This document shows, in pieces, positions 1 to 64,000 of a stretch of DNA of 64,000 bases. Every line of letters begins with the position of its first letter. The first letter of the stretch is position 1. The stretch comes from Oceanicola sp. 22II-s10i (GTDB lineage: Bacteria; Pseudomonadota; Alphaproteobacteria; Rhodobacterales; Rhodobacteraceae): positions 408,501-472,500 of the forward strand of contig NZ_AQQU01000001.1 in assembly GCF_002210105.1 (NCBI RefSeq), read 5' to 3'. The notes below the pieces were generated by a model. It was not told the origin of the DNA. It searched no databases and was given only the letters and a program-made list of their open reading frames with translations. The position numbers were made by a program, and so were the translations under genes.

Positions 1-304
1 TATCCAGATACCACGCGATGAACGGCACCAGCAGGAGCAGCAGCCCCGCTTCGAACAGCGCCGCGTGCAACATCCGTATGGGGAAGCTCTTGCGCAGAGT
101 GCCCAGCCTGCGCAGCATCGCCCGGTCGAAACCGAGGTTGAACCAGTAGTTCCACGCCATTGCCAGGAAGGTGCTGACCACCGCCACGACACCGAAAGCG
201 CCCGCATGAACGTCGAACACCAGCGTCCCCAGCGGGACCACGGTCAGCAGTGCGATCACCTCGAAGGAAATGGCGTGGCGGATTCGGTCGCGTGCGGTTC
301 TCAT
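1..304 (-). CDS. PACE family multidrug efflux transporter (partial, C-terminus beyond window)
   Basis: The minus-strand frame starts at ATG 304 and runs off the left edge, so about 101 N-terminal residues are visible. The sequence has the double 'bacterial transmembrane pair' architecture of AceI-like PACE transporters: an R-x-x-HAISFE start, a long hydrophobic helix, the WNYWFNLGFD motif near residue 55, then a second HAALFEAGLLL helix. PACE proteins are about 140-150 residue inner-membrane proton-coupled exporters of biocides and polyamine-like compounds. The substrate here cannot be told. Family recall places the HAISxE and WNxxFN motifs as diagnostic. Confidence 0.85.
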   Translation of the reverse strand, partial: MRTARDRIRHAISFEVIALLTVVPLGTLVFDVHAGAFGVVAVVSTFLAMAWNYWFNLGFDRAMLRRLGTLRKSFPIRMLHAALFEAGLLLLLVPFIAWYLD

Positions 305-402
305 GTCATCACCTTGGTCCGGGCCAATGAGGCCCGCGCCTTTGCTCGGCCATCGCCCTAGCACCGGGCATCTCGCGCGGAAAGCCGGACCCGAAAAGGA
401 AA

Positions 403-433
403 GCGCCCCGGAACCGGATGGTTGCCGGGGCGC
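403..433 (-). terminator. Rho-independent terminator of the aldehyde dehydrogenase gene
   Basis: A 9-bp perfect GC stem (403-411 pairs with 425-433) lies 26 bp past the stop of the minus-strand aldehyde dehydrogenase. In the minus direction it is followed by a T-rich run (TTTCCTTTT). Confidence 0.8.
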
Positions 434-458
434 CACCATGTCAGTCCTCAGACGGTGA

Positions 459-1895
459 TCAGACCGTCCAGCCCGAGATTGCCTTCACTTCCATGAAGTC
501 CTCGAGACCCCAGACACCGGCCTCGCGCCCGTTGCCGGACTGCTTCATGCCGCCGAAGGGCGCGCCCGGACCGCGCGGCTTGCCGTTCATCTCGACCATG
601 CCGGACCGCAGTTTCAGCGACATGCGGTTCGCACGGTCGCCGTCCTGGGTCTGGACGTAGTTGGTCAGGCCGTAGGGCGTGTCGTTGGCGATCTCGACCG
701 CGTCTTCCTCGGTGTCGAAGGGGATGATCGTCAGCACGGGGCCAAAGATCTCTTCCCGCGCGATGGTCATCTGGTTGTTCACATCGGCGAACACCGTCGG
801 CTTGACGAAGAAGCCCCGGTTCAGCCCCTCGGGCCGCCCGGTGCCACCCGCGACCAGCTTGGCACCCTCGTCGATGCCCTTCTGGATCAGCGCCTGGATC
901 TTGTCGAACTGCGTCTTGTTCACGACAGGGCCGATATGCTTGCCCTCTTCGTGGGCCGACGCGACCTTCACCGACTTGGCGACCTCGGCGGCGGTTTCCA
1001 CGGCCTTGTCGTAGATCCCCTTCTGCACCAGCATCCGCGAGGGCGCGTTACAGGACTGGCCCGAGTTGTTCATCATGTGCATGACGCCGCGCTTGATCGC
1101 CGCGTCATCCGCATCCTCGAACACCACGTTCGCGCCCTTGCCGCCCAGTTCCAGGTGCACGCGCTTGAGCGAGTCGGCGGCGGCCTTGGAGATCTGGATG
1201 CCCGCGCGGGTCGACCCGGTGAACGACACCATGTCCACGTCCTTGTGCGTGGTCAGGGCCGAACCGACACCGGCGCCGTCGCCGTTCACGAGGTTGAACA
1301 CGCCCTTGGGGAACCCTGCGGCATCCATGCACTCGGCAAAGACCATCGCGTCCAGCGGGCTTTCCTCGGAGGGCTTAAGGATCATCGTGCAGCCCGCGAT
1401 GGCGGCGGCGATGACCTTGAGCGAAATCTGGTTCAACGGCCAGTTCCACGGGGTGATCAGCGCGCAGACGCCAACCGCCTCATAGACGATCCGGGTGTCC
1501 GAGAACTTCTCGCTGAGCGGGCGGTTGAAGTCGAACTCCTTGGCCGCCTTGAGGAAGTTCTTGGTGTGACCCAGACCTGCGCCGACCTGTGCGGTCCGGG
1601 CGAGGTCGATGGGCGCACCCATCTCGGTCGACACGGCCTGCGCGATGTCCTCGGCGCGGGACTGGTAGATTTCGAGGAACTTCTCGACGATGGCGATACG
1701 CTCTTCGGGCGGGGTGGCCATCCAGCCCGGAAACGCCGCCTTGGCGGCGGCGACGGCAGCGTCCACATCGGCCTGACCGCCCAGCGAGATCACAGCGCAG
1801 GCTTCCTCGGTCGAGGGGTCGATCACCTCGTGGTCGCGGCCATCCTTCGGATCCACCCATTCGCCGTTGATATAGAACTGACGTTTCTCGATCAT
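459..1895 (-). CDS. Aldehyde dehydrogenase family protein (NAD(P)+-dependent)
   Basis: 478 residues, the usual length of the ALDH superfamily. It oxidises an aldehyde to its acid in the cytoplasm. Visible catalytic elements are the PWNWP motif (Asn151, oxyanion hole), general-base Glu249 in LELGGKG, catalytic Cys282 in GQSCNAPSRM and the C-terminal EEIFGPVL motif. The start at 1895 is preceded by an AGGGAG ribosome site. It stands alone, divergent from the peroxiredoxin gene and closed by its own terminator, so the substrate cannot be inferred from context. Confidence 0.92.
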   Translation of the reverse strand: MIEKRQFYINGEWVDPKDGRDHEVIDPSTEEACAVISLGGQADVDAAVAAAKAAFPGWMATPPEERIAIVEKFLEIYQSRAEDIAQAVSTEMGAPIDLARTAQVGAGLGHTKNFLKAAKEFDFNRPLSEKFSDTRIVYEAVGVCALITPWNWPLNQISLKVIAAAIAGCTMILKPSEESPLDAMVFAECMDAAGFPKGVFNLVNGDGAGVGSALTTHKDVDMVSFTGSTRAGIQISKAAADSLKRVHLELGGKGANVVFEDADDAAIKRGVMHMMNNSGQSCNAPSRMLVQKGIYDKAVETAAEVAKSVKVASAHEEGKHIGPVVNKTQFDKIQALIQKGIDEGAKLVAGGTGRPEGLNRGFFVKPTVFADVNNQMTIAREEIFGPVLTIIPFDTEEDAVEIANDTPYGLTNYVQTQDGDRANRMSLKLRSGMVEMNGKPRGPGAPFGGMKQSGNGREAGVWGLEDFMEVKAISGWTV

Positions 1896-2065
1896 TCTTG
1901 GTCTCCCTTTCGATCGCGGCCTTCCGCAATATCGGCGGCGGTTCCGCGTGCTGGCGGCACTCTGTCACTGGGAACACCCCTCCGCAAGCGGGGGATTGGG
2001 GGTGCACAGCCGCCGGATACTCACTAAGTAGGCATCGAAACGCTCGATCCAAACCGGAGGCTTAC

Positions 2066-2719
2066 ATGGCACTGCGTATCAACGACACGATCCCCGACCT
2101 CACCGTCAACACCGATCAGGGCACGTTTTCCCTGCACGAGTGGATCGGCGACAGCTGGGCGATCCTGTTCTCGCATCCCAAGGATTTCACCCCCGTCTGC
2201 ACCACCGAATTCGGTGCCGTCGCGCAACTGACCGACGAATGGGCCAAGCGCGGCTGCAAAGTCATGGGGATCTCGGTCGACAGCGTCGAGGACCACAAGA
2301 AGTGGAAGGGCGACATCGAAACCGTGGCCGGGACCAAGGCCGGTTTCCCGATCGTCGCCGATGACGGCCTTGAACTGGCCAAGGCGCTCGACATGCTGCC
2401 CGCCGACGCCTACCTGCCCGACGGACGCACGCCCGCGCATTCCGCCACCGTGCGGTCCGTCTTCATCATCGCGCCGAACAAGAAGGTGCAGCTGATGATG
2501 ACCTACCCGATGACCGTTGGCCGGAACTTTGCCGAGGTGCTGCGCGCCCTCGACGGTCTGCAGCGGACCTACGAACAGCCGCTGGCCGTGCCCGCGAACT
2601 GGGAAGTCGGTCAGGACGTCATCGTCGCGCTGGCGCTCGACGACGCGGCGGCCGAGGCGAAGTACGGCAAGCTGGACAAGAAGCTGCCCTACCTGCGGTT
2701 CGCCAAGAACCCCGCCTGA
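2066..2719 (+). CDS. Peroxiredoxin, Prx6 / 1-Cys type
   Basis: 217 residues. A thiol peroxidase reducing hydrogen peroxide, organic hydroperoxides or peroxynitrite in the cytosol. The peroxidatic Cys45 sits in the family motif PVCTTE (43-48) within FTPVCTTEFG. The length and long C-terminal extension fit the Prx6 subgroup, which usually lacks a resolving Cys. The ATG at 2066 is chosen over upstream in-frame starts because a GGAGG site lies 6 bases upstream and the N-terminus MALRINDTIPDL is the family start. A terminator follows. Confidence 0.93.
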   Translation: MALRINDTIPDLTVNTDQGTFSLHEWIGDSWAILFSHPKDFTPVCTTEFGAVAQLTDEWAKRGCKVMGISVDSVEDHKKWKGDIETVAGTKAGFPIVADDGLELAKALDMLPADAYLPDGRTPAHSATVRSVFIIAPNKKVQLMMTYPMTVGRNFAEVLRALDGLQRTYEQPLAVPANWEVGQDVIVALALDDAAAEAKYGKLDKKLPYLRFAKNPA

Positions 2720-2743
2720 TCCGGCAGGTCAGAAATGGATGGA

Positions 2744-2773
2744 CGCCTCCGCCGGACCCGGCGGGGGCGTTTC
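2744..2773 (+). terminator. Rho-independent terminator of the peroxiredoxin gene
   Basis: An 11-bp stem (2744-2754 with 2759-2769, one G-U pair) with a 4-base loop, followed by TTTCCC, 25 bp after the peroxiredoxin stop. It may also slow transcription of the convergent EamA gene. Confidence 0.75.
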
Positions 2774-2785
2774 CCGTTCCGGGCC

Positions 2786-3637
2786 TCAGCGCGCGCGCCG
2801 CATCGGCACCACGCCGACCGCGATCCCGCCGAGGATCAGCGCCGCCGACAGAACCGCTGTCACCGAAACCGCCTCGCCCAGCAGGACAGCCCCCAGCACC
2901 AGCGCGATGACCGGCGCCGAGAGCTGCGTCAGCGCCGCCCGCGTCGCGCCCAGCGAGGGCAGCAGCGCATACCACAGCGCATAGCCGAGGGCCGAGGTCA
3001 CGCCGCCCGACAGCACAGCCAGCACCAGCCCCCGCCCGGTCGTGCCCATGGAATCGGGCCACAGGATCAGCGCCAGCGCCACCACGGGCAGGCAATAGAC
3101 GAAGTTCCACGCCGTCGCCGCCAGCGGATCGGTCACGCCGCGCCCGATCAGCGAATAGATGCCCCAGCCGACCGCCGCGCATCCCATCAGCAGCAACGCC
3201 CCCGGCGCGACCGCCACCGGCCCGGAGGGCAGGGTCAGGATCGCCAGCCCGGTCAGCGCCAGTGCCATCCCCAGCCAGCGCCGCGCCGGGGGCCGGTCGC
3301 CTTCGGTCAGCGCGCCTGCGAACATCGTCACCTGCACGATCCCGAACAGCGTCAGCGCCCCCACACCCGCGTCCATCGACACATAGGCAAAGGAAAAACC
3401 CAGCATATAGGCCGCAAGCCCGCCGATCGCGGGCAGGACCGGCCGCGCCGGGGCGGGCACCTTGCGGTCCCGCAGGGCCAGCAGCAACACGAGAACCACC
3501 GCGCCCGACGCCACCCGGACGGCGGCGAAGGCGGCAGGACCGATGTCCTGCGTCGACAGGGCCAGCCGGTTCAGGATCGAATTGGCCGCAAAGGCCACCA
3601 TCGTCAGCGCGGTCAGCAGTGCCAGCCGGATCGCCAT
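2786..3637 (-). CDS. EamA/DMT family inner-membrane transporter
   Basis: 283 residues, strongly hydrophobic, in the drug/metabolite transporter pattern of ten helices arranged as two repeated EamA domains. The first repeat carries FAANSILNRLAL (residues about 16-27), the conserved helix-1 signature, and the second begins near residue 145. Members export metabolites, amino acids or drugs; the substrate is unknown. It converges on the peroxiredoxin gene and is divergent from the methyltransferase gene. Confidence 0.88.
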   Translation of the reverse strand: MAIRLALLTALTMVAFAANSILNRLALSTQDIGPAAFAAVRVASGAVVLVLLLALRDRKVPAPARPVLPAIGGLAAYMLGFSFAYVSMDAGVGALTLFGIVQVTMFAGALTEGDRPPARRWLGMALALTGLAILTLPSGPVAVAPGALLLMGCAAVGWGIYSLIGRGVTDPLAATAWNFVYCLPVVALALILWPDSMGTTGRGLVLAVLSGGVTSALGYALWYALLPSLGATRAALTQLSAPVIALVLGAVLLGEAVSVTAVLSAALILGGIAVGVVPMRRAR

Positions 3638-3807
3638 ACTTCATACCCCTTCAACACCGGTCCATCCGCCTTCTGCCCCAGAGCAAGCGGCGGGACCATG
3701 CCGAAACCACCTCCCCACGATCTCCCCCCGAGCCGAGTCGCACCAGCCCCCTTGCCTCCGCCGCGCCGTGGACCATCCTGCCAGGCAGACCCAGCACCGC
3801 AGGCCCC

Positions 3808-4410
3808 ATGCCCGAGACACCGGACCCCGACGTCACCCGCCTTTACCAGACCGGCGCCGCCGCATGGCTGAAGGCCCGCGACACTTCGCTGTTCGAACGC
3901 CCCTGGCTCGATGCCTTTCGCGCGGCGTTGCCCGGTCCCCGCGTCCTCGACCTCGGCTGCGGCACCGGCCGCCCGATGGCCGGGCACCTGATCGCCAACG
4001 GCTGCGCCCTGACCGGCGTCGACGGCGCGCCCGCGATGATCGACCACGCAAGCGCCGCTTTCCCCGGCCACACATGGCTGACCGCCGACATGCGTGCCCT
4101 GCCGCCCCTCGTCCCGTTCGACGGCATCCTCGCCTGGCACAGCTTCTTTCACCTGCCCCCCGACGATCAGCCCGCCATGTTCGCGACCTTCGCCCGCCTC
4201 ACGGTTCCCGGCGGCGCGCTGATGTTCACCAGCGGCACGGAACGCGGCACCGCCACCGGCAGCTTCGACGGCCGCCCGCTGTATCATGGCAGCCTCGACA
4301 CCGCCGAATACCGCGACCTGCTGACCGGCCACGGCTTCACCGTCCTGCGCCACACGGCGTCGGACCCGGCCTGCCGCGGCGCGACCGTCTGGCTGGCCCG
4401 CAGGGGCTGA
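3808..4410 (+). CDS. Class I SAM-dependent methyltransferase
   Basis: 200 residues. Motif I is VLDLGCGTGRP (about 46-56) and an acidic residue after the second strand (GVDGAP) would bind the ribose of S-adenosylmethionine. FDGILAWHSFFHLP corresponds to motif III. The C-terminal part with GTERGTATGSFDGRPLYHGS resembles small UbiE/MenG-like methyltransferases of unknown substrate. The start at 3808 is the ATG nearest the conserved region and has no strong ribosome site. It ends one base before the convergent neighbour. Confidence 0.82.
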   Translation: MPETPDPDVTRLYQTGAAAWLKARDTSLFERPWLDAFRAALPGPRVLDLGCGTGRPMAGHLIANGCALTGVDGAPAMIDHASAAFPGHTWLTADMRALPPLVPFDGILAWHSFFHLPPDDQPAMFATFARLTVPGGALMFTSGTERGTATGSFDGRPLYHGSLDTAEYRDLLTGHGFTVLRHTASDPACRGATVWLARRG

Positions 4411-4411
4411 G

Positions 4412-5023
4412 TCAGGTCCCGTCCGGCAGCACCCGCGCCAGCCAGACCAGAACCACGCCGGCGAGGAAGAAGGCGAGACACAGGAACAGGCTCCAGACCA
4501 CGACGCCGTCCCAGCCGACCCGGCCCGGATCGGTGAAGAAATACGGATAGACCCCATCCACCGCTCCGCGAGCCTGCGCATAGACGACATAGACCGCGGG
4601 CCAGACCAGCCATGTGACCGCGACCGGCCAGCGCAGCCCGCGCTTGTCGCCGGAGACCGCCCACCACAGGAACACCGCCACCGGCACCACCCCGTGCAGG
4701 CCGGTGTCGGCCCAGAAATCCAGCCCGGTCAGCGGACGGTAGAGCAGCGCATAATTGACCACGCCGACAATTCCGATCCACAGCGTCAGCCCGCCGCCCC
4801 ACCACGCCCCCGGCTTGACCGCCGCGACCGCGGCCAGCGAGAAGGTCAGCGCGACCATCAGGTTGGTCAGGATGGTGAAGAACCGCAGCAGCCGCCAGGC
4901 CACCGCCAGCCAGCCGATGTCCGGCGTCCCGTAAGAGGTTGCAGCGAACTGGGCCCCAAGCGACACCCAAGCCGCGAGGGCGATCATTAAGGCAAAACCG
5001 CGGGCCTGATCGGACATCTCCAT
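4412..5023 (-). CDS. Pr6Pr family integral membrane protein
   Basis: 203 residues from ATG 5023, with about six hydrophobic helices. The RFFTILTNLMVALTFSLAAV segment and the WADTGLHGVVPVAVFLWWAV segment match the Pr6Pr family (FAR-17a/AIG1-like) as I recall it. The biochemical role in bacteria is unknown. An upstream in-frame ATG at 5059 also exists but would overlap the recO leader. The ribosome site is weak for both starts. It is divergent from recO. Confidence 0.7.
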   Translation of the reverse strand: MEMSDQARGFALMIALAAWVSLGAQFAATSYGTPDIGWLAVAWRLLRFFTILTNLMVALTFSLAAVAAVKPGAWWGGGLTLWIGIVGVVNYALLYRPLTGLDFWADTGLHGVVPVAVFLWWAVSGDKRGLRWPVAVTWLVWPAVYVVYAQARGAVDGVYPYFFTDPGRVGWDGVVVWSLFLCLAFFLAGVVLVWLARVLPDGT

Positions 5024-5079
5024 AAAACAACTATCACGGGATCTTGCGGTGACGATCAAGGCGCAGGAAGATTGTGACG

Positions 5080-5829
5080 ATGGAATGGCGTGACCAAGGC
5101 ATTATTCTGGCCGTGCGCCGGCACGGCGAAACCTCGGCGATCGTCGAGGTGTTCACCCCTGCGCGCGGTCGCCATGCCGGTGTCGTGCGGGGCGGAACCT
5201 CGCGCCGCCTGACGCCGATCCTGCAGCCCGGCGCGCAGGTCGACATCGCGTGGCGCGCGCGGCTCGAGGATCACCTCGGCAACTTCACCGTCGAACCCGT
5301 CCGATCCCGCGCCGCAGCGCTGTCCGACCGGATGGCGCTGGCCGGGCTGAACGCCGTTTGCGCGCTGCTGTCCTTCTGCCTGCCCGAGCGTGAACCGCAC
5401 GAGGCGCTCTATCACCGGACTGAGGCGCTGCTGGACCTCTTGGGCGACGACGACCTCTGGCCGCTGGCCTACCTGAGGTGGGAGGTCGCGCTGCTGGACG
5501 AGATGGGCTTCGGCCTCGACCTGTCCGAATGCGCGGTCACGGGACGCAACGTGTCGCTCGACTACGTCTCGCCCCGCACCGGCCGCGCCGTGTCGGCCCA
5601 GGGCGCGGGGGAATGGGCCGCGCGCCTGTTGCCGCTGCCGCCGGTGCTCAAGGGCGAAGGCGACGCCCCCGATCACGAGATCGCCGAGGCGTTCCGCACC
5701 ACCGGCCATTTCCTGATGAACCGCCTTGCGCCCGAGCTCGGCTCCAAACCCCTGCCCGAGGCGCGCCAGCGCTACGTCGACCTGTTTGCCCGCCGCCTGC
5801 GCGGCCCGGCGCCGGAAGGACCGCCATGA
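5080..5829 (+). CDS. recO: DNA repair protein RecO
   Basis: 249 residues. RecO works with RecF and RecR to load RecA onto SSB-coated single-stranded DNA. The N-terminal OB fold begins [17 protein letters not shown], the characteristic alphaproteobacterial start, and continues to the helical domain. ATG 5080 is chosen over GTG 5074 because of that start and an AGGAAG site nine bases upstream. Its stop overlaps the start of the CapA gene (ATGA), so the two are translationally coupled. Confidence 0.93.
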
Positions 5830-7304
5830 CGCATTCCGATACCCTGCCACCCCGTTCCGCCTCCGGTTTCCGCAGGCCGCGACCACGTGCCAGGCTGGCC
5901 CCGCGCGAAACCACCCGGCCGCTGCCCGAGGCCCTGCCCCCCCTGACCGTCGACGACCTGCCGCGGAGCCTGCCCTTCGCCCCCAAGGACACCCTGCAGG
6001 TCGGATCGCCGCCGCTGCGGCTGGTCATCAAGACCGTCACCGGCCTGTCCGAACGCTTCCGCTGGTGGCGCACGCCCCTGACCTCGGCCGCGACGGCCAC
6101 CGAAGAGATGGGGCCGCTCGACAACCTCTACTGGATCCACAAATCGAAATACCCGGTCTGCCAGATGCCCGGCGGCGCCGACCCGGACAGCCGGCTCGAC
6201 CGCAACTATCGCGGCGTCTCCCTGCCGCAGGGCCTCGTGCCCGAACGCACGCTGACCCTTGGCGCCTGTGGCGACATGCTGCGGTCGCCGGGCATCGACG
6301 GGTCGCAGGACATTCTGTTCGAGAAGGTGGCCGACGACCTCTTCGGTCAGGACCTCGCCTTTGCCAATTTCGAATCCCCCGTCACCACGCAGCCGCTGGT
6401 GGACGAGGTGATCGGCGATGCCGGGCCGCCGGTCGAATGCTGTTCGCGCGAACAGTTCGACATCTTCAAGGGCCACCGGGGCCGCAACTTCGACATGCTG
6501 CACACCGCGAACAACCACATGTTCGACATGGGCGTCGAAGGTATCGAGAGCACCCAGTCAGCGCTGGCCGAGGAAGGCATCGCCAACCTCGGCACGCTGC
6601 GCAGCCCCGCACAGCATGGGCGCGCCGTCATCGTCGACCGCAACGACATCCGCATCGGCTTCGTCTCGGACTGCTTCGGCCTGAACGGCCGCGTGATGCC
6701 CGAGGACGAGCGGTGGCGGATCCATGTGTCCAAGCTGCTGTCAAAGAAACAGCCCCCCGACCTGTCCCTGCTCAAGCGCCAGATCGACGACGCGCGGGCG
6801 CAGAACTGCGACTTCATCATCGCCTCGGTTCACTGGGGCTGGGAATTCGAGCTGTTCCCGAGGGAGGTCCAGATCGCCGCCGCGCACGAGCTGGTCGAAT
6901 ACGGCGCCGACAGCCTGATCTGCCACCACCCCCATGTCATCCAGCCGGTCGAGGTCTACCGCACCGAACGCGACCCGGCGCGGGTGGCCGTCATCGCGCA
7001 TTCGCTGGGCAGCCTGACATGGGCCTTCATGGCGCCGCATATCGTGCTCAGCACGATCCTGAAGCTGCGGCTGGCCAAGGGTTATTTCGAAGGCGACCTC
7101 GTCACCTTCATCGCCGGGGTCGATGCGGTTCCCGTCTTCCGCACCTATGTCGAGGAAGAGGGCCACATGATCACACGGATCGAGAAGCTGACCGATCACG
7201 TCGGCCGGCAGGACAGCCTGTTCCCGCAGGAATACGTCGGCCAGATCGCGGCCCATGCCGAACACGTGCTCGGGCCGGACTGCATGCGCCGCCCCAAGGG
7301 CTGA
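5826..7304 (+). CDS. CapA family protein (poly-gamma-glutamate capsule-type metallophosphatase fold)
   Basis: 492 residues. The central part (about 140-430) has CapA/PgsA-type calcineurin-like motifs: [36 protein letters not shown] and [11 protein letters not shown], whose His/Asp/Asn residues would bind metal. CapA homologues take part in poly-gamma-glutamate synthesis, but many free-standing ones have unknown roles. The N-terminal 90 residues are Pro/Arg-rich with no clear signal peptide. It overlaps recO by four bases. No capB or capC gene lies nearby, so a capsule role is doubtful. Confidence 0.85.
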
Positions 7305-7387
7305 GCGTTGCAAGGCGTGTCGCCGGGCGATGATCGGCGATCACCGGTCCCCTGCACCGACGCGATGCAGTCACGCCATTCGCAGCC

Positions 7388-8491
7388 TTATCCGATCTTG
7401 CCGCCGGCATCCCCGATCTGACCGCGATGCAGCAGCAGATGGTCGAGGATGACACAGGCCATCATCGCCTCGCCCACCGGAACGGCGCGGATGCCGACGC
7501 AGGGATCGTGGCGGCCCTTGGTGATGATCTCGGTCGCCTCGCCTGACTTGGTGATCGTCTGCCGGGGCCGCAGGATCGACGAAGTGGGTTTGACCGCAAA
7601 CCGGACCACGACGTCCTGGCCCGTTGAAATGCCGCCCAGGATCCCGCCCGCGTGGTTCGAGGAATAGACCGGCTTTCCGTCGTTCCCCATGAAGATCTCG
7701 TCCGCGTTCTCTTCGCCCGTCAGCTCGGCGGCGGCCATGCCCTCTCCGATCTCCACGCCCTTCACCGCGTTGATCGACATCATCGCGGCGGCCAGGTCGG
7801 TGTCCAGCTTGCCATAGACCGGCGCGCCCAGCCCCGCAGGCACGCCCCGCGCGACCACCTCGATCACCGCTCCGACCGAGTTCCCGGATTTCCTGAGCGA
7901 ATCCAGATACTCGGCCCATTCCCCGGCGGCCTCCGCATCAGGCACCCAGAACGGATTCCGCTCGATCTCCGCGGCATCGAACCGCTCGCGGTCGATGCGT
8001 CTCGGGCCCATCTGGACCATGTAGCCGCCGATCTCCACCTCCGGCGCCAGATGCGCCAGCGCCGCCCGCGCCAGCCCGCCGGCCGCCACGCGGGCCGCCG
8101 TTTCACGCGCGGACGACCGCCCGCCGCCGCGATAGTCGCGGATTCCGTATTTCTGCCAGTAGGTTATATCCGCATGACCGGGCCGGAATTTCTCGGCGAT
8201 ATCGCCGTAATCCTTGCTGCGCTGGTCGGTGTTGCGGATCATCAGCTGCACCGGCGTGCCCGTGGTCTTCCCCTCGAACACTCCCGACAGGATCTCCACC
8301 TCGTCCGCCTCGCGCCGCTGCGTCGTGTATTTCGACGTTCCCGGCTTTCGCCGGTCCAGCCACTGCTGCAGCATCGCCGCGTCGACCGCGACCCCCGGCG
8401 GGCAGCCGTCCACCGTCGCACCCAGTGCGGGGCCGTGGCTCTCGCCCCAAGTGGTGACGCGGAACAGGTGGCCGAAGGTATTGAGCGACAT
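7388..8491 (-). CDS. aroC: Chorismate synthase
   Basis: 367 residues, the standard length. It converts 5-enolpyruvylshikimate-3-phosphate to chorismate with reduced FMN, the last shikimate step. Family signatures are visible: [18 protein letters not shown] at the N-terminus, [29 protein letters not shown] and RPRQTI near the C-terminus. ATG 8491 is chosen because [20 protein letters not shown] is the conserved start. It is divergent from the lipid A gene group; aroA lies in the same window at 26761. Confidence 0.97.
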
Positions 8492-8645
8492 GGACTTCCT
8501 CCCGAGGCGCATGCGCGCGGACGCGGCCTGACTAGCGCAAGCCCTGCCCCCGCGCAATCGGCGCGCGCGGCTTTCCATCCCGCCCGGCACGTCCTAGAAA
8601 CGTCTCACGTCATATACCGGCCCCGAACCAGCGAAAGGAGCCAGC

Positions 8646-8885
8646 ATGCAACGTCTGCACCTCGTCTTCGGCGGCGAACTTGTCGATCCGGGCAAGAATG
8701 TCTTCCGCAACGTCGACGACATCCACATCGTCGGCATGTATCCCGACTATGCCAGCGCCTACGACGCATGGAAGGCCGAGGCGCAGCGCACCGTCGATGA
8801 CGCCCACATGCGCTACTACATCGCCCACATCCACCGCCTGCGGGACGAAGAGGCGCAGACCTCCCCGACCGAAGAACTCGGCTGA
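8646..8885 (+). CDS. DUF4170 domain-containing protein
   Basis: 79 residues, matching the small alphaproteobacterial DUF4170 family: MQRLHLVFGGELVDP, then a 'YPDYASAYDAWKA' segment and a C-terminal helix with AHIHRL. No catalytic motif is evident and the function is unknown. An AAAGGAGC ribosome site precedes the ATG. It is the first gene of a run ending in a Kdo transferase-like gene and lpxK, ten bases from the next start, so a link with lipopolysaccharide assembly is inferred from position only. Confidence 0.88.
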   Translation: MQRLHLVFGGELVDPGKNVFRNVDDIHIVGMYPDYASAYDAWKAEAQRTVDDAHMRYYIAHIHRLRDEEAQTSPTEELG

Positions 8886-8894
8886 CGAGGGGCG

Positions 8895-10115
8895 ATGGCG
8901 CGATCCGTCAGTCTGGCCGCCTACCTTGCCCTCGCACGGCGCGCCCCGCCTGCGGACTGGACGCCGCCAAGCGTGCCGCGTCCGCGCGGGCCGCTGGTCT
9001 GGGCCCATGCCGGCAGCGCCGAGGGGCTGCCGGCGCTGATGCAGGTCGCCTGCCGTCTCGACGCGGCCGAAACGGGGGCGCACATGCTGGTCACGGGGGG
9101 CGAGGGCGCGGTCTGTCCCAGCCGTCTGCCGCCCGGCGTGCTGTGGCATGACGTGCCGCCCGAGAATATCGACGCGGACGAGGCGTTCCTGCGCCACTGG
9201 GCGCCCGATGTCGGCCTGTGGTCCACCGGCCACCTGCGCCCCGCGCTGCTGACCTGCGCCGGACGCGCCAACGTGCCGCTGATCCTCGTCGACGGGACCG
9301 AGGCCGCGCTGGACGACAAGCGCGCGCGCTGGCTGCCGGACGTGTCCGGCCGGGTCATCAACCAGTTCCGCCACGCCTTCGCGCAGTCCGCCAACGCGGC
9401 CCGGCGGTTGCAGCGCCTCGGGATGCCGCCCGACCGGATCGACGTCTCCGGCCCCCTCCAGCAGGGCGGGCAGGCGCTGTCCTGCGACGACGACGAACGC
9501 ACCGCGATGGCCGCGGCGATCGGCGGGCGGTCGGTCTGGCTGGCCGCGATGATCCAGCGCGACGAGCTGGAGCAGGTGCTGGAGGCGCACCGGCAGGCAT
9601 CGCGCTCGATCCATCGGCTGCTGCTGATCCTCGTCCCGGACCGGGTCGAGGACGGGCCGGCCTTTGCCGAGGTCGTGCATGGCGCGGGCTGGCGCGTCGC
9701 GCGCTGGTCCGATGGCGAACATCCGACCGAGGCGACGCAGGTGCTGCTGGCCGACACGTTCGGGGACATGGGGCTGTGGTATCGCCTGTCGCCGATCAGT
9801 TTCATGGGCTCGTCTCTGACCGCCGGACATGGCGGCAGCGATCCCTACGAACCCGCAGCACTCGGATCCGCCATCCTCTACGGGCCCAACATGGGGCGCT
9901 ACCTGCCCGGCTACCGCAGGCTGGCCGAGGCCGGGGCGGCCCGGATCGTGCGCGATCCCGCGACGCTCTCGGCCGCCGTGTCGCGGCTGACGGCGCCGGA
10001 TCAGGCCGCGACGATGGCCCATGCCGCATGGTCGGTCGCCACCGAGGGGGCCGAGGCGACGGACCGCGTGGTCGACATGGTGCAGGACATTCTGGACCGC
10101 CGGAGCACGCGCTGA
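8895..10115 (+). CDS. GT30 family Kdo transferase-like glycosyltransferase
   Basis: 406 residues. The family transfers Kdo to lipid A on the inner face of the inner membrane. GT30 features are the N-terminal WAHAGSAEG segment, VPLILVDGT, the DTFGDMGLWYRL motif (family: DT-GEL--LY) and GGSDPYEPAALG-AILYGP (family: GG-NP-EPA). Odd points: canonical WaaA has SVGE with the catalytic Glu, here SAEG, so the Glu is displaced by one; and the N-terminal membrane anchor is missing. It may be a divergent paralogue. Its stop overlaps the lpxK start (TGATG). Confidence 0.8.
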   Translation: MARSVSLAAYLALARRAPPADWTPPSVPRPRGPLVWAHAGSAEGLPALMQVACRLDAAETGAHMLVTGGEGAVCPSRLPPGVLWHDVPPENIDADEAFLRHWAPDVGLWSTGHLRPALLTCAGRANVPLILVDGTEAALDDKRARWLPDVSGRVINQFRHAFAQSANAARRLQRLGMPPDRIDVSGPLQQGGQALSCDDDERTAMAAAIGGRSVWLAAMIQRDELEQVLEAHRQASRSIHRLLLILVPDRVEDGPAFAEVVHGAGWRVARWSDGEHPTEATQVLLADTFGDMGLWYRLSPISFMGSSLTAGHGGSDPYEPAALGSAILYGPNMGRYLPGYRRLAEAGAARIVRDPATLSAAVSRLTAPDQAATMAHAAWSVATEGAEATDRVVDMVQDILDRRSTR

Positions 10116-11095
10116 TGCAGGCGCCCCGCTTCTGGTACCGCCCGCCGGGTCTGGCCGCGCGGCTGCTGTCGCCGCTCGGGCTGATCTACGCGGGCGCGAC
10201 GGCCCGCAGGCTGGCGCGCGGGGTGCGGTTCGATCCGGGCGTGCCGGTGATCTGCGTCGGGAACCTGACCGCAGGGGGGACCGGCAAGACGCCGACCGTG
10301 ATCGCGCTGGTCGAGCGCCTCCGCGATCGGGGTGTCACCGCGCATGTGCTGACGCGCGGACATGGCGGCACGGCAGAGGGGCCGCTGCGGGTCGACGAAC
10401 GCAGGCACGGGGCGGCAGAGACGGGGGACGAGGCGCTGCTGCTGTCGGCCTTTGCGCCGACATGGGTGGCAAAGGACCGGGCAGAGGGCGCACGGGCCGC
10501 CGTGGCGGCCGGGGCCGGGGCGCTGATCCTCGACGACGGGTTCCAGGATCCTGCGCTCGCTGTCTCGCTGGGGATCGTGGTGGCGGATGCCGAGCGCGGG
10601 TTCGGCAACGAGTTCTGTATCCCTGCCGGGCCATTGCGCGAACCGGTGGCCACAGGTCTGCGGCGGGCGGACCTGTTGCTGACCGTCGGAGCCGTCGAGG
10701 CTCAGGACCGTTTCACTGCCTGGACGGACCCGACCCCGCCACGCATCCGCGCCGCGCTGGAGCCTCTGCAGACCGGCATGGACTGGCGCGACACGCCCTA
10801 TTTCGCCTTTGCCGGGATCGGCGCGCCCGAGAAGTTCTTCGCCACCCTGCGCGGCCTCGGTGCGCGGCTGGTCCACAGCGAGGCTCTGTCGGATCACCAG
10901 CCGCTGACGCAGGCCCTGCTGACGCGGCTGGCGAACGACGCCAGGGCGCATGGCGCACAGCTGGTCACGACCGAGAAGGACGCGGTGCGCCTGCCGCCCG
11001 CGTGGCGGCAGCAGGTCGTCACCCTTCCCGTCCGGCTGGTCTTTACCGAAGCCGCCGCGCTGGACGCGGCGCTCGACCGGCTTTTCCCGGCCTGA
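10115..11095 (+). CDS. lpxK: Tetraacyldisaccharide 4'-kinase
   Basis: 326 residues, typical length. LpxK phosphorylates the 4' position of the lipid A disaccharide at the inner membrane using ATP. The N-terminus FWYRPPGLAARLLSPLGLIY is the usual membrane-associated start, followed by the P-loop GNLTAGGTGKTP, the LTRGHGG segment, LILDDGFQDP and the C-terminal VTTEKDAVRLP motif. Translation is coupled to the preceding Kdo transferase-like gene by a one-base overlap, consistent with joint lipid A/Kdo assembly. Confidence 0.95.
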   Translation: MQAPRFWYRPPGLAARLLSPLGLIYAGATARRLARGVRFDPGVPVICVGNLTAGGTGKTPTVIALVERLRDRGVTAHVLTRGHGGTAEGPLRVDERRHGAAETGDEALLLSAFAPTWVAKDRAEGARAAVAAGAGALILDDGFQDPALAVSLGIVVADAERGFGNEFCIPAGPLREPVATGLRRADLLLTVGAVEAQDRFTAWTDPTPPRIRAALEPLQTGMDWRDTPYFAFAGIGAPEKFFATLRGLGARLVHSEALSDHQPLTQALLTRLANDARAHGAQLVTTEKDAVRLPPAWRQQVVTLPVRLVFTEAAALDAALDRLFPA

Positions 11096-11102
11096 GCTGA
11101 CT

Positions 11103-12452
11103 TCAGTCCAGTTCTTCCGGCAGCGCGAGGTTCAGCGCGATGGACAGGCCCGCCGCGGGCAGCAGGCCCGAGGTCAGCAGGATCTGCAGCGTGTTCGGCA
11201 GGTGCTGCAGCGCCGACGGCTCCAGTTGCAGGCCGAAGCCGACCGACAGCGACACGGCAAAGATCACCATGTTGCGCCGGTTCCAGTTTACCTCGGACAG
11301 CATGTTGATGCCCGCCGCGGCCACCATGCCGAACATGACGATCACGCCCCCGCCCAGCACGTTGATCGGCACGGTCGACACGATGGCCCCGATCTTGGGC
11401 ACCAGCCCGCAGAGGATCAGGAACAGGCCGCCCACCGTCACGACATGGCGGCTCATCACCCCGGTCATCGAGATCAGGCCGACGTTCTGGCTGAACGAGG
11501 TGTTGGGCAGCCCGCCGAATATCCCGGCGATGGCCGTCCCGGCCCCGTCCGCGAAGGTCGCGCCGGTGATTTCCTTGTCCGTCGCCTCGCGCCCGGCGCC
11601 GCCCTTGCAGATGCCGCTGACGTCACCGACCGTCTCGATGGCCGAAATGACCGCCATGAAGCACATCCCGATGATGATCGCGCCGTTGAACTCGACGCCC
11701 CACCTGAAGGGCATCGGCAGCGCGAACATCGCCGCCCGACCCACGTTGCCGAAATTCACCTGCCCGAGAATCAGCGCGACGACATAGCCTGCGATCAGTC
11801 CGACGAGGATGGCCGAGACTGAGATCAGGCCCTTGGTGAAGAACTTGAGCCCCAGCGTCACGACGATGACCACCAGCGCGGGCGTCCACATGGCCAGCGA
11901 TCCGAATTCCGGCTTGCCCATCAGGGGCACGCCGCCCGCCGCGTACTGGATGCCGACCTTGATCAGCGACAGGCCGATCATCAGGACGATCAGACCCGTC
12001 ACCAGCGGCGGCAGGGCGAACCGCATCCGGCCGATCACCGTGCCGAGGCAGAAGTGGAAGATGCCGCCGATCACGATGCCGGTCATCAGCCCGGCCATGC
12101 CCGCGACCCCCTGCCCCGCCACCGCCGGGATCATCACCGGCAGGAAGGCGAAGGAGGTGCCCTGCACGATCGGCAGCCGCGCCCCGACAGGGCCCATGCC
12201 GATGGTCTGGAACAGCGTCGCGATGCCGGCGAACAGCATCGACATCTGGATCATGTAGATAAGGTTCGGAAAGTCCGGCGAGTTCGAGCCGAAGCCGAAG
12301 CCCGCCGCCCCCGCGACGATGATCGCGGGCGTGACGTTCGACGCGAACATCGCCAGCACGTGCTGGATGCCAAGCGGCACCGCGTCGATGAGAGGAGGAG
12401 TGTAGTTCGGATCGCGCAGTTGCGCAGGGGTGCCGAGAGCCGTGCCAGCCAT
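11103..12452 (-). CDS. NCS2 family nucleobase permease, probably for urate/xanthine
   Basis: 449 residues with about 14 hydrophobic segments, as in the nucleobase:cation symporter-2 (uracil/xanthine permease) family. The diagnostic block ATDKEITGATFADGAG then FGGLPNTSFSQNVG and a downstream GAIVSTVPINVLGG are present. The specificity is inferred from its place at the end of the allA-allE-puuE genes, which favours urate, xanthine or a ureide over uracil. It lies 54 bp downstream of allA and converges on lpxK. Confidence 0.88.
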   Translation of the reverse strand: MAGTALGTPAQLRDPNYTPPLIDAVPLGIQHVLAMFASNVTPAIIVAGAAGFGFGSNSPDFPNLIYMIQMSMLFAGIATLFQTIGMGPVGARLPIVQGTSFAFLPVMIPAVAGQGVAGMAGLMTGIVIGGIFHFCLGTVIGRMRFALPPLVTGLIVLMIGLSLIKVGIQYAAGGVPLMGKPEFGSLAMWTPALVVIVVTLGLKFFTKGLISVSAILVGLIAGYVVALILGQVNFGNVGRAAMFALPMPFRWGVEFNGAIIIGMCFMAVISAIETVGDVSGICKGGAGREATDKEITGATFADGAGTAIAGIFGGLPNTSFSQNVGLISMTGVMSRHVVTVGGLFLILCGLVPKIGAIVSTVPINVLGGGVIVMFGMVAAAGINMLSEVNWNRRNMVIFAVSLSVGFGLQLEPSALQHLPNTLQILLTSGLLPAAGLSIALNLALPEELD

Positions 12453-12506
12453 GTGATATGTCCCGTTCCATGTCAGAAAGCGGCCAGCCTCTGACGGGCG
12501 GGTCCG

Positions 12507-12998
12507 TCACGATGTTACGGCAAACGGCGTCTCGAGTATGCATTCCTGCAGGTTCGGCGTGTCCCCTATGCGGTCGATCACCGCAAACAGGCCCGGTTCC
12601 GCCAAAGGCGTAAGCACGCCGTGCCATGTATTGCGCAGAATGTTCACGCCCTGACCGGGGGCCGGGAGGAATGCCAGCGGCGCACCCGGCACGCCGTCGT
12701 CGTCCGGGGCGACGATCACCAGCCACGGCGCTTCGGACATCGGGATGAAGGCCTGGCTGCCCTCGGGGTGCCGTTCCAGCAGGTCGCAGGTGTAGGGCAG
12801 GACGCGGGGGCGCGACTTGAAGATGCTGATCCCCGCGCGTCCGCCGGGCCCGAAATCCATCCGCGCCCGGTCGTGAAACCGGTCGCACCAGCCCTGGTTG
12901 ATGACCTTGTCCGGTGCGCCGGAAACCTCCAGCACGTCGCCGAAGGGCGCGAAGGCCGCCGCCGTCAGCGGTCGCGCGGTGATGACCGGCGCGCTCAT
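12507..12998 (-). CDS. allA: Ureidoglycolate lyase
   Basis: 163 residues, matching AllA length. It splits ureidoglycolate into glyoxylate and urea, the last step of allantoin use. The family start ITARPLTAAAFAPFGDVLE, the NQGWCDRFHD segment, LERHPEGSQAFIPM and the GVNILRNTWHGVL metal-binding cupin-like strand are visible. ATG 12998 overlaps the upstream allE stop, so translation is coupled. Confidence 0.93.
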   Translation of the reverse strand: MSAPVITARPLTAAAFAPFGDVLEVSGAPDKVINQGWCDRFHDRARMDFGPGGRAGISIFKSRPRVLPYTCDLLERHPEGSQAFIPMSEAPWLVIVAPDDDGVPGAPLAFLPAPGQGVNILRNTWHGVLTPLAEPGLFAVIDRIGDTPNLQECILETPFAVTS

Positions 12999-13813
12999 GA
13001 CCAGAGCTTGGGGTGGCGGTTGACGTCCTTGTAGAGCAGGTAGCGGAACGGCTCGGATCCGCTCGCGTGGCAGCCCTGCGGACAGAAGGCGCGGAGCCAC
13101 ATGAAATCGCCCGCCTCGACCTCGACCCAGTCGGTGTTCAGCCGGTAGACGCCCATGCCCTGCAGCACCAGAAGCCCGTGCTCCATCACATGCGTCTCGG
13201 TGAACGGCACCTCGGCCCCCGGCAGCAGGTTCACGATGGTGACGTGCATGTCGTGGCGGAGGTCGTTGGGGTCGACGAAGCGCGTCGTGCTCCACGCGCC
13301 ATTCGTGTCCGGCATCGCGGCGGGCGTGATGTCGGCATCATTTGTCACCAGAACCTCCGGCACGCCGAGACCCGGCACCGGCTCGTACCGCTTGCGCACC
13401 CAGACGGCGACCGTCTTGGCGTCACCCGCCCGCACCTGCCAGCCGCTGTCCGGCGGCAGGTAGGCGAAGCCGCCCGGCACCATGTGATGCTCGGCGCCGC
13501 CCACGGTCAGGGTCATCGCGCCTTCCAGCACGAAGAGCACGCCCTGCACGCCCGCATCCGGCTCGGGCGTCTCGGACCCGCCGCCCGGCTGCATCTCGAG
13601 GATCAGTTCGGCGAAGGTCTCGGCAAAGCCGGTCAGCGGGCGGGCGAGGATCCATGCGCGGGTCCTGTCCCATCCCGGCAGCAGGCTGGCGGTGATGTCG
13701 GACTGAACCCGGCGCGGGATGATCGCGTAGGACGGGGTGAACGCCGCGCGCCCGGTGATGATGTTGCGCTGAGCGGGCAGGCCGCCCCAGTCGGAGAAAT
13801 AGCGACGCTTCAC
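12995..13813 (-). CDS. allE: (S)-ureidoglycine aminohydrolase
   Basis: 272 residues, a two-cupin (bicupin) protein. It releases ammonia from (S)-ureidoglycine to give (S)-ureidoglycolate, using Mn2+. N-terminal cupin: YAIIPRRVQSD to LFVLEGAMTLTVGG; C-terminal cupin: ETHVMEHGLLVLQG and EAGDFMWLRAFCPQ with His/Glu metal ligands. It starts with GTG at 13813 inside the stop of the puuE-uraD fusion (GTGA overlap), which supports this start. Confidence 0.92.
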   Translation of the reverse strand: MKRRYFSDWGGLPAQRNIITGRAAFTPSYAIIPRRVQSDITASLLPGWDRTRAWILARPLTGFAETFAELILEMQPGGGSETPEPDAGVQGVLFVLEGAMTLTVGGAEHHMVPGGFAYLPPDSGWQVRAGDAKTVAVWVRKRYEPVPGLGVPEVLVTNDADITPAAMPDTNGAWSTTRFVDPNDLRHDMHVTIVNLLPGAEVPFTETHVMEHGLLVLQGMGVYRLNTDWVEVEAGDFMWLRAFCPQGCHASGSEPFRYLLYKDVNRHPKLWS

Positions 13814-15231
13814 GGCAGCAGGTCCTTCAGTCGGTGATAGGCGATGCGCTCCACCTGGGCGCAGGCTGTCCTGAACTCGGTTTCGCGGTCGTTGGCAAGC
13901 CTTGTCTCGAAGGCCGCCATGATGCTCGCCTTGGTGTTGTCGCGGACGGCGATGATGAAGGGAAATCCGAACTTGTCCGTATAGGCCGCGTTGTGCCGCT
14001 CGAAGGCCGCGCGTTCCGCGTCGGTCAGCGCGTCCAGCCCGGCCGAGGCCTGTTCCGATGTGCTGTTTGCTGTCAACCGCTTGGCCGCCGCCAGCTTGCC
14101 GGCGAGGTCCGGGTGCGCGCCCAGAACTGCCATCCGTTCGGCCTCGGTCGCCGTGCGGAACACCCGCGCCAGCGCATTGGCCAGCCCGGCGGCGCGGTCG
14201 TGGACCGGCCCCAGTTCCAGCCCCCATGCCCGCTCCGCGACCCAGGGCGAATGTTCGTAGATGCCGCCGAAGGCCTTGACGAACGACGCCTTCTCCATCC
14301 GGTGCGGCACCAGCGCCCGGCGGACGGGCGGATGCACATGCGCCCAGTGGCGCGCGATATCCAGACGGCGGGCGAACCAGACGCCCTCGTGCCCCTTGGC
14401 GTAGTCGATGAACCGCTTCAGCGCCATGATACGCCCCGGACGCCCCAAAAGGCGGCAATGCATACCGATGCTCATCATCTTGGCCGCGCCCTCCTGCCCC
14501 TCGGCATAGAGCGCGTCGAAGCTGTCCTTGAGGTAAGTGAAGAACTGATCGCCCTCGCTGAAGCCCGCGGGCACGGCAAAGCGCATGTCGTTGGCGTCCA
14601 TCGTGTAGGGGATCACAAGCTGGTGCCGGTCGCGGCCCTCGACCTCCATCCAGTAGGGCAGGTCGTCGTCGATCGTGTCGCTCACCCAGTCGAACCCCAT
14701 CTCGGCGGCCAGCCGCATGGTGTTCATGGAACAGCGCCCGGTGTACCAGCCGGTCGGGCGTTCGCCCGTCACCTCGACGTGCAGGCGGACCGCTTCCTCC
14801 ATCTGGGCGCGTTCCTCGGTCTCGGGCATGTCCTTGTGCTCGACCCATTTCAGGCCGTGGCTGGCGACCTCCCAGCCGGCTTCCTGCATGGCCAGCACCT
14901 GTTCCGGCCCGCGGGCCAGCGCGGTGGTCACGCCGTAGACGGTCAGCGGGATGTTTTCGCGCGTGAACAGCCGGTGCAGCCGCCAGAACCCGGCACGAGC
15001 GCCGTAGTCGTAGACCGACTCCATGTTCCAGTGCCGCTGGCCCGGCCATTGCGCCGCGCCGATGATCTCGGACAGGAACGCCTCGGACGCCGCATCGCCG
15101 TGCAGGATGTTGTTCTCGCCGCCCTCCTCGTAGTTCATCACGAAGCTGATGGCGATCTTCGCGCCGCCGGGCCATTTCGCATCGGGCGGGGTCGGGCCGT
15201 AGCCGATCATGTTGCGCGGATAGCGCTGCAT
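13810..15231 (-). CDS. Bifunctional allantoinase PuuE / OHCU decarboxylase UraD
   Basis: 473 residues in two domains. Residues 1 to about 305 are a cofactor-light PuuE allantoinase of the polysaccharide-deacetylase fold, with NYEEGGENNILHGD (34-47), ASHGLKWVEH and GRCSMNT. Residues about 312-473 are UraD, 2-oxo-4-hydroxy-4-carboxy-5-ureidoimidazoline decarboxylase, with YEHSPWVAERAW and AHPDLAGKL. Together they cover two steps either side of allantoin. ATG 15231 has a CAGGAGA site seven bases upstream; an ATG at 15261 is also in frame. Heads the minus-strand ureide operon. Confidence 0.93.
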   Translation of the reverse strand: MQRYPRNMIGYGPTPPDAKWPGGAKIAISFVMNYEEGGENNILHGDAASEAFLSEIIGAAQWPGQRHWNMESVYDYGARAGFWRLHRLFTRENIPLTVYGVTTALARGPEQVLAMQEAGWEVASHGLKWVEHKDMPETEERAQMEEAVRLHVEVTGERPTGWYTGRCSMNTMRLAAEMGFDWVSDTIDDDLPYWMEVEGRDRHQLVIPYTMDANDMRFAVPAGFSEGDQFFTYLKDSFDALYAEGQEGAAKMMSIGMHCRLLGRPGRIMALKRFIDYAKGHEGVWFARRLDIARHWAHVHPPVRRALVPHRMEKASFVKAFGGIYEHSPWVAERAWGLELGPVHDRAAGLANALARVFRTATEAERMAVLGAHPDLAGKLAAAKRLTANSTSEQASAGLDALTDAERAAFERHNAAYTDKFGFPFIIAVRDNTKASIMAAFETRLANDRETEFRTACAQVERIAYHRLKDLLP

Positions 15232-15304
15232 GTGCTTGTCTCCTGCATGGGGCGGGTTCATGGATACCCTGCCCGGCGTCTCTTGCAAGTGGAACGGAGC
15301 CGGA

Positions 15305-15664
15305 ATGGCCGAAGGATACCTGACAACCCACGTCCTGGACACCGCGACGGGCAGACCGGCGGCAGGGCTGGCCATCGCGCTGTTCCGCGTGACCGACAGC
15401 GGCCTGACCCGGATCGCGGATGCGGTGACCAACGCGGACGGCCGGACCGACACGCCGATCCTGCCGAAGGCGGCGTTCGAACCGGGCACCTACGAGCTGG
15501 TCTTCGACGCGGGCGACTACCTGCGTGCCACAGGACAGGCGGGGGATGAACCCATGTTCCTCGACATCGTGCCGATCCGCTTCGGCATGTCGGACCCCGA
15601 CGCGCATTATCACGTGCCACTGCTGCTCTCGCCGTACGGCTATTCGACCTACAGGGGCAGCTGA
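15305..15664 (+). CDS. uraH: 5-hydroxyisourate hydrolase (transthyretin-like)
   Basis: 119 residues. It hydrolyses 5-hydroxyisourate to OHCU, the substrate of the UraD domain encoded divergently. Transthyretin-fold signatures are TTHVLDTATGRPAAG at the N-terminus, the FFPE-like DIVPIRFGM segment, HYHVPLLLSPYGYSTYRGS with the family's C-terminal Y-R-G-S, and catalytic His residues in THVL and HYHVP. Preceded by a GGAG-type site. It overlaps the next small gene by one base (TGATG). No urate oxidase gene is in the window. Confidence 0.95.
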   Translation: MAEGYLTTHVLDTATGRPAAGLAIALFRVTDSGLTRIADAVTNADGRTDTPILPKAAFEPGTYELVFDAGDYLRATGQAGDEPMFLDIVPIRFGMSDPDAHYHVPLLLSPYGYSTYRGS

Positions 15665-15900
15665 TGCTTTTCGTTCTGATGGGCACCGTGGTGATCGCCG
15701 GGATCGTGGGCTACGTCTCAGAGAAATCCGGCTTCACCCACAACGGCTACCTGCCGTCGATCATCATCTGCATCGGCGGGGCCTTCCTGTTCTTCTTCCT
15801 GCGCATCATGTTCGGCTTCCGCTTCGGCGCGCCGGGGGTCGATGCGCTGATCTCCTCCATCGGGGCGCTGATCATCGTGCCCACCCACTACCGGAAGTAA
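15664..15900 (+). CDS. Small integral membrane protein of unknown function
   Basis: 78 residues with two strongly hydrophobic segments (about 2-18 and 30-50) and the C-terminal SSIGALIIVPTHYRK. I do not recognise a named family; it resembles GlsB/YeaQ-type small membrane proteins in size and in the 'GxxVxxxIGAxIxV' ending. Translation is coupled to uraH by a TGATG overlap, and a second small membrane protein follows ten bases later. Confidence 0.72.
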   Translation: MLFVLMGTVVIAGIVGYVSEKSGFTHNGYLPSIIICIGGAFLFFFLRIMFGFRFGAPGVDALISSIGALIIVPTHYRK

Positions 15901-15910
15901 GGAGACGACA

Positions 15911-16147
15911 ATGGGCTTCATCCTGTGGATCCTGATCGGCGCGGCGGCGGGCTGGGCCGCGACCCGGATGCTCGACATCCGGACCGGCCCCGTCCAGACC
16001 GTCCTGATCGGCATGGCCGGCGCGCTGGTCGGCGGCCTCGTGCTCAAGACCGTTCTGGCCGTCCTCGGCATCCTTGGCGGCCTGATCGGCGCGGTGCTCG
16101 GCGCGATCGTCCTGCTCTGGCTCTGGGACCGCTACGGCCCGAAATAG
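15911..16147 (+). CDS. GlsB/YeaQ/YmgE family (transglycosylase-associated) membrane protein
   Basis: 78 residues, about three Gly/Ala-rich hydrophobic helices. The pattern 'WILIGAAAGWAATRMLD', a conserved loop RTGPVQTVLIGMAGALVGG, and a Gly-rich last helix fits the transglycosylase-associated family, whose function is unknown and often stress-related. A strong AGGAGA ribosome site lies at 15899-15904. Last gene of the uraH transcript. Confidence 0.78.
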   Translation: MGFILWILIGAAAGWAATRMLDIRTGPVQTVLIGMAGALVGGLVLKTVLAVLGILGGLIGAVLGAIVLLWLWDRYGPK

Positions 16148-16157
16148 GCACCAGGCT

Positions 16158-16212
16158 CCCTGCTTCATCTGGTCCCTAAACTCCGGGGGGTGCGGGGGGC
16201 AGCGCCCCCCGC
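16158..16212. repeat. Dispersed intergenic repeat, copy A
   Basis: The tail segment TGCTTCATCTGGTCCC and the CTCCGGGGGG core precede a GC hairpin (GCGGGGGGC/AGC/GCCCCCCGC type, about 16193-16212). The element lies between the convergent ends of the GlsB-type gene and rnhA. It matches copies at 34398, 40624 and 47025. Confidence 0.7.
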
Positions 16213-16238
16213 CGCGGCGCGGGCCACGCCCGCGCAAC

Positions 16239-16688
16239 TTACTTGAAAGGCGCCATCCCCTCACGCGCCAGCTCGTCCGCGCGCTCGTTCTCGGGATGGC
16301 CCGCATGGCCCTTGACCCATTCCCAGGTCACCCGGTGCCGCGCCTGAGCCTCGTCCAGCCGCTGCCACAGCTCCACGTTCTTCACCGGCTTCTTGGCCGA
16401 GGTCTTCCACCCGTTGCGCTTCCAGCCGTGGATCCAGCCGGTCACGCCGTTCTTCACGTACTGGCTGTCGGTCACGACGGTGATGTCCGTCCCGCGGCCG
16501 AGCGCCTCCAACGCGCTGATCGCGGCCATCAGCTCCATCCGGTTGTTCGTCGTCACCGGCTCACCGCCGTTCAGCGCCCGCTCCTTCAGGACCGTTTCAC
16601 CGTCCTTCGCCTGCAGCAGAACGCCCCAGCCGCCGGGGCCGGGGTTCCCGGAGCAGGCTCCGTCGGTATAGGCATAGTAGTCCGGCAC
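16239..16688 (-). CDS. rnhA: Ribonuclease HI
   Basis: 149 residues. It degrades the RNA of RNA-DNA hybrids. Catalytic acidic residues are visible in [16 protein letters not shown] (Asp), [13 protein letters not shown] (Glu), [11 protein letters not shown] (Asp) and the last Asp in [10 protein letters not shown], the complete DEDD set. The basic handle region [17 protein letters not shown] is present. The start is the family [10 protein letters not shown]. The GNAT gene lies 41 bp upstream on the same strand. Confidence 0.96.
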
Positions 16689-16729
16689 GTCTCGTTCCTT
16701 TCCAGGGCGCTGCAGGTCGCTTCCGGGGC

Positions 16730-17152
16730 TCAGGCCCGGTGCTCCGCCGCCAGCGCCTTCTTGTAGCCGAAATGCGAGGGCTCGTAGCCCAGACGGTCAT
16801 AGAACCGGTGCGCGTCCAGCCGTGTCCGCTGCGTGGTCAGCTGGATCAGCGAGCAGCCGGCGGCCAGCGCCCGCGCTTCGGCATCCGCCATAAGCTGCGC
16901 CCCGATCCCCTGGCCGCGCAGGTCCGACACCACGCGGACACTTTCCACCTGCGCCCGACGACTGGCCCGCCGCGACAGGCCGGTGATGAAGGTCAGCTGG
17001 TAGGTCGCCACGACCCGCCCGTCTATCTCGCCCAGGATCAGGTGATTGCCCCCCTCGGCCTGCATCGCGTCATAGGCGGCGAGGTAGGGCACCATGTCCT
17101 CGCCCGCCTCGCGACCGGCGCCCAGCACGTCATCGGCCAGCAGGGCGACCAC
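16730..17152 (-). CDS. GNAT family N-acetyltransferase, apparent N-terminal frameshift
   Basis: 140 residues can be read from a GTG at 17152. The acetyl-CoA site [10 protein letters not shown] and the C-terminal [13 protein letters not shown] are standard GNAT. The true gene probably begins at GTG 17196, which overlaps the trpF stop (GTGA): that frame reads [11 protein letters not shown], a classical GNAT start, then would continue D-V-P-A-V-V-A-L-L if one more G were present in the G-run at 17164-17168. As it stands the two parts are in different frames. Either a sequencing or assembly error, or a real one-base deletion. Substrate unknown. Confidence 0.75.
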
Positions 17153-17192
17153 CGCCGGGACATCCCCCGCGTGGCAGGGCGGAACACCACCG

Positions 17193-17834
17193 TCACAGGC
17201 TGGCCGCCTTGACGAAGCTCCTGATCAGCCCCGCGTCCTTCACGCCTTTCGACGCCTCGACGCCCGAGGCGACATCCACCTGCCGCGCCCCGGTCAGGCG
17301 GATCGCCTGTTCCACGTTGTCAGGGGTCAGCCCCCCGGCCAGCATCCACGGCTTCGTCCAGTATTTCCGACCCGCCAGAAGCCGCCAGTCGAATGCCAGC
17401 CCGTTGCCGCCCGGCAGCTCGGCATCGCGCGGGGGCTTGGCGTCGATCAGCAGCTGGTCAGCCACCGCCTCGTAGGCCGCGATCCCGGCCAGGTCGCCGG
17501 GATCGGCGATGCCGATGGCCTTCATCACGGGCAGCCCATAACGCGCCCGGACCTCCGCCACCCGCTCGGGCGACTCGGAGCCATGAAGCTGCAGCATGTC
17601 CAGCGGCACGCCCGCAACGATCGCATCCAGCGTGGCGTCATCCGCATCCACCGTCAGCGCCACCTTGGCGATCCCCACGGGGACCTCGACCGCCAGCGTG
17701 CGGGCAGCGGCGATGTCGACATAGCGTGGCGAGGGGGGGAAGAAGTTGAACCCGACATAGGCCGCCCCGGCCTCGGCCGACGCGGTCACGTCCTCGGGCC
17801 GTGTCAGCCCGCATATCTTGACCCGGATCTTCAT
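17193..17834 (-). CDS. trpF: Phosphoribosylanthranilate isomerase
   Basis: 213 residues, a (beta/alpha)8 barrel. It isomerises N-(5'-phosphoribosyl)anthranilate to CdRP in tryptophan synthesis. The catalytic Cys is in [11 protein letters not shown] at the N-terminus, the catalytic Asp in LTVDADDA, and phosphate-binding loops in LLIDAKPP and [25 protein letters not shown] is the conserved C-terminal block. It follows lapA on the same strand by 45 bp. Confidence 0.96.
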
Positions 17835-17879
17835 GGCGGTGTGGTTAGACCGGCAGGCGCGGAAAGGAAAGCGGCGCGA

Positions 17880-18221
17880 TCACTCGATCAGCGCCAGCAC
17901 CTCGTCCTTGCCCTTGTGCTTCTCGCCCTTCAGGCGGCGCACCTCGCGTTCCAGCTTGCCGGCTTCCTTGGCGTTCCGCCGGGCCTCGGCGCGATGCTTG
18001 TGCTCGCGCAGCCATTCCCAGACGAAACCGATCAGCAGACCGGCGACGATCCCGGCAAAGATCACCACGAACAGCGGCAGGTCGATCGAGGGGTTCATGC
18101 CGACGATCCGGGCAATCCCGGAGGGCAGCAGAGTAAGCGTCACGAAGTCACGGTTCGCAAGCGCGACGGAGATCAGCGCCACCGCGAGGATGGCGAGGAA
18201 TGCGTAGCGGATGTACCGCAT
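17880..18221 (-). CDS. LapA domain (DUF1049) membrane protein
   Basis: 113 residues with two transmembrane helices (about 5-22 and 47-68) separated by a short periplasmic loop, the NRDFVTLTLLPSG segment typical of LapA, then a long charged cytoplasmic coiled helix rich in Lys, Arg and Glu. In E. coli LapA acts with LapB in controlling LPS synthesis. The ihfB stop lies four bases upstream, so the two are likely cotranscribed. Confidence 0.85.
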   Translation of the reverse strand: MRYIRYAFLAILAVALISVALANRDFVTLTLLPSGIARIVGMNPSIDLPLFVVIFAGIVAGLLIGFVWEWLREHKHRAEARRNAKEAGKLEREVRRLKGEKHKGKDEVLALIE

Positions 18222-18225
18222 CAGA

Positions 18226-18510
18226 TCATGCCTTTCCGTTCAGCCTGTCCCGCAGCAGCTTGCCCGTCTTAAAGAAGGGAACGAACTTTTCGTCCACATC
18301 AACGGATTCGCCGGTCCGGGGGTTCCGCCCCGTTCTAGCATCCCGCTTCTTGACAGAGAAGGCGCCGAAGCCGCGCAGTTCGACGCGGTCGCCATTCGCA
18401 AGCGCGTCGATGATTTCCTGGAAGATCGTATTCACGATCCGCTCGACGTCGCGCTGGTACAGATGCGGATTTTCATCGGCGATTTTCTGGATCAGTTCGG
18501 ACCGGATCAT
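18226..18510 (-). CDS. ihfB: Integration host factor subunit beta
   Basis: 94 residues. It forms the IHF heterodimer that bends DNA sharply. The full HU/IHF pattern is present: [43 protein letters not shown] with the DNA-intercalating Pro in NPRTG, and [13 protein letters not shown]. 'Beta' is chosen because of the N-terminus and the classic rpsA-ihfB order. Confidence 0.95.
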
Positions 18511-18750
18511 AGTCTGGTTGTCTCCCAGGGCAGAGGCATGAAAGCGTCACAGCGCCGTGATGGACTATATGGACGTTAACCCTGATCGGAAATAGCCGGG
18601 AATGGCTTAAAGGCGAGATTTTCTGTTATTTACCGGACCTTGCAGGCAGGTCAGCGCGCAAAAATGGCTTGCACCGCCTGATTCCCGCCGATTGCCGCGG
18701 GGCGGCGGCTGTGCCGCGCCGCAGCGCGGATATGCATGATTCGGGCACAT

Positions 18751-18783
18751 AAAAAGGGGCCCCGGCGGTGTCGCCGGAGCCCC
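18751..18783 (-). terminator. Rho-independent terminator of rpsA
   Basis: A 12-bp GC stem (GGGGCTCCGGCG with CGCCGGGGCCCC, G-U tolerated) with an ACAC loop, followed in the minus direction by TTTTTA. It lies 23 bp past the rpsA stop. It would uncouple ihfB from rpsA transcription. The rest of the 295-bp rpsA-ihfB gap (18511-18805) shows no gene and probably holds the ihfB promoter. Confidence 0.88.
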
Positions 18784-18805
18784 TGAAATCGGTCGGAACC
18801 GAAGC

Positions 18806-20488
18806 TTAGCGGTCGTCGCCCTTAAGCGCGGCGCCAAGGATGTCGCCCAGCGAGGCGCCCGAGTCGGAGGAACCGTACTGTTCGACGGCCTCTTTCTCTT
18901 CCGCGATCTCACGTGCCTTGATCGACAGGCCCAGACGGCGCGACTTGGAGTCGACGTTCGTGACGCGCACATCGACGTGGTCGCCGACGCTGAAACGCTC
19001 GGGGCGCTGGTCGGAACGGTCACGCGACAGGTCGGAGCGGCGGATGAAGGACTTCATGCCTTCGTATTCCACTTCGATCCCGCCATCCTCGATCGCCGTC
19101 ACGGTGACGGTGATGACCGAGCCGCGCTTCACGCCGCCGACGGCATCCGCGAACTTGTCGCCGTCCACACCCTTGATCGAGAGCGAGATACGCTCCTTCT
19201 CGGTGTCGACTTCGGAGACGACGGCCTTGACCATGTCGCCCTTGCGGTAGTTCTGGATCGCGTCCTCGCCACGCTCGTCCCACGACAGGTCGGACAGGTG
19301 GACCATCCCGTCGATGTCGCCGTCGAGACCGACGAAGAGACCGAATTCGGTGATGTTCTTGACCTCGCCCTCGACCACGGTGCCTTCCGGGTGGGTCTCG
19401 GAGAAGACTTCCCACGGGTTGCGCATGGTCTGCTTGAGACCCAGCGAAACACGGCGCTTGGCCTGGTCGATTTCCAGGACCATGACGTCGACTTCCTGCG
19501 AGGTCGAGACGATCTTGCCGGGGTGCACGTTCTTCTTGGTCCAGGACATTTCGGACACGTGGACCAGACCTTCGACACCCGGCTCCAGCTCGACGAACGC
19601 GCCGTAGTCGGTGATGTTGGTCACGCGGCCCTGATGGACCGAACCCAGCGGGAACTTGGCAGCGACCAGGTTCCACGGATCTTCCTGCAGCTGCTTCATG
19701 CCGAGGGAGATACGGTGGGTGTCCTTGTTGATCTTGATGACCTGAACCTTGACGGTTTCACCGATCGACAGGATCTCGGACGGGTGGTTCACGCGGCGCC
19801 ACGCCATGTCGGTGACGTGCAGCAGGCCGTCGACACCGCCCAGGTCAACGAACGCACCGTATTCGGTGATGTTCTTGACCACGCCGTCGACTTCCTGACC
19901 CTCGGTGAGGTTCGAGATGACTTCGGCGCGCTGTTCGGCGCGGCTCTCTTCGAGGATCGCGCGGCGGGAAACAACGATGTTGCCCCGGCGACGGTCCATC
20001 TTGAGGATCTGGAACGGCTGCTTGAGACCCATGAGCGGGCCGGCATCGCGCACGGGGCGCACATCGACCTGCGAACCGGGCAGGAAGGCCACGGCGCCGC
20101 CGAGATCGACGGTGAAGCCGCCTTTGACACGGCCGAAGATCGCACCTTCGACGCGGGCGTCGTCGGCATAGGCTTTCTCGAGACGGTCCCATGCCTCTTC
20201 ACGGCGGGCCATCTCGCGAGAGATGACGGCTTCGCCACGGGCGTTTTCTGCGGACCGGAGGTAGACCTCGACTTCATCGCCGACGCTGATGTCGGGCTGT
20301 TCGCCGGGGTTTGCGAATTCTTTCAGATCAACGCGGCCTTCCATCTTGTAGCCGACGTCGATGATGGCTTGGCCCGCTTCGATCGCGATGACCTTGCCTT
20401 TGACAACCGAACCTTCGTCCGGAGTGTCCATTTCGAGGCTTTCATTAAGGAGGGCCTCGAATTCCTCCATGGATGCGTTTTGAGCCAT
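18806..20488 (-). CDS. rpsA: 30S ribosomal protein S1
   Basis: 560 residues with six S1 RNA-binding domains; repeated signatures such as YGAFVDLGGVDGLLHVTDMA, DYGAFVELEPGVEGLVHVSE and EFGLFVGLDGDIDGMVHLSD mark domains 3-5. S1 binds mRNA leaders and unfolds them on the small subunit. MAQNASMEEFEALLNESL is the usual alphaproteobacterial start. The 285-bp region upstream (20489-20773) has no gene and should hold the rpsA leader and promoter. In related genomes cmk commonly precedes rpsA directly; here a cassette intervenes. Confidence 0.97.
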   Translation of the reverse strand: MAQNASMEEFEALLNESLEMDTPDEGSVVKGKVIAIEAGQAIIDVGYKMEGRVDLKEFANPGEQPDISVGDEVEVYLRSAENARGEAVISREMARREEAWDRLEKAYADDARVEGAIFGRVKGGFTVDLGGAVAFLPGSQVDVRPVRDAGPLMGLKQPFQILKMDRRRGNIVVSRRAILEESRAEQRAEVISNLTEGQEVDGVVKNITEYGAFVDLGGVDGLLHVTDMAWRRVNHPSEILSIGETVKVQVIKINKDTHRISLGMKQLQEDPWNLVAAKFPLGSVHQGRVTNITDYGAFVELEPGVEGLVHVSEMSWTKKNVHPGKIVSTSQEVDVMVLEIDQAKRRVSLGLKQTMRNPWEVFSETHPEGTVVEGEVKNITEFGLFVGLDGDIDGMVHLSDLSWDERGEDAIQNYRKGDMVKAVVSEVDTEKERISLSIKGVDGDKFADAVGGVKRGSVITVTVTAIEDGGIEVEYEGMKSFIRRSDLSRDRSDQRPERFSVGDHVDVRVTNVDSKSRRLGLSIKAREIAEEKEAVEQYGSSDSGASLGDILGAALKGDDR

Positions 20489-20773
20489 GTGGCCTTTGAT
20501 ATCCTTTGTTACGGTTTTCTGGCCGAGCGGTTGTCTCCGCCGGTCTTGGGTTGGTCAGTTACGCGTCCCGCAAACAAAACAGGGCCGGTGATTGCCCGAC
20601 CCCTGCTCGTGCTTCATTCGCGGCGTTTTCGCCTTGTCGACGCGCGCGTCCTAGGGGAACCACGCGCGGAATGCAAGGGGTTTGGGCCTGTGTGGCAGGG
20701 CTCCGCCCGCCCGGCATTGACATTCCCGGCCAAATATTCGAGTTGATACCAACGCAACTTGGAAGGCTCAGAG

Positions 20774-21157
20774 ATGTCCGAAACCTGGATGATCCGCATC
20801 GGCTGGCTGCTGTCGGGGCTCTACGCGCTCTTCATCTTCGGGGCTTCGGTGACGCCGAAGTTCCTGTCGGATATCGCGGCACAGACGATGACGGACCTCG
20901 GCTGGCCGGGTGCACCGATCATGCTGATCGGCGTGATCGAGGTGGTCTGCACGGTGCTTTACCTGCTCCCCCGGACCGGCCTTCTGGGCGCGACCCTGAC
21001 GATGGCCTATCTGGGCGGGGCGATGGTGACGCAGATCCGGGCCGAAAGCCCGCTCTTCTCGCACACGCTGTTCAGCGTCTACCTCGGCGTGTTCCTGTGG
21101 GGCGGCCTGTGGCTGCGCGACCCGGCGATCCGCCGGGTCTGGCCGGTCCGGCGCTAG
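20774..21157 (+). CDS. DoxX-like four-helix membrane protein
   Basis: 127 residues, four hydrophobic helices: WLLSGLYALFIFGASVTPKFL, then a segment with MLIGVIEVVCTVLYLLPRTG and a final helix SVYLGVFLWGGLWLRDP. This matches the DoxX/DoxX-like membrane family, of uncertain role. ATG 20774 has a GGAAGG site seven bases upstream. It stands alone between rpsA and the DprE-like cassette, on the opposite strand. Confidence 0.78.
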   Translation: MSETWMIRIGWLLSGLYALFIFGASVTPKFLSDIAAQTMTDLGWPGAPIMLIGVIEVVCTVLYLLPRTGLLGATLTMAYLGGAMVTQIRAESPLFSHTLFSVYLGVFLWGGLWLRDPAIRRVWPVRR

Positions 21158-21161
21158 GGAC

Positions 21162-21323
21162 CTACTCGGCGGCCCAGGACATGCCGTCGTCCTTGTCGGA
21201 CTCGGGTTTTCGCGGGATCAGGCAGTCCTCGGCGAAATCGTACAGGCGCCAGACGTTCTGCGGCGGTTCCTCGGTCTTATCGGCCCTCGCTTCGCTAGGG
21301 GTCTTTTCGCTATCGCGGGTCAT
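21162..21323 (-). CDS. Small hydrophilic protein of unknown function
   Basis: 53 residues from ATG 21323 to TAG 21162. The first half is charged and likely disordered (Ser/Glu/Lys-rich); the middle NVWRLYDFAEDCLIPRK looks like a folded or interaction segment, then ESDKDDGMSWAAE. It has no hydrophobic helix. It ends five bases from the convergent DoxX-like gene. No homologue is recalled by name; codon use looks coding (GC-rich third positions). Confidence 0.55.
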   Translation of the reverse strand: MTRDSEKTPSEARADKTEEPPQNVWRLYDFAEDCLIPRKPESDKDDGMSWAAE

Positions 21324-21474
21324 CTCAATCGTTCCGTTCTAAGCATTGGTTGGCAAATCAACGGAACCACCGTGCCCTTGTTCCCGGATTCGGGCGAGTC
21401 ACGAATTCCTGACCTCGGAACGGGGCGCAACGGCAACAGAGGGCCTGAAAGTGCCCGGTTTCCGCGCAAGCTGC

Positions 21475-22209
21475 TCAGATCGACATCTTCTTGAACACCG
21501 CCTCGGGGATCGCGCAGATCACCGTCATGACCACCCGCCAGATCGGCCGGACGTAGATCACGTTCCGGCGCTTGCGCACCGCGCTCAGCACCGCCTGCCC
21601 GACCTCCTCGGGCCGCGCCGTCAGCTTCGGCGGCAGGTCCATGCCCTCGGTCATGCTGGTCGCGACGAAGCCCGGCTTGACCGTCACGACGTGCACACCC
21701 TGCTTGGCCAGCCGGTTCCTGAGGCCCGACAGGTAGGCCGTGAACCCGGCCTTGGCCGATCCGTAGATGTAGTTCGCCGCCCGCCCCCGGTCGCCCGCGA
21801 CCGAGGAGATGCCGACCAGCACGCCCTCGCCCCTGACGGCCATCTGGTTGGCGAAGACCGCCATCAGGCTCGCGGGCCCCTCGAAGTTCGCGCGCATCAC
21901 CTCCACGGCGTGGGCATGGTCCTCTTCGTCCGCCGTCTGGTTGCCGAGCGCGCCGATGGCGCAGATCACGATACCGGGCGCAGGCTCCAGTCCCGCCGCG
22001 AAGGCCCCGTGCGTGCCGGTCGCCAGCGCGTCGATCTCGTGCAGGCTGACCTCGACCGAATGGCGCAGGGCCAGATCGGCGCGCGCGGGCTCCAGCGTCT
22101 CCACGTTCCGCGCGGCCAGCTGGACCGGATGCCCCTCGGCGGCGAAGGCATGCGCGCAGGCCAGACCGATATCCGAGCGTCCGCCCAGAATGAGAACCGT
22201 TTCCTTCAA
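21475..22209 (-). CDS. SDR oxidoreductase, DprE2-like (decaprenylphosphoryl-2-keto-ribose reductase type)
   Basis: 244 residues, short-chain dehydrogenase. The nucleotide-binding LILGGRSDIGLACAHAFA, the ISSVAGDRGRAANYIYGSAKAG active-site block (Ser, Tyr, Lys) and VKPGFVATSMTEG are close to mycobacterial DprE2 (Rv3791), including the C-terminal WRVVMTVICAIPEAVFKKM segment near a membrane. DprE2 reduces the 2-keto intermediate to decaprenylphosphoryl-arabinose with NADH. Start overlaps the DprE1-like stop (ATGA). Confidence 0.86.
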   Translation of the reverse strand: MKETVLILGGRSDIGLACAHAFAAEGHPVQLAARNVETLEPARADLALRHSVEVSLHEIDALATGTHGAFAAGLEPAPGIVICAIGALGNQTADEEDHAHAVEVMRANFEGPASLMAVFANQMAVRGEGVLVGISSVAGDRGRAANYIYGSAKAGFTAYLSGLRNRLAKQGVHVVTVKPGFVATSMTEGMDLPPKLTARPEEVGQAVLSAVRKRRNVIYVRPIWRVVMTVICAIPEAVFKKMSI

Positions 22210-23531
22210 AGCCCCAACCTTTCCGACTGGCCCGAGGCGAACGCCCCCGCCAATCCCTGTTCCGCCCGCATGGCGATGAAGTCCGGCACCCGGCCATCCG
22301 CCGCGCGCAATGTCTCGGCGCTCAGCCGGCTGTCCTTGGTCAGGTAGAACCGGCCCCCGTGGTCCACGGTGATCGCGTCCAGTTCGCGCATCAGCGCCAG
22401 CGTCCTGTCGTTGACCGGGAAATCGAGTGCGAGGGTGTAGCCCTCCATCGGGAAGGAGAACGGTCCACCCTCGGCACCGAGCCGCTTGAGAACGGCCAGG
22501 AACGACCCCTGCCCCGAGGCCGCGATGGTGTCCAGCAGGCGCGTCAGCCCGGCCTTGGCCGAGTCGAGAGGGATCACCACCTGGAACTGTGCGAAGCCGG
22601 GGCGGCCGTAGATCCGGTTCCAGTCCAGAAGCGCGTCGAGCGGGTAGAAGTAGCTGTCCCAGTCGACATAGGACGACCCCGCCTGCCGCGACCCGTTCCA
22701 GTGATACAGCAGGTTGAACGCCCTGAGCGTATAGCGGTTCAGCGCGAAGGCGGGCGCGTCCACCGGCACCTTTTTGCGGCGGCGGGCGGGCACGTGGAAC
22801 GGGCGGTATCGCTTGTCCGACGGCAGTTCATCGCGCGTGGCGTGATCGCCCAGGACCACCAGAGACCGGCCGAGCGCGTCGCCCCGGCCGAGGCAGTCGA
22901 ACCATGCGACGGAATAGGTGGCGTCTGTCGTCTCGAACACCTCCATCGCCGCGTCGAGGTTGGCCGCCGGGACCATCTCCTGCCGGATCCAGCCCGACTC
23001 CACCGGCCGCAGCCGGAACCCGGCCCTCAGGATCACGCCAGTCAGCCCCATGGCCCCCGGTGTCCAGCGGAACAGGTCGGAGTTGGAGGACGCATCCGCT
23101 CGCACCACGTCGCCATCGGCGTCCATGATGTCGATCCAGTCCAGATAGCGCGCGAAGGTGCCGTCGTTGCGGTGGTTCTTGCCGTGCACGTCCGAGGCGA
23201 TGCAGCCGCCGATCGTCACCAGCTTGGTCCCCGGCGTCACGGCGGGAAACCAGCCATGCGGCAGGAAGGCGCTGATCACGTCGCCGAGCAGCATGCCCGC
23301 CTCGCACTCCACCCGGCCCGCCACGGGGTCGAAGGCGATCACCTTGTTCATCCGCCGCATGTCCAGCGTGCCCTGCGCCTGCATCGCCGCGTCGCCATAG
23401 GCGCGCCCGTTGCCGCGCGCGATCACCGGCCCCTGCGCGACGGCGGCGCGCACCGCCGCCTCGTCGCGGGGGGCGGTCACCTCGCACTCGGCCACCGGGT
23501 AGCGGCCCCAGCCGGAGAGCTTCTTCTTCAT
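22206..23531 (-). CDS. FAD-binding oxidoreductase, DprE1-like (decaprenylphosphoryl-ribose 2'-oxidase type)
   Basis: 441 residues, a vanillyl-alcohol-oxidase-type flavoenzyme. FAD-domain motifs: GNGRAYGDAA, GGCIASDVHGKNHRNDGTF, and the substrate domain with YGRPGFAQFQVVIP. The lysine corresponding to mycobacterial Lys418 is kept (YLTKDSRLSAET). At the position of the benzothiazinone-target Cys387 (GWNICVDF in M. tuberculosis, from memory) this protein reads GYTLALDF, i.e. Ala. Start overlaps the GtrA stop (ATGA). It would oxidise the 2' carbon of a polyprenylphosphoryl-ribose. Confidence 0.88.
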   Translation of the reverse strand: MKKKLSGWGRYPVAECEVTAPRDEAAVRAAVAQGPVIARGNGRAYGDAAMQAQGTLDMRRMNKVIAFDPVAGRVECEAGMLLGDVISAFLPHGWFPAVTPGTKLVTIGGCIASDVHGKNHRNDGTFARYLDWIDIMDADGDVVRADASSNSDLFRWTPGAMGLTGVILRAGFRLRPVESGWIRQEMVPAANLDAAMEVFETTDATYSVAWFDCLGRGDALGRSLVVLGDHATRDELPSDKRYRPFHVPARRRKKVPVDAPAFALNRYTLRAFNLLYHWNGSRQAGSSYVDWDSYFYPLDALLDWNRIYGRPGFAQFQVVIPLDSAKAGLTRLLDTIAASGQGSFLAVLKRLGAEGGPFSFPMEGYTLALDFPVNDRTLALMRELDAITVDHGGRFYLTKDSRLSAETLRAADGRVPDFIAMRAEQGLAGAFASGQSERLGL

Positions 23532-23947
23532 GCCGCCTGCCCCGCCACGGCCCTGAACACGAAACGCCGGTCGAGGTGGTATTTCACCACGTAGCCGACG
23601 CTCAGCCCCAGCACCGCGCCAAGTTCGCGCATCAGGTCGGTCTGCCATATCAGCCAGAACGCCGTCTCGGTCCCCCAGAAGATCGCCGTCGTGACGACCC
23701 CCATAAGGGTGTAGAGCGAGAACTTGCGTCCATGCGCCGCCGCGCCGGTTTCGAGGTCGCCGAAGATCCACCGCTTGTCGAGCAAGTACTTGATGACCAG
23801 CCCGACGCCGGTCCCGACCACAACCGCCAGTGCGAACCACCCGGCGGTCTCGCCTGCCGCCAGAACCACCCGCTGCGCGGCAAGGTTGGCAAGCGTCGCG
23901 ACCACGGCGAAGGCGGCGTAACGCAGGACGAGTGTCGAAAGGCTCAC
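23528..23947 (-). CDS. GtrA family membrane protein
   Basis: 139 residues with four hydrophobic helices: LRYAAFAVVATLANLAAQR, then a KYLLDKRWIF motif, and KYHLDRRFVF at the end, the two GtrA family signatures. GtrA-like proteins are thought to help move or present lipid-linked sugars. The mycobacterial homologue Rv3789 lies next to dprE1, as here. It overlaps both neighbours by four bases. Confidence 0.88.
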   Translation of the reverse strand: MSLSTLVLRYAAFAVVATLANLAAQRVVLAAGETAGWFALAVVVGTGVGLVIKYLLDKRWIFGDLETGAAAHGRKFSLYTLMGVVTTAIFWGTETAFWLIWQTDLMRELGAVLGLSVGYVVKYHLDRRFVFRAVAGQAA

Positions 23948-25422
23948 AGCAACGTCCCCGCCGCGATGAATCCCAGCATGGAGAGGAAGACGAGATAACT
24001 GACCTTGTCCCGCGCCGCAAAGACCACCGGATCGTCATGCATCTGTCCCCGGTGCGTGATGAAGACCATCCGGCTGATCCAGTAAAGCAGCACCGCGCAG
24101 ATCCCCCACAGCCATTCCGGGCGCTCATAGAGGATCCGCACCTCGGGCGAATTGACGTAGAGCGCCAGGACCATGATCGAGACATAGCCCGCCGCGACCG
24201 CCATCATCGACACCAGCGGCAGGTCGTCGACCTGGTAACCGCGCCCCTTCGCCTCGCGCCCGGTCGCCAGCCCGTCGACCAGCTCGGCCTGCCGTTTCAC
24301 GGCGGCGAGCGAGAAGAAGAAGAAGATCGAGAAGGCCAGCATCCAGACCGACAGCGGGATCGGCACCGCCGCCGCACCCGCCACGATCCTGAGCGCATAG
24401 AGCGCGGCAAGGGTGCAGATGTCGACCACCGGCAACCGTTTGAGCCGCAGAGAGTAGAGCGTCGTGGTCAGGTAATATACGGCCATGACCGCAAGGAACA
24501 CGGGCCCCAGCATTGCTGCGATCCCGACGCCGCCGAGCAGCAGGCAGGGCGCAAGCCAGGTGCCATATGAAAGCGGCAGCGCGCCGCTGGCAAATGGCCG
24601 GTTCCGCTTGCGCGGATGCGCGCGGTCCGCTTCCAGATCGAGCAGGTCGTTCAGCACGTAAACGCTGGAAGCGACGAGGCTGAAGGCGATGAAGGCGAAC
24701 AGAACCCGCACCAGGAGGTCGGCGCCAAAGGCGTGACCCGCCAGCGCGGGCAGAAAGACCAGCGCGTTCTTGGCCCACTGATGCGGCCGCAGAGCCTTCA
24801 TCAACGGACGGAACGTGCCAGGTGGCCGGCCGAAGTGGCGCATGTCGCACAGGGCCTCGGCGCCGCGCTGCAGGGCTTCCGGCGCATCGACGCTGATCCC
24901 CCGGCGCGCGCCCTGCCAGACCTTCAGGTCGGACCGGCTGTCACCGATGTAGTCGTATCCGCCCCGACCGAACCGGGTCTCCAGCATCTGGGCCTTCGCG
25001 GTCCCCTTCAGGTTCACCAGCCCGTCCGAGCCGTGAACCTCGTCGAACAGCCCCAGATGCAGCGCGATCCGGTCCGCCAGCGCCTGATCCGCCGCCGTCA
25101 CCAGCGCCGTGCGCCCGCCCGACGCACGCCATGCCCGCAGTTCGGCCAGAACCTCTTCGTTGTAGGGCAGGCGGCTGACGTCTATGTCCCCACGCCCTGC
25201 CAGATGCGCCTTAAGCGCGGCCCGGCCGCGCAGCAGTGCCAATGTCGCAGGCAGCGGCGCAGTCCACCTGGCGGAGAATGCGGACCAGAACGTTTCGAAC
25301 AGCAGGTCCGTCCGGATCAGCGAGCCGTCCAGATCGCAGACGAGAATGACGTCGGCTCCCGTCACACGGTCGTCCGGATTGGCGGGCCCGTCCGCCACTG
25401 TCGGTTTTGTCACTGCTGTCAT
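23944..25422 (-). CDS. HAD phosphatase-UbiA prenyltransferase fusion (DPPR synthase-like)
   Basis: 492 residues in two parts. Residues about 25-215 are a HAD-IB phosphatase-like domain with VCDLDGSLIRTDLL (nucleophile Asp), TAADQALADR and YIGDSRSDLKVW. Residues about 215-490 are a UbiA-type membrane prenyltransferase with NDLLDLEADRAHPRKRNRP (Mg/diphosphate-binding Asp cluster). Rv3806c, the mycobacterial counterpart, moves phosphoribose from PRPP to decaprenyl phosphate; the HAD domain could remove the 5-phosphate afterwards (inference). First gene of the four-gene cassette. Confidence 0.88.
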   Translation of the reverse strand: MTAVTKPTVADGPANPDDRVTGADVILVCDLDGSLIRTDLLFETFWSAFSARWTAPLPATLALLRGRAALKAHLAGRGDIDVSRLPYNEEVLAELRAWRASGGRTALVTAADQALADRIALHLGLFDEVHGSDGLVNLKGTAKAQMLETRFGRGGYDYIGDSRSDLKVWQGARRGISVDAPEALQRGAEALCDMRHFGRPPGTFRPLMKALRPHQWAKNALVFLPALAGHAFGADLLVRVLFAFIAFSLVASSVYVLNDLLDLEADRAHPRKRNRPFASGALPLSYGTWLAPCLLLGGVGIAAMLGPVFLAVMAVYYLTTTLYSLRLKRLPVVDICTLAALYALRIVAGAAAVPIPLSVWMLAFSIFFFFSLAAVKRQAELVDGLATGREAKGRGYQVDDLPLVSMMAVAAGYVSIMVLALYVNSPEVRILYERPEWLWGICAVLLYWISRMVFITHRGQMHDDPVVFAARDKVSYLVFLSMLGFIAAGTLL

Positions 25423-25522
25423 CTTGCCCTCACACGCCCCACTCTTACCCGGTGGTTATGGCAATCGAGCGGCAGGATACCGGTCAACTCGTGACCGGGC
25501 AATCCGCACGGGGCACGCGGGT

Positions 25523-26137
25523 TCAGCCCTGTGCCAGTCGGGCCGCAACCGCCGCAACCGCGGCCTCGACCGCCGCGTCGATGCTCATGTCCGATGTGTC
25601 CAGCAGAAGGGCATCCGCCGCCGCCGTCATCGGCGCGGCCTCGCGACCGGAGTCGCGGGCATCACGGGCGCGCAGATCGGCCAGCACACCGTCCGGAGTC
25701 ACGTCATGCCCGCCCTCGACCAGCTCGCGATAGCGCCGGTCCGCCCGCACCTCGTCCGAAGCGGTGACGAACAGCTTCACCTCGGCGTTCGGGCAGATCA
25801 CCGTGCCGATGTCGCGCCCGTCCAGAACGGCGCCGCCCTCGCGCCGGGCGAAGTCGCGCTGGAACTCGACCAGCGCCGCGCGGACCTCGGGGATTGCCGC
25901 GACCCGGCTCGCCGCCTGCGCCACCTCGGGGGTGCGCAGGCCGTCGGCCTCCAGATCGGCGGGCTTCAGGGCCCGTGCGGCCTGTTCCGGGGTGTCGCCA
26001 TCCAGCACCCGGCGGCCGGTCGCCCGGTAGATCAGGCCGGTGTCGAGATGCGCAAAACCGAAATGCGCCGCCACGGCGCGCGAGATGGTGCCCTTGCCCG
26101 CCGCCGCCGGGCCGTCGATCGCAACGGTAAAGACCAT
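25523..26137 (-). CDS. cmk: Cytidylate kinase
   Basis: 204 residues. It phosphorylates CMP and dCMP. The P-loop [12 protein letters not shown] (7-18), the LDTGLIYRA nucleotide-monophosphate site, [17 protein letters not shown] and [13 protein letters not shown] are all family motifs. ATG 26137 has an AGGAGG site five bases upstream, so it is preferred to the in-frame codons up to 26212. In many relatives rpsA follows directly; here about 5 kb separates them. Confidence 0.95.
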
Positions 26138-26186
26138 GTCGCCTCCTGTGCCTTCCGGTCCGGTCTGACCCGCCCGCCGTCCGAGG

Positions 26187-26690
26187 TCAAGCACCCCGCA
26201 GCCGCGCCACACCTGCCCGCAGCCCGCCGACGATCAACGCCACGAAACCGATCGTGGCGCAGATCGACTTGACCGCCGTCGCAAGGCTCGCCCGCCCGAT
26301 CAGCGCATCGCCCGGCGCGTTCTCGGTCAGCAAGCGCGCCACCAGACCGTTTTCCATGTAGTCCGCCCCCGCACCGATCAGCGCCACGGCAATCAGCGCG
26401 GCGGCCAGCCAGCGGCGGAACAGGATCAGCTCGCCCGTGACGAACATCAGCGCCAGCACCGCCGGATAGACCCGGTCCATCATGTGCTGCGGGCCGAGGT
26501 AGACCGCGATACCCTCCTCGGTGATCGCGGCGAGATATTCACGGGCTTCGGCGGAGGTGTAGCCAAAGGGCCGAAGGTCGAAGGGCCGCAGCCCCTCGCC
26601 CTCGGCCATCAGCAGCGGCATCGTCCAGACCGTCATCGTCAGATAGATCGCGGCAGCCACAAGGACCGCCACCCAGAAGACGACTTTCAT
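26187..26690 (-). CDS. Membrane protein of unknown function between aroA and cmk
   Basis: 167 residues, about four transmembrane helices: [57 protein letters not shown] and a last helix [18 protein letters not shown]. Between helices 1 and 2 lies a soluble segment [21 protein letters not shown] do not recognise the family. It sits in the aroA-cmk transcript with gaps of 70 and 49 bp. Confidence 0.75.
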
Positions 26691-26760
26691 GATCCCGCAC
26701 CCACGTTCCCGAACCACCCGGCGCGCAGCCTAGCATGTCAGGGCTGTGGTGTCCGGTGCC

Positions 26761-28113
26761 TCAGCGGTTGGTGCGGGTGATAGACGCCCCGAGTCCGGCC
26801 ATCAGGCCCTCGAAAACCGGGAACGAGGTGGCGATCGGCCCGCCGTCGTCAACCGCCACCGGCTTCTGCGTCGCCAGCCCGAGGCACAGGAAGGACATCG
26901 CGATCCGGTGATCCAGCCGGCTTTCCACCGTCGCACCGCCCGTCACGCCGCCGGGGCCGCGCCCCTCGACCGTCCACCAGTCCTCGCCTTCCTCAACCGT
27001 CACGCCGCAGGCGCGCAGGCCCTTGGCCATCGCGTCGATGCGGTCGCTTTCCTTGACGCGCAGCTCCTTCACGCCGGGCATGTGGGTCCGCCCCTCGGCA
27101 AAGGCCGCGACGACCGACAGCACCGGGTATTCGTCGATCATGCTCGCCGCGCGTTCGGCCGGCACCTCGATGCCCTTCATCTCGGGCGAGAACCGGGCGC
27201 GCAGGTCCGCCACCGGCTCGCCGCCTTCCTCGCGCGGGTTCTCATAGGTCAGGTCGGCCCCCATGTCGCGCAGCGTCTCGTAGAGCCCCGCGCGCGTCGG
27301 GTTCAGCCCGATGTTGGGCACCAGCACGTCCGAGCCTTCGGTGATCAGCGCCGCGCAGACCGGGAAGGCCGCGCTGGAGGGATCGCGGGGCACGTCGACC
27401 GTCTGGCCCGTCAGTTCCGGCTGGCCCTTGAGCGTGATGACCCGGCCATCGGGGCTGTCCTCGACGCTCAGCTCGGCGCCGAAGCCGCGCAGCATCCGTT
27501 CGGAATGGTCGCGCGTCGCCTCGCGCTCGATCACCACGGTCTCGCCCGGCGCGTTCAGCCCGGCCAGCAGGACGGCGCTTTTCACCTGGGCCGAGGGAAC
27601 GGGCGTCTTGTAGCGCACCGGCACAGGGTTCTCGGCGCCGACGATGGTCATCGGCAGCCGCCCGCCCCTTCGCCCGTAGGCCCGCGTGCCGAACAGCGCC
27701 AGCGGGTCGGTGACCCGCGCCATCGGCCGCCCGTTCAGGCTAGCGTCGCCGGTGAATGTCGCGGTGATCGGCGAGGTCGCCATACAGCCCATGATCAGCC
27801 GGACGCCGGTGCCCGAGTTACCGCAGTCGATGACGGCATCCGGTTCGGCGAAACCGCCGACGCCCACGCCATGCACGCGCCATTCGCCCGGCCCGAGATG
27901 TTCGACCTCGGCCCCGAAAGCACGCATCGCCTTGGCCGTGTCCAGAACGTCCTGCCCTTCCAGAAGGCCGGTGATCGCCGTCTCGCCGACCGACAGCGCG
28001 CCAAGGATCAGCGCCCGGTGGCTGATCGACTTGTCGCCCGGCACGTTCGCCACGCCTTTCAGCGCCGCGCCCTTGCGGGCCGTCATCGGAACCGGTTCAC
28101 CATGCGCGCTCAT
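26761..28113 (-). CDS. aroA: 3-phosphoshikimate 1-carboxyvinyltransferase (EPSP synthase), class II type
   Basis: 450 residues. It joins PEP to shikimate-3-phosphate. [16 protein letters not shown] near residue 23, [40 protein letters not shown] and [15 protein letters not shown] are family motifs; the wording resembles the Agrobacterium CP4-type class II enzyme. At the residue that is Ala100 in CP4 (GNAATG, from memory) this protein has Gly101 (GNSGTG), the ordinary residue. Heads the aroA, membrane protein, cmk run. Confidence 0.96.
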
Positions 28114-28181
28114 CCGCGGCCTCCCTCAAAACCTGAACCGCCAGATACCGCAGGCCGCGCCGACCGTCCATCGCGCGATCC

Positions 28182-28217
28182 CCTGTTTCATCCGGCCAGG
28201 CAAATGGGCTTTGCCCG
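28182..28217. repeat. Dispersed intergenic repeat, degenerate copy
   Basis: CCTGTTTCATCCGGCCAGG followed by a short GGGC/TTT/GCCC hairpin lies in the 165-bp trmB-aroA gap. It resembles the reverse complement of copy D (CCTGCTTCATCTGGCCGG) with a shortened hairpin. The relation is less certain than among the four full copies. The rest of the gap shows nothing else. Confidence 0.4.
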
Positions 28218-28278
28218 TTCACGGCTGGAAACGTCCACCGAAGATTTTTTGATGTGCCCTTTGCCCCCGGAGGGCCGG

Positions 28279-28995
28279 TCAGCCGTCCCGCCGGAACGTC
28301 AGGTAATGCGGCACCCGCCCCTCGCGCAGCGCCTTCTGCTCATAGCGCGTCGACAGCCAGTCGCCCCATGGCTCGCGCCAGTCGCGCGGGCCTTCGGCCA
28401 GCCATGTGAAACCCTGCCCCGGCACCTCTTCCAGCGTCTGGCGGACGTAGTCGGGAATGTCCGTGGCCACCCGGAACTCGGCGCCCGGCTTCAGCTTGCG
28501 CGCCAGCGGCTCGAGGTATTCCGGCGTCACGAAACGGCGGCGGTGATGCCTCTTCTTGGGCCATGGGTCCGGATAGAGCAGGAACGCCTTGGACAGGCTC
28601 CCGTCCGGGACGACATCGAACAGGTCGCGCACGTCACCCGGATGCACGCGCAGGTTCTCCACCCCCGCCTGCCGGATCTTGCCGAGCAGCATGGCCACGC
28701 CGTTGATGTAGGGCTCGCAGCCGATGATCCCGACCTGCGGGTTCGTGGCGGCCTGATGCACGACGTGTTCGCCGCCGCCGAACCCGATCTCCAGCCAGAC
28801 GTCCCGCCCGCCGAACAGCGTGCCGAGGTCGAGCGGCGTGCGATCCGGGTTCTCCTCCCAGCCGACCGGCCCCGGCGCCAGCGCCGCGAGGTCCTCGTCG
28901 ATATAGGTTTCCTGCGACCGCCGCAGGCTCTTGCCCTTCAGCCGTCCGTAGAAATTGCGCCATGGGGCGCCCGTGGGATGCTTGTCCGTGCTCAT
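28279..28995 (-). CDS. trmB: tRNA (guanine-N7-)-methyltransferase
   Basis: 238 residues. It makes m7G46 in the variable loop of tRNA with SAM. Motifs: WLEIGFGGGEHVVHQA (SAM site), GCEPYINGVAMLL, LLYPDPWPKKRHHRRRFV (tRNA and catalytic region, the family's PDPWPKKRH signature) and the end DWLSTRYEQKAL. ATG 28995 is chosen as the start of the recognisable N-terminus; the frame is open further up without family similarity. Confidence 0.96.
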   Translation of the reverse strand: MSTDKHPTGAPWRNFYGRLKGKSLRRSQETYIDEDLAALAPGPVGWEENPDRTPLDLGTLFGGRDVWLEIGFGGGEHVVHQAATNPQVGIIGCEPYINGVAMLLGKIRQAGVENLRVHPGDVRDLFDVVPDGSLSKAFLLYPDPWPKKRHHRRRFVTPEYLEPLARKLKPGAEFRVATDIPDYVRQTLEEVPGQGFTWLAEGPRDWREPWGDWLSTRYEQKALREGRVPHYLTFRRDG

Positions 28996-29157
28996 GGCCG
29001 CGCTGTTACCGCCGGGCGCGGGCACCGGCAAGCGGCGGCGGCGCTCATGCGCGCATTCGCACAGATCCTGCGGATTTTTCGATAATTGTGCGCGAGGGGC
29101 TGCAGGAGCATATACCGCCGCAAGAATAATCACTCACTCACGAACACGGACAGACCC

Positions 29158-29586
29158 ATGACCACGCTCGATTCCACCATCCGCCAGATCGCTGCCCCCG
29201 CAGGCCGCGCGCTGCTCGCACTCATCTTCATCGTTTCCGGCTTCCAGAAGATCACCGGCTATGCAGGCACCCAGGGCTACATGGAGGCCATGGGCGTCCC
29301 CGGCGCGCTGCTGCCGCTGGTGATCCTCGTCGAACTCGTCGGCGGCATCGCCCTGCTGATCGGCTGGCAGGCCCGTATCGCCGCCGTCCTGCTGGCCGGC
29401 TTCTCGCTGCTGTCCGGCCTGCTGTTCCACCTGATCCCCGGCCTCGCCGCCGAAGGGATGGAGGCACAGATGCAGATGATCGGCTTCATGAAGAACGTGT
29501 CGATCGCCGGTGGCCTGCTGATGATCGTCGCGCTCGGCGCCGGTGCCGTGTCGGTCAACCGCGAGGCCGCCCCGGTCGCGGCCTGA
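29158..29586 (+). CDS. DoxX family membrane protein
   Basis: 142 residues, four helices. GRALLALIFIVSGFQKITGY is the classical DoxX N-terminal helix with the F-x-K-I motif, followed by LVILVELVGGIALLIGWQAR and two further helices. DoxX-type proteins are linked to membrane redox or sulfur/thiol stress in some bacteria; here no partner is adjacent. Divergent from trmB and closed by a strong terminator. Confidence 0.88.
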   Translation: MTTLDSTIRQIAAPAGRALLALIFIVSGFQKITGYAGTQGYMEAMGVPGALLPLVILVELVGGIALLIGWQARIAAVLLAGFSLLSGLLFHLIPGLAAEGMEAQMQMIGFMKNVSIAGGLLMIVALGAGAVSVNREAAPVAA

Positions 29587-29608
29587 TCGCAGCACACTCC
29601 GGACATGG

Positions 29609-29641
29609 AAACGGCGGGCAGAGGTTTCTGCCCGCCGTTTT
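29609..29641 (+). terminator. Rho-independent terminator after the DoxX gene
   Basis: A perfect 14-bp stem (29609-29622 with 29627-29640) with a GGTT loop, ending in a short T-run. It lies between the convergent DoxX gene and the small minus-strand gene and may serve both. Confidence 0.88.
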
Positions 29642-29657
29642 CATTGCTGCTCACGTC

Positions 29658-29849
29658 TTATCCGACGCGGGTGCCCCGGATCCCGGTTGTCAGGTCGACT
29701 GCCGTTCGCTCCAGCATCTCAGCGACAAGGGTCAGCGTTTCGGGCGTCGGCTCGCGCCGCAACTGGCGCGCGCAGGACAGCAGTATCTGCTGCGTATTCC
29801 CGATGGCATGAGTATCCGACGACTCATGGCTCTTGCTGGTCACAAACAT
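29658..29849 (-). CDS. Small protein of unknown function
   Basis: 63 residues from ATG 29849. An AGGAGG site ends seven bases upstream of it and abuts the alternative ATG at 29855, which decides for 29849. The protein has a polar N-terminus (TSKSHESSDTHAIG) and an amphipathic helical part LLSCARQLRREPTPETLTLV then AEMLERTAVDL. No family recognised. The 213-bp gap to metK (29892-30104) is AT-richer near 29920-29960 and may hold its promoter. Confidence 0.6.
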   Translation of the reverse strand: MFVTSKSHESSDTHAIGNTQQILLSCARQLRREPTPETLTLVAEMLERTAVDLTTGIRGTRVG

Positions 29850-30028
29850 CCCCATCCTCCTCCCGATTCCCGAAGTCTGCGTGACGGGCAAATTCGCCTG
29901 AACATGCTCCGGGAATCAAGCTTTTTGTGTTTCTTTTCAAATGGATGCGCTGATCATATGATTGATGCCGTCATGCATTTGCGCCCCGCATGAACTCTGA
30001 CACGGCCAATGTCGGGGCCCGGAATCAG

Positions 30029-30060
30029 CAAGGCCGCCCGGTCTGATCCGCGCGGCCTTG
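30029..30060 (-). terminator. Possible terminator hairpin downstream of metK
   Basis: A perfect 9-bp stem, CAAGGCCGC (30029-30037) with GCGGCCTTG (30052-30060), 45 bp past the metK stop. No T-run follows on either strand, so termination here is uncertain. Confidence 0.4.
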
Positions 30061-30104
30061 CATTTCGATGCCGTAAAACAGGCGTCTGTCATGACCCCAC
30101 AGGG

Positions 30105-31286
30105 TCAGACAGCCTTTTTCAGCGCCTCGACCAGATCGGTCTGTTCCCAGCTGAATCCGCCATCCGCGTCGGGCGACCGACCGAAGTGGCCATAGGCGGC
30201 GGTCCGCTGGTAGATCGGCTTGTTCAGCTGCAGATGTTCGCGGATGCCGCGCGGGGTCAGGTCCATGACACGTGCGACGGCCTTTTCGATCTCGGCCTCG
30301 TCCACCTTCCCGGTGCCATAGGTGTCGGCATAGATCGACAGCGGCTTGGAGATGCCGATCGCGTAGGACAGCTGGATCGTGCACTTCTCGGCCATGCCCG
30401 CCGCGACGACGTTCTTGGCAAGGTAGCGCGCGGCATAGGCGGCCGAGCGGTCGACCTTGGTCGGATCCTTGCCCGAGAACGCGCCGCCGCCATGCGGGGC
30501 CGCGCCGCCGTAGGTGTCCACGATGATCTTGCGCCCGGTCAGGCCCGCGTCTCCGTCCGGACCGCCGATGACGAACTTGCCGGTCGGGTTCACCCACCAT
30601 TCGGTCTTGTCGGTCAGCCAGCCATCGGGGATGACCTGCCGGATATAGGGCTCGACGATCGCGCGGATGTCCTCGCTGGTCTGGTCCTCGTCCGAATGCT
30701 GGGTCGACAGCACCAGCTGCGTCACCTCGACCGGCTGGCCGTTTTCGTAGCGCAGCGAGACCTGGCTCTTGGCGTCGGGGCGCAGGGTCGGCTCCTCGCC
30801 GCTCTTGCGGGCCTCGGCGAGGCGCTTGAGGATCGCGTGTGCGAACTGGATCGGCGCGGGCATCAGCGCGTCCGTCTCGGTCGTGGCGTAGCCGAACATG
30901 ATGCCCTGATCGCCCGCGCCCTCGTCCTTGTTGTCGCGGGCATCGACGCCCTGCGCGATATGCGCGGACTGTTCGTGCAGCAGGTTTGTGATCTCGACCG
31001 AGTTCCAATGGAACTTGTCCTGCTCGTATCCGATGTCCCGGATGCAGTCGCGGGCGATGCTGTCGATGCGGTCCTGCATCTCGGACAGCTTGGACTGGTC
31101 CGCCAGTCCAATCTCACCGCCGATCACGACACGGTTGGTGGTGGCAAAGGTCTCGCAGGCGACGCGGGCCTGTGGCTCCTCGGTCAGCAGGGCGTCGAGG
31201 ATGGCGTCGGAAATGCGGTCGCAGACCTTGTCCGGGTGACCCTCGGAAACGGATTCCGAGGTGAAAATGTAGTTCTTGCGTGTCAT
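30105..31286 (-). CDS. metK: S-adenosylmethionine synthetase
   Basis: 393 residues. It makes SAM from methionine and ATP. N-terminal [20 protein letters not shown], the [11 protein letters not shown] motif, [20 protein letters not shown] and [19 protein letters not shown] (methionine/phosphate loop) are invariant family blocks. ATG 31286 is fixed by the riboswitch-embedded GGAG eight bases upstream. Expression is predicted to fall when SAM or SAH is abundant, through the element at 31294-31338. Confidence 0.98.
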
Positions 31287-31293
31287 GAAAAGC

Positions 31294-31338
31294 GCTCCAT
31301 TGAGTTTAGCCCGCCACGCCAGGAAGCCGTTGTGACAG
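31294..31338 (-). promoter_or_regulatory. SAM/SAH riboswitch controlling metK
   Basis: On the minus strand the leader reads GTCACAACGGCTTCCTGGCG then TGGC, and AATGGAGCGC close to the start codon. This is almost letter for letter the core of the SAM/SAH riboswitch of Rhodobacterales metK genes as I remember it. P1 is a 7-bp stem (31338-31332 with 31317-31311, two G-U pairs). The pseudoknot pairs GCUUCC (31327-31322) with GGAGC (31298-31294), which includes the ribosome site, so ligand binding should block translation. Confidence 0.9.
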
Positions 31339-31372
31339 GATCGGATTTTGGTAGACGGCAGGGGGTTGGGGG

Positions 31373-32908
31373 TCAATGCCCCCGGCGCCTGACCCGGCGT
31401 CCCGCCCCTAAAAAGGCCATGAATAGCAACGCAAGAGCCACAAATCGCATCGGCCAGGGTCCGGTTTGGGCGAAGAACGTGGATAGTGCGGGCTCGGGCC
31501 GCGGAATGTCCAGAAAGCCGGTTTCGCCCAGTGGAATCGACCCCAGCACGGTGCCGTCTGCCGCGATGGCTGCGGAGATTCCGGTATTGGCCACGCGGAT
31601 CAGGGGCAGCCCCTGTTCGACCGCCCTGAGGCGCGCCTGTGCCAGATGCTGGTAAGGGCCGGAAAAGGTGCCGAACCACGCGTCATTGGTAATCTGCAGC
31701 AGCATGTCCGGGCGCGCGCCCGCGATGACGGTGTCGCGGGGAAAGACCGCCTCGTAGCAGATCAGCGGCAGCGCGGTGCCGACCGGGCCGAGGTCGATGA
31801 TCTGCGGCCCCGGTCCGGCCGAGAACCCGCCGAAACGGTCGACCATCGGGCTGAGCCCCAGCCGGGTCAGCAGTGCGCCCATGGGCAGGTATTCACCGAA
31901 CGGAACGAGGTGATGCTTGTCGTAGACCTCGGTGACCACGGCATCCGGGCCGAGGACGGCGAGGCTGTTGTAATAGCGGCCCATGTCGCGCCGCTCGATC
32001 CCCAGCACGCTGGCCGCGCCACCGGCCTGTGCGGCGATCACCTGCATCAGGCGATCGTCCTCGCCGAGATAGCTGGGAACCGAGGTTTCGGGCCAGATCT
32101 GCAACGCGACCTGTGGCGAGGCTTCGGCGTAGTCCAGCATCCGCCCGAGGAACACGGGGATCATGCGGGGATCCCACTTTTCGTGCTGCGGGGCGTTCGG
32201 TTGCATCAGGCGGATCACCGGTGCGTCGGCAGCGGTTTCGGGCGGCTGGCTGGCGAGGAACGGTGCGGCGATCAGCAGGCCCGCGCCGGACAGTGCGACT
32301 GGCAGACCCGCCCGAAGCGGACCTGTCGGCACGCGGGACAAGGCGGCGGCAAAGCCGAAGACCAGCAGGGTCAGTCCGTCCGGCCCGGTCCATGCGGCCA
32401 GATGGATCAGCGGCGAGGCGATCAGGATGTGCCCGGCGCTGGCCCATGGAAAGCCGGTGAAGACGATGCCGCGCGCGACCTCGGCCAGCGTCAGACCGGC
32501 GACCAGCGCGACCGTGCGCCAGCGGCGGGCGGGCACGGCCCAAGCGGCAATGGCGGCGCCCGCCCCCCAGAACAGGGCCAATCCGCCCGCCATCAGGATC
32601 AACGCGAAGGGCGCCATCCAGCCGTGACGGGCCACGTCGACGAGGAACGGCTCCACGATCCAGTGCAGCGCGATCAGGAAATACCCGGTCGCGGCGGCCC
32701 ATGCCGTCCAGCCCGCCTGACGGGCATCGGAAGTTCGATCAAGGAGAAGGAACAGACCCGCGAAACCCACAAGGCCGAGCGGCCAGAGGTCGAATGGCGC
32801 GAGGCCGGTCGCGGCCACCGCCCCGGCAAGGGCGGCGAGGCCGAGCCGTCGCCGGACGGCACCACGGGTCGGGACCGGACCGTCGCCGGTCCCTTTGGTG
32901 TCAGGCAT
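31373..32908 (-). CDS. lnt: Apolipoprotein N-acyltransferase
   Basis: 511 residues. Inner-membrane enzyme adding the third acyl chain to lipoproteins. About six to seven N-terminal helices precede a periplasmic nitrilase-like domain whose catalytic triad is visible: Glu in QIWPETSVP, Lys in [14 protein letters not shown] and Cys in [11 protein letters not shown] last helix ([13 protein letters not shown]) closes it. ATG 32908 overlaps the end of the CorC-like gene. metK follows 86 bp downstream. Confidence 0.96.
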
Positions 32909-33845
32909 CGACGGTTTCGGGCTCGGCCAGACGCACGCGCAGGCGCTTGATGCGGCGGGGATCGGCGTCGATGACCTCGAACTCGTGGCCCGCCGGATGC
33001 TCCACCACCTCGCCCCGCGCGGGAACGCGGCCCGACAGCATGAAGACGAGGCCGCCCAGCGTGTCGATCTCTTCCTCGTCCACGTCGTCATGGTCTGTCA
33101 GGGAGACGCCGGTTTCGGCCTCGAACTCCTCGAGCGGGGCCTTGGCGAGCACCAGCCATGCGCCGGATTTCTCGCGCGTCCAGAGCGCATCTTCCTCGAC
33201 GTCGTGTTCGTCCTCGATCTGGCCGATGACCTGTTCGATCAGGTCCTCGATCGTCACCAGGCCATCCACCCCGCCGTATTCGTCGATCACAAGCGCCATA
33301 TGACGGCGTTCCTGCTGCATCTTCTGCAGCAGCACCCCGATCGGCATGGACGGCGGCACGAAAACCAGCGGCCGCAGCAGCGCGCGCAGCGAATAGCGCC
33401 CGCCCGAGCCGTTGAACCCGTGCTTGAGCGCGAAATCCTTGAGGTGGACGAAGCCGATCGGCGTGTCGAGCGTGCCCTGGTAGACCGGGACGCGGGTCAT
33501 GCCACTTTCGCGGAAGACCTTGACCAGATCGTCACGGGTGATGGTCGAGGGCACGGCCACGATTTCCGCCTTGGGAATCGAGACATCCTCGACCCGCATG
33601 CGGCGGAGGTTGACCATGCCATGCGTCGTGGGACGCGGCGCGGGGGCCGCGGGCGTGCTGCTGGTCTGGACCGGCTGCGCCGGTTCGGACCGGCGCGCGA
33701 AGAGGCGGGAGAGAAGTCCCCGGCGGGGTGCGGGCACCGGCTGCGTCGTCTGCGCCGGGGCCTGCGGCTGCGCCGCGGTTCTGGTCTGGCCTTGCGGCAG
33801 CGCGCCCTGCGCTGCGGTCAAAGACCCGTCGGTCGTGTCGCCCAT
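32901..33845 (-). CDS. CorC/HlyC-type CBS domain protein
   Basis: 314 residues. A Pro/Gln-rich tail of about 70 residues is followed by a CBS pair (MVNLRRMRVEDVSIPKAEIV to VTIEDLIEQVIGQIEDEHD, including HMALVIDEYGGVDGLVTIED) and a C-terminal CorC_HlyC transporter-associated domain (FEAETGVSL to RRIKRLRVRL). These proteins accompany magnesium/cobalt efflux or ybeY-lnt loci; the CNNM membrane domain is absent. ATG 33845 has an AAGGAACG site. Confidence 0.9.
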   Translation of the reverse strand: MGDTTDGSLTAAQGALPQGQTRTAAQPQAPAQTTQPVPAPRRGLLSRLFARRSEPAQPVQTSSTPAAPAPRPTTHGMVNLRRMRVEDVSIPKAEIVAVPSTITRDDLVKVFRESGMTRVPVYQGTLDTPIGFVHLKDFALKHGFNGSGGRYSLRALLRPLVFVPPSMPIGVLLQKMQQERRHMALVIDEYGGVDGLVTIEDLIEQVIGQIEDEHDVEEDALWTREKSGAWLVLAKAPLEEFEAETGVSLTDHDDVDEEEIDTLGGLVFMLSGRVPARGEVVEHPAGHEFEVIDADPRRIKRLRVRLAEPETVDA

Positions 33846-33884
33846 CGTTCCTTTCCAGTGGGGCCGGGCCGAAACGCCCGCCAC

Positions 33885-34391
33885 TCAAGCATATGGGTCC
33901 GGAAGGCCCATGTCGACAAGTATGGTCGACTCCAGATTTTCCATCAATTCGGCATCTGCGTCATTTTCGTGATCATAGCCCAGAAGATGCAACGTCGCGT
34001 GAACGATCAGGTGCGTGACGTGATCGGCCAGCGGTTTACCGCCGTCCACCGCTTCGCGCGCGCAGGTGTCCCATGCGATGGCGATGTCGCCCAGTTCCTC
34101 GTCCGGCCCTGACGCGCCGGCCTCGGGCAGACGTGGCGTCGCACCAGGCGTGTCGGCGGCGCGGTCTTCGGACGGCCAGGACAGGACGTTGGTGGGGGTG
34201 GGCTTGCCGCGGAACTCCGCATTCAGCGTGGCGATCCGGGCGTCGTCGCAGGCGAGGATCGCGATCTCGTGGTCGTCGGGGTCGAGGCCGAGGTGGCTCA
34301 GCGCGGCGCGGGCCGCCCTTTCCGACAGCGCCTCTAGGCCGGTTTCGTGCCAGCGGTCGTCTTCGATCATCACGTCGGTCAGCATGGACAT
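33885..34391 (-). CDS. ybeY: Endoribonuclease YbeY (rRNA maturation and ribosome quality control)
   Basis: 168 residues. The zinc-binding signature HxxxHxxxxxH is present as HATLHLLGYDH, preceded by the conserved Arg in EFRGKPTPTNVLSWP. YbeY matures 16S rRNA 3' ends. Cotranscribed with phoH upstream and the CorC-like gene downstream, the classical order. Confidence 0.96.
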   Translation of the reverse strand: MSMLTDVMIEDDRWHETGLEALSERAARAALSHLGLDPDDHEIAILACDDARIATLNAEFRGKPTPTNVLSWPSEDRAADTPGATPRLPEAGASGPDEELGDIAIAWDTCAREAVDGGKPLADHVTHLIVHATLHLLGYDHENDADAELMENLESTILVDMGLPDPYA

Positions 34392-34397
34392 CGCGCA

Positions 34398-34454
34398 CCG
34401 GGGGCTGCCTGCCCCCGGACCCCCGGAAGTATTTGGAACCAGAAGAAGCAGGGG
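34398..34454. repeat. Dispersed intergenic repeat, copy B
   Basis: Hairpin CCGGGGGC/TGCCT/GCCCCCGG (34398-34418), then CCCCCGGAAGTATTTGG and ACCAGAAGAAGCAGGGG. It fills the 69-bp gap between the phoH stop and the ybeY start, inside an operon, so it cannot be a strong terminator in that direction unless ybeY has its own promoter. Confidence 0.75.
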
Positions 34455-34460
34455 ACCCCG

Positions 34461-35468
34461 CTACTGGTCCGCGTCGTAGGCCTCGATGATGGCCGCGACA
34501 AGGGGGTGGCGCACAACGTCCTTGGCGGTGAAGTAGTTGAAGGAGATGCCCTTCACGTCCTTCAGGATGCGCTCGGCATCGGCGAGGCCGGACGGCATGC
34601 CGCGCGGCAGGTCAACCTGGGTCCGGTCGCCGGTGATGACCATGCGCGAGCCTTCGCCGAGGCGGGTCAGGAACATCTTCATCTGCATGGTCGTGGCGTT
34701 CTGCGCCTCGTCCAGCACAACGAAGGCATTGGCCAGGGTCCGGCCGCGCATGAAGGCCAGCGGCGCGATCTCGATACGCTTTTCCTCGTACATCTTCTGC
34801 AGCTGCTTGGCGGGCAGGAAGTCGTTCAGCGCGTCGTAGAGCGGCTGCATGTAGGGGTCGACCTTTTCCTTCATGTCGCCGGGCAGGTAGCCGAGCTTTT
34901 CGCCCGCCTCGACCGCCGGGCGGCTGAGGATGATCCGGTCGACCAGCCCGTCGATGAACATCGACACGCCGACCGCCACGGCGAGGTAGGTCTTGCCGGT
35001 GCCCGCCGGGCCGATGCCGAAGGCGAGTTCGTTCTGGAATAGGTTCCGCACATAGGCCTTCTGCGCGTCGGTGCGCGGTTCGACCATCTTCTTGCGGGTC
35101 TTGATCTCGACCGGGCCGTCGCCGAACATCTCGAACTGGTTGCCGTCTCGCGAGGGCCGCGCCGGCCGGGGATCGGCCATCCTGAGTTCGCGGTCAATGT
35201 CGGCCAGCCCGACCTCTCGCCCCGCCTCCAGCCGGGCGTAGAGCGATTTCAGCAGCGCCAGCGCCTGATCCGCCCCGTCCTTTTCACCTATGACAACCAG
35301 ATGGTTGCCGCGCCTGAGTATCTGGACCGAGAGCTTCTGTTCGATCTCCGCCAGGTTGCGGTCGTATTCCCCGCAGAGCGCGATCAGAAGGTAATTATCC
35401 GGGAAGTCGACCGATACCTCGGTGAGCGGGGTGTCGTCGGCGGGCGGGGGCAGCACTGTGGTGGCCAA
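34461..35468 (-). CDS. phoH: PhoH family ATPase
   Basis: 335 residues with TTG as likely start at 35468, six bases after an AGGAG site; an in-frame start at 35525 lacks such a site. An N-terminal KH-like region (about 15-100) is followed by the PhoH ATPase: Walker A GPAGTGKT, the SRPAVEAGEKLGYLPGD block, Walker B FVVLDEAQN and the MVITGDRTQVDLP motif. It is thought to be an RNA-related helicase partner of YbeY. Confidence 0.93.
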   Translation of the reverse strand: MATTVLPPPADDTPLTEVSVDFPDNYLLIALCGEYDRNLAEIEQKLSVQILRRGNHLVVIGEKDGADQALALLKSLYARLEAGREVGLADIDRELRMADPRPARPSRDGNQFEMFGDGPVEIKTRKKMVEPRTDAQKAYVRNLFQNELAFGIGPAGTGKTYLAVAVGVSMFIDGLVDRIILSRPAVEAGEKLGYLPGDMKEKVDPYMQPLYDALNDFLPAKQLQKMYEEKRIEIAPLAFMRGRTLANAFVVLDEAQNATTMQMKMFLTRLGEGSRMVITGDRTQVDLPRGMPSGLADAERILKDVKGISFNYFTAKDVVRHPLVAAIIEAYDADQ

Positions 35469-35551
35469 TAACGTCTCCTGCTTGGGTCGTGGTTTCAGGG
35501 TGCCAAGGCGGGGCCTGTCACGCAAGGCAATTCAGTGTGACAACGCCTGAC

Positions 35552-35589
35552 GGAAAGAAAAGTGCCGCAGGCATGATCGCCTGCGGCAC
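35552..35589 (-). terminator. Rho-independent terminator of the lipoprotein/OmpA genes
   Basis: A perfect 11-bp stem (35562-35572 with 35579-35589), loop ATGATC, followed in the minus direction by TTTTCTTT. It lies 31 bp past the lipoprotein stop and insulates phoH from these genes. Confidence 0.9.
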
Positions 35590-35619
35590 GGGTCTGTGCG
35601 GTTATGATCCGACCGGCGG

Positions 35620-35964
35620 TCACGTGTTGCCGATCGGCTGGTTGTTGATGCTGCGTGCCGGGTCGGGGATCGGCGAACCCTTCTTGAACGGCCCGTTGGC
35701 CGTGTTCGGCGCGCCCGCGGTGCCCGAGCAGACCGGCTTGCCGTAGGGATCGAGACGGGCGGACAGGTAGCCTTCGAGGCCGTCGTCGATGATCCAGTGG
35801 TCGCAGCCGTTCGGATCGACCCAGATGCCGGCCTTCATGGTGCTGAGGTGGTGGGAATTGATGCCGTAGTCCATGCTCTTGTCGCCCGGCACGTTCGACG
35901 GGTGGCCGCAGGCGGCGAGGCCCGCGACGAGCGAGAGGCCGGCAGTGATCTTGAAGAAGGTCAT
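35620..35964 (-). CDS. Putative lipoprotein with WVDP-GC-HW module
   Basis: 114 residues. The N-terminus MTFFKITAGLSLVAGLAACG is a lipoprotein signal with lipobox LAAC (Cys19). The mature part contains GIWVDPNGCDHWIIDDGLEG and ends GKPVC, a module repeated in the adjacent OmpA-family protein. The C-terminal tail is Pro/Asn-rich. No named family; it is likely periplasm- or outer-membrane-anchored. 12 bp from the upstream OmpA gene. Confidence 0.78.
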   Translation of the reverse strand: MTFFKITAGLSLVAGLAACGHPSNVPGDKSMDYGINSHHLSTMKAGIWVDPNGCDHWIIDDGLEGYLSARLDPYGKPVCSGTAGAPNTANGPFKKGSPIPDPARSINNQPIGNT

Positions 35965-35976
35965 TCTGAGGTCCTC

Positions 35977-36543
35977 TCAGCGGATGCAGATGATTTCGAC
36001 GCGGCGGTTCTTGGCCATGCCGGCGGCGGTGCGGTTCGGGGCGGCGGGCATCCGCTCGCCATAGCCGCGGACGTCCGAGATATGGGCGCCGACGGACTTG
36101 GCGACCTTGGCCACCGCGTTGGCCCGGTTGTAGCTGAGGCGCATGTTGTATTCGTCGCTGGCGCGGCTGTCGGTGTGGCCCGCGATGATGAAGGCCGAGG
36201 CCGAGGCGCTGCGGAAGAACTGGCGCAGGCGGTCCTGGTTGGCGGGCGAAATGTACCACTTGTCGGTCGCGAAGAACTGGTCGGAATTCATCACGCCGCA
36301 GACATTCCCGCGGCGGCAGACCGGGATGCCCTGCCGGGTGACGTGCGGGGTCATGTAGCCTTCGGCCCCGTCGTCCATCGCCCAGTGTTCGCACCCGTCC
36401 GGGTCGACCCAGATGGTCGGCACGTAGGGTTCGCTCTGCGCGGCGGCGGGCGTCGCGAGGCTGAGCGCCGCGATGGCCGCGGCAACGGCCGCCCCCCCGC
36501 AACGCGCGATCATCGTTGTGAACAGGTTGGCCACGTCCCTCAT
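35977..36543 (-). CDS. OmpA family peptidoglycan-binding protein
   Basis: 188 residues from ATG 36543; the start is uncertain because no ribosome site is well placed, and GTG 36534 or ATG 36513 are alternatives. A signal sequence (AAVAAAIAALSLATPAAAQS) leads to a Cys-containing module TIWVDPDGCEHWAMDDGAEG, then a C-terminal OmpA domain with GHTDSRASDEYN, the LSYNRANAV helix, YGERMP and NRRVEIICIR. The OmpA Asp and Arg that bind diaminopimelate are present. It probably tethers the envelope to peptidoglycan. Confidence 0.85.
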   Translation of the reverse strand: MRDVANLFTTMIARCGGAAVAAAIAALSLATPAAAQSEPYVPTIWVDPDGCEHWAMDDGAEGYMTPHVTRQGIPVCRRGNVCGVMNSDQFFATDKWYISPANQDRLRQFFRSASASAFIIAGHTDSRASDEYNMRLSYNRANAVAKVAKSVGAHISDVRGYGERMPAAPNRTAAGMAKNRRVEIICIR

Positions 36544-36703
36544 CCTTTGTCGTTTGGGCGGTGCGGCTGTAATGCAGTCGCGCGCCCGGATTGTCCCGAT
36601 AGCTACCTTACCGGGAATGACCACAAAGTGAAGCTCGTTTTACCAGATATGGTGGATTTGCTGTGGATAGAGCGCTATTTTCCACGCCCGTCCCGAAATG
36701 CAA

Positions 36704-36760
36704 AGAGGCGCCCCGGTCGCGCCGGCGCGCCTCGATCTTTCCCTGCCGGCGAAGCCGGCG
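36704..36760 (-). terminator. Tandem hairpins after the exported-protein gene
   Basis: In the minus direction a GCCGGC/GAA-type hairpin (36745-36759) is followed by a longer one closed by GAGGCGC/GCGCCTC (36705-36711 with 36727-36733) and then CTTTGC. They lie just after the stop at 36766. The region from here to the OmpA start (36544-36703) has an AT-richer stretch near 36640-36690 that may hold the OmpA promoter. Confidence 0.7.
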
Positions 36761-36765
36761 GGATG

Positions 36766-37128
36766 TCAGTATTTCTTGACGTGCTTGTGCAGCGAATTCT
36801 TGTGGAAGTGGCTGCGGTATTCCGGAGACTCGTAGAAGATCTTCTCCATCGTCGACTTCAGCCCGTCCGGGTTGCCGACGAGACGGTCGTCGCGGCAGAT
36901 GCGTTCCGCGATGGCATGGGCGGAGGGATAGTCATAGCCGACCTCGACCAGCGACTCGACGAAGACCGAGTTGGGACGGTCCCAGATCACCTCTTTCCAC
37001 GGGCCGCGGAAGCAGCTGACCACGATGGTGTGCGTCTGGTAGGTGTACTTGTAGACCTTGTTCCCGTGTGCGGCTGCCGGGGCGGCAAAGCCGGCCAGAC
37101 ACGCGGCGGCAAGCAGAAGTTTTTTCAT
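36766..37128 (-). CDS. Exported protein of unknown function
   Basis: 120 residues. Clear Sec signal MKKLLLAAACLAGFAAPAAA with AAA-H cleavage, so a mature protein of about 100 residues. It has two Cys (VVSCFRG and ERICRDD) that could form a disulfide, many aromatic residues, and a His/Lys-rich C-terminus (HFHKNSLHKHVKKY) that could bind metal or anionic ligands. No family recognised. ATG 37128 has a GAGAGGA site. Confidence 0.78.
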   Translation of the reverse strand: MKKLLLAAACLAGFAAPAAAHGNKVYKYTYQTHTIVVSCFRGPWKEVIWDRPNSVFVESLVEVGYDYPSAHAIAERICRDDRLVGNPDGLKSTMEKIFYESPEYRSHFHKNSLHKHVKKY

Positions 37129-37377
37129 GACTGTCCTCTCGGTATTTCTTGAGCCTCTGGCCGCCCGGACCCGCACGGGATCGGCCTGGAATTCTGAATG
37201 GCGGCACGGGGCAGCCGGTGCATGGCTCATAATATGTTTTGGCGGGGCCAGTCTCCAAATGGATTCCGGCATTGTCCCGGCAGCCGAAACAAAGCCAACC
37301 GGACGGCCCAATCATGCCCGTTTCAAAACCCATTGCTGCCCAGAAATCGCCTGATTTGAAACCGCTAGGGCATTCGG

Positions 37378-38709
37378 TCAGAGGATTTCGCCGGCCAGGG
37401 AATTCGGCGCACTGGAAACGATTCGGACGCGGCGCATGTCGCCGGGCACGATCCCCGGCGCCTCGCAGAACACGGAATGCAGGTGGTCTGACTTGCCCAC
37501 CATCTGCCCCGTTTCGCGGCCCGCCTTTTCGAACAGGACACCGACCTCGCGCCCGATCATCGCGTCCTGAACCGCACGCTGCTGACGGGTCAGCAGGGCC
37601 TGAAGACGTTGCAGACGCGCGTCCGCCTCGGCCGGATCGACCTGCGCGCGTTCCGCCGCCGGGGTGCCGGGGCGCGGCGAATACTTGAAGCTGAACGCAT
37701 GGCCGTAGTTCACCGCCTCGATCAGCGCCAGCGTGTCGCGGAAGTCGGCTTCGGTCTCTTCCGGGAAACCGACGATGAAATCGCCCGAGATCAGGATATC
37801 GGGGCGTGCCGTGCGGATACGCTCGATCAGGCGCAGATAGCTTTCCGCCGTGTGCTGCCGGTTCATCCGCTTGAGGATCCGGTCGCTGCCCGATTGCACC
37901 GGCAGGTGCAGGTAGGGCATCAGCTTGGCGCAGTCGCCATGGGCGGCGATCAGGTCGTCGTCCATGTCGTTGGGATGGCTGGTCGTGAAACGGATGCGCT
38001 CCAGCCCGTCGACATCGCTCAGCGCCCGGATAAGCCGCGCGAGGCTCCAGTCCCCCCCATCGGGGCCCGCACCGTGGTAGGCGTTGACGTTCTGACCCAG
38101 CAGGGTGATCTCGCGCACGCCACGCTCGACCAGATCGCGCGCCTCGTCGATGATCCGCGCCGCGGGGCGGCTGACCTCGGCGCCACGGGTGTAGGGCACC
38201 ACGCAGAAGGCGCAGAACTTGTCACAGCCCTCCTGCACGGTCAGGAAGGCGGTCGGCCCGCGCTGCGCCTTGGGGCGCCGCTTCAGCCGCTCGAACTTGT
38301 CCTCTTCCGGGAAATCGGTGTCGACCACCTTGGTCGTCCCGGCGGCGCGCTCCATCTCGGGCAGGCGGTGATAGCTCTGCGGCCCGACGACCAGGTCCAC
38401 CATCGGCTGGCGCGCGATGATCTCGGCGCCCTCGGCCTGCGCGACACAGCCCGCGACGCCGATCTTGAGGTCCGGCTTGGCCGCCTTCAGCCCCTTGAGC
38501 CGCCCGAGGTCGGAATAGACCTTCTCGGCCGCCTTCTCGCGAATGTGGCAGGTGTTCAGCAGGATCATGTCGGCCTCGTCCGCCGACGCGACCTCGACAT
38601 AGCCGTTGCCGCCCAGGGCCTCGGCCATGCGCTCGCTGTCGTAGACGTTCATCTGACAGCCATAGGTCCTGATGTAGAGCTTCTTGGGATCGCCCGTCTG
38701 TTCGCCCAT
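37378..38709 (-). CDS. miaB: tRNA-2-methylthio-N6-dimethylallyladenosine synthase
   Basis: 443 residues. Radical SAM methylthiotransferase acting on i6A37 of tRNA. N-terminal domain with three cluster Cys in [19 protein letters not shown] and AGCVAQAEG; radical SAM Cys in [18 protein letters not shown]-terminal TRAM domain ([19 protein letters not shown]). In many relatives it follows phoH directly; here three exported-protein genes intervene. Confidence 0.97.
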
Positions 38710-38822
38710 GTGCTGCGCCTCCGGCCTCGGATACAGGGCGCTGACCTACACCGGAACCGCCCCCCCTTGCAATGCGCAGGCAGCCGGGCGACTCTGGCCC
38801 GACTTTCCACGGACCGCCGCCG

Positions 38823-39692
38823 ATGCATTTCACCTCGCTCACCGATTTCCTGCGCAACGGATCGGCCGCCCTGGCCAAGGGTCCGATCGCCCTGATCTTT
38901 GCCGAGGACGAGGTCGAACTGGCCGCCACCATCCGCCACCACCGCGTGGCAGGCTTCGCCAGCACGGTGGTCTTCATGCCCGACGCCTGGGACCTTCCCG
39001 CGGATATTGTCGACCTGTGCTGGCGCGTGCGCTACGACATGACCCGCGAAGGCGCGATGGAAGAAGCGGTGAATGCCGTGATCGACGCCGCGCCGGGGCG
39101 GTGGCTCTACTACTGCTACAACGCCGAGTTCCTGTTTCACCCGTTCTGCGAATCCCGGACAGTGGGCGAGATGCTGACCTTCCACACCGAGGAACGGCGC
39201 GACGCGATGCTGACCTACGTGGTCGACCTCTACGCCGGTGACCTCGGCCGCCATCCCGATGCCGTGTCGCTCGAGGACGCGCATCTCGACCGGTCCGGCT
39301 ACTACGCGCTGGCCCGCCCGGATCCCGAGAACAAGAACTACCCCCGCGAACGCCAGCTGAATTTCTTCGGCGGCCTGCGCTGGCGGTTCGAGGAACACGT
39401 GCCCGCGGCCCTGCGCAAGATCGACCGGATCTCGCTTTTCCGTGCCAAGCCTGGGCTAAGGCTGCTGCCGGGGCACCTCTTCAACGATCAGGAATACAAC
39501 ACCTACGCCTGCCCGTGGCACCACAACCTGACGGCGGCGGTCTGTTCATTCCGGACGGCCAAGGCGCTCCGGCGGAATCCGGGGTCGCGCTTCGACATCG
39601 ACACGTTCAAGTGGTACAACTCGGAGCCGTTCGAATGGCACTCGCGTCAGTTGCTTGACCTCGGCCTGATGGAGCCGGGCCAGTGGTTCTGA
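38823..39692 (+). CDS. Conserved protein, possibly glycosyltransferase family 2-like
   Basis: 289 residues, soluble. No strong named match. The alternation of hydrophobic strands (ALIFAEDEVELAATIRHHR, ASTVVFMPDAW, RWLYYCYNAEFLFHPFCE) and a conserved HTEERRDAMLTYVVDLY segment with possible acidic metal ligands suggests a GT2-like Rossmann fold, common in this group of bacteria. The C-terminal CPWHHNLTAAVCSFRTAKAL is well structured. Divergent from miaB, alone. Confidence 0.7.
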   Translation: MHFTSLTDFLRNGSAALAKGPIALIFAEDEVELAATIRHHRVAGFASTVVFMPDAWDLPADIVDLCWRVRYDMTREGAMEEAVNAVIDAAPGRWLYYCYNAEFLFHPFCESRTVGEMLTFHTEERRDAMLTYVVDLYAGDLGRHPDAVSLEDAHLDRSGYYALARPDPENKNYPRERQLNFFGGLRWRFEEHVPAALRKIDRISLFRAKPGLRLLPGHLFNDQEYNTYACPWHHNLTAAVCSFRTAKALRRNPGSRFDIDTFKWYNSEPFEWHSRQLLDLGLMEPGQWF

Positions 39693-39711
39693 CCGGGGTC
39701 CGGGCGCCCGT

Positions 39712-39846
39712 TCAGGCGCCCAGTTCGAGGCGGATCATCACGCCCGCTATCGCGATTCCTCCAAGGATCAGCCGCAGCGCCATCTTCGGCGCCTTGCCCA
39801 TCCCGCCCGAGGATCGTTTCCTGCTCTTGAAATTCAACTCTGCCAT
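39712..39846 (-). CDS. Small single-helix membrane protein
   Basis: 44 residues from ATG 39846. A basic N-terminus (NFKSRKRSSGGMGKAPK) precedes one hydrophobic helix, MALRLILGGIAIAGVMIRLE. The basic start and single helix suggest an N-in membrane peptide. No family recognised; it is convergent with the preceding gene. Confidence 0.5.
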   Translation of the reverse strand: MAELNFKSRKRSSGGMGKAPKMALRLILGGIAIAGVMIRLELGA

Positions 39847-39895
39847 AGGCTGAGTCTAACAACAAAATGCGGGCGGGCGTGAGACAAAATTCAGG

Positions 39896-40570
39896 TCAAT
39901 CGAAGTCCTCGGTAACGATCCGCTCATCTTCTACGCCGAGCGCGCGGAGTGCCGCCACCACGTCCTCGATCATCTCGTCCGGACCGCAGACGTAGAACAC
40001 GCCCTCGTCCGGCTCGACATGCCGCTCAAGGAAGTCCCGGTCGATTCGGCTGGTCTCCACCCCGGCATCGGGCTGGTCCGTGACGGTGAACACGCACTCC
40101 AGGCCGTCCATGTCCTCGAACTCGTCGCGCAGGATGATGTCCGCCTCGGTCGCGTTGGAGAAGATCAGCCTGCAGCCCTCCAGTGTCCCCTCGTCCGCCA
40201 GCCGCTGCCGCAGGATGGCGATGAACGGCGTGACACCCGCGCCGCCCGCGATGAACACACCCGGCCCTTCGTCGCGGATCGCGCCCCATGGGTCGTCGAT
40301 CACCACCCGGTCGCCCGGTTCCATCCGGGCGATCCGCTTGGTGACGCCGTCATGATCGGGATAGGACTTGATGACGAAGTCCAGCGTTGGCTCGTCCGGC
40401 AGGCTGACCGGGGTGAAGGGCCGCGCCTCGTCGCGCCAGCCGTCGCGGTCCAGTGCCAGGTCGACACCCTGCCCCGGCTGAAAACTCAGCGACTTGGGCC
40501 GGTCAAAGACCAGGTGATAGGTGTCCGGCGTGACCGGCTCTATGGTTTTCAGGGTAAGCGTATGGGTCAT
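39896..40570 (-). CDS. Ferredoxin-NADP reductase-like flavoprotein
   Basis: 224 residues. FAD domain with ARPFTPVSLPDEPTLDFVIK (R-x-Y/F-[ST] FAD motif: RPFTP.S) and GDRVVIDDPWG; NAD(P) domain with FIAGGAGVTPFIAILRQ and YVCGPDEMI. No 2Fe-2S domain follows, so it transfers electrons between NAD(P)H and an unknown partner. ATG 40570 carries a GGAGC site upstream. Confidence 0.9.
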   Translation of the reverse strand: MTHTLTLKTIEPVTPDTYHLVFDRPKSLSFQPGQGVDLALDRDGWRDEARPFTPVSLPDEPTLDFVIKSYPDHDGVTKRIARMEPGDRVVIDDPWGAIRDEGPGVFIAGGAGVTPFIAILRQRLADEGTLEGCRLIFSNATEADIILRDEFEDMDGLECVFTVTDQPDAGVETSRIDRDFLERHVEPDEGVFYVCGPDEMIEDVVAALRALGVEDERIVTEDFD

Positions 40571-40623
40571 GTCCGGTGCTCCTTCCGTTCGAAAGGCACA
40601 AGTCTGGACACCCCGCACAGGTT

Positions 40624-40682
40624 CCCCCTGCTTCTTCTGGTTTCAAATACTTTGGGGGAGTTCGAGGGGGCAAAGCCCCCTC
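40624..40682. repeat. Dispersed intergenic repeat, copy C
   Basis: CCCCCTGCTTCTTCTGG, a TTTCAAATACTTTGGGGG core, then hairpin GAGGGGGC/AAA/GCCCCCTC (40664-40682). It is the reverse complement arrangement of copy B, with 57-59 bp alike. It sits in the dapA to flavin reductase gap, downstream of dapA. Confidence 0.75.
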
Positions 40683-40737
40683 GTCAGCAGACAGGCAAAG
40701 GCGCGCGCCGCAGGCGCACCTTCAGGTCACGCCCGGT

Positions 40738-41613
40738 TCAGTTCAGCAGACCGGCATGGCGCATCGCCGCACGCAGCCGCGCCTTGGTGCTGTCCTGCAG
40801 ACCGACCAGCGGCAGGCGCACCTCGTCCGAACACAGGCCAAGTTCGGACATCGCGAACTTCACGCCGACCAGACCGGGCTCGATGAAGATCGCCTCGTGC
40901 AGCGGCATCAGACGGTCCTGGTAGTCCAGCGCGGTCGCGTAATCCCCGGCCAGCGTGGCCGCCTGGAACTCGGAACAGAGTTTCGGCGCCACGTTCGCGG
41001 TGACCGAGATGCAGCCGACACCGCCATGCGCGTTGAAGGCCAGCGCCGTCCCGTCCTCGCCAGAGAGCTGGATGAAATCCTTGCCGCAGGCCGCCCGCTG
41101 CAGGCTGACGCGGTCCAGTTTCGCCGTCGCGTCCTTGACGCCCACGATCCGGGGCAGCTTGGCCAGTTCGCCCATGGTCTCGACACTCATGTCGACGACC
41201 GAGCGCGGCGGGATGTTGTAGATGATGATCGGCAGATCGCAGGCGTCATGCATCGCCTTGAAATGGGCATAGAGCCCGCCCTGCGTGGGCTTGTTGTAAT
41301 AGGGCGTCACCACCAGCGCCGCATCGGCACCGGCCTTTTCGGCCTGCTGGATCAGGCGAATGCCCTCGACCGTCGAATTCGACCCGGCGCCCGCGATGAC
41401 CGGCACGCGGCCCGCGGCCTGTTCGACCACGCAGGCGACGACGGCGTCATGCTCGGCATGGCTCAGCGTCGGGCTTTCGCCCGTGGTGCCGACCGGCACC
41501 AGCCCGTTCGAGCCCTGCTCGATGTGCCAGTCCACGAGTTTCTTGAGCGTGTCCCAGTCCACTGCGCCGTTCTTGAACGGCGTGACGAGGGCGGGAAGGG
41601 ATCCCCTGAACAT
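40738..41613 (-). CDS. dapA: 4-hydroxy-tetrahydrodipicolinate synthase
   Basis: 291 residues, standard. It condenses pyruvate with aspartate semialdehyde in lysine/diaminopimelate synthesis. GTTGES (42-47), Tyr132 in IYNIPPR and the Schiff-base Lys160 in RIVGVKDAT are visible. ATG 41613 is preceded by AAGGAGC at the right distance. Divergent from the lytic transglycosylase, also a peptidoglycan-related function. Confidence 0.96.
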
Positions 41614-41714
41614 GGCACGCTCCTTTCGTGTAACACCCCCTGCCGATTTTGTGAGTTGAGACATGGGGGCATCGGTTTATCCTAGAGGCTGTCTATCCAG
41701 AGTTGCCGCAGAAA

Positions 41715-43691
41715 ATGCAAGCAAAGTTCCGTCGCAACATCGCCGTGATGGCGATTGCGGTCCTCGCAGCCGTACCGGCTGTCGGGGCCGACCTCGCACG
41801 GACCCCGCCCCGCCCGCTGTCGAGCGCCCTGCACGCCGCAGATCGCGGCGCTTGGGACCGCGCGCTGGAGCTTGCCGCCCGCGACGGGCAGGTGGCGCGG
41901 GACGTCATCGAATGGCACCGTCTGCGCTCGGGCGAGGGCACGCTGGAAGAGGTCCAGAGCTTCGTCGACACCCATCCCGACTGGCCCGGCCTCGACTACC
42001 TGCGAAAGCGCGGGGAGCATGCGCTCGCCGCCGCCAGCGACGCCGAGGTTCTGAAATACTTCACCGATAATCCGCCGCAGACCGGGTCGGGCGTGCTGAT
42101 CCACGCCGGCGCGCTGGAACGGGCGGGCGAACGCGGCGAGGCGCAGGCCGGCATCGTGCTGGCGTGGCGCAGCATGGAGCTGAGCCTCGACGAACACGCC
42201 CGCTTCCTTGAACAATACGGCGCGTTGCTGAAGGCGCATCACACCGCGCGGCTCGACATGGCGCTCTGGCGGCGTCTGCGGGACGATGCCGATCGGATGC
42301 GCGGGCTGGTCAGCGCGCAGGACTGGAAGCTTGCCGAGACCCGGCTGGCCATCCAGCGCGACGAACCTGGTCTGGACGAGCGTATCGAGGGTCTGACCGA
42401 CGCGCAGAAGCAGGACGCGGGCCTCGCCTACGACCGCTTCTACTGGCGCGCGCGCAAGGGGCTGGACGACGGCGCCAAGGAACTGCTGCTGGAACGCAGC
42501 GCGATCCCCGGCGGGCTGGGTCTGGCCGAGGAATGGGCCGGCCGCCGCCGCGGCTTCGCGCGTGAGGCGATGCGCGCCGGCAAGGCGGAAGAGGCCTATC
42601 GCCTCGCGTCGCAGCACCAGCTGACGACCGGATCCGACTTCGCGGATCTCGAATGGCTGTCGGGCTATATCGCCCTGCGCAAGCTGAACGCGCCCGAGAC
42701 GGCGCTGATCCACTTCTCACGCTTCCTGACCGCCGTTGAGACCCCGATCTCGCTCGGCCGGGGCTATTACTGGCTGGGCCGCGCCTATGAGGCAGAAGGC
42801 GATCTCGAAACGGCAAAGGCCGCCTATCGCGACGGCGCAAAGCATCAGACCAGCTTTTACGGGCTGCTGGCCGCCGAAAAGGCGGGCGTGGCCTTCGACA
42901 AGGAACTTGCCGGAACCGAGACATTCGGCGATTGGCGGCAGTCGCCGCTGGCCCGGTCCGACCTGCGCGAAGCGGGAATGCTGCTGCTGGCCGCCGGTCA
43001 GGCCAGCCTGGCCGAACGGTTCTTCATGCAACTGGCCGATACGCTGGAACGGCCCGAGCTCGGCCTGCTGGGCGGCATGTTCGAGGAACTGGGCGAGACC
43101 CACCTGGAGGTGATGCTGGGCAAGCAGGCCGCGCAGCGCAACATCGTGCTGTCGCGCCATTACTATGCCCTGCACCCGATGCGCGAGATGACGCTGCCAG
43201 TGCCCGCCGAACTCGCGCTGACCATCGCCCGGCGCGAAAGCGAATTCGACGCGCGCGTGACCAGCCAGGTCGGCGCGGGCGGGCTGATGCAGCTGATGCC
43301 CGGCACCGCCCGCGAAGTCGCCCGCAACCTCGGAATGGTCCATCAGGCCAGCGCCGTGTGGGAGGACTGGAGCTATAACGCGACTCTCGGGTCCGCCTAC
43401 CTCGCACAGCTTGCGCGTCGCTTCGACGGCAACGTGATGCTGGTTTCCGCCGGCTACAACGCCGGGCCGGGACGCTCGCTGCAGTGGATGGACGCCTACG
43501 GGGACCCGCGCTCGCGCGTCGTGGACGCGGTGGACTGGGTCGAACATATCCCGTTCAACGAGACGCGGAACTACGTGATGCGGGTGGCGGAAAGCCTGCC
43601 CGTCTACCGCGCCCGGCTGGGCAAGGATCCCCTGCCCGTCCCCTTCAGCCAGGAGCTGAAGGGCGGAACCCTGCTGCTGGCGTCGGACTGA
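41715..43691 (+). CDS. Soluble lytic murein transglycosylase (Slt-like)
   Basis: 658 residues. A signal sequence (NIAVMAIAVLAAVPAVGA) leads to a long alpha-helical superhelix (about 30-460) and a C-terminal SLT domain: ARRESEFDARVTSQVGAGGL with the catalytic Glu of RRESEF, MQLMPGTAREVA, and SAGYNAGPGRSLQW. It cleaves glycan strands in the periplasm with 1,6-anhydro products. ATG 41715 is preferred to a TTG at 41703. Confidence 0.93.
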   Translation: MQAKFRRNIAVMAIAVLAAVPAVGADLARTPPRPLSSALHAADRGAWDRALELAARDGQVARDVIEWHRLRSGEGTLEEVQSFVDTHPDWPGLDYLRKRGEHALAAASDAEVLKYFTDNPPQTGSGVLIHAGALERAGERGEAQAGIVLAWRSMELSLDEHARFLEQYGALLKAHHTARLDMALWRRLRDDADRMRGLVSAQDWKLAETRLAIQRDEPGLDERIEGLTDAQKQDAGLAYDRFYWRARKGLDDGAKELLLERSAIPGGLGLAEEWAGRRRGFAREAMRAGKAEEAYRLASQHQLTTGSDFADLEWLSGYIALRKLNAPETALIHFSRFLTAVETPISLGRGYYWLGRAYEAEGDLETAKAAYRDGAKHQTSFYGLLAAEKAGVAFDKELAGTETFGDWRQSPLARSDLREAGMLLLAAGQASLAERFFMQLADTLERPELGLLGGMFEELGETHLEVMLGKQAAQRNIVLSRHYYALHPMREMTLPVPAELALTIARRESEFDARVTSQVGAGGLMQLMPGTAREVARNLGMVHQASAVWEDWSYNATLGSAYLAQLARRFDGNVMLVSAGYNAGPGRSLQWMDAYGDPRSRVVDAVDWVEHIPFNETRNYVMRVAESLPVYRARLGKDPLPVPFSQELKGGTLLLASD

Positions 43692-43695
43692 TCCC

Positions 43696-44358
43696 TTGGA
43701 CGCGAAGACGGAAGAGCGGATCGCGCTGATCCGCGCGCACCTGCCGCTGGCCCCCGTGCCGGGGGTCGAGGGGCTGGTCCATCACGCCGCGCGTCCCGAA
43801 GCGCGGGTGTCGCGCCTCGCGGAGAAACTGGGCACCACGGCAGAGGACCTCGCCCCGTTCTGGGCCTGGCTCTGGCCCGGCGGCGCGGGGCTGATCCGTT
43901 ATGTCTCCGAACATCCCGAGGCGGTGCGCGATCGCGTGGTGCTGGACCTTGGCGCCGGGTCCGGCCTGCTGGCGTTCGTGGCCCGCAGGCAGGGCGCGCG
44001 GGCAGCGATCTGCGTCGATCCCGACCCGATGGCGCAGGCGGCCTGCGTCGCGAATGCCGTGGCGAACGGCGTGACGGTCGACACGCTCGCCACGGTCGCG
44101 CCCGAGGCGCTGCCCGAGGCGGACATCGTGCTGGCGGGTGACGTGTTCTACGACCCCGAGGTCGCCGAGGTCGCGACGGCGGTCCTGAACGCTTACCTGT
44201 CGCGTGGGGTGCCGGTGCTGGTCGGGGACATCGGGCGGCACTGCCTTCCGAAAACCGGCTTGACCGAACTGGCCCGATACGAGGTACGGGATGTCGGCGA
44301 CGCGCCCTCGCAGCCGCCGTGGACCGTCCGCGTCATGGAATGGGGCGGCGCGGGCTGA
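43696..44358 (+). CDS. Protein lysine methyltransferase, ETFB-KMT (METTL20)-like
   Basis: 220 residues from TTG 43696, without a good ribosome site, so the start is tentative. The block APFWAWLWPGGAGLIRYV, SAM motif VLDLGAGSGLLAFVARRQG, CVDPDPMAQ and the post-motif LAGDVFYDPEVAE (family D-x-F-Y) identify the METTL20/PrmA-like family. Bacterial relatives methylate the beta subunit of electron transfer flavoprotein, which fits a genome rich in acyl-CoA dehydrogenases. It follows the slt gene by four bases. Confidence 0.82.
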   Translation: MDAKTEERIALIRAHLPLAPVPGVEGLVHHAARPEARVSRLAEKLGTTAEDLAPFWAWLWPGGAGLIRYVSEHPEAVRDRVVLDLGAGSGLLAFVARRQGARAAICVDPDPMAQAACVANAVANGVTVDTLATVAPEALPEADIVLAGDVFYDPEVAEVATAVLNAYLSRGVPVLVGDIGRHCLPKTGLTELARYEVRDVGDAPSQPPWTVRVMEWGGAG

Positions 44359-44374
44359 GGCGCCGCCCTGCCCG

Positions 44375-46717
44375 TCATTTCTTCTTCATCGCATCCAGCA
44401 GCGCCGCGCCGAACGCGCCCGGCTGATCGGTCCTGCCACCCTTCGGACCGGCCGAGGTCTTGGGCTTGCCCTGATGGCGCGGCCCGCCGCCGCCCCGTGC
44501 CGGCTTGTCGCGATGATTGTCGCGGGCGTTCCGGTCTTCCTTGGCCGACGCGCCGCCGTCCTTCTTCATCGACAGGCCGATCCGCTTGCGGGCGACGTCC
44601 ACCTCGGTCACGCGCACCTGCACGACATCGCCGGCCTTCACCACCTCGTGCGGGTCCTTCACGAACCGATCCGACAGCTGGCTGACATGCACCAGACCGT
44701 CTTGATGCACGCCGATGTCCACGAAGGCACCGAAGGCCGCGACGTTGGTCACCGTCCCCTCAAGCCGCATGCCGGGCTTGAGATCCTTGATGTCGTCCAC
44801 GCCCTCGGCAAAGGTCGCCGTCTTGAAGGTCGGGCGCGGGTCACGGCCCGGTTTCTCAAGCTCCGCCAGGATGTCCCGCACGGTCGGCAGGCCAAAGCGC
44901 TCGTCGGCGAACTGGTCGGCGTTCAGGCCCTTGAGCACCTTCGGCTCCGACTGGATCGCCCGCAGGTCGCGCCCGCAGGCGGCGACGATGCGGCGGGCGA
45001 GGTCGTAGGCCTCGGGGTGGACCGAGGAAGCGTCCAGCGGCTCCGACCCGTCCCGGATGCGCAGGAAGCCCGCACATTGCTCGAACGCGCGCGGCCCGAG
45101 GCGGGCGACCTTGAGCAGGTCCTTTCGCGAGGCGAAGGCGCCGTTTTCGTCCCGGTGCACCACGATCGCCTCGGCCAGACCGGGCCCGAGGCCCGAGACA
45201 TGCGCCAGCAGCGGGGCCGAGGCGGTGTTGAGGTCGACGCCGACCGCGTTCACCGCATCCTCGACCACGGCCTCCAGCGATTTCGCCAGCCGCGTCTGGT
45301 CCACGTCGTGCTGGTACTGGCCGACACCGATGCTCTTCGGTTCGATCTTGACCAGCTCCGCCAGCGGGTCCTGCAGCCGCCGCGCGATGGAGACCGCGCC
45401 GCGCAGGCTGACGTCGAGGCCGGGAAACTCCTTGGCCGCCAGTTCCGAAGCGGAATAGACCGAGGCCCCCGCCTCGCTGACGATGACCTTGGTGGGCTTC
45501 TGGACGCCCGACGGCAGCAGCGCCAGCGTGTCGGCCACCAGTTTTTCCGTCTCGCGCGAGGCGGTGCCGTTGCCGATGGCGATCAGCTCGATCCCGTGTT
45601 TCGCGATCAGCGACATGATCGCCGCCTGCGCGCCCCGCAGGTCGTTCTTGGGCTGGAACGGATAGAGCGTTTCCGTCGCCACCAGCTTGCCCGTCGCATC
45701 GACCACGGCGGCCTTCACGCCGGTGCGGATGCCGGGATCGAGGCCCAGCGTCGGGCGCGACCCGGCGGGGGCGGCCAGCAGCAGGTCCTTGAGGTTGCGG
45801 GCGAAGACCGCGATGGCTTCCTCCTGCGCGCGGGCGCGCAGGTCGCCCATCAGGTCCAGCATCATCGACGAGGCGAGCTTGACCCGCCAGGTCCAGCCCG
45901 CCACCCCGCGCAGCCAGCGGTCGCCCGGCCCCTCGCCCCGGATCGACAGGCGCGCGGCGACCATGTCCTCGCAGCGCGGCTGGCCGGTTTCGGCATCGGG
46001 GCCGATGTCCAGGTGGATGACGCCTTCTTTCCACGCCCGCATCATGGCCAGCGCCCGGTGCGAGGGGGCGGTGGCCCATTTCTCGGAATGGTCGAAGTAG
46101 TCGGAGAATTTCGCGCCCTTCTCCTCCTGCCCCGGCACCAGCTTGGCGGTGATGATCGCCTCGCGCTGGAGAAAGCCGCGCAGGTCGCCCAGCAGACCGG
46201 CGTTCTCGGCCAGTTCCTCGGTGATGATGTCGCGCGCGCCGTTCAGGGCGTCCTTGACCGTCGGCACCGCCTCGGTCACGAAGCTTGCCGCCAGCGCCTC
46301 GGGGTCGGCGTTTCGGTCGGTAAAGATCGCGTCGCGCAGCGGCTCCAGCCCGTTTTCCCGCGCGATCATCGCCTTGGTGCGGCGTTTCGGCTTGTAGGGC
46401 AGGTAGATGTCCTCGAGCTCGGCCTTGGTCCCCGCGCCCGCGATGGCGCGCGCGAGGTCATCGGTCAGCTTGTCCTGCTCGGTGATCGACTTGAGGATCG
46501 CGTCGCGCCGGTCGTCCAGTTCGCGCAGGTAGCCCAGCCGGTCGGCGAGGGTGCGAAGCTGGGTGTCGTCCAGCCCGCCGGTGACCTCCTTGCGGTAACG
46601 CGCCACGAAGGGGACCGTGGCGCCTTCGTCCAGCAGCCGGACGGCGGCGGCGACCTGCGTGGCGGCGGCCCCGATCTCGGTCCCGATGGTCTGGTTGATG
46701 CGGCTGGCGCGGTCCAT
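44375..46717 (-). CDS. tex: Tex family RNA-binding transcriptional accessory protein
   Basis: 780 residues. Tex has an N-terminal helical domain, a YqgF-like RNase H fold ([19 protein letters not shown]), helix-hairpin-helix repeats ([20 protein letters not shown]) and a C-terminal S1 domain ([22 protein letters not shown]) followed by a basic, disordered tail. [12 protein letters not shown] is the usual start; an upstream in-frame ATG at 46753 lacks support. Confidence 0.96.
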
Positions 46718-47088
46718 GTGAGGCCCTCTGTTCGGTGTTCGGAGGACCTTCATAGACGGCGGGCGACGGTCGGAAAAGGGTGGAAGCGCCGGGGTGGCGA
46801 CGGCCTGCCGGGTGGATTGTCCGGTTTCCGTGATGGTGCGTAGGAACGCTGATCAGATGTCCCGCCCGGTGTTCACGCCGGGCAGCGCCGCCCCGCCCCC
46901 CAGGGCGGCGCTATTGCGCCACCCTCGGGTCGGTCGCTGCCCTCAGCGCGGACCTCTCGGATTGTATGGGTGTGGCTGCAGCGGGCGCTCAGCCAAAACA
47001 TCGTCGCGCCGGACGGAGAGCGCAGAGGGGGGCTCTGCCCCCTCGCCCCCCGGAGTTTATCCGGCCAGATGAAGCAGGTGGACCGGCG
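46718..47088. other. 371-bp gap between tex and the thioesterase gene
   Basis: No coding frame looks real. It holds a 10-bp perfect hairpin (46884-46893 with 46903-46912), several C/G runs, and repeat copy D at its right end. It should contain the tex promoter and the end of the catabolic operon transcript. Confidence 0.6.
47025..47077. repeat. Dispersed intergenic repeat, copy D
   Basis: Hairpin GAGGGGGG/CTCT/GCCCCCTC (47025-47044), then CCCCCCGGAGTTTAT and CCGGCCAGATGAAGCAGG. Same orientation as copy B. It ends 11 bp from the stop of the thioesterase gene, i.e. at the 3' end of the catabolic operon. Confidence 0.75.
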
Positions 47089-47499
47089 CTAGCTGCGGTA
47101 GCGGAAGCTGCCCGAGGCGGTGGCGCCGAGGGTGCCCAGTTCGTCGGTCACCTTCGCCTCGCAGAAGTAGTTGCGGCGGCCCCCGCCGACCTTCCAGCCC
47201 TCGGCGATCAGGGTCTTGCCCTCGAGCCGGCCGATGAAGTTGGTGGTCAGCGACAGGGTCATCCCGAACTTCCGCGTCTCCGGATCGCCGGTGTAGCAGC
47301 CGCAGTAGCCCATCACGCTGTCGCACATCAGGGCGTAGACGCCGCCATGCAGGATGCCGTAGCGGTTGGTCAGGAACTCGGCCATCGGCAGTTCCATGCG
47401 GGCATAGTCCTCGCGCCAGTCCACCATGTAGAATCCCAGGTGGCGCTGAAATGGGTAGGGGTCCTCGACCAAGCGCGGGTCGAGCTCGATGTCCTTCAT
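47089..47499 (-). CDS. PaaI-type hotdog thioesterase
   Basis: 136 residues. The hotdog helix motif GILHGGVYALMCDSVMG with Asp is characteristic of PaaI/acyl-CoA thioesterases of the 4HBT superfamily, which hydrolyse stalled acyl-CoA esters and recycle CoA. ATG 47499 has a GGAAGGAC site. It is the last gene of the fatty-acid-type catabolic run, 13 bp after the phosphotransferase gene. Confidence 0.88.
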   Translation of the reverse strand: MKDIELDPRLVEDPYPFQRHLGFYMVDWREDYARMELPMAEFLTNRYGILHGGVYALMCDSVMGYCGCYTGDPETRKFGMTLSLTTNFIGRLEGKTLIAEGWKVGGGRRNYFCEAKVTDELGTLGATASGSFRYRS

Positions 47500-47512
47500 T
47501 GTCGTCCTTCCG

Positions 47513-48541
47513 TCAGACCGTCTTGGCCGCCGCCAGACCCGCCTCGGCAAAGCGCGGCACGCCTTCGGCGGCCGTCTTGGCGCGTTGCGGGTTCGAGGCG
47601 GTGCCGTCGATCAGCCGCTTCTTGATGCCCTGCAGGATGCCCGCCATGCGGAAGCAGGTGAAGGCGAGGTAGAAGCCGAACTGCGGAATCTCGGGAATAC
47701 CGGCGTATTTGCAGTAGGTGGCGATGAATTCCTCATCTTCCATCACGTTGGTTTCCTTGCGGTTCACGCCCGCAAGGCCCCGGCTGGTCGGCGGCATGCC
47801 CCACTGCATGACCACGGCGGCCACGTCGGCATAGGGATGGCCGGTGGTCGACAGCTCCCAGTCCAGCACCGCGACGCAGCGCGGGTCGGTCTTGTGGAAC
47901 AGCATGTTGTCGATCCGGTAGTCGCCATGCGCCAGCGTGCGCAGGCCGTCCTCGGCCGGGATGTTGGCGGCGAGCCATGTCATCAGCTCTTCCATCGCGG
48001 GCTGATGGTCGGTCTCGGAGGCGCGGTACTGCTTGGTCCAGCGGCCGATCTGGCGTTCGTAATAGTTCCCCGCCGGGCCGTAATCGGACAGGCCGACGGC
48101 GTCGACATCGACCGCGTGGATGCAGGCCAGAACCCGCGCCATCTCCTCGTTGATCAGCCTGCGCTGCTCGCGCGGGACGTCGGGCATGTCGGGGGCCTGG
48201 ATGTTACGGCCCTCGACCGCCTCCATGATGTAGAACATCGAGCCGAGGACATCGTCGTCCTCGCAGAGGGTGTACATCTTGGCGACCGGCACCTCGGTGT
48301 CCCAGAGCGCCGACTGCACCCGGAATTCGCGGTCGACCGCGTGGGCCGATTTCAGCAGCTGCCCCGGCGGCTTGCGGCGCAGGACGTACTGGCCCGAGGG
48401 GCTGGTCAGCTTGAAGGTCGGGTTCGACTGGCCGTTGTCGAACTTCTGCGCGGTGAGCGGGCCCTGGAAGCCGGGAATGGTCCTGGCCATGTAGGCCTCG
48501 ACCGCCGCGGTATCCAGCTTGGTGGGATCTGAATTGGCCAT
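47513..48541 (-). CDS. Phosphotransferase family protein, ACAD10/11 kinase-domain type
   Basis: 342 residues, aminoglycoside phosphotransferase (APH) fold. The P-loop-like region [19 protein letters not shown], Lys in YVLRRKPPG, the catalytic loop [14 protein letters not shown] and the metal-binding [18 protein letters not shown] are those of the kinase domain of ACAD10/ACAD11 and of bacterial LvaA-like enzymes. These are reported to phosphorylate 4-hydroxyacyl-CoA so that a partner acyl-CoA dehydrogenase can eliminate phosphate. Two such dehydrogenases lie upstream. Confidence 0.88.
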
Positions 48542-48552
48542 CCTCTCCTCCC

Positions 48553-49221
48553 TCAGGAATAGGTCAGCATCTCGGCTTCGTTCGAAGCGTCGATATGGGG
48601 GGTTTCGTTGAACCCGTGCAGGTACGAGTTGTTCGCCGAATAGACTATCCGGTTCACCGCGCAGTTCTTCATCTGAAGCTGCAATTTCACCTGCGTGAGC
48701 GGCGGCGCGTCCAGAAGGCGGGCGATCATCTGGCCGATGGCCCCGCCGGAGGACACGGCCAGCACCGTCTGCACACCCTCGCGCATGCACAGGCGGCGCG
48801 CATCCTCGACCCGGTCGCGGAACGCGCCGTAGGTTTCGTAGGGATCGGGGATCTCGTCCCGGTGCCATTCCTGCACGACGTCGCGCAGGGTGCGGAAATA
48901 GGTGCGGCGGTCGATCGGCGTCTTGGGGACCAGCCCTGCCGCCTTCAGCTTGGCGGCGTTGAGCGCACCGAAATCGTATTCGTTGAGGCCCGCATGGACC
49001 TCGGGGGTGACGCCTTCGACGCCCATGCCCTGCATGATGCCGGCCATCGTCTCGCGGTGGCGGCGCATGTCGCCCATGATCCACGCGTCGGGCGTCACGC
49101 CCTGCGAAGCCAGCGCGCGGCCGACGGCCTCGGCCTGCTTGTGTCCGGTGGGAGAGAGGACGTCGTAGTCGTCGGCGCCGAAGGACGCCTGTCCGTGACG
49201 GACGATATAGAGGGTCGCCAT
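48553..49221 (-). CDS. Histidine phosphatase (phosphoglycerate mutase-like) protein
   Basis: 222 residues. The catalytic [10 protein letters not shown] (RHG motif, His near residue 9), the second Arg in GDMRRHRET, Glu in LNEYDFG and the second His-like position in [11 protein letters not shown] (Ser-Gly-Gly, usually SHG) are visible; the canonical second His seems replaced by Ser, which may lower phosphatase activity. Encoded within the acyl-CoA catabolic run, 11 bp from the kinase gene. Confidence 0.85.
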
Positions 49222-49286
49222 GGTCTTCCTTCATCAAGACCCCGCCGCGCGGGGTGGCGCGGCGGGGGCAGTCGTTCAACCGGGGA

Positions 49287-50489
49287 TCACAGGACCTCGA
49301 ACAGGCCCGCAGCACCCATGCCGCCGCCGACGCACATGGTGCAGACGACGTATTTCGCGCCACGGCGCTTGCCCTCGATCAGCGCGTGGCCGACCATCCG
49401 GGCCCCGGACATGCCGTAGGGGTGGCCGATCGAGATCGCGCCGCCGTTCACGTTCAGCTTGTCCATCGGGATGCCGATGACCTTGGCCGACTGCAGAACC
49501 TGGCAGGCGAAGGCCTCGTTCAGTTCCCACAGGTCGATGTCGTCGACCTTGAGCCCGTGCTTGGACAGCAGCTTCGGCACGGCGTAGATCGGGCCGATGC
49601 CCATCTCGTCCGGGTCGAGGCCCGAGGCCATCATGCCGACGTAGCGGCCGAGCGGCTGCAGGCCGCGCTTCTCGGCTTCCTTGGCTTCCATCACGACGGC
49701 GGCGGATGCGCCGTCCGACAGCTGGGATGCGTTGCCGGCGGTGATGAACTTGCCTTCCTTCACGACCTGCCCGTCCTTGAAGACCGGCTGCAGCTTGGCC
49801 AGATCCTCGGCGCTGGTGCCGGGGCGGTTGCCCTCGTCCTTTTCCAGCGTGACCTTCTTCATCGAGACTTCCTTGGTCTCCTTGTCGACCACGGCCATGG
49901 TGCTTTCGAACGGCACGATCTCGTCGTCGAACTTGCCGGCCTGCTGCGCGGCGGCGGTGCGGGCCTGCGACTGCGCGGAATACTCGTCCTGCTCGTCACG
50001 GGACACGCCATAGCGGTCCGCCACGATCTCGGCGGTTTCCAGCATCGACATGTAGAGCGACGGCAGATGCTCCACCAGCCACGGGTCGGTGCGGCGGTCG
50101 GTGCGCATGTTCTGGTTCTGGACGAGGCTGATCGACTCCACCCCGCCGCCGACGGCGATGTCCATGCCGTCGTACAGAACCTGCTTGGCCGCCGTGGCGA
50201 TGGCCATCATGCCGGACGCGCACTGGCGGTCCATCGACATGCCGGACACCGAGGTCGGCAGACCGGCCCGCATTGCCGCCTGACGGCCGATGTTGCCGCC
50301 GGTGGAGCCCTGCTGGAGCGCCGCGCCGATGATGCAATCCTCGACCTCGCCGCCTTCCAGGCCGGCGCGGGCGACGGCGTTCTTCACGGCATGGCCGATC
50401 AGTTCCTGCGCCTGTGTGTTGTTGAACGCACCGCGAAAGGCCTTGCCGATCGGGGTCCGTGCCGTTGAAACGATAACTGCGTCACGCAT
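49287..50489 (-). CDS. Acetyl-CoA C-acyltransferase (thiolase)
   Basis: 400 residues. Nucleophilic Cys90 lies in [31 protein letters not shown] (His) and [13 protein letters not shown] (second Cys) complete the site. It cleaves 3-oxoacyl-CoA to acetyl-CoA and a shortened acyl-CoA, the last beta-oxidation step. It is cotranscribed with SDR, hydratase and dehydrogenase genes. Confidence 0.95.
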
Positions 50490-50504
50490 TGTGGGTCTCC
50501 TCTC

Positions 50505-51434
50505 CTATTCCTTGCTTTCCAGCTTGATGCCGCGCTTTTCGGCGGCCATCCGCGCGTATTTCCGGGTCTGGGCGAAGGCGCCCGGCATGACCTCCTGTCC
50601 GGCTTCGCTGCGGATGTCGTCCATCCGGGCGGCGATGCTGTCGGGGTCGAGTTCGTCATCGCCGAAGGCCACGCCCTGCGTCTCGTAGATCCGCGTCTCG
50701 GCAAAGCAGCCGCCGCCCGCGCCGAGGATCATCCGCGTCGGCGCGTCCTCGTGCAGCAGCGTCAGCAGGCCGGGGGTGATCGTCTGGGGGCCGAGCAGGT
50801 CCATGATCTGGTCGGGCAGCAGGCCCTCGGTCATCCGGGTCGCCGCCGTGGGGGCGAGGATGTTGGCCTTGATGTTGTACTTCTGGCCTTCCTGAACCAG
50901 CACGTTCATCAAGCCGACCAGCGCCGCCTTGGCGGCACCGTAGTTCGACTGGCCGAAGTTGCCGTACAGGCCCGAGGCCGAGGTGGTGTAGACGATCCGC
51001 CCGTATTCGTTCTGGCGGAAATGCTCCCACAGGGCCTTGGTCGGCACGACGGAGCCCATCAGGTGGACGTCCAGCACCTTGCGGAAATCGTCCAGCTCCA
51101 TCTTGATGAAGGTCTTGTCGCGCAGGATGCCCGCGTTGCAGACGAGGATGTCGACCTTGCCCCACTTGGCGATGGCCTGATCGACCATGTCCTGCACCTG
51201 CGCCGGATCGGTGACGTTCGCGCCATGCGCCATCGCCTCGCCGCCCATCTCCTCGATCTCGCGCACGACCGACAGGGCGGCCTCGCTGGACTGGCCGGTG
51301 CCGTCCGTCGAGACGCCCAGATCGTTGACCACGACCTTGGCGCCCCGCTCGGCCAGCCCGAGCGCATGGGACCGTCCGAGGCCGATCCCGGCCCCGGTCA
51401 CGATGGCGACACGTCCGTCGAACCTGATCGTCAT
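50505..51434 (-). CDS. SDR oxidoreductase, MFE-2-like 3-hydroxyacyl-CoA dehydrogenase type
   Basis: 309 residues. VAIVTGAGIGLGRSHALGLA then AKVVVNDLGVSTDGTG is the long N-terminal variant seen in the (3R)-hydroxyacyl-CoA dehydrogenase part of peroxisomal multifunctional enzyme 2. NAGILRD, TSASGLYGNFGQSNYGAAKA supply Asn, Ser, Tyr, Lys. It probably oxidises the 3-hydroxyacyl-CoA made by the adjacent MaoC hydratase, whose stop overlaps its start (ATGA). Confidence 0.9.
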   Translation of the reverse strand: MTIRFDGRVAIVTGAGIGLGRSHALGLAERGAKVVVNDLGVSTDGTGQSSEAALSVVREIEEMGGEAMAHGANVTDPAQVQDMVDQAIAKWGKVDILVCNAGILRDKTFIKMELDDFRKVLDVHLMGSVVPTKALWEHFRQNEYGRIVYTTSASGLYGNFGQSNYGAAKAALVGLMNVLVQEGQKYNIKANILAPTAATRMTEGLLPDQIMDLLGPQTITPGLLTLLHEDAPTRMILGAGGGCFAETRIYETQGVAFGDDELDPDSIAARMDDIRSEAGQEVMPGAFAQTRKYARMAAEKRGIKLESKE

Positions 51435-51892
51435 TGCGCGGCCTCCGCGAAATAGCGGCGGCCCAGCCATTCGGCGACCAGCGCGGGCTTCGTCGCGCCC
51501 TCGATCTCGACGGTGACGCCCATGGTCGTCTGGATTTCGTTCGGGCCCTTGTCCTCGACCGCGAGGATCGTGAACACGGCGCGCACCTTGGCGCCTTCCT
51601 TCACCGGAGACACGAAGCGCACCTTGTCGAAACCGTAGTTCACGCCCATCACGACGCCGTCCACCTTGGGGCCGCCGTCGTAGACCATCGCGCTCAGCAT
51701 CGACAAAGTCAGGAAGCCGTGCGCGATGGTGGTCCCGAAGGGCGTGGCCTTGGCCTTTTCCGGATCGACGTGGATGAACTGCCAGTCCTCGGTGACATCC
51801 GCGAATTGGTCGATCCGGCTCTGGTCGATCAGGAACCACCTGGAGGTCCCGACCTCCTTGCCGATCATGCCCTTCAGGTCTTCTCTGTTCAT
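51431..51892 (-). CDS. MaoC family (R)-specific enoyl-CoA hydratase
   Basis: 153 residues, hotdog fold. The hydratase motif FADVTEDWQFIHVDPEKA contains the catalytic Asp and His (D-x4-H), followed by TTIAHGFLTLSML. It hydrates enoyl-CoA to a (3R)-hydroxyacyl-CoA. Overlaps both neighbours (TGATG and ATGA), so it is tightly coupled with the two SDR genes. Confidence 0.94.
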   Translation of the reverse strand: MNREDLKGMIGKEVGTSRWFLIDQSRIDQFADVTEDWQFIHVDPEKAKATPFGTTIAHGFLTLSMLSAMVYDGGPKVDGVVMGVNYGFDKVRFVSPVKEGAKVRAVFTILAVEDKGPNEIQTTMGVTVEIEGATKPALVAEWLGRRYFAEAAQ

Positions 51893-52731
51893 CAGTCGTC
51901 GTCCACCACGGTTGTTGCCTTGACTTGATCGTAGGGCACGGGGATGCCCGCGTTCGCGCCGCCCGCGATCGGGATCGTGTGCCCGGTCACATAGGCGCCC
52001 GCGCGCGAGGCAAAGTAAAGCACCGCGCCCTGGATGTCCTCCGGCGTGCCGACCCGGCCAAGCGGCAGGTTCTTGCCCGCGCGCTGCTTCTGTTCCTCGG
52101 TCCCGATGGCGAAGGCCATCATCTTGGACATGAACGGCCCCGGCGCGATGGCGTTGACCGTGATGTGCTCGGGCGCCAGACGGCCCGCCAGCGACTCGGT
52201 CATGAAATGCACCGCCGCCTTGGAGACGGAGTAGCTGAACGCCTGCCCGCCGCGCGGCTGCCAGCCGCCGATCGACCCGGTGTTGATGACCCGCGCCGGA
52301 TCCTCGGCCGTGCCCGCCGCGCGCAGCAGCGGCAGCAGCTTCTGGGTCAGGTGGAACATGCCGGTGACGTTCACGTCCATCACCCGGCTCCAGCCCTCCC
52401 ACGGGAATTCCTCCAGCGGCGCGCCCCAGGTCTTGCCGGCGTTGTTCATCAGGATGTGCAGCTTGTCGGTGCGCTTCTTGACCTCTTCGACCAGCGCCTC
52501 GACGCCTTCCATGCTGCCGACGTCACCGGCAAAGCCCTCGGCCTTGCCGCGCAGGCCCAGCTTGTTCAGCTGTTCCGCCGCGCCTTCGCAGCTCTTGGCC
52601 TTGCGCGAGGCGATCATCACGTCGCAGCCCGCGCCCATCAGGCCCTCGGCGGCCATGTAGCCGATGCCGGTCGCTGCGCCGGTGATCAGGGCCTTCTTGC
52701 CGGTCAGGTCGAACAGTTTGTCAGGGGTCAT
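51892..52731 (-). CDS. SDR family oxidoreductase
   Basis: 279 residues. ALITGAATGIGYMAAEGLM (NAD(P) site), NNAGKTWGAPLEEF, NTGSIGGWQPRGGQAF and YSVSKAAVHFMTE give the Ser-Tyr-Lys set. The APLEEFP segment resembles the RhlG-like SDR group. It may act on a hydroxyl or keto group of the substrate before or after beta-oxidation. ATG 52731 follows a GGAGGAGAA-type site a little far upstream, so the start is moderately certain. Confidence 0.9.
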   Translation of the reverse strand: MTPDKLFDLTGKKALITGAATGIGYMAAEGLMGAGCDVMIASRKAKSCEGAAEQLNKLGLRGKAEGFAGDVGSMEGVEALVEEVKKRTDKLHILMNNAGKTWGAPLEEFPWEGWSRVMDVNVTGMFHLTQKLLPLLRAAGTAEDPARVINTGSIGGWQPRGGQAFSYSVSKAAVHFMTESLAGRLAPEHITVNAIAPGPFMSKMMAFAIGTEEQKQRAGKNLPLGRVGTPEDIQGAVLYFASRAGAYVTGHTIPIAGGANAGIPVPYDQVKATTVVDDD

Positions 52732-52762
52732 TCCTCGGATTCTCCTCCCGTGCGGGTCCTCC

Positions 52763-53884
52763 TCAGAACCCGCGTGCGCGGGCGACCCGCGCGGCATGAT
52801 ACCCGTAGTCGCCCAGCCATTCGGCGCCCACGCGGGCGCGTTTCATGAAGAAGCCCATGTCGAACTCGTCGGTCATGCCGATCCCGCCGTGCATCTGCAC
52901 ACCCTCGCTGACCGCCAGCTTCGCGGTCTTGGTGGCGCGGGCCTTGGCGACCGACACGGCGAGGTCCGACTCGTCGGGCGTCTCGTCGAGGACCCTACCG
53001 GCATTGGCGATGGCAGAGGCAGTCACTTCGATCTCGCTCCACATATGTGCCGCGCGATGCTGGAGCGCCTGGAACGTGCCGATGATGACGCCGAACTGCT
53101 TGCGTTCCTTGAGGTATCCGGCGGTCATCGCGAAGGCCCCGGCGCTGAGGCCGGTCAATTCCGCAGACAGGGCCGCCTGCCCCGCATTCAGCGCGCGCGC
53201 CACGGCAGCCATGCCGCCGTCGACCTCGCCCACGACGTCGTCGCCGGTGGCGTCCACGCCGTCAAAGTCGATCTGTGCGAAGTCGCGGCTGTCCACCATG
53301 TCCTTGCGGTCGCGGCTGATCCCGGCGCGGCCGGCGTCGAGGTCGAACAGCGTCAGCCCCTCGGCCTCGCCCGCGCTGCCGCCCGTGCGTGCCAGCACAA
53401 GAACACGGTCGGCGGACGATCCGTCGGCCACGAAGACCTTGCGGCCCGACAGCTTGAAGGCGTTGCCGCTGCGCGAGGCGGTCATGGCAGTCCGGGCGGG
53501 ACCGAACTTGGCCCCCTCGTCGATGGCCAGCGCATAGAGGGTGGAGCCGTCGGCGATCCCCGACAGCCGGTCCGAGGCCGCGTTCCGCAGCGCCGTCGCC
53601 GCGATCACGGCGGACGAGATGAAGGGCGAGGCGACCAGCGTCTGGCCCATTTCACCGGCAAGGATCCCCGCCGCGCGGTGGCCCATGTCGGACCCGCCCG
53701 CCTCTTCCGAGACCAGCACCCCGGCCCAGCCCATCTGGGCCATTTCCTTCCACAGCCCGGTGTCGAAGGGCCGGCCCGCATCGCGGTTCTCGCGCAGGTT
53801 CTTCACCGGCGCGGCGTCGTCCAGAAACCCCCGCGCGCTGTCGCGCAGCATGGTTTCGTCTTCGGTCAGCATCAGCGTCGTCAT
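52763..53884 (-). CDS. Acyl-CoA dehydrogenase family protein (smaller subunit type)
   Basis: 373 residues. It keeps the acyl-CoA dehydrogenase layout (N-terminal helices, central beta domain with RKVFVADGSSADRVLVLAR, C-terminal helices ending GYHAARVARARGF) and has QMHGGIGMTDEFDMGFFMKR, but the FAD-binding central motif is weaker than in its partner. Paired adjacent ACAD genes of this kind form heterotetramers in steroid-type pathways. Encoded nine bases after the second ACAD gene. Confidence 0.88.
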   Translation of the reverse strand: MTTLMLTEDETMLRDSARGFLDDAAPVKNLRENRDAGRPFDTGLWKEMAQMGWAGVLVSEEAGGSDMGHRAAGILAGEMGQTLVASPFISSAVIAATALRNAASDRLSGIADGSTLYALAIDEGAKFGPARTAMTASRSGNAFKLSGRKVFVADGSSADRVLVLARTGGSAGEAEGLTLFDLDAGRAGISRDRKDMVDSRDFAQIDFDGVDATGDDVVGEVDGGMAAVARALNAGQAALSAELTGLSAGAFAMTAGYLKERKQFGVIIGTFQALQHRAAHMWSEIEVTASAIANAGRVLDETPDESDLAVSVAKARATKTAKLAVSEGVQMHGGIGMTDEFDMGFFMKRARVGAEWLGDYGYHAARVARARGF

Positions 53885-53893
53885 GTCAGGCCC

Positions 53894-55102
53894 TCACTTA
53901 CTCGGCAGTTCGAGAACACGTTTCGAAATGATGTCCAGCATCACCTCGCTCGTGCCGCCCTCGATCGAGTTGGCCTTGGTGCGCAGCCATTCCGGCGACA
54001 GCGTGCCGTAGGGCCCGTCCCATTCCGCGCCGAACGCGCCGGTGGCCGACATCAGCATTTCGTACCGCCGCTTGTTCAGCTCGGTCCCGTAATACTTCAG
54101 CATGGCGCTGGCATTGCCGACGCCGCCCGCCTTGGCCATGTCGCGGTAGCGTTCGATCGTCATGCCCATGGCAAGGCTGTCGACCTCCAGCTCCATCGCC
54201 TCGGTGCGGATGACCGGATCGTCCATCACGGCCTCGTCCAGCGAACCGAGGAACTGCCCCAGCGACCGACCGCCCAGCACGCCGCCGATGCTGCCGGAGC
54301 CGCCGCCACCGCCGATCATCGTGCGTTCGTGGGTCAGCAGGTGCTTGGCCACGTCCCAGCCACGGTTCACCTCGCCCACGACCGACGACAGGCCCTCGCC
54401 ATAGCTCTTGGGGACCTTCACATTTTCAAAGAAGGTCTCGCAGAACGGCGACCGGCCCGAGATCAGCTTGATCGGCTTGGTCGACACGCCTTCGGAGGTC
54501 ATGTCGATCAGCATGAAACTGATGCCCTTGTGCTTGGGCGCCTCGCGGTCGGTGCGGACCAGCGCGAAAATCCAGTCGGCGTGGTTGGCGTAGGAGGTCC
54601 AGATCTTGGAGCCGTTCACCAGCCAGTGGTCGCCCTTGTCCTCGGCCTTGGTCTGCACGCCGGCCAGATCCGACCCCGCGCCCGGCTCGGAGTAGCCCTG
54701 GCACCAGCGGATTTCGCCGCGGGTGATCTGCGGCAGGAAGTGTTTCTTCTGATCCTCGGTCCCGAAGGCCAGCAGCGCCGGCCCGAGCATCCACAGCCCG
54801 AACGACTCGAGAGGCGAGGGCGCCTTGGCCTTCGCCATCTCCTCGCGGAAGATCTTCTCCTGCTCGCGCGACAGCCCGGCGCCGCCATAGGCCTCGGGCC
54901 ATCGGGGCGCGGTCAGGCCGACAGATGCGGCGGCATTCATCCAGTCGCGCTGTGCGTCCGAGGAAAACTCGAACCGCTTTCCACCCCAGCAGATCTCGCG
55001 CTGGTCGGCGGGCATTTCACGAAGAAATGCAGGACAGTTTTCGGAAATGAAGTTAGAAACTTCGGTACGGAAGATGTCCGGATTCTCGTTGAAACGCGAC
55101 AT
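53894..55102 (-). CDS. Acyl-CoA dehydrogenase family protein (larger subunit type)
   Basis: 402 residues. GYSEPGAGSDLAGVQTKAED and NGSKIWTSYANHADWIFALV are FAD- and substrate-binding blocks; ALLKYYGTELNKR-type sequence (ASAMLKYYGTELNKRRYEM) and the C-terminal SIEGGTSEVMLDIISKRVL match FadE28/FadE29-like and LvaC-like dehydrogenases. It is the promoter-proximal gene of the catabolic run. Transfers electrons to ETF. Confidence 0.92.
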   Translation of the reverse strand: MSRFNENPDIFRTEVSNFISENCPAFLREMPADQREICWGGKRFEFSSDAQRDWMNAAASVGLTAPRWPEAYGGAGLSREQEKIFREEMAKAKAPSPLESFGLWMLGPALLAFGTEDQKKHFLPQITRGEIRWCQGYSEPGAGSDLAGVQTKAEDKGDHWLVNGSKIWTSYANHADWIFALVRTDREAPKHKGISFMLIDMTSEGVSTKPIKLISGRSPFCETFFENVKVPKSYGEGLSSVVGEVNRGWDVAKHLLTHERTMIGGGGGSGSIGGVLGGRSLGQFLGSLDEAVMDDPVIRTEAMELEVDSLAMGMTIERYRDMAKAGGVGNASAMLKYYGTELNKRRYEMLMSATGAFGAEWDGPYGTLSPEWLRTKANSIEGGTSEVMLDIISKRVLELPSK

Positions 55103-55127
55103 GCAGCTCCTCCCCAGCCAACGTCAC

Positions 55128-55142
55128 TTCTGCAGTGCAGAA
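55128..55142. promoter_or_regulatory. Perfect palindrome, candidate operator in the divergent promoter region
   Basis: TTCTGCA-G-TGCAGAA, a perfect 7+1+7 inverted repeat, lies 26 bp upstream of the acyl-CoA dehydrogenase start and about 100 bp upstream of the ABC binding-protein start. A TTGACA hexamer (about 55162-55167) follows on the plus strand. It could bind a regulator controlling both transcripts; no regulator gene is nearby in the window. Confidence 0.5.
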
Positions 55143-55245
55143 TATAATTTTGCTAGTTTACTTGACATCGGGGCTAGCAGGTCTTTTCATCCCCGGCAAG
55201 GAAAGCCTGCTCAGGTTCTGGGTTTTCCGATACGGGAGGAAATAA

Positions 55246-56481
55246 ATGAAAAACTTCAAGCGTGCCGTTCTCGCGGCATCCGTTTCCGTTGTCGCTATGG
55301 CATCCGCCGCAGCGGCCGACGTCAAGGTTGCATTCATCGACCCGCTGTCCGGACCGTTCGGTCCGTCGGGCGATGCAGCCTTCACATCCTACAAGCTGGC
55401 GTTCGAGCATCTGAACGCAAATGGCGGCCTGAACGGGGAGCAGGTCGAACTCACGGGCTACGACAACAAGGTCAGCCCCAAGGAATCGCTGGTCCAGCTT
55501 CAGAAGGCCATCGACTCCGGCGCGAAATACATCTTCCAGGGCAACGGCTCGTCCGTGGCCGCCGCGATCATCGACGCGGTGAACAAGCACAACGCCCGGA
55601 ACCCCGGTGACGAGGTGCTGTTCCTGAACTACGCGGCCGTCACGCCCGCCTTCACCAACGAAGCCTGCTCGTTCTGGCACTTCCGCTTCGACGCGCATGC
55701 CGACATGAAGATGAACGCGATCACCGACTGGATCGGGACCCGCGATGACATCAAGAAGGTATACCTGATCGGTCAGGACTATATCTTCGGCGAAGCCGTG
55801 GCCGCGGCCGCGTCCTCGCAGCTGGCGGAGAAGACCCCGAACGTCGAAATCGTCGGCAACGAACTGCACCCGCTGGGCAAGGTGAAGGACTTCACCCCCT
55901 ACATCCAGAAGATCCAGTCCTCTGGCGCGGATGCGGTCATCACCGGCAACTGGGGTCAGGACATGACCCTGCTGGTCAAGGCGGCGGCCGACTCCGGCCT
56001 CAAGATCCCGTTCCTGACCTTCTACGGCGGCTCGCTCGGCGCGGTTGCCGCGCTCGGCGAAGGCTCGATCGACACCCTCTACCAGGTGTCCGAAGGCATC
56101 ACCAACATCGACGCCGGCGAAGAGCAGAACAAGCTGATCGAGGAATACAAGGAACGCTTCCCCGATTACGACTACTACTACCACCGTGCCTTCGTGGCCG
56201 TGGACATGCTGGCGGCAGCGGCTGAAAAGGCCGGGTCGACCGACGTGATCCCCGTCGCCAAGGCTCTGGAAGGCCTGACCGTCGAAGGCGCATACGGTCC
56301 CGTGACCATGCGTGCCGAAGACCATCAGGCACAGCAGAACCTCTACATCTCCACCGTGTCGAACGACGTCAAATACGGCGTCGACAACATCGAACTCGGC
56401 TGGAAGCTGGTGGACAACGGCACCATCGAGGCCGCATCGGCCGAAGAGCCGACCACCTGCAAGATGGAACGCCCGGAGTAA
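55246..56481 (+). CDS. Branched-chain amino acid-type ABC transporter substrate-binding protein
   Basis: 411 residues, periplasmic. Signal peptide KRAVLAASVSVVAMASAAAA (cut near residue 24), then VKVAFIDPLSGPFGPSGDA, the Peripla_BP_6/LivK fold with LIGQDYIFGEAVAAAA and AVITGNWGQDMTLLVKAA. It delivers a ligand to the LivHM-like permease. The ligand is unknown; the divergent acyl-CoA genes suggest an organic acid. Strong GGGAGGA ribosome site. Confidence 0.95.
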   Translation: MKNFKRAVLAASVSVVAMASAAAADVKVAFIDPLSGPFGPSGDAAFTSYKLAFEHLNANGGLNGEQVELTGYDNKVSPKESLVQLQKAIDSGAKYIFQGNGSSVAAAIIDAVNKHNARNPGDEVLFLNYAAVTPAFTNEACSFWHFRFDAHADMKMNAITDWIGTRDDIKKVYLIGQDYIFGEAVAAAASSQLAEKTPNVEIVGNELHPLGKVKDFTPYIQKIQSSGADAVITGNWGQDMTLLVKAAADSGLKIPFLTFYGGSLGAVAALGEGSIDTLYQVSEGITNIDAGEEQNKLIEEYKERFPDYDYYYHRAFVAVDMLAAAAEKAGSTDVIPVAKALEGLTVEGAYGPVTMRAEDHQAQQNLYISTVSNDVKYGVDNIELGWKLVDNGTIEAASAEEPTTCKMERPE

Positions 56482-56597
56482 GTCCGGCGTCCTGACAGGG
56501 CTCTGACAGGGGCGTCACGTTCAGACCGGGCGTGGCGCCCCGATTGCTCGGGGCATAGGGGATTTGCAGACGGCCTTCGGGGCCGACGGGGAAGATC

Positions 56598-57530
56598 ATG
56601 GAAACGATCGTATTCTCCCTGCTGAACGGCACGATCTACGGGCTATTGCTCTTCATGCTGTCCAGCGGGCTGACGCTCATCTTCTCGATGATGGGCGTTC
56701 TCAACTTCGCACATGCGAGCTTCTACATGCTCGGTGCGTATTTCGCCTATACCATCATGGGCGTCACCAATTTCTGGCTCGCGCTGTTCCTCGCGCCGAT
56801 CCTTGCCGGCGTCATCGGCATGGGTGTCGAGAAATGGGGCCTGCGCAAGGTCCACGCGAATGGCCACGTCGCGGAACTGCTGTTCACCTTCGGGCTGGCC
56901 TACCTGATCGACGAGATCGTCAAGATCATCTGGGGCCGCGTCTCGGTGAACTACCAGGTGCCGGACTCGCTGAACTTCACGCTGTTCACGATCTACGGCT
57001 CTGACTACCCGGCCTACCGGATCTTCATCCTGTTCGTCGCGATCTTCATGCTCGTGTCGCTGTGGTATCTGCTCAAGAAGACCCGCGTCGGCCTGATCAT
57101 CCAGGCGGCGCTGAGCCATCCCCACATGGTCGGCCACCTCGGCCATAACGTGCCGCTGGTGTTCATGGGCGTTTTCGGCGCGGGCTGCGCGCTGGCGGGC
57201 CTCGCCGGGGTGATCGGCGGCAACTACTTCATCACCGACCCCGCTATGGCGGTCCAGATGGGACCGATCGTCTTCGTGGTGGTCGTCGTCGGCGGCCTCG
57301 GCTCGCTCGAAGGGGCCTTCATCGCGGCGATGCTGATCGGCCTGCTGCAGACCTCGGCCGTTTCGGTCAATGCGAGCTTCGCGGACATCTTCGGTTTCCT
57401 CGGCCTCTCAGCCACCTCCGAAGTCGGCTCGATCACGATCTCCTCGCTCGCGCCGATGCTGCCGTTCCTGCTGCTGGTGCTGATCCTGATCGTGAAGCCC
57501 ACCGGCCTGATGGGGGACCGTGAAGTATGA
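56598..57530 (+). CDS. LivH-type ABC transporter permease
   Basis: 310 residues, about eight helices. GLTLIFSMMGVLNFAHASFY is the diagnostic LivH segment, and VVVVGGLGSLEGAFIAAMLI the conserved coupling region. Ends with a four-base overlap (ATGA) with the LivM-type gene. Forms the inner-membrane channel with it. Confidence 0.95.
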   Translation: METIVFSLLNGTIYGLLLFMLSSGLTLIFSMMGVLNFAHASFYMLGAYFAYTIMGVTNFWLALFLAPILAGVIGMGVEKWGLRKVHANGHVAELLFTFGLAYLIDEIVKIIWGRVSVNYQVPDSLNFTLFTIYGSDYPAYRIFILFVAIFMLVSLWYLLKKTRVGLIIQAALSHPHMVGHLGHNVPLVFMGVFGAGCALAGLAGVIGGNYFITDPAMAVQMGPIVFVVVVVGGLGSLEGAFIAAMLIGLLQTSAVSVNASFADIFGFLGLSATSEVGSITISSLAPMLPFLLLVLILIVKPTGLMGDREV

Positions 57531-58792
57531 CCGACATGACCATGCAATCCACGGCCCTCGGGCCGACCTCGGCGGAGAAGTTCCGCCAGCGGGTCCTGCC
57601 CTTCGTGTTGTTCGGGCTCGTCCTCGCGATCATCCCGTTCTTCGGGCCGTCGCGGACGACGATGACCCTGCTGAACCACATCGGGATCAACATCGTCTTC
57701 GCGCTGGCCTACAACATGCTGCTCGGCCGTGCGGGGCTGCTGTCCTTCGGCCACGCGGTCTACCTCGGCCTCGCCGGCTACTTCTGCGTCCATATCCTGA
57801 ACTGGATCGACGCGGCGGATGGCGGGTTCTGGGGCAACCTGCCCGTGTTCTCGCTGCCGATCTGGGGCTTCGCCATGGGCGCGCTGGCCGGTGCGGTCAT
57901 CGGCTGGCCGTCGTGCCGCCGCGCGGGCACGGCCTTTGCCATGATCTCGCTGGGCGTGGCGGAACTGATGGCGGCCGCCGCCTTCATGTTCGACTCGCTC
58001 TTCGGGGGCGAGATGGGCATCTCGGGCGACCGCATGTCAGGGCCGGAGTTCCTGGGCATGAGCCTCGGGCCGCTCGACGAAGTCTACTGGTTCGTCGCCT
58101 TCTGGACCTTCGTCGGCGTCGTCGCGATGTTCATGTTCACGCGCACCCCGCTGGGCAAACTGTCCGAAGCGACGCGCGACAACCCGGAACGAGTCCAGTT
58201 CATCGGCTATGACCCGACCCGCGTCCGCTACCTCGTCTTCATCTTCTCGGCGGCCTTCGCGGGCATGGCGGGCGGCATGGCGGCGGTGCAGGACGAGATC
58301 TTCACCCCGGAATCCATGTCGCTGATCCCCTCGGGCGCGATCCTGATCGCGGCCTACGTGGGTGGCATCCGCTATTTCAGCGGGCCGATCATGGGGGCGA
58401 TCCTGATGACCTGGATGAGCTCGAACCTGTCGGACTACACCGTCGGCTGGCTGCTCTACCTCGGCCTGATGTTCATCACCGTGGTGATGTTCGTCCCGGA
58501 CGGGATCGCGGGCCTCGTCTTCGGCTTCTGGAACGGCATACGGTCGCCGAACCGGAGCCATCTGATGGCGAAGTGGGCGCAGCAGGCCGTCGGCGTGGCG
58601 CTGATGATCGTGTCGATCATCGTCATCGTCGAAGTCGCCTTCCGCTGGTCCGAAGGCTACGGCGAGGTGTTCGAGCCATGGGGCATGGAACTGCCGCATG
58701 ACGGTGTGATCACATGGCTGCTGGCCATCGTGCCGCTGGCCCTCGGCGTGGCGCTGCTGCGCCGCGTCGCCCGCAAATCCGAGGAGGTCTGA
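57527..58792 (+). CDS. LivM-type ABC transporter permease, C-terminally extended
   Basis: 421 residues, longer than the usual 320-350. LALAYNMLLGRAGLLSFGHA and the AAFAGMAGGMAAVQDEIFTP segment are LivM signatures. After the conserved core the protein continues about 80 residues with two extra helices (VGVALMIVSIIVIVEVAF and WLLAIVPLALGVALL), an unusual extension. Confidence 0.94.
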   Translation: MTDMTMQSTALGPTSAEKFRQRVLPFVLFGLVLAIIPFFGPSRTTMTLLNHIGINIVFALAYNMLLGRAGLLSFGHAVYLGLAGYFCVHILNWIDAADGGFWGNLPVFSLPIWGFAMGALAGAVIGWPSCRRAGTAFAMISLGVAELMAAAAFMFDSLFGGEMGISGDRMSGPEFLGMSLGPLDEVYWFVAFWTFVGVVAMFMFTRTPLGKLSEATRDNPERVQFIGYDPTRVRYLVFIFSAAFAGMAGGMAAVQDEIFTPESMSLIPSGAILIAAYVGGIRYFSGPIMGAILMTWMSSNLSDYTVGWLLYLGLMFITVVMFVPDGIAGLVFGFWNGIRSPNRSHLMAKWAQQAVGVALMIVSIIVIVEVAFRWSEGYGEVFEPWGMELPHDGVITWLLAIVPLALGVALLRRVARKSEEV

Positions 58793-58795
58793 GCC

Positions 58796-59569
58796 ATGAC
58801 AACACCCGCGCTCAAACTCACCAACGTCCACAAGAGCTTTGGCCCCGCCAAGATCATCCAGGGCGTCAACCTCGAGATCGCCAAGGGCGAACGCCACGCG
58901 ATCATCGGCCCTAACGGCGCCGGCAAGTCGACGCTCTTCAACCTCGTGTCGGGGCTCTACACCCTGTCCGAGGGGCAGGTGGAACTGAACGGCGCCGTCA
59001 TTTCAGGCAAGAAGCCGTTCGAGATCAACCGGATGGGCCTGTCACGGTCGTTCCAGGTCTCGAACATCTTCTCGAACATGTCGGTCCGGGAAAACGTCCG
59101 CTGCGGCGTGCTCTGGTCGCTGGGCTACGGCTATTCGTTCCTGCGCAATGTCGGCAACCTGAAGGAGGTGCAGGAAAAGACCGCGCACATCCTGAACGAG
59201 GTCGGCCTCTTGGACAAAGCCAACCTGCCCGCCGCGCTTCTGCCCTATGCCGACCAGCGCACGCTGGAAATCGCGATCACCATCGCGGGCGGGGCCGAGG
59301 TCATCATGCTGGACGAACCGACCGCCGGCATGTCGCATTCGGAAACCGACCGCGCCGTGGCGCTGATCGAGAAGGCGACCAAGGGCAAGACGCTGCTGAT
59401 CGTGGAGCACGACATGGGCGTCGTCTTCGGCCTCGCCGACCGCATCTCGGTGCTGGTTTACGGCGAGATCATCGCGACCGGCAAACCGGAGGAGATACGG
59501 GGCGATCCCAAGGTGCGCGAGGCCTATCTGGGCGAGGAAGCCGACGAGATCGAAGGAGCATCCGCATGA
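58796..59569 (+). CDS. LivG-type ABC transporter ATPase with degenerate signature motif
   Basis: 257 residues. Walker A GPNGAGKST (38-46) is canonical, Walker B is VIMLDEP with Glu174, and the switch His205 is in IVEHDMG. The signature motif, LSYGEQ in ordinary LivG, reads LPYADQ (149-154): Ser to Pro and Gly to Ala. This loop completes the ATP site of the partner subunit, whose Walker A is itself altered. Three bases after the permease gene, overlapping the next ATPase. Confidence 0.95.
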   Translation: MTTPALKLTNVHKSFGPAKIIQGVNLEIAKGERHAIIGPNGAGKSTLFNLVSGLYTLSEGQVELNGAVISGKKPFEINRMGLSRSFQVSNIFSNMSVRENVRCGVLWSLGYGYSFLRNVGNLKEVQEKTAHILNEVGLLDKANLPAALLPYADQRTLEIAITIAGGAEVIMLDEPTAGMSHSETDRAVALIEKATKGKTLLIVEHDMGVVFGLADRISVLVYGEIIATGKPEEIRGDPKVREAYLGEEADEIEGASA

Positions 59570-60327
59570 CCGATTTCCACGTCGACACGGCCCACAAGCC
59601 GGACGTCACCCCGCCCCCGGCGGGCGAGCCGATGCTGGCCGTCACCGATCTGCACGCCTATTACGGCAAGTCCCACGTCCTGCACGGGGTCAACATGCAG
59701 ATCATGCCGGGCGAGGTCATCGCCCTGCTGGGCCGCAACGGGGTGGGCCGTTCCACCACCGCCAAGGCGATCATGGGCGAGGTGCCCCCGGTCGGCTCCG
59801 TCCGGTTCAAGGGGCAGGAGATCGGCGGCATGCCGAACCACAAGATCGCCCGCCTCGGCCTTGGCTACGTGCCGGAAAGCCGGGACATCTTTCCGACCAT
59901 GACGGTCAGGCAGAACCTGATGCTGGGCATCAAGGACCTGCGCAATCCGGGCAAGTACACGGTCGACCAGATGCTCGACATGTTCCCAAACCTGCGTTCG
60001 CGGGCGGACAACATGGCGGGCGTCCTTTCGGGCGGTGAAAAGCAGATGCTGACCATGTGCCGGACCCTGATGGGCGATCCGGAACTGATCATCATCGACG
60101 AACCGACCGAGGGCCTCGCGCCCAAGATCGTGCAGCAGGTCGGCGAGATGATCGCCGAGATCGCCAAGTCCGGCGTGTCGATCCTGTTGGTCGAACAGAA
60201 GCTGTCGATCGCGCTCAAGATCGCGGACCGGGTCTATGTCATGGGCCATGGCGAGATCGTCTATTCGGGCACACCCGAGGAGTTCAAGACGCGCGAGGAT
60301 GTCCGCAAGGAATGGCTCGAGGTATAA
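59566..60327 (+). CDS. LivF-type ABC transporter ATPase with Lys-to-Arg Walker A
   Basis: 253 residues. Walker A reads GRNGVGRST (56-64), with Arg62 in place of the nucleotide-binding Lys; codon CGT at 59749-59751 region. The signature LSGGEKQ (154-160) and Walker B IIIDEP with Glu179 are intact; the switch position is Gln211 (VEQ), common in LivF. An N-terminal extension of about 20 residues (VDTAHKPDVTPPPAG) is unusual. ATGA overlap with LivG. Confidence 0.95.
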   Translation: MTDFHVDTAHKPDVTPPPAGEPMLAVTDLHAYYGKSHVLHGVNMQIMPGEVIALLGRNGVGRSTTAKAIMGEVPPVGSVRFKGQEIGGMPNHKIARLGLGYVPESRDIFPTMTVRQNLMLGIKDLRNPGKYTVDQMLDMFPNLRSRADNMAGVLSGGEKQMLTMCRTLMGDPELIIIDEPTEGLAPKIVQQVGEMIAEIAKSGVSILLVEQKLSIALKIADRVYVMGHGEIVYSGTPEEFKTREDVRKEWLEV

Positions 60328-60359
60328 GGCGCGCAACCCGCGACCTGCGACCGAGAGAC

Positions 60360-61541
60360 ATGACGGACACGATCAGCCTGACCGACGGTCAAGACACAGC
60401 GCTCCGGGACAGGTGGCCAGACCTGTTCCGGGGCGCTTTCCTTGTGATAAGCCTGCTGTTCGTTCTCGGCCTGCTGGCCTGGGATGTCTCTCGCGGCGGG
60501 CACGGGTGGAAACAGGGCGACTGGCTGATCAACGACCTTGAGGGCCCGATCCGGCGCGGCCCCTTCGGATCCGCGATGATCGGGCTGGCCGACCTGCTCG
60601 GGACGTCGCCGCTGATCGTCGTCGCCAGCCTTCAGGCAGTGCTGACCGTGGGCCTTTATGCGGTGGTCTGGAGGCTCGGCAACAGGATGCCCGACCGCCG
60701 GGCCGCCCTGATCCTGACCCTGTCGCCCGCGATGTTCGCGGTGTTCTGGGTCGCCGATCCGACCGGCGGACTGCGCAAGGAACTGATCGCCTTCCTCGCG
60801 CTGGCGCTGGCCGGAACCGGGGTGGCGGCAGGATCGCGCGTCGCGTTCGCGGCCGGCACCGCGCTCATGGCACTGGCCGTCTGGTCGCACGAAGCGCTGA
60901 TCCTCTTCCTGCCGACATGGCTGGTCCTTGCCGGGATGGGCCTTCATATCGGCCTCGGGCGCCTGTTCCTCACGGTCCTGTCGGTCGCGCTGGCCGTCGC
61001 ATCGGCCCTGGCCCTCGGCTATGCCCTCGGGCATCCGACCGTGGACGACCACATGACGGTGTGCGCGGCGCTGCTCGAACGTGGCACGTCCGAGCACATG
61101 TGCAATGCCGCGGTCCGCTGGACCGAACGCGGCGCTGCGGCGGGCGCGGCGGCGGTGATGGAAAACCTCAATCCCGTGCGCCTCGCCGGCTCTGCCATCG
61201 CCTATGCACTGTCCTTGCTGGCGGCGGGACATGTGATCCACACTCTGCCGCGCCGCAAAACGCTGTTCGTTCTGGCGCTGGCCGCGGCGGTGCCCTTCCT
61301 GCCGCTCTATCCGGTCGCGCTGGACTGGGGCCGGTGGATCGCGTTCCACGTCTTTTCGGTCACGGTGATCCTGATGACCAGCCTTGCCGCGGGCATCCAG
61401 CGACCGAGCGCTCCGATCGGACGGGCGATGACGCTGCGCCTCGTGGTCCTCGCGCTGCTGATCAGTCCGGCCCATACGACGGGCGCGGAGCTTGGCGGCG
61501 CGCTGCGCACCCTGCTGGAGGAAACGATCTGGCTGGTCTGA
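60360..61541 (+). CDS. Polytopic membrane protein of unknown function
   Basis: 393 residues, about nine to ten helices. After an N-terminal soluble stretch come FLVISLLFVLGLLAWDVSRG, an extracytoplasmic loop with GHGWKQGDWLIND, and helices such as SPLIVVASLQAVLTVGLYAV. A long loop (VDDHMTVCAALLERGTSEH) carries two Cys. The arrangement recalls EpsG/GT-C-like membrane glycosyltransferases, but no motif proves it. It follows livF by 32 bp and may be cotranscribed. Confidence 0.72.
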   Translation: MTDTISLTDGQDTALRDRWPDLFRGAFLVISLLFVLGLLAWDVSRGGHGWKQGDWLINDLEGPIRRGPFGSAMIGLADLLGTSPLIVVASLQAVLTVGLYAVVWRLGNRMPDRRAALILTLSPAMFAVFWVADPTGGLRKELIAFLALALAGTGVAAGSRVAFAAGTALMALAVWSHEALILFLPTWLVLAGMGLHIGLGRLFLTVLSVALAVASALALGYALGHPTVDDHMTVCAALLERGTSEHMCNAAVRWTERGAAAGAAAVMENLNPVRLAGSAIAYALSLLAAGHVIHTLPRRKTLFVLALAAAVPFLPLYPVALDWGRWIAFHVFSVTVILMTSLAAGIQRPSAPIGRAMTLRLVVLALLISPAHTTGAELGGALRTLLEETIWLV

Positions 61542-61548
61542 ACCCCGG

Positions 61549-62631
61549 CTATTCGCCGAGGGAGAATGTCAGTGTCAGCGTGGTGCCGCCGTCATCCGAT
61601 GTCAGGGTCTGCGTCGCCTGCATCTGCTGGGCGGACGCGTCGATGACCAGCAGCCCTAGAGAGCCCGGGCGCCGCTCGCCCGACATGCCCACGCCGTCGT
61701 CGCGGCAGGTCAGGACCACCTCGTCCTCGCCCACGTGGCTTTCGAAGGTCAGCGTGCCTTGGCGGCCGTCCGGGAAGGCGTGCTTGAAGGTGTTTGACGC
61801 GAATTCATTCAGGATCACGCCGATCGACGCGGCCTGATCGGCCGTCAGGACCGCATCGTCCAGCCGGGTCGCGATCCGCACCGTTTCCGGCGCGCTGCCA
61901 CGGATCAGGCCGGCCACCTTTTCCACGAAGGGCACAAGACCCACGCCGCCTTCGGCCTCCACCTTGTGCAGCGCCTCGTGCAGCGCGGCCACCGTGTCGA
62001 TCCGGCGCTGCACGATGTCCAGCGCCTCGCGCGTTTCGTGTGATTTGGCGCGGCGGGCCTGAAGCCGGGTGAGGGAGGAAATGGACTGGAGCGAGTTCTT
62101 GACCCGGTGATCCACCTCGCGCCGCAACAGATCCGCCTCGTGCAGGGCGCGGCGCAGGTCGAGCTGGGTCATCACCTGGCCCGCAAGGACCCGCAGGGCT
62201 TCCTGCTGGAATTCGGTCAGGCGGCGTGGCTTGCTGTCGAGCACGCAGAGCGATCCGATCGGCAGCCCTTCCTTCGTCCGCAGGACCGCACCCGCATAGA
62301 AGCGCAGATGCGGATCGGCCAGAACCAGCGGATTGTCACGGGTGCGGATGTCGAGGGTTGTGTCTTCGATCTCCAGATATCCGTCTGTCAGGATCGCGTG
62401 CGAACAGATCGACTCCTCGAGCGAGGTTTCCCGTGTCCCCAGCCCGATCTCGGCCTTGAACCACTGGCGGTGCGCATCGACGAGGCTGATGACCGACATC
62501 GGCATACCGCAAATCTGCGAGGCGAGACGCACGATGTCATCGAACGCCTGCTCGGACGGTGTGTCCAGAATGTCGAAGTCCCGCAACGCCGCCAGCCGTG
62601 CTTCCTGCGCAACGTGTCTGTCTGCCTTCAT
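61549..62631 (-). CDS. GAF domain sensor histidine kinase, HisKA_2/HWE type
   Basis: 360 residues. An N-terminal GAF domain (about 20-160; AFDDIVRLASQICGMPMSVI to GSLCVLDSKPR) leads to a HisKA_2 dimerisation helix REVDHRVKNSLQSISSLTRL with the phospho-His, and an HATPase domain with GVILNEFASNTFKHAFPDG and CRDDGVGM. Such kinases are common in general stress and light signalling of alphaproteobacteria. No LOV motif. No receiver or anti-sigma gene adjacent. Confidence 0.9.
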   Translation of the reverse strand: MKADRHVAQEARLAALRDFDILDTPSEQAFDDIVRLASQICGMPMSVISLVDAHRQWFKAEIGLGTRETSLEESICSHAILTDGYLEIEDTTLDIRTRDNPLVLADPHLRFYAGAVLRTKEGLPIGSLCVLDSKPRRLTEFQQEALRVLAGQVMTQLDLRRALHEADLLRREVDHRVKNSLQSISSLTRLQARRAKSHETREALDIVQRRIDTVAALHEALHKVEAEGGVGLVPFVEKVAGLIRGSAPETVRIATRLDDAVLTADQAASIGVILNEFASNTFKHAFPDGRQGTLTFESHVGEDEVVLTCRDDGVGMSGERRPGSLGLLVIDASAQQMQATQTLTSDDGGTTLTLTFSLGE

Positions 62632-62754
62632 CTCTGCCCGTGATCCCCGGTCCCCTAATCCCGTCCCTGAAAAAAACGGGGGCCTAGCGCTAGAAACGCG
62701 CAGCGACAAGAAAAGTTCCCGACCGTTCCGAAGAAAATGTCAGGCCGCGCACGA

Positions 62755-63336
62755 TCATCCGGAAACAGCGGGCCCTGTCAACCTCGCCAGAAGCTCCGCC
62801 GCGTTCCGCACGTCAAACTTTCGCAGCAGCCGCGCCCGCACGTCCTCCACGCTCCTTGGCGATAGACCCAGCTTGCGCGCGATCTCCTTACTCGTCTCTC
62901 CGCGCGACAGGCCAGAGATGACGTCGCGTTCCCTTGGCGTCAGCGCCACGGCAGGCGCCGCCGGACGCGGCAACGGCGCGAATGTCATCACCAGCCGGTC
63001 CAGCGGCTGCGCGGGCGTCAGCGTCCGCGCCCGGAACCGGCACCACCGCCGCGCGCCGTCCCGGCGCCGGATCAGCCGCTCGTCCGTGTAGCTGCCGCTG
63101 TCGCGCAGCGGGGCCAGGCCGATGTCGCGGATGGCCTCGAACTCCTGTTCGGTTTCATAGAGCAGCCGGAACGACTGCCCGATCAGCGCGTCCCGCTCCC
63201 AGCCGAACAGCTCGGCGAAGGTCAGGTTGCACGCCCCGATCACCCGGCGTTCGGTCAGCACGATCCCGACCGGCGCATGATCGAACGCCACGGCAAGCGC
63301 TCCGTCCGTCTGGCTCCACTCTTCCACCGCTGGCAC
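62755..63336 (-). CDS. PAS-LuxR transcriptional regulator
   Basis: 193 residues from GTG 63336. A PAS domain (about 15-120; FDHAPVGIVLTERRVIGACN, FAELFGWERDALIGQSF) precedes a LuxR/GerE helix-turn-helix (LTPRERDVISGLSRGETSKE, IARKLGLSPRSVEDVRARLL). No receiver domain. The ligand may be a small molecule or redox signal. Divergent from the M20 peptidase gene, which it might control. Confidence 0.85.
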   Translation of the reverse strand: MPAVEEWSQTDGALAVAFDHAPVGIVLTERRVIGACNLTFAELFGWERDALIGQSFRLLYETEQEFEAIRDIGLAPLRDSGSYTDERLIRRRDGARRWCRFRARTLTPAQPLDRLVMTFAPLPRPAAPAVALTPRERDVISGLSRGETSKEIARKLGLSPRSVEDVRARLLRKFDVRNAAELLARLTGPAVSG

Positions 63337-63405
63337 CCCGTGAAACTACGGTATCGACACCGTAATCGCGTCGCGCCACGCTGGTCCAGACCAAAGGACA
63401 GGGAT

Positions 63406-64000
63406 ATGGACCTGCAAAGCACGCTCGCCGACCGCCTCAATGCCGCCATCGACGCCAAGCGCGACGACCTGATCGCGCTGACCCAGGACCTGATCCGCAT
63501 TCCGACACTGAACCCGCCGGGCGAAAACTACCGCGAGATCTGCGACCTCATCGACGCCCGCCTCGCCGCGCGGGGCTTCGACACCCAGTTGATCCGCGCC
63601 GAAGGCTCGCCCGGCGACAGCGACCAGTATCCCCGCTGGAACGTCATCGCCCGGCGCGAGGGCGCCCATCCCGGCGAATGCGTCCACTTCAATTCCCACA
63701 TCGACGTGGTCGACGTGGGCCGGGGCTGGACCAAGGATCCCTTCGGCGGCGAGGTCGTCGACGGCAAGCTCTACGGCCGCGGCGCCTGCGACATGAAGGG
63801 CGGGCTGGCCGCCTCGATCATCGCCGCCGAGGCGTTCATCGAAACCGTTCCCGACTATGCCGGCGCGATCGAGATCTCGGGCACCGCCGACGAGGAATCC
63901 GGCGGCTTCGGCGGGGTCGCCTACCTTGCCGAACTGGGCCTTTTCGCCCCAACCCGCGTTCAGCACGTCATCATCCCCGAGCCGCTGAACAAGGACCGCA
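63406..64000 (+). CDS. M20 family peptidase/deacetylase, ArgE/DapE type (partial)
   Basis: About 198 N-terminal residues from ATG 63406, running off the right edge. Metal ligands typical of M20 are visible: HFNSHIDVVDVG (His, Asp), GRGACDMKGGLAAS (Asp) and ADEESGGFGG (Glu-Glu). The family hydrolyses N-acyl amino acids or peptides such as acetylornithine or succinyl-diaminopimelate. Ribosome site AAAGGAC eight bases upstream. Substrate undetermined. Confidence 0.9.
   Translation, partial: MDLQSTLADRLNAAIDAKRDDLIALTQDLIRIPTLNPPGENYREICDLIDARLAARGFDTQLIRAEGSPGDSDQYPRWNVIARREGAHPGECVHFNSHIDVVDVGRGWTKDPFGGEVVDGKLYGRGACDMKGGLAASIIAAEAFIETVPDYAGAIEISGTADEESGGFGGVAYLAELGLFAPTRVQHVIIPEPLNKDR

Follow-up and report, generated by a model that had tools for sequence, protein, structure and literature searches.

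The window, a stretch of 64,000 nucleotides from Oceanicola sp. 22II-s10i, stems from a genome that is close to Pseudooceanicola as judged from its best named similarity matches. Positions 55246-60327 are occupied by an operon of the LIV type, which encodes, on the plus strand, a periplasmic substrate-binding protein (55246..56481; Pfam PF13458 Peripla_BP_6, E 2.7e-79), a LivH-like permease (56598..57530; Pfam PF02653 BPD_transp_2, E 1.1e-28), a LivM-like permease (57527..58792; PF02653, E 6.4e-30), and two ATPases, one LivG-like (58796..59569) and one LivF-like (59566..60327). With this gene content, in which both permeases belong to PF02653, the set expected of a LIV importer is complete.

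Genes and sequence motifs at the locus

Both ATPases match PF00005. The LivG-like protein additionally contains the C-terminal domain PF12399 (48.5 bits at a cut-off of 25.5), and its best NCBIfam models, UrtD and LivG, are both below their cut-offs; the nearest solved relative of the LivF-like protein, in sequence as well as in fold, is Thermotoga 1JI0. Against the curated equivalog models, LivF reaches 175.7 of the 441 bits needed for NF008626 and LivG 183.6 of the 362 bits needed for NF008449; by these sub-cut-off scores, the pair is to be classified as a homologous subfamily and not as the E. coli orthologue. Scores of 196.3 bits with the UrtD model TIGR03411 (304.1 needed) and of 231.1 bits with the UrtE model TIGR03410 (285.8 needed) place it outside the urea transporters, and the presence of LivG and LivF as two genes distinguishes it from RbsA-type fused ATPases, where two ATPase domains reside in one polypeptide.

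Divergent from the operon, a cluster resembling acyl-CoA degradation genes is located on the minus strand (47513-55102). Read by eye, its genes resemble those for acyl-CoA dehydrogenases (two), for short-chain dehydrogenases, for a MaoC-like hydratase, and for a thiolase. Matches to an acyl-CoA dehydrogenase or thiolase were found by tblastn beside 9 of 20 subfamily operons, with some of the regions shortened by contig ends (L314, L316, L317, L320, L321, L323, L328, L329, and L330). These neighbouring genes hint at another carboxylate substrate: in place of a branched-chain amino acid, the importer may take up a carboxylate that is broken down as its CoA ester.

The two ATPases have opposite equipment. 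LivG combines a canonical core, consisting of the Walker A motif GPNGAGKST (residues 38-46; 58907..58933), the Q-loop Gln87, the catalytic Walker B residue Glu174 and the switch His205 (59408..59410), with the noncanonical signature LPYADQ (149-154; 59240..59257), in which Ala152 (codon 59249-59251) replaces the second Gly of LSGGQ. LivF, conversely, has the canonical signature LSGGEKQ (154-160; 60025..60045) on a noncanonical core: its Walker A motif GRNGVGRST (56-64; 59731..59757) carries Arg62 (codon CGT, 59749-59751) in the position of Lys, the Q-loop residue is Glu104 (59875..59877), and Gln211 (60196..60198) occupies the switch position, while the catalytic Glu179 (60100..60102) is retained. 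Translation confirmed position and frame of the LivG motifs as given in the first-pass annotation, together with Arg62, Gln211 and LSGGEKQ of LivF; Glu104 and the retained Glu179 are two further features, absent from that annotation. For LivF, an ordinary ABC ATPase fold is predicted (mean pLDDT 86.4), with the helix following the P-loop present and 1JI0 as the best PDB match (TM 0.85 by query length).

With the window LivF as reference, 102 similar loci were gathered (29 + 73), mostly from Rhodobacteraceae and other Alphaproteobacteria and, in a few cases, from Beta- and Gammaproteobacteria, according to the record titles. Walker A is not part of the patterns by which the 73 were found. A complete LivF/LivG pair was obtained from 97 of these loci (none from L031, L083, L088, L092, and L096), and all 97 (78 distinct) combine Arg in LivF with a LivG signature devoid of the Gly, which is replaced by Ala (82), Pro (8) or Ser (7). 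Compared with four relatives, LivF shows dN of 0.032-0.079 and dS of 0.456-0.857 (dN/dS about 0.05-0.12), and LivG, compared with two relatives, dN of 0.053-0.065 and dS of 0.516-0.579 (dN/dS about 0.10-0.11); by these ratios, both genes are under purifying selection. The agreement of all 97 relatives and the purifying selection rule out a sequencing error, a chance finding or a pseudogene. The Arg codons of 107 distinct Arg-bearing subfamily-like genes are CGC (54), CGT (26), CGG (24), CGA (2), and AGG (1); these genes, like the 107 pairs with Arg and a Gly-less signature counted below, were selected for Arg and carry no information on reversal.

Distribution of the altered residues among LivF/LivG pairs

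According to the available part of a published account, one domain contributes its Walker motifs plus the A-, Q-, and H-loops to an ABC site, and the other domain contributes the signature (PMC7756269). Pairs for a wider survey were drawn from the similarity-gathered loci, from an Arg-pattern search of 398 genomes (47 matching), and from a LivF profile search of 60 genomes (36 matching). Matches to the Arg pattern were used as leads only, as a reversed control pattern also matched some genomes and some matches were not LivF. To be counted as a pair, a LivF needed a LivG on its own strand at a distance of at most 400 bases; frames lacking one, in some cases owing to a short stretch, were dropped (29 of 283 LivF-like frames; 37 of 298 in the tree set). 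The resulting 133 non-redundant pairs (<80% LivF identity) are mostly proteobacterial and enriched for Arg.

The composite site of LivG core and LivF signature is constant in these pairs: Q-loop Gln, catalytic Glu and switch His of LivG as well as Ser-Gly-Gly of the LivF signature occur in 133/133 each, and the LivG Walker A Lys in all 130 readable cases (3 of 133 unread). Changes concern the other composite site. The LivF switch residue is Gln in 123 pairs, Lys in 10 and His in none; the Q-loop residue is Glu (115), Gln (16) or Asp (2), so that Gln is missing in 117; the Walker A residue is Lys in 77 and Arg in 56 of these Arg-enriched pairs; and the fourth residue of the LivG signature is Gly (84), Ala (36), Ser (5), Pro (5), or, once each, His, Ile and Lys. 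Elsewhere, the LivF pocket is kept, with the A-loop Tyr in 132/133 and Walker B Asp and Glu in 133/133.

These counts change the weight of individual residues. Gln211, which had been regarded as special, turns out to be general for LivF, and in LPYADQ, which had been singled out as an odd signature, Ala152 is indeed unusual and Pro150 is ordinary (Pro in 40/133 pairs). Being common, the switch Gln and the signature Pro were discarded as distinguishing features; since both are ordinary, Arg62 in LivF and Ala152 in LivG are, at the level of the residues compared, the changes that set the window pair apart.

A second sample of 80 pairs, composed of the profile-search loci and 80 hand-taken regions among the best matches listed, with the own genome excluded, contained Lys in 77 and Arg in 3 of the LivF Walker A motifs, a slight undercount of Arg given that at least one Arg/Ala place (L137) was omitted. 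The signature Gly of LivG was present in 70 of the 80; Lys, Gln, Glu and His of LivG and the LivF signature were found in 80/80, and the LivF switch His in 0/80. This layout recurs, with Lys and Gly retained, in single examples from E. coli K-12, Deinococcus, Chloroflexota and the haloarchaeon Haloterrigena, and Thermotoga 1JI0 agrees at the Q-loop and the switch. The losses are nested: in the 120 pairs of the tree set described below, His is absent from 120, Gln from 104, Lys from 43 and the signature Gly from 40, and all 43 pairs that lack Lys lack Gln and His as well.

In sum, noncanonical residues are confined to one composite site, with the pairing of the halves taken from the general ABC dimer, and the Walker B Glu is present as Glu179. 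This distribution suggests that degeneracy on one side characterizes the sampled family as a whole and not just the window pair, the window transporter being an extreme form. The earlier view that LivG Walker A and LivF signature form a canonical site opposite a degenerate one is thus well supported by sequence, and the asymmetry ascribed to this LIV pair is present; it is wider than had been assumed, extending across the 133 sampled pairs. The degenerate-site reading is, accordingly worded, likely right, but as a family trait and not as a peculiarity of the window pair.

Several variants were observed alongside. One LivF clade (L002, L188, L216, L217, and others; 10/133 pairs) has Lys for the switch Gln (IDKN, VDKN). 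In L242, L243, L258, L278, L281, L284 and L287, which fall into one region of the tree, LivG has lost the signature Gly and LivF has kept Lys; in the LivG proteins of this L242-L287 group, the Walker B Glu is followed by Val, Ser, Thr or Trp, a second style of decay of the altered site. Least degenerate are L008, L257 and L290, which we take to be urea-transporter-like, with LSGGQKK in the LivG-like partner, a Q-loop Gln in LivF and only the switch His missing. Furthermore, an exporter-like ABC protein with Walker A GRNGAGRST and signature LPT[SA]FRQ was encountered (L177, L178, and L180), whose neighbour in L178-L180 has GDSASGKST or GESASGKST and LSGGVKQ; by these motifs, the L177-L180 proteins look like another degenerate pair with a Lys-to-Arg change.

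Co-occurrence of Arg62 with the loss of the signature glycine

The first-pass annotation had suggested checking whether Walker A Arg and a signature of the LPYAD type occur together across genomes, and had named uncorrelated single changes as evidence to the contrary. Within the subfamily, the co-occurrence is strict, holding for the 97 similarity-gathered pairs, for 31/31 rows of the subfamily clade on the tree, and for 20/20 subfamily pairs found with a profile in 249 genomes, which overlap the Arg-pattern genomes. It is not general: among 224 distinct pairs, a count enriched for Arg, 107 have Arg with Ala, Ser or Pro, 27 Arg with Gly, 81 Lys with Gly, and 9 Lys with another residue. On account of the 27 and 9 single-change pairs, a general coupling of Arg with signature loss is unsupported; the degenerate-site reading is left untouched by them.

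A quick maximum-likelihood tree was calculated from both proteins of 120 pairs (<75% LivF identity) with the motif columns removed. Rows with Arg and a Gly-less signature form a single group (31 rows, SH-aLRT 100), and those with Arg and Gly a separate one (12 rows, SH-aLRT 97), nested among Lys rows of like LivG signature. Arg changes twice on the tree and the signature position at least five times, some of the latter possibly being regains; at one of the two Arg origins, the Gly is lost as well. Pairs with Lys and no signature Gly occur in about three places as judged by eye (L264; L269; the L242-L287 group). On this tree, the joint state is stable but traces back to one event.

It is conceivable that Arg62 and Ala152 compensate each other, i.e., that each has been selected owing to the other. 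The strict joint occurrence in the 97 similarity-gathered and the 20 profile-found pairs speaks in favour of this, as does the gap around the subfamily: the 41 matches listed from the profile search of the 249 genomes comprise 20 subfamily members, down to 341.6 bits, and 21 others, from 293.7 bits, and the nearest outsiders, of which 10 out of the 21 listed were read, are Lys and Gly in 10/10. Among these 41 matches, with 10 of the 21 outsiders read, no intermediate linking the subfamily to its closest relatives was found. However, the joint state arose in a single event, the other Arg origin has retained its Gly, the Gly has been lost beside Lys in about three other places, and a test on independent pairs, which needs at least six informative pairs, found two only (p = 1) and thus had little power to show coupling, lends no support. 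We therefore consider mutual compensation unlikely.

Proposed roles of the two ATP sites and relation to known transporters

LivF and LivG would pair head-to-tail, as in the general ABC dimer, into an ATPase with two unlike sites. Site 1, for which LivG supplies the Walker A motif, the Q-loop, the catalytic Glu and the switch His, and LivF the signature, is canonical and most likely performs the ATP hydrolysis that drives import. Site 2, comprising Arg62, Glu104 and Gln211 of LivF and Ala152 of LivG, is altered at four usual contacts; hydrolysis of ATP there is most likely very slow or absent, and the site may retain its nucleotide for most of the cycle, thereby clamping the dimer. Of the contacts of site 2, the switch His is lacking from all sampled pairs and the Q-loop Gln from most; Arg62 and the loss of the signature Gly were added in the subfamily. 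We regard it as quite probable, from the residues conserved, that the LivG site accounts for most of the ATP hydrolysis and that the LivF site acts as a slow clamp. That the LivF site would hold ATP in this manner is deduced from its conserved A-loop Tyr, Walker B Asp and Glu, and P-loop glycines; among 22 subfamily LivF selected for their similarity, neither Arg62 nor Asn58, Thr64 and the P-loop glycines vary, and this invariant P-loop, the predicted intact ABC fold and the purifying selection indicate that site 2 is maintained. With Glu179 retained, slow hydrolysis at site 2 is possible. Replacement of the Walker A Lys by Arg does not completely abolish nucleotide binding in some P-loop proteins. 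A further point against this reading is that in Pdr5 and others, little changed when individual motifs of the degenerate site were altered (excerpted text of PMC7756269); function cannot simply be read off from motif changes. Measurements on the window pair or its subfamily were not found in searches of the open-access literature.

Alternatively, both sites might hydrolyse ATP in a nearly symmetric action, with Arg62 and Ala152 tolerated and Gln standing in for the switch His. The catalytic Glu, present in every sampled LivF, fits this possibility, and Arg-bearing LivF of clade B and their Lys sisters have LivG partners with similar signatures (LSYGRKR type), as though either residue could serve in that clade; moreover, site NBS2 of ABCC1 still transported with Gln for the H-loop His, as stated in the accessible text of PMC7756269. 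Tolerance, however, predicts some changes on the other site as well, and in the 133 pairs they are restricted to one; nor does any Lys row occur within the 31-row subfamily clade. The chance that both sites work is, in our estimate, small.

Equally small is the chance that site 2 binds no nucleotide, in which case the LivF half would be structural or regulatory and one ATP per cycle would close the dimer. From general ABC knowledge, Lys-to-Arg and loss of the signature Gly would both weaken contacts with ATP, and the comparable site of RbsA has been called, on the basis of its sequence, incompetent for ATP binding and hydrolysis in the part of PMC11466899 that is accessible. Against an empty site stand the near-universal A-loop Tyr and the universal Walker B Asp and Glu of the sampled LivF, together with P-loop glycines and Thr64 that are invariant in 22/22 subfamily members.

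The closest parallels to the LivF/LivG site layout are found in E. coli K-12 RbsA, MglA and AraG, whose motifs were in part read by eye from sequence. Their second nucleotide-binding domains (NBD2) resemble LivF in having Arg in Walker A (GLMGAGRTE, GLVGAKRTD, and GLVGAGRSE), a Q-loop Glu, no switch His, the catalytic Glu, and the signature LSGGNQQ; their NBD1 resemble LivG in having Lys, Gln and His, the signature being altered (LSIGDQQ, LSVSQMQ, and LSIGQWQ). They differ in that both ATPase domains reside in one protein, that Glu or Asp follows the Walker A Ser/Thr, that the switch residue is Ser where LivF has Gln, and that NBD1 of RbsA and AraG, unlike the window LivG, keeps the second signature Gly. 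A 39-sequence tree that includes a single long outgroup places LivF with NBD2 and LivG with NBD1 (97/83 without and 94/87 with the motif columns); the asymmetry may, consequently, be ancient and shared by LivF/LivG and the RbsA-type domains, as far as this small set can tell. In plain BLAST, the window LivF scores slightly higher with NBD1 (77-92 bits) than with NBD2 (70-77 bits), which argues against a simple equation of LivF with NBD2. For B. subtilis RbsA and NupO, degeneracy is already in print (available part of PMC11466899).

The human sterol exporter ABCG5/G8 has a site in which an Arg-bearing Walker A of ABCG8 (GSSGCGRAS) meets an altered ABCG5 signature (ISTGE), as given in the accessible portions of PMC7756502 and PMC7756269; it is reported in the former as inactive for hydrolysis. 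ABCG5/G8 is an exporter of another ABC type, and we do not propose that the pattern has a shared origin. Judged by these motifs, the Lys-to-Arg pattern is thus known already from RbsA-type proteins and ABCG5/G8, and the LivF/LivG pair of the window is a variant of it; a description of a degenerate LivF/LivG site was not found among the papers listed from open-access PMC, within the portions of those texts available. E. coli LIV-I shares with the window the operon type, Glu (Q-loop) and Gln (switch) in LivF, and Gln and His in LivG, but has Lys in LivF (GANGAGKTT) and Gly in LivG (LAYGDQR). In TAP, CFTR, TM287/288 and the ABCC family, too, a canonical composite site is paired with a degenerate one. 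The accessible text of PMC7544095 names loss of the catalytic Glu as a hallmark of such exporters; in contrast, LivF keeps this residue in all 133 pairs.

Tentatively, and with somewhat more doubt than confidence, we propose that the PF02653-permease importers of bacteria and archaea, i.e., those of the LIV, urea, and RbsA-type sugar kind, derive from one ancient asymmetric ATPase pair and work with a single hydrolytic site, the other site being an ATP-binding clamp that has been worn stepwise—His, then Gln, then Lys and the signature Gly—with the window subfamily as an end point. If this were true, LIV importers would constitute a large importer family with a single working site, and nature would offer in them a series from which the worth of each catalytic residue could be read. 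Work on degenerate ATP sites has mostly dealt with exporters. A common importer family with graded wear of one site and the Glu kept would make the role of the second site testable across natural variants, and LivF and LivG would not be interchangeable in models of the ATP used per transported molecule.
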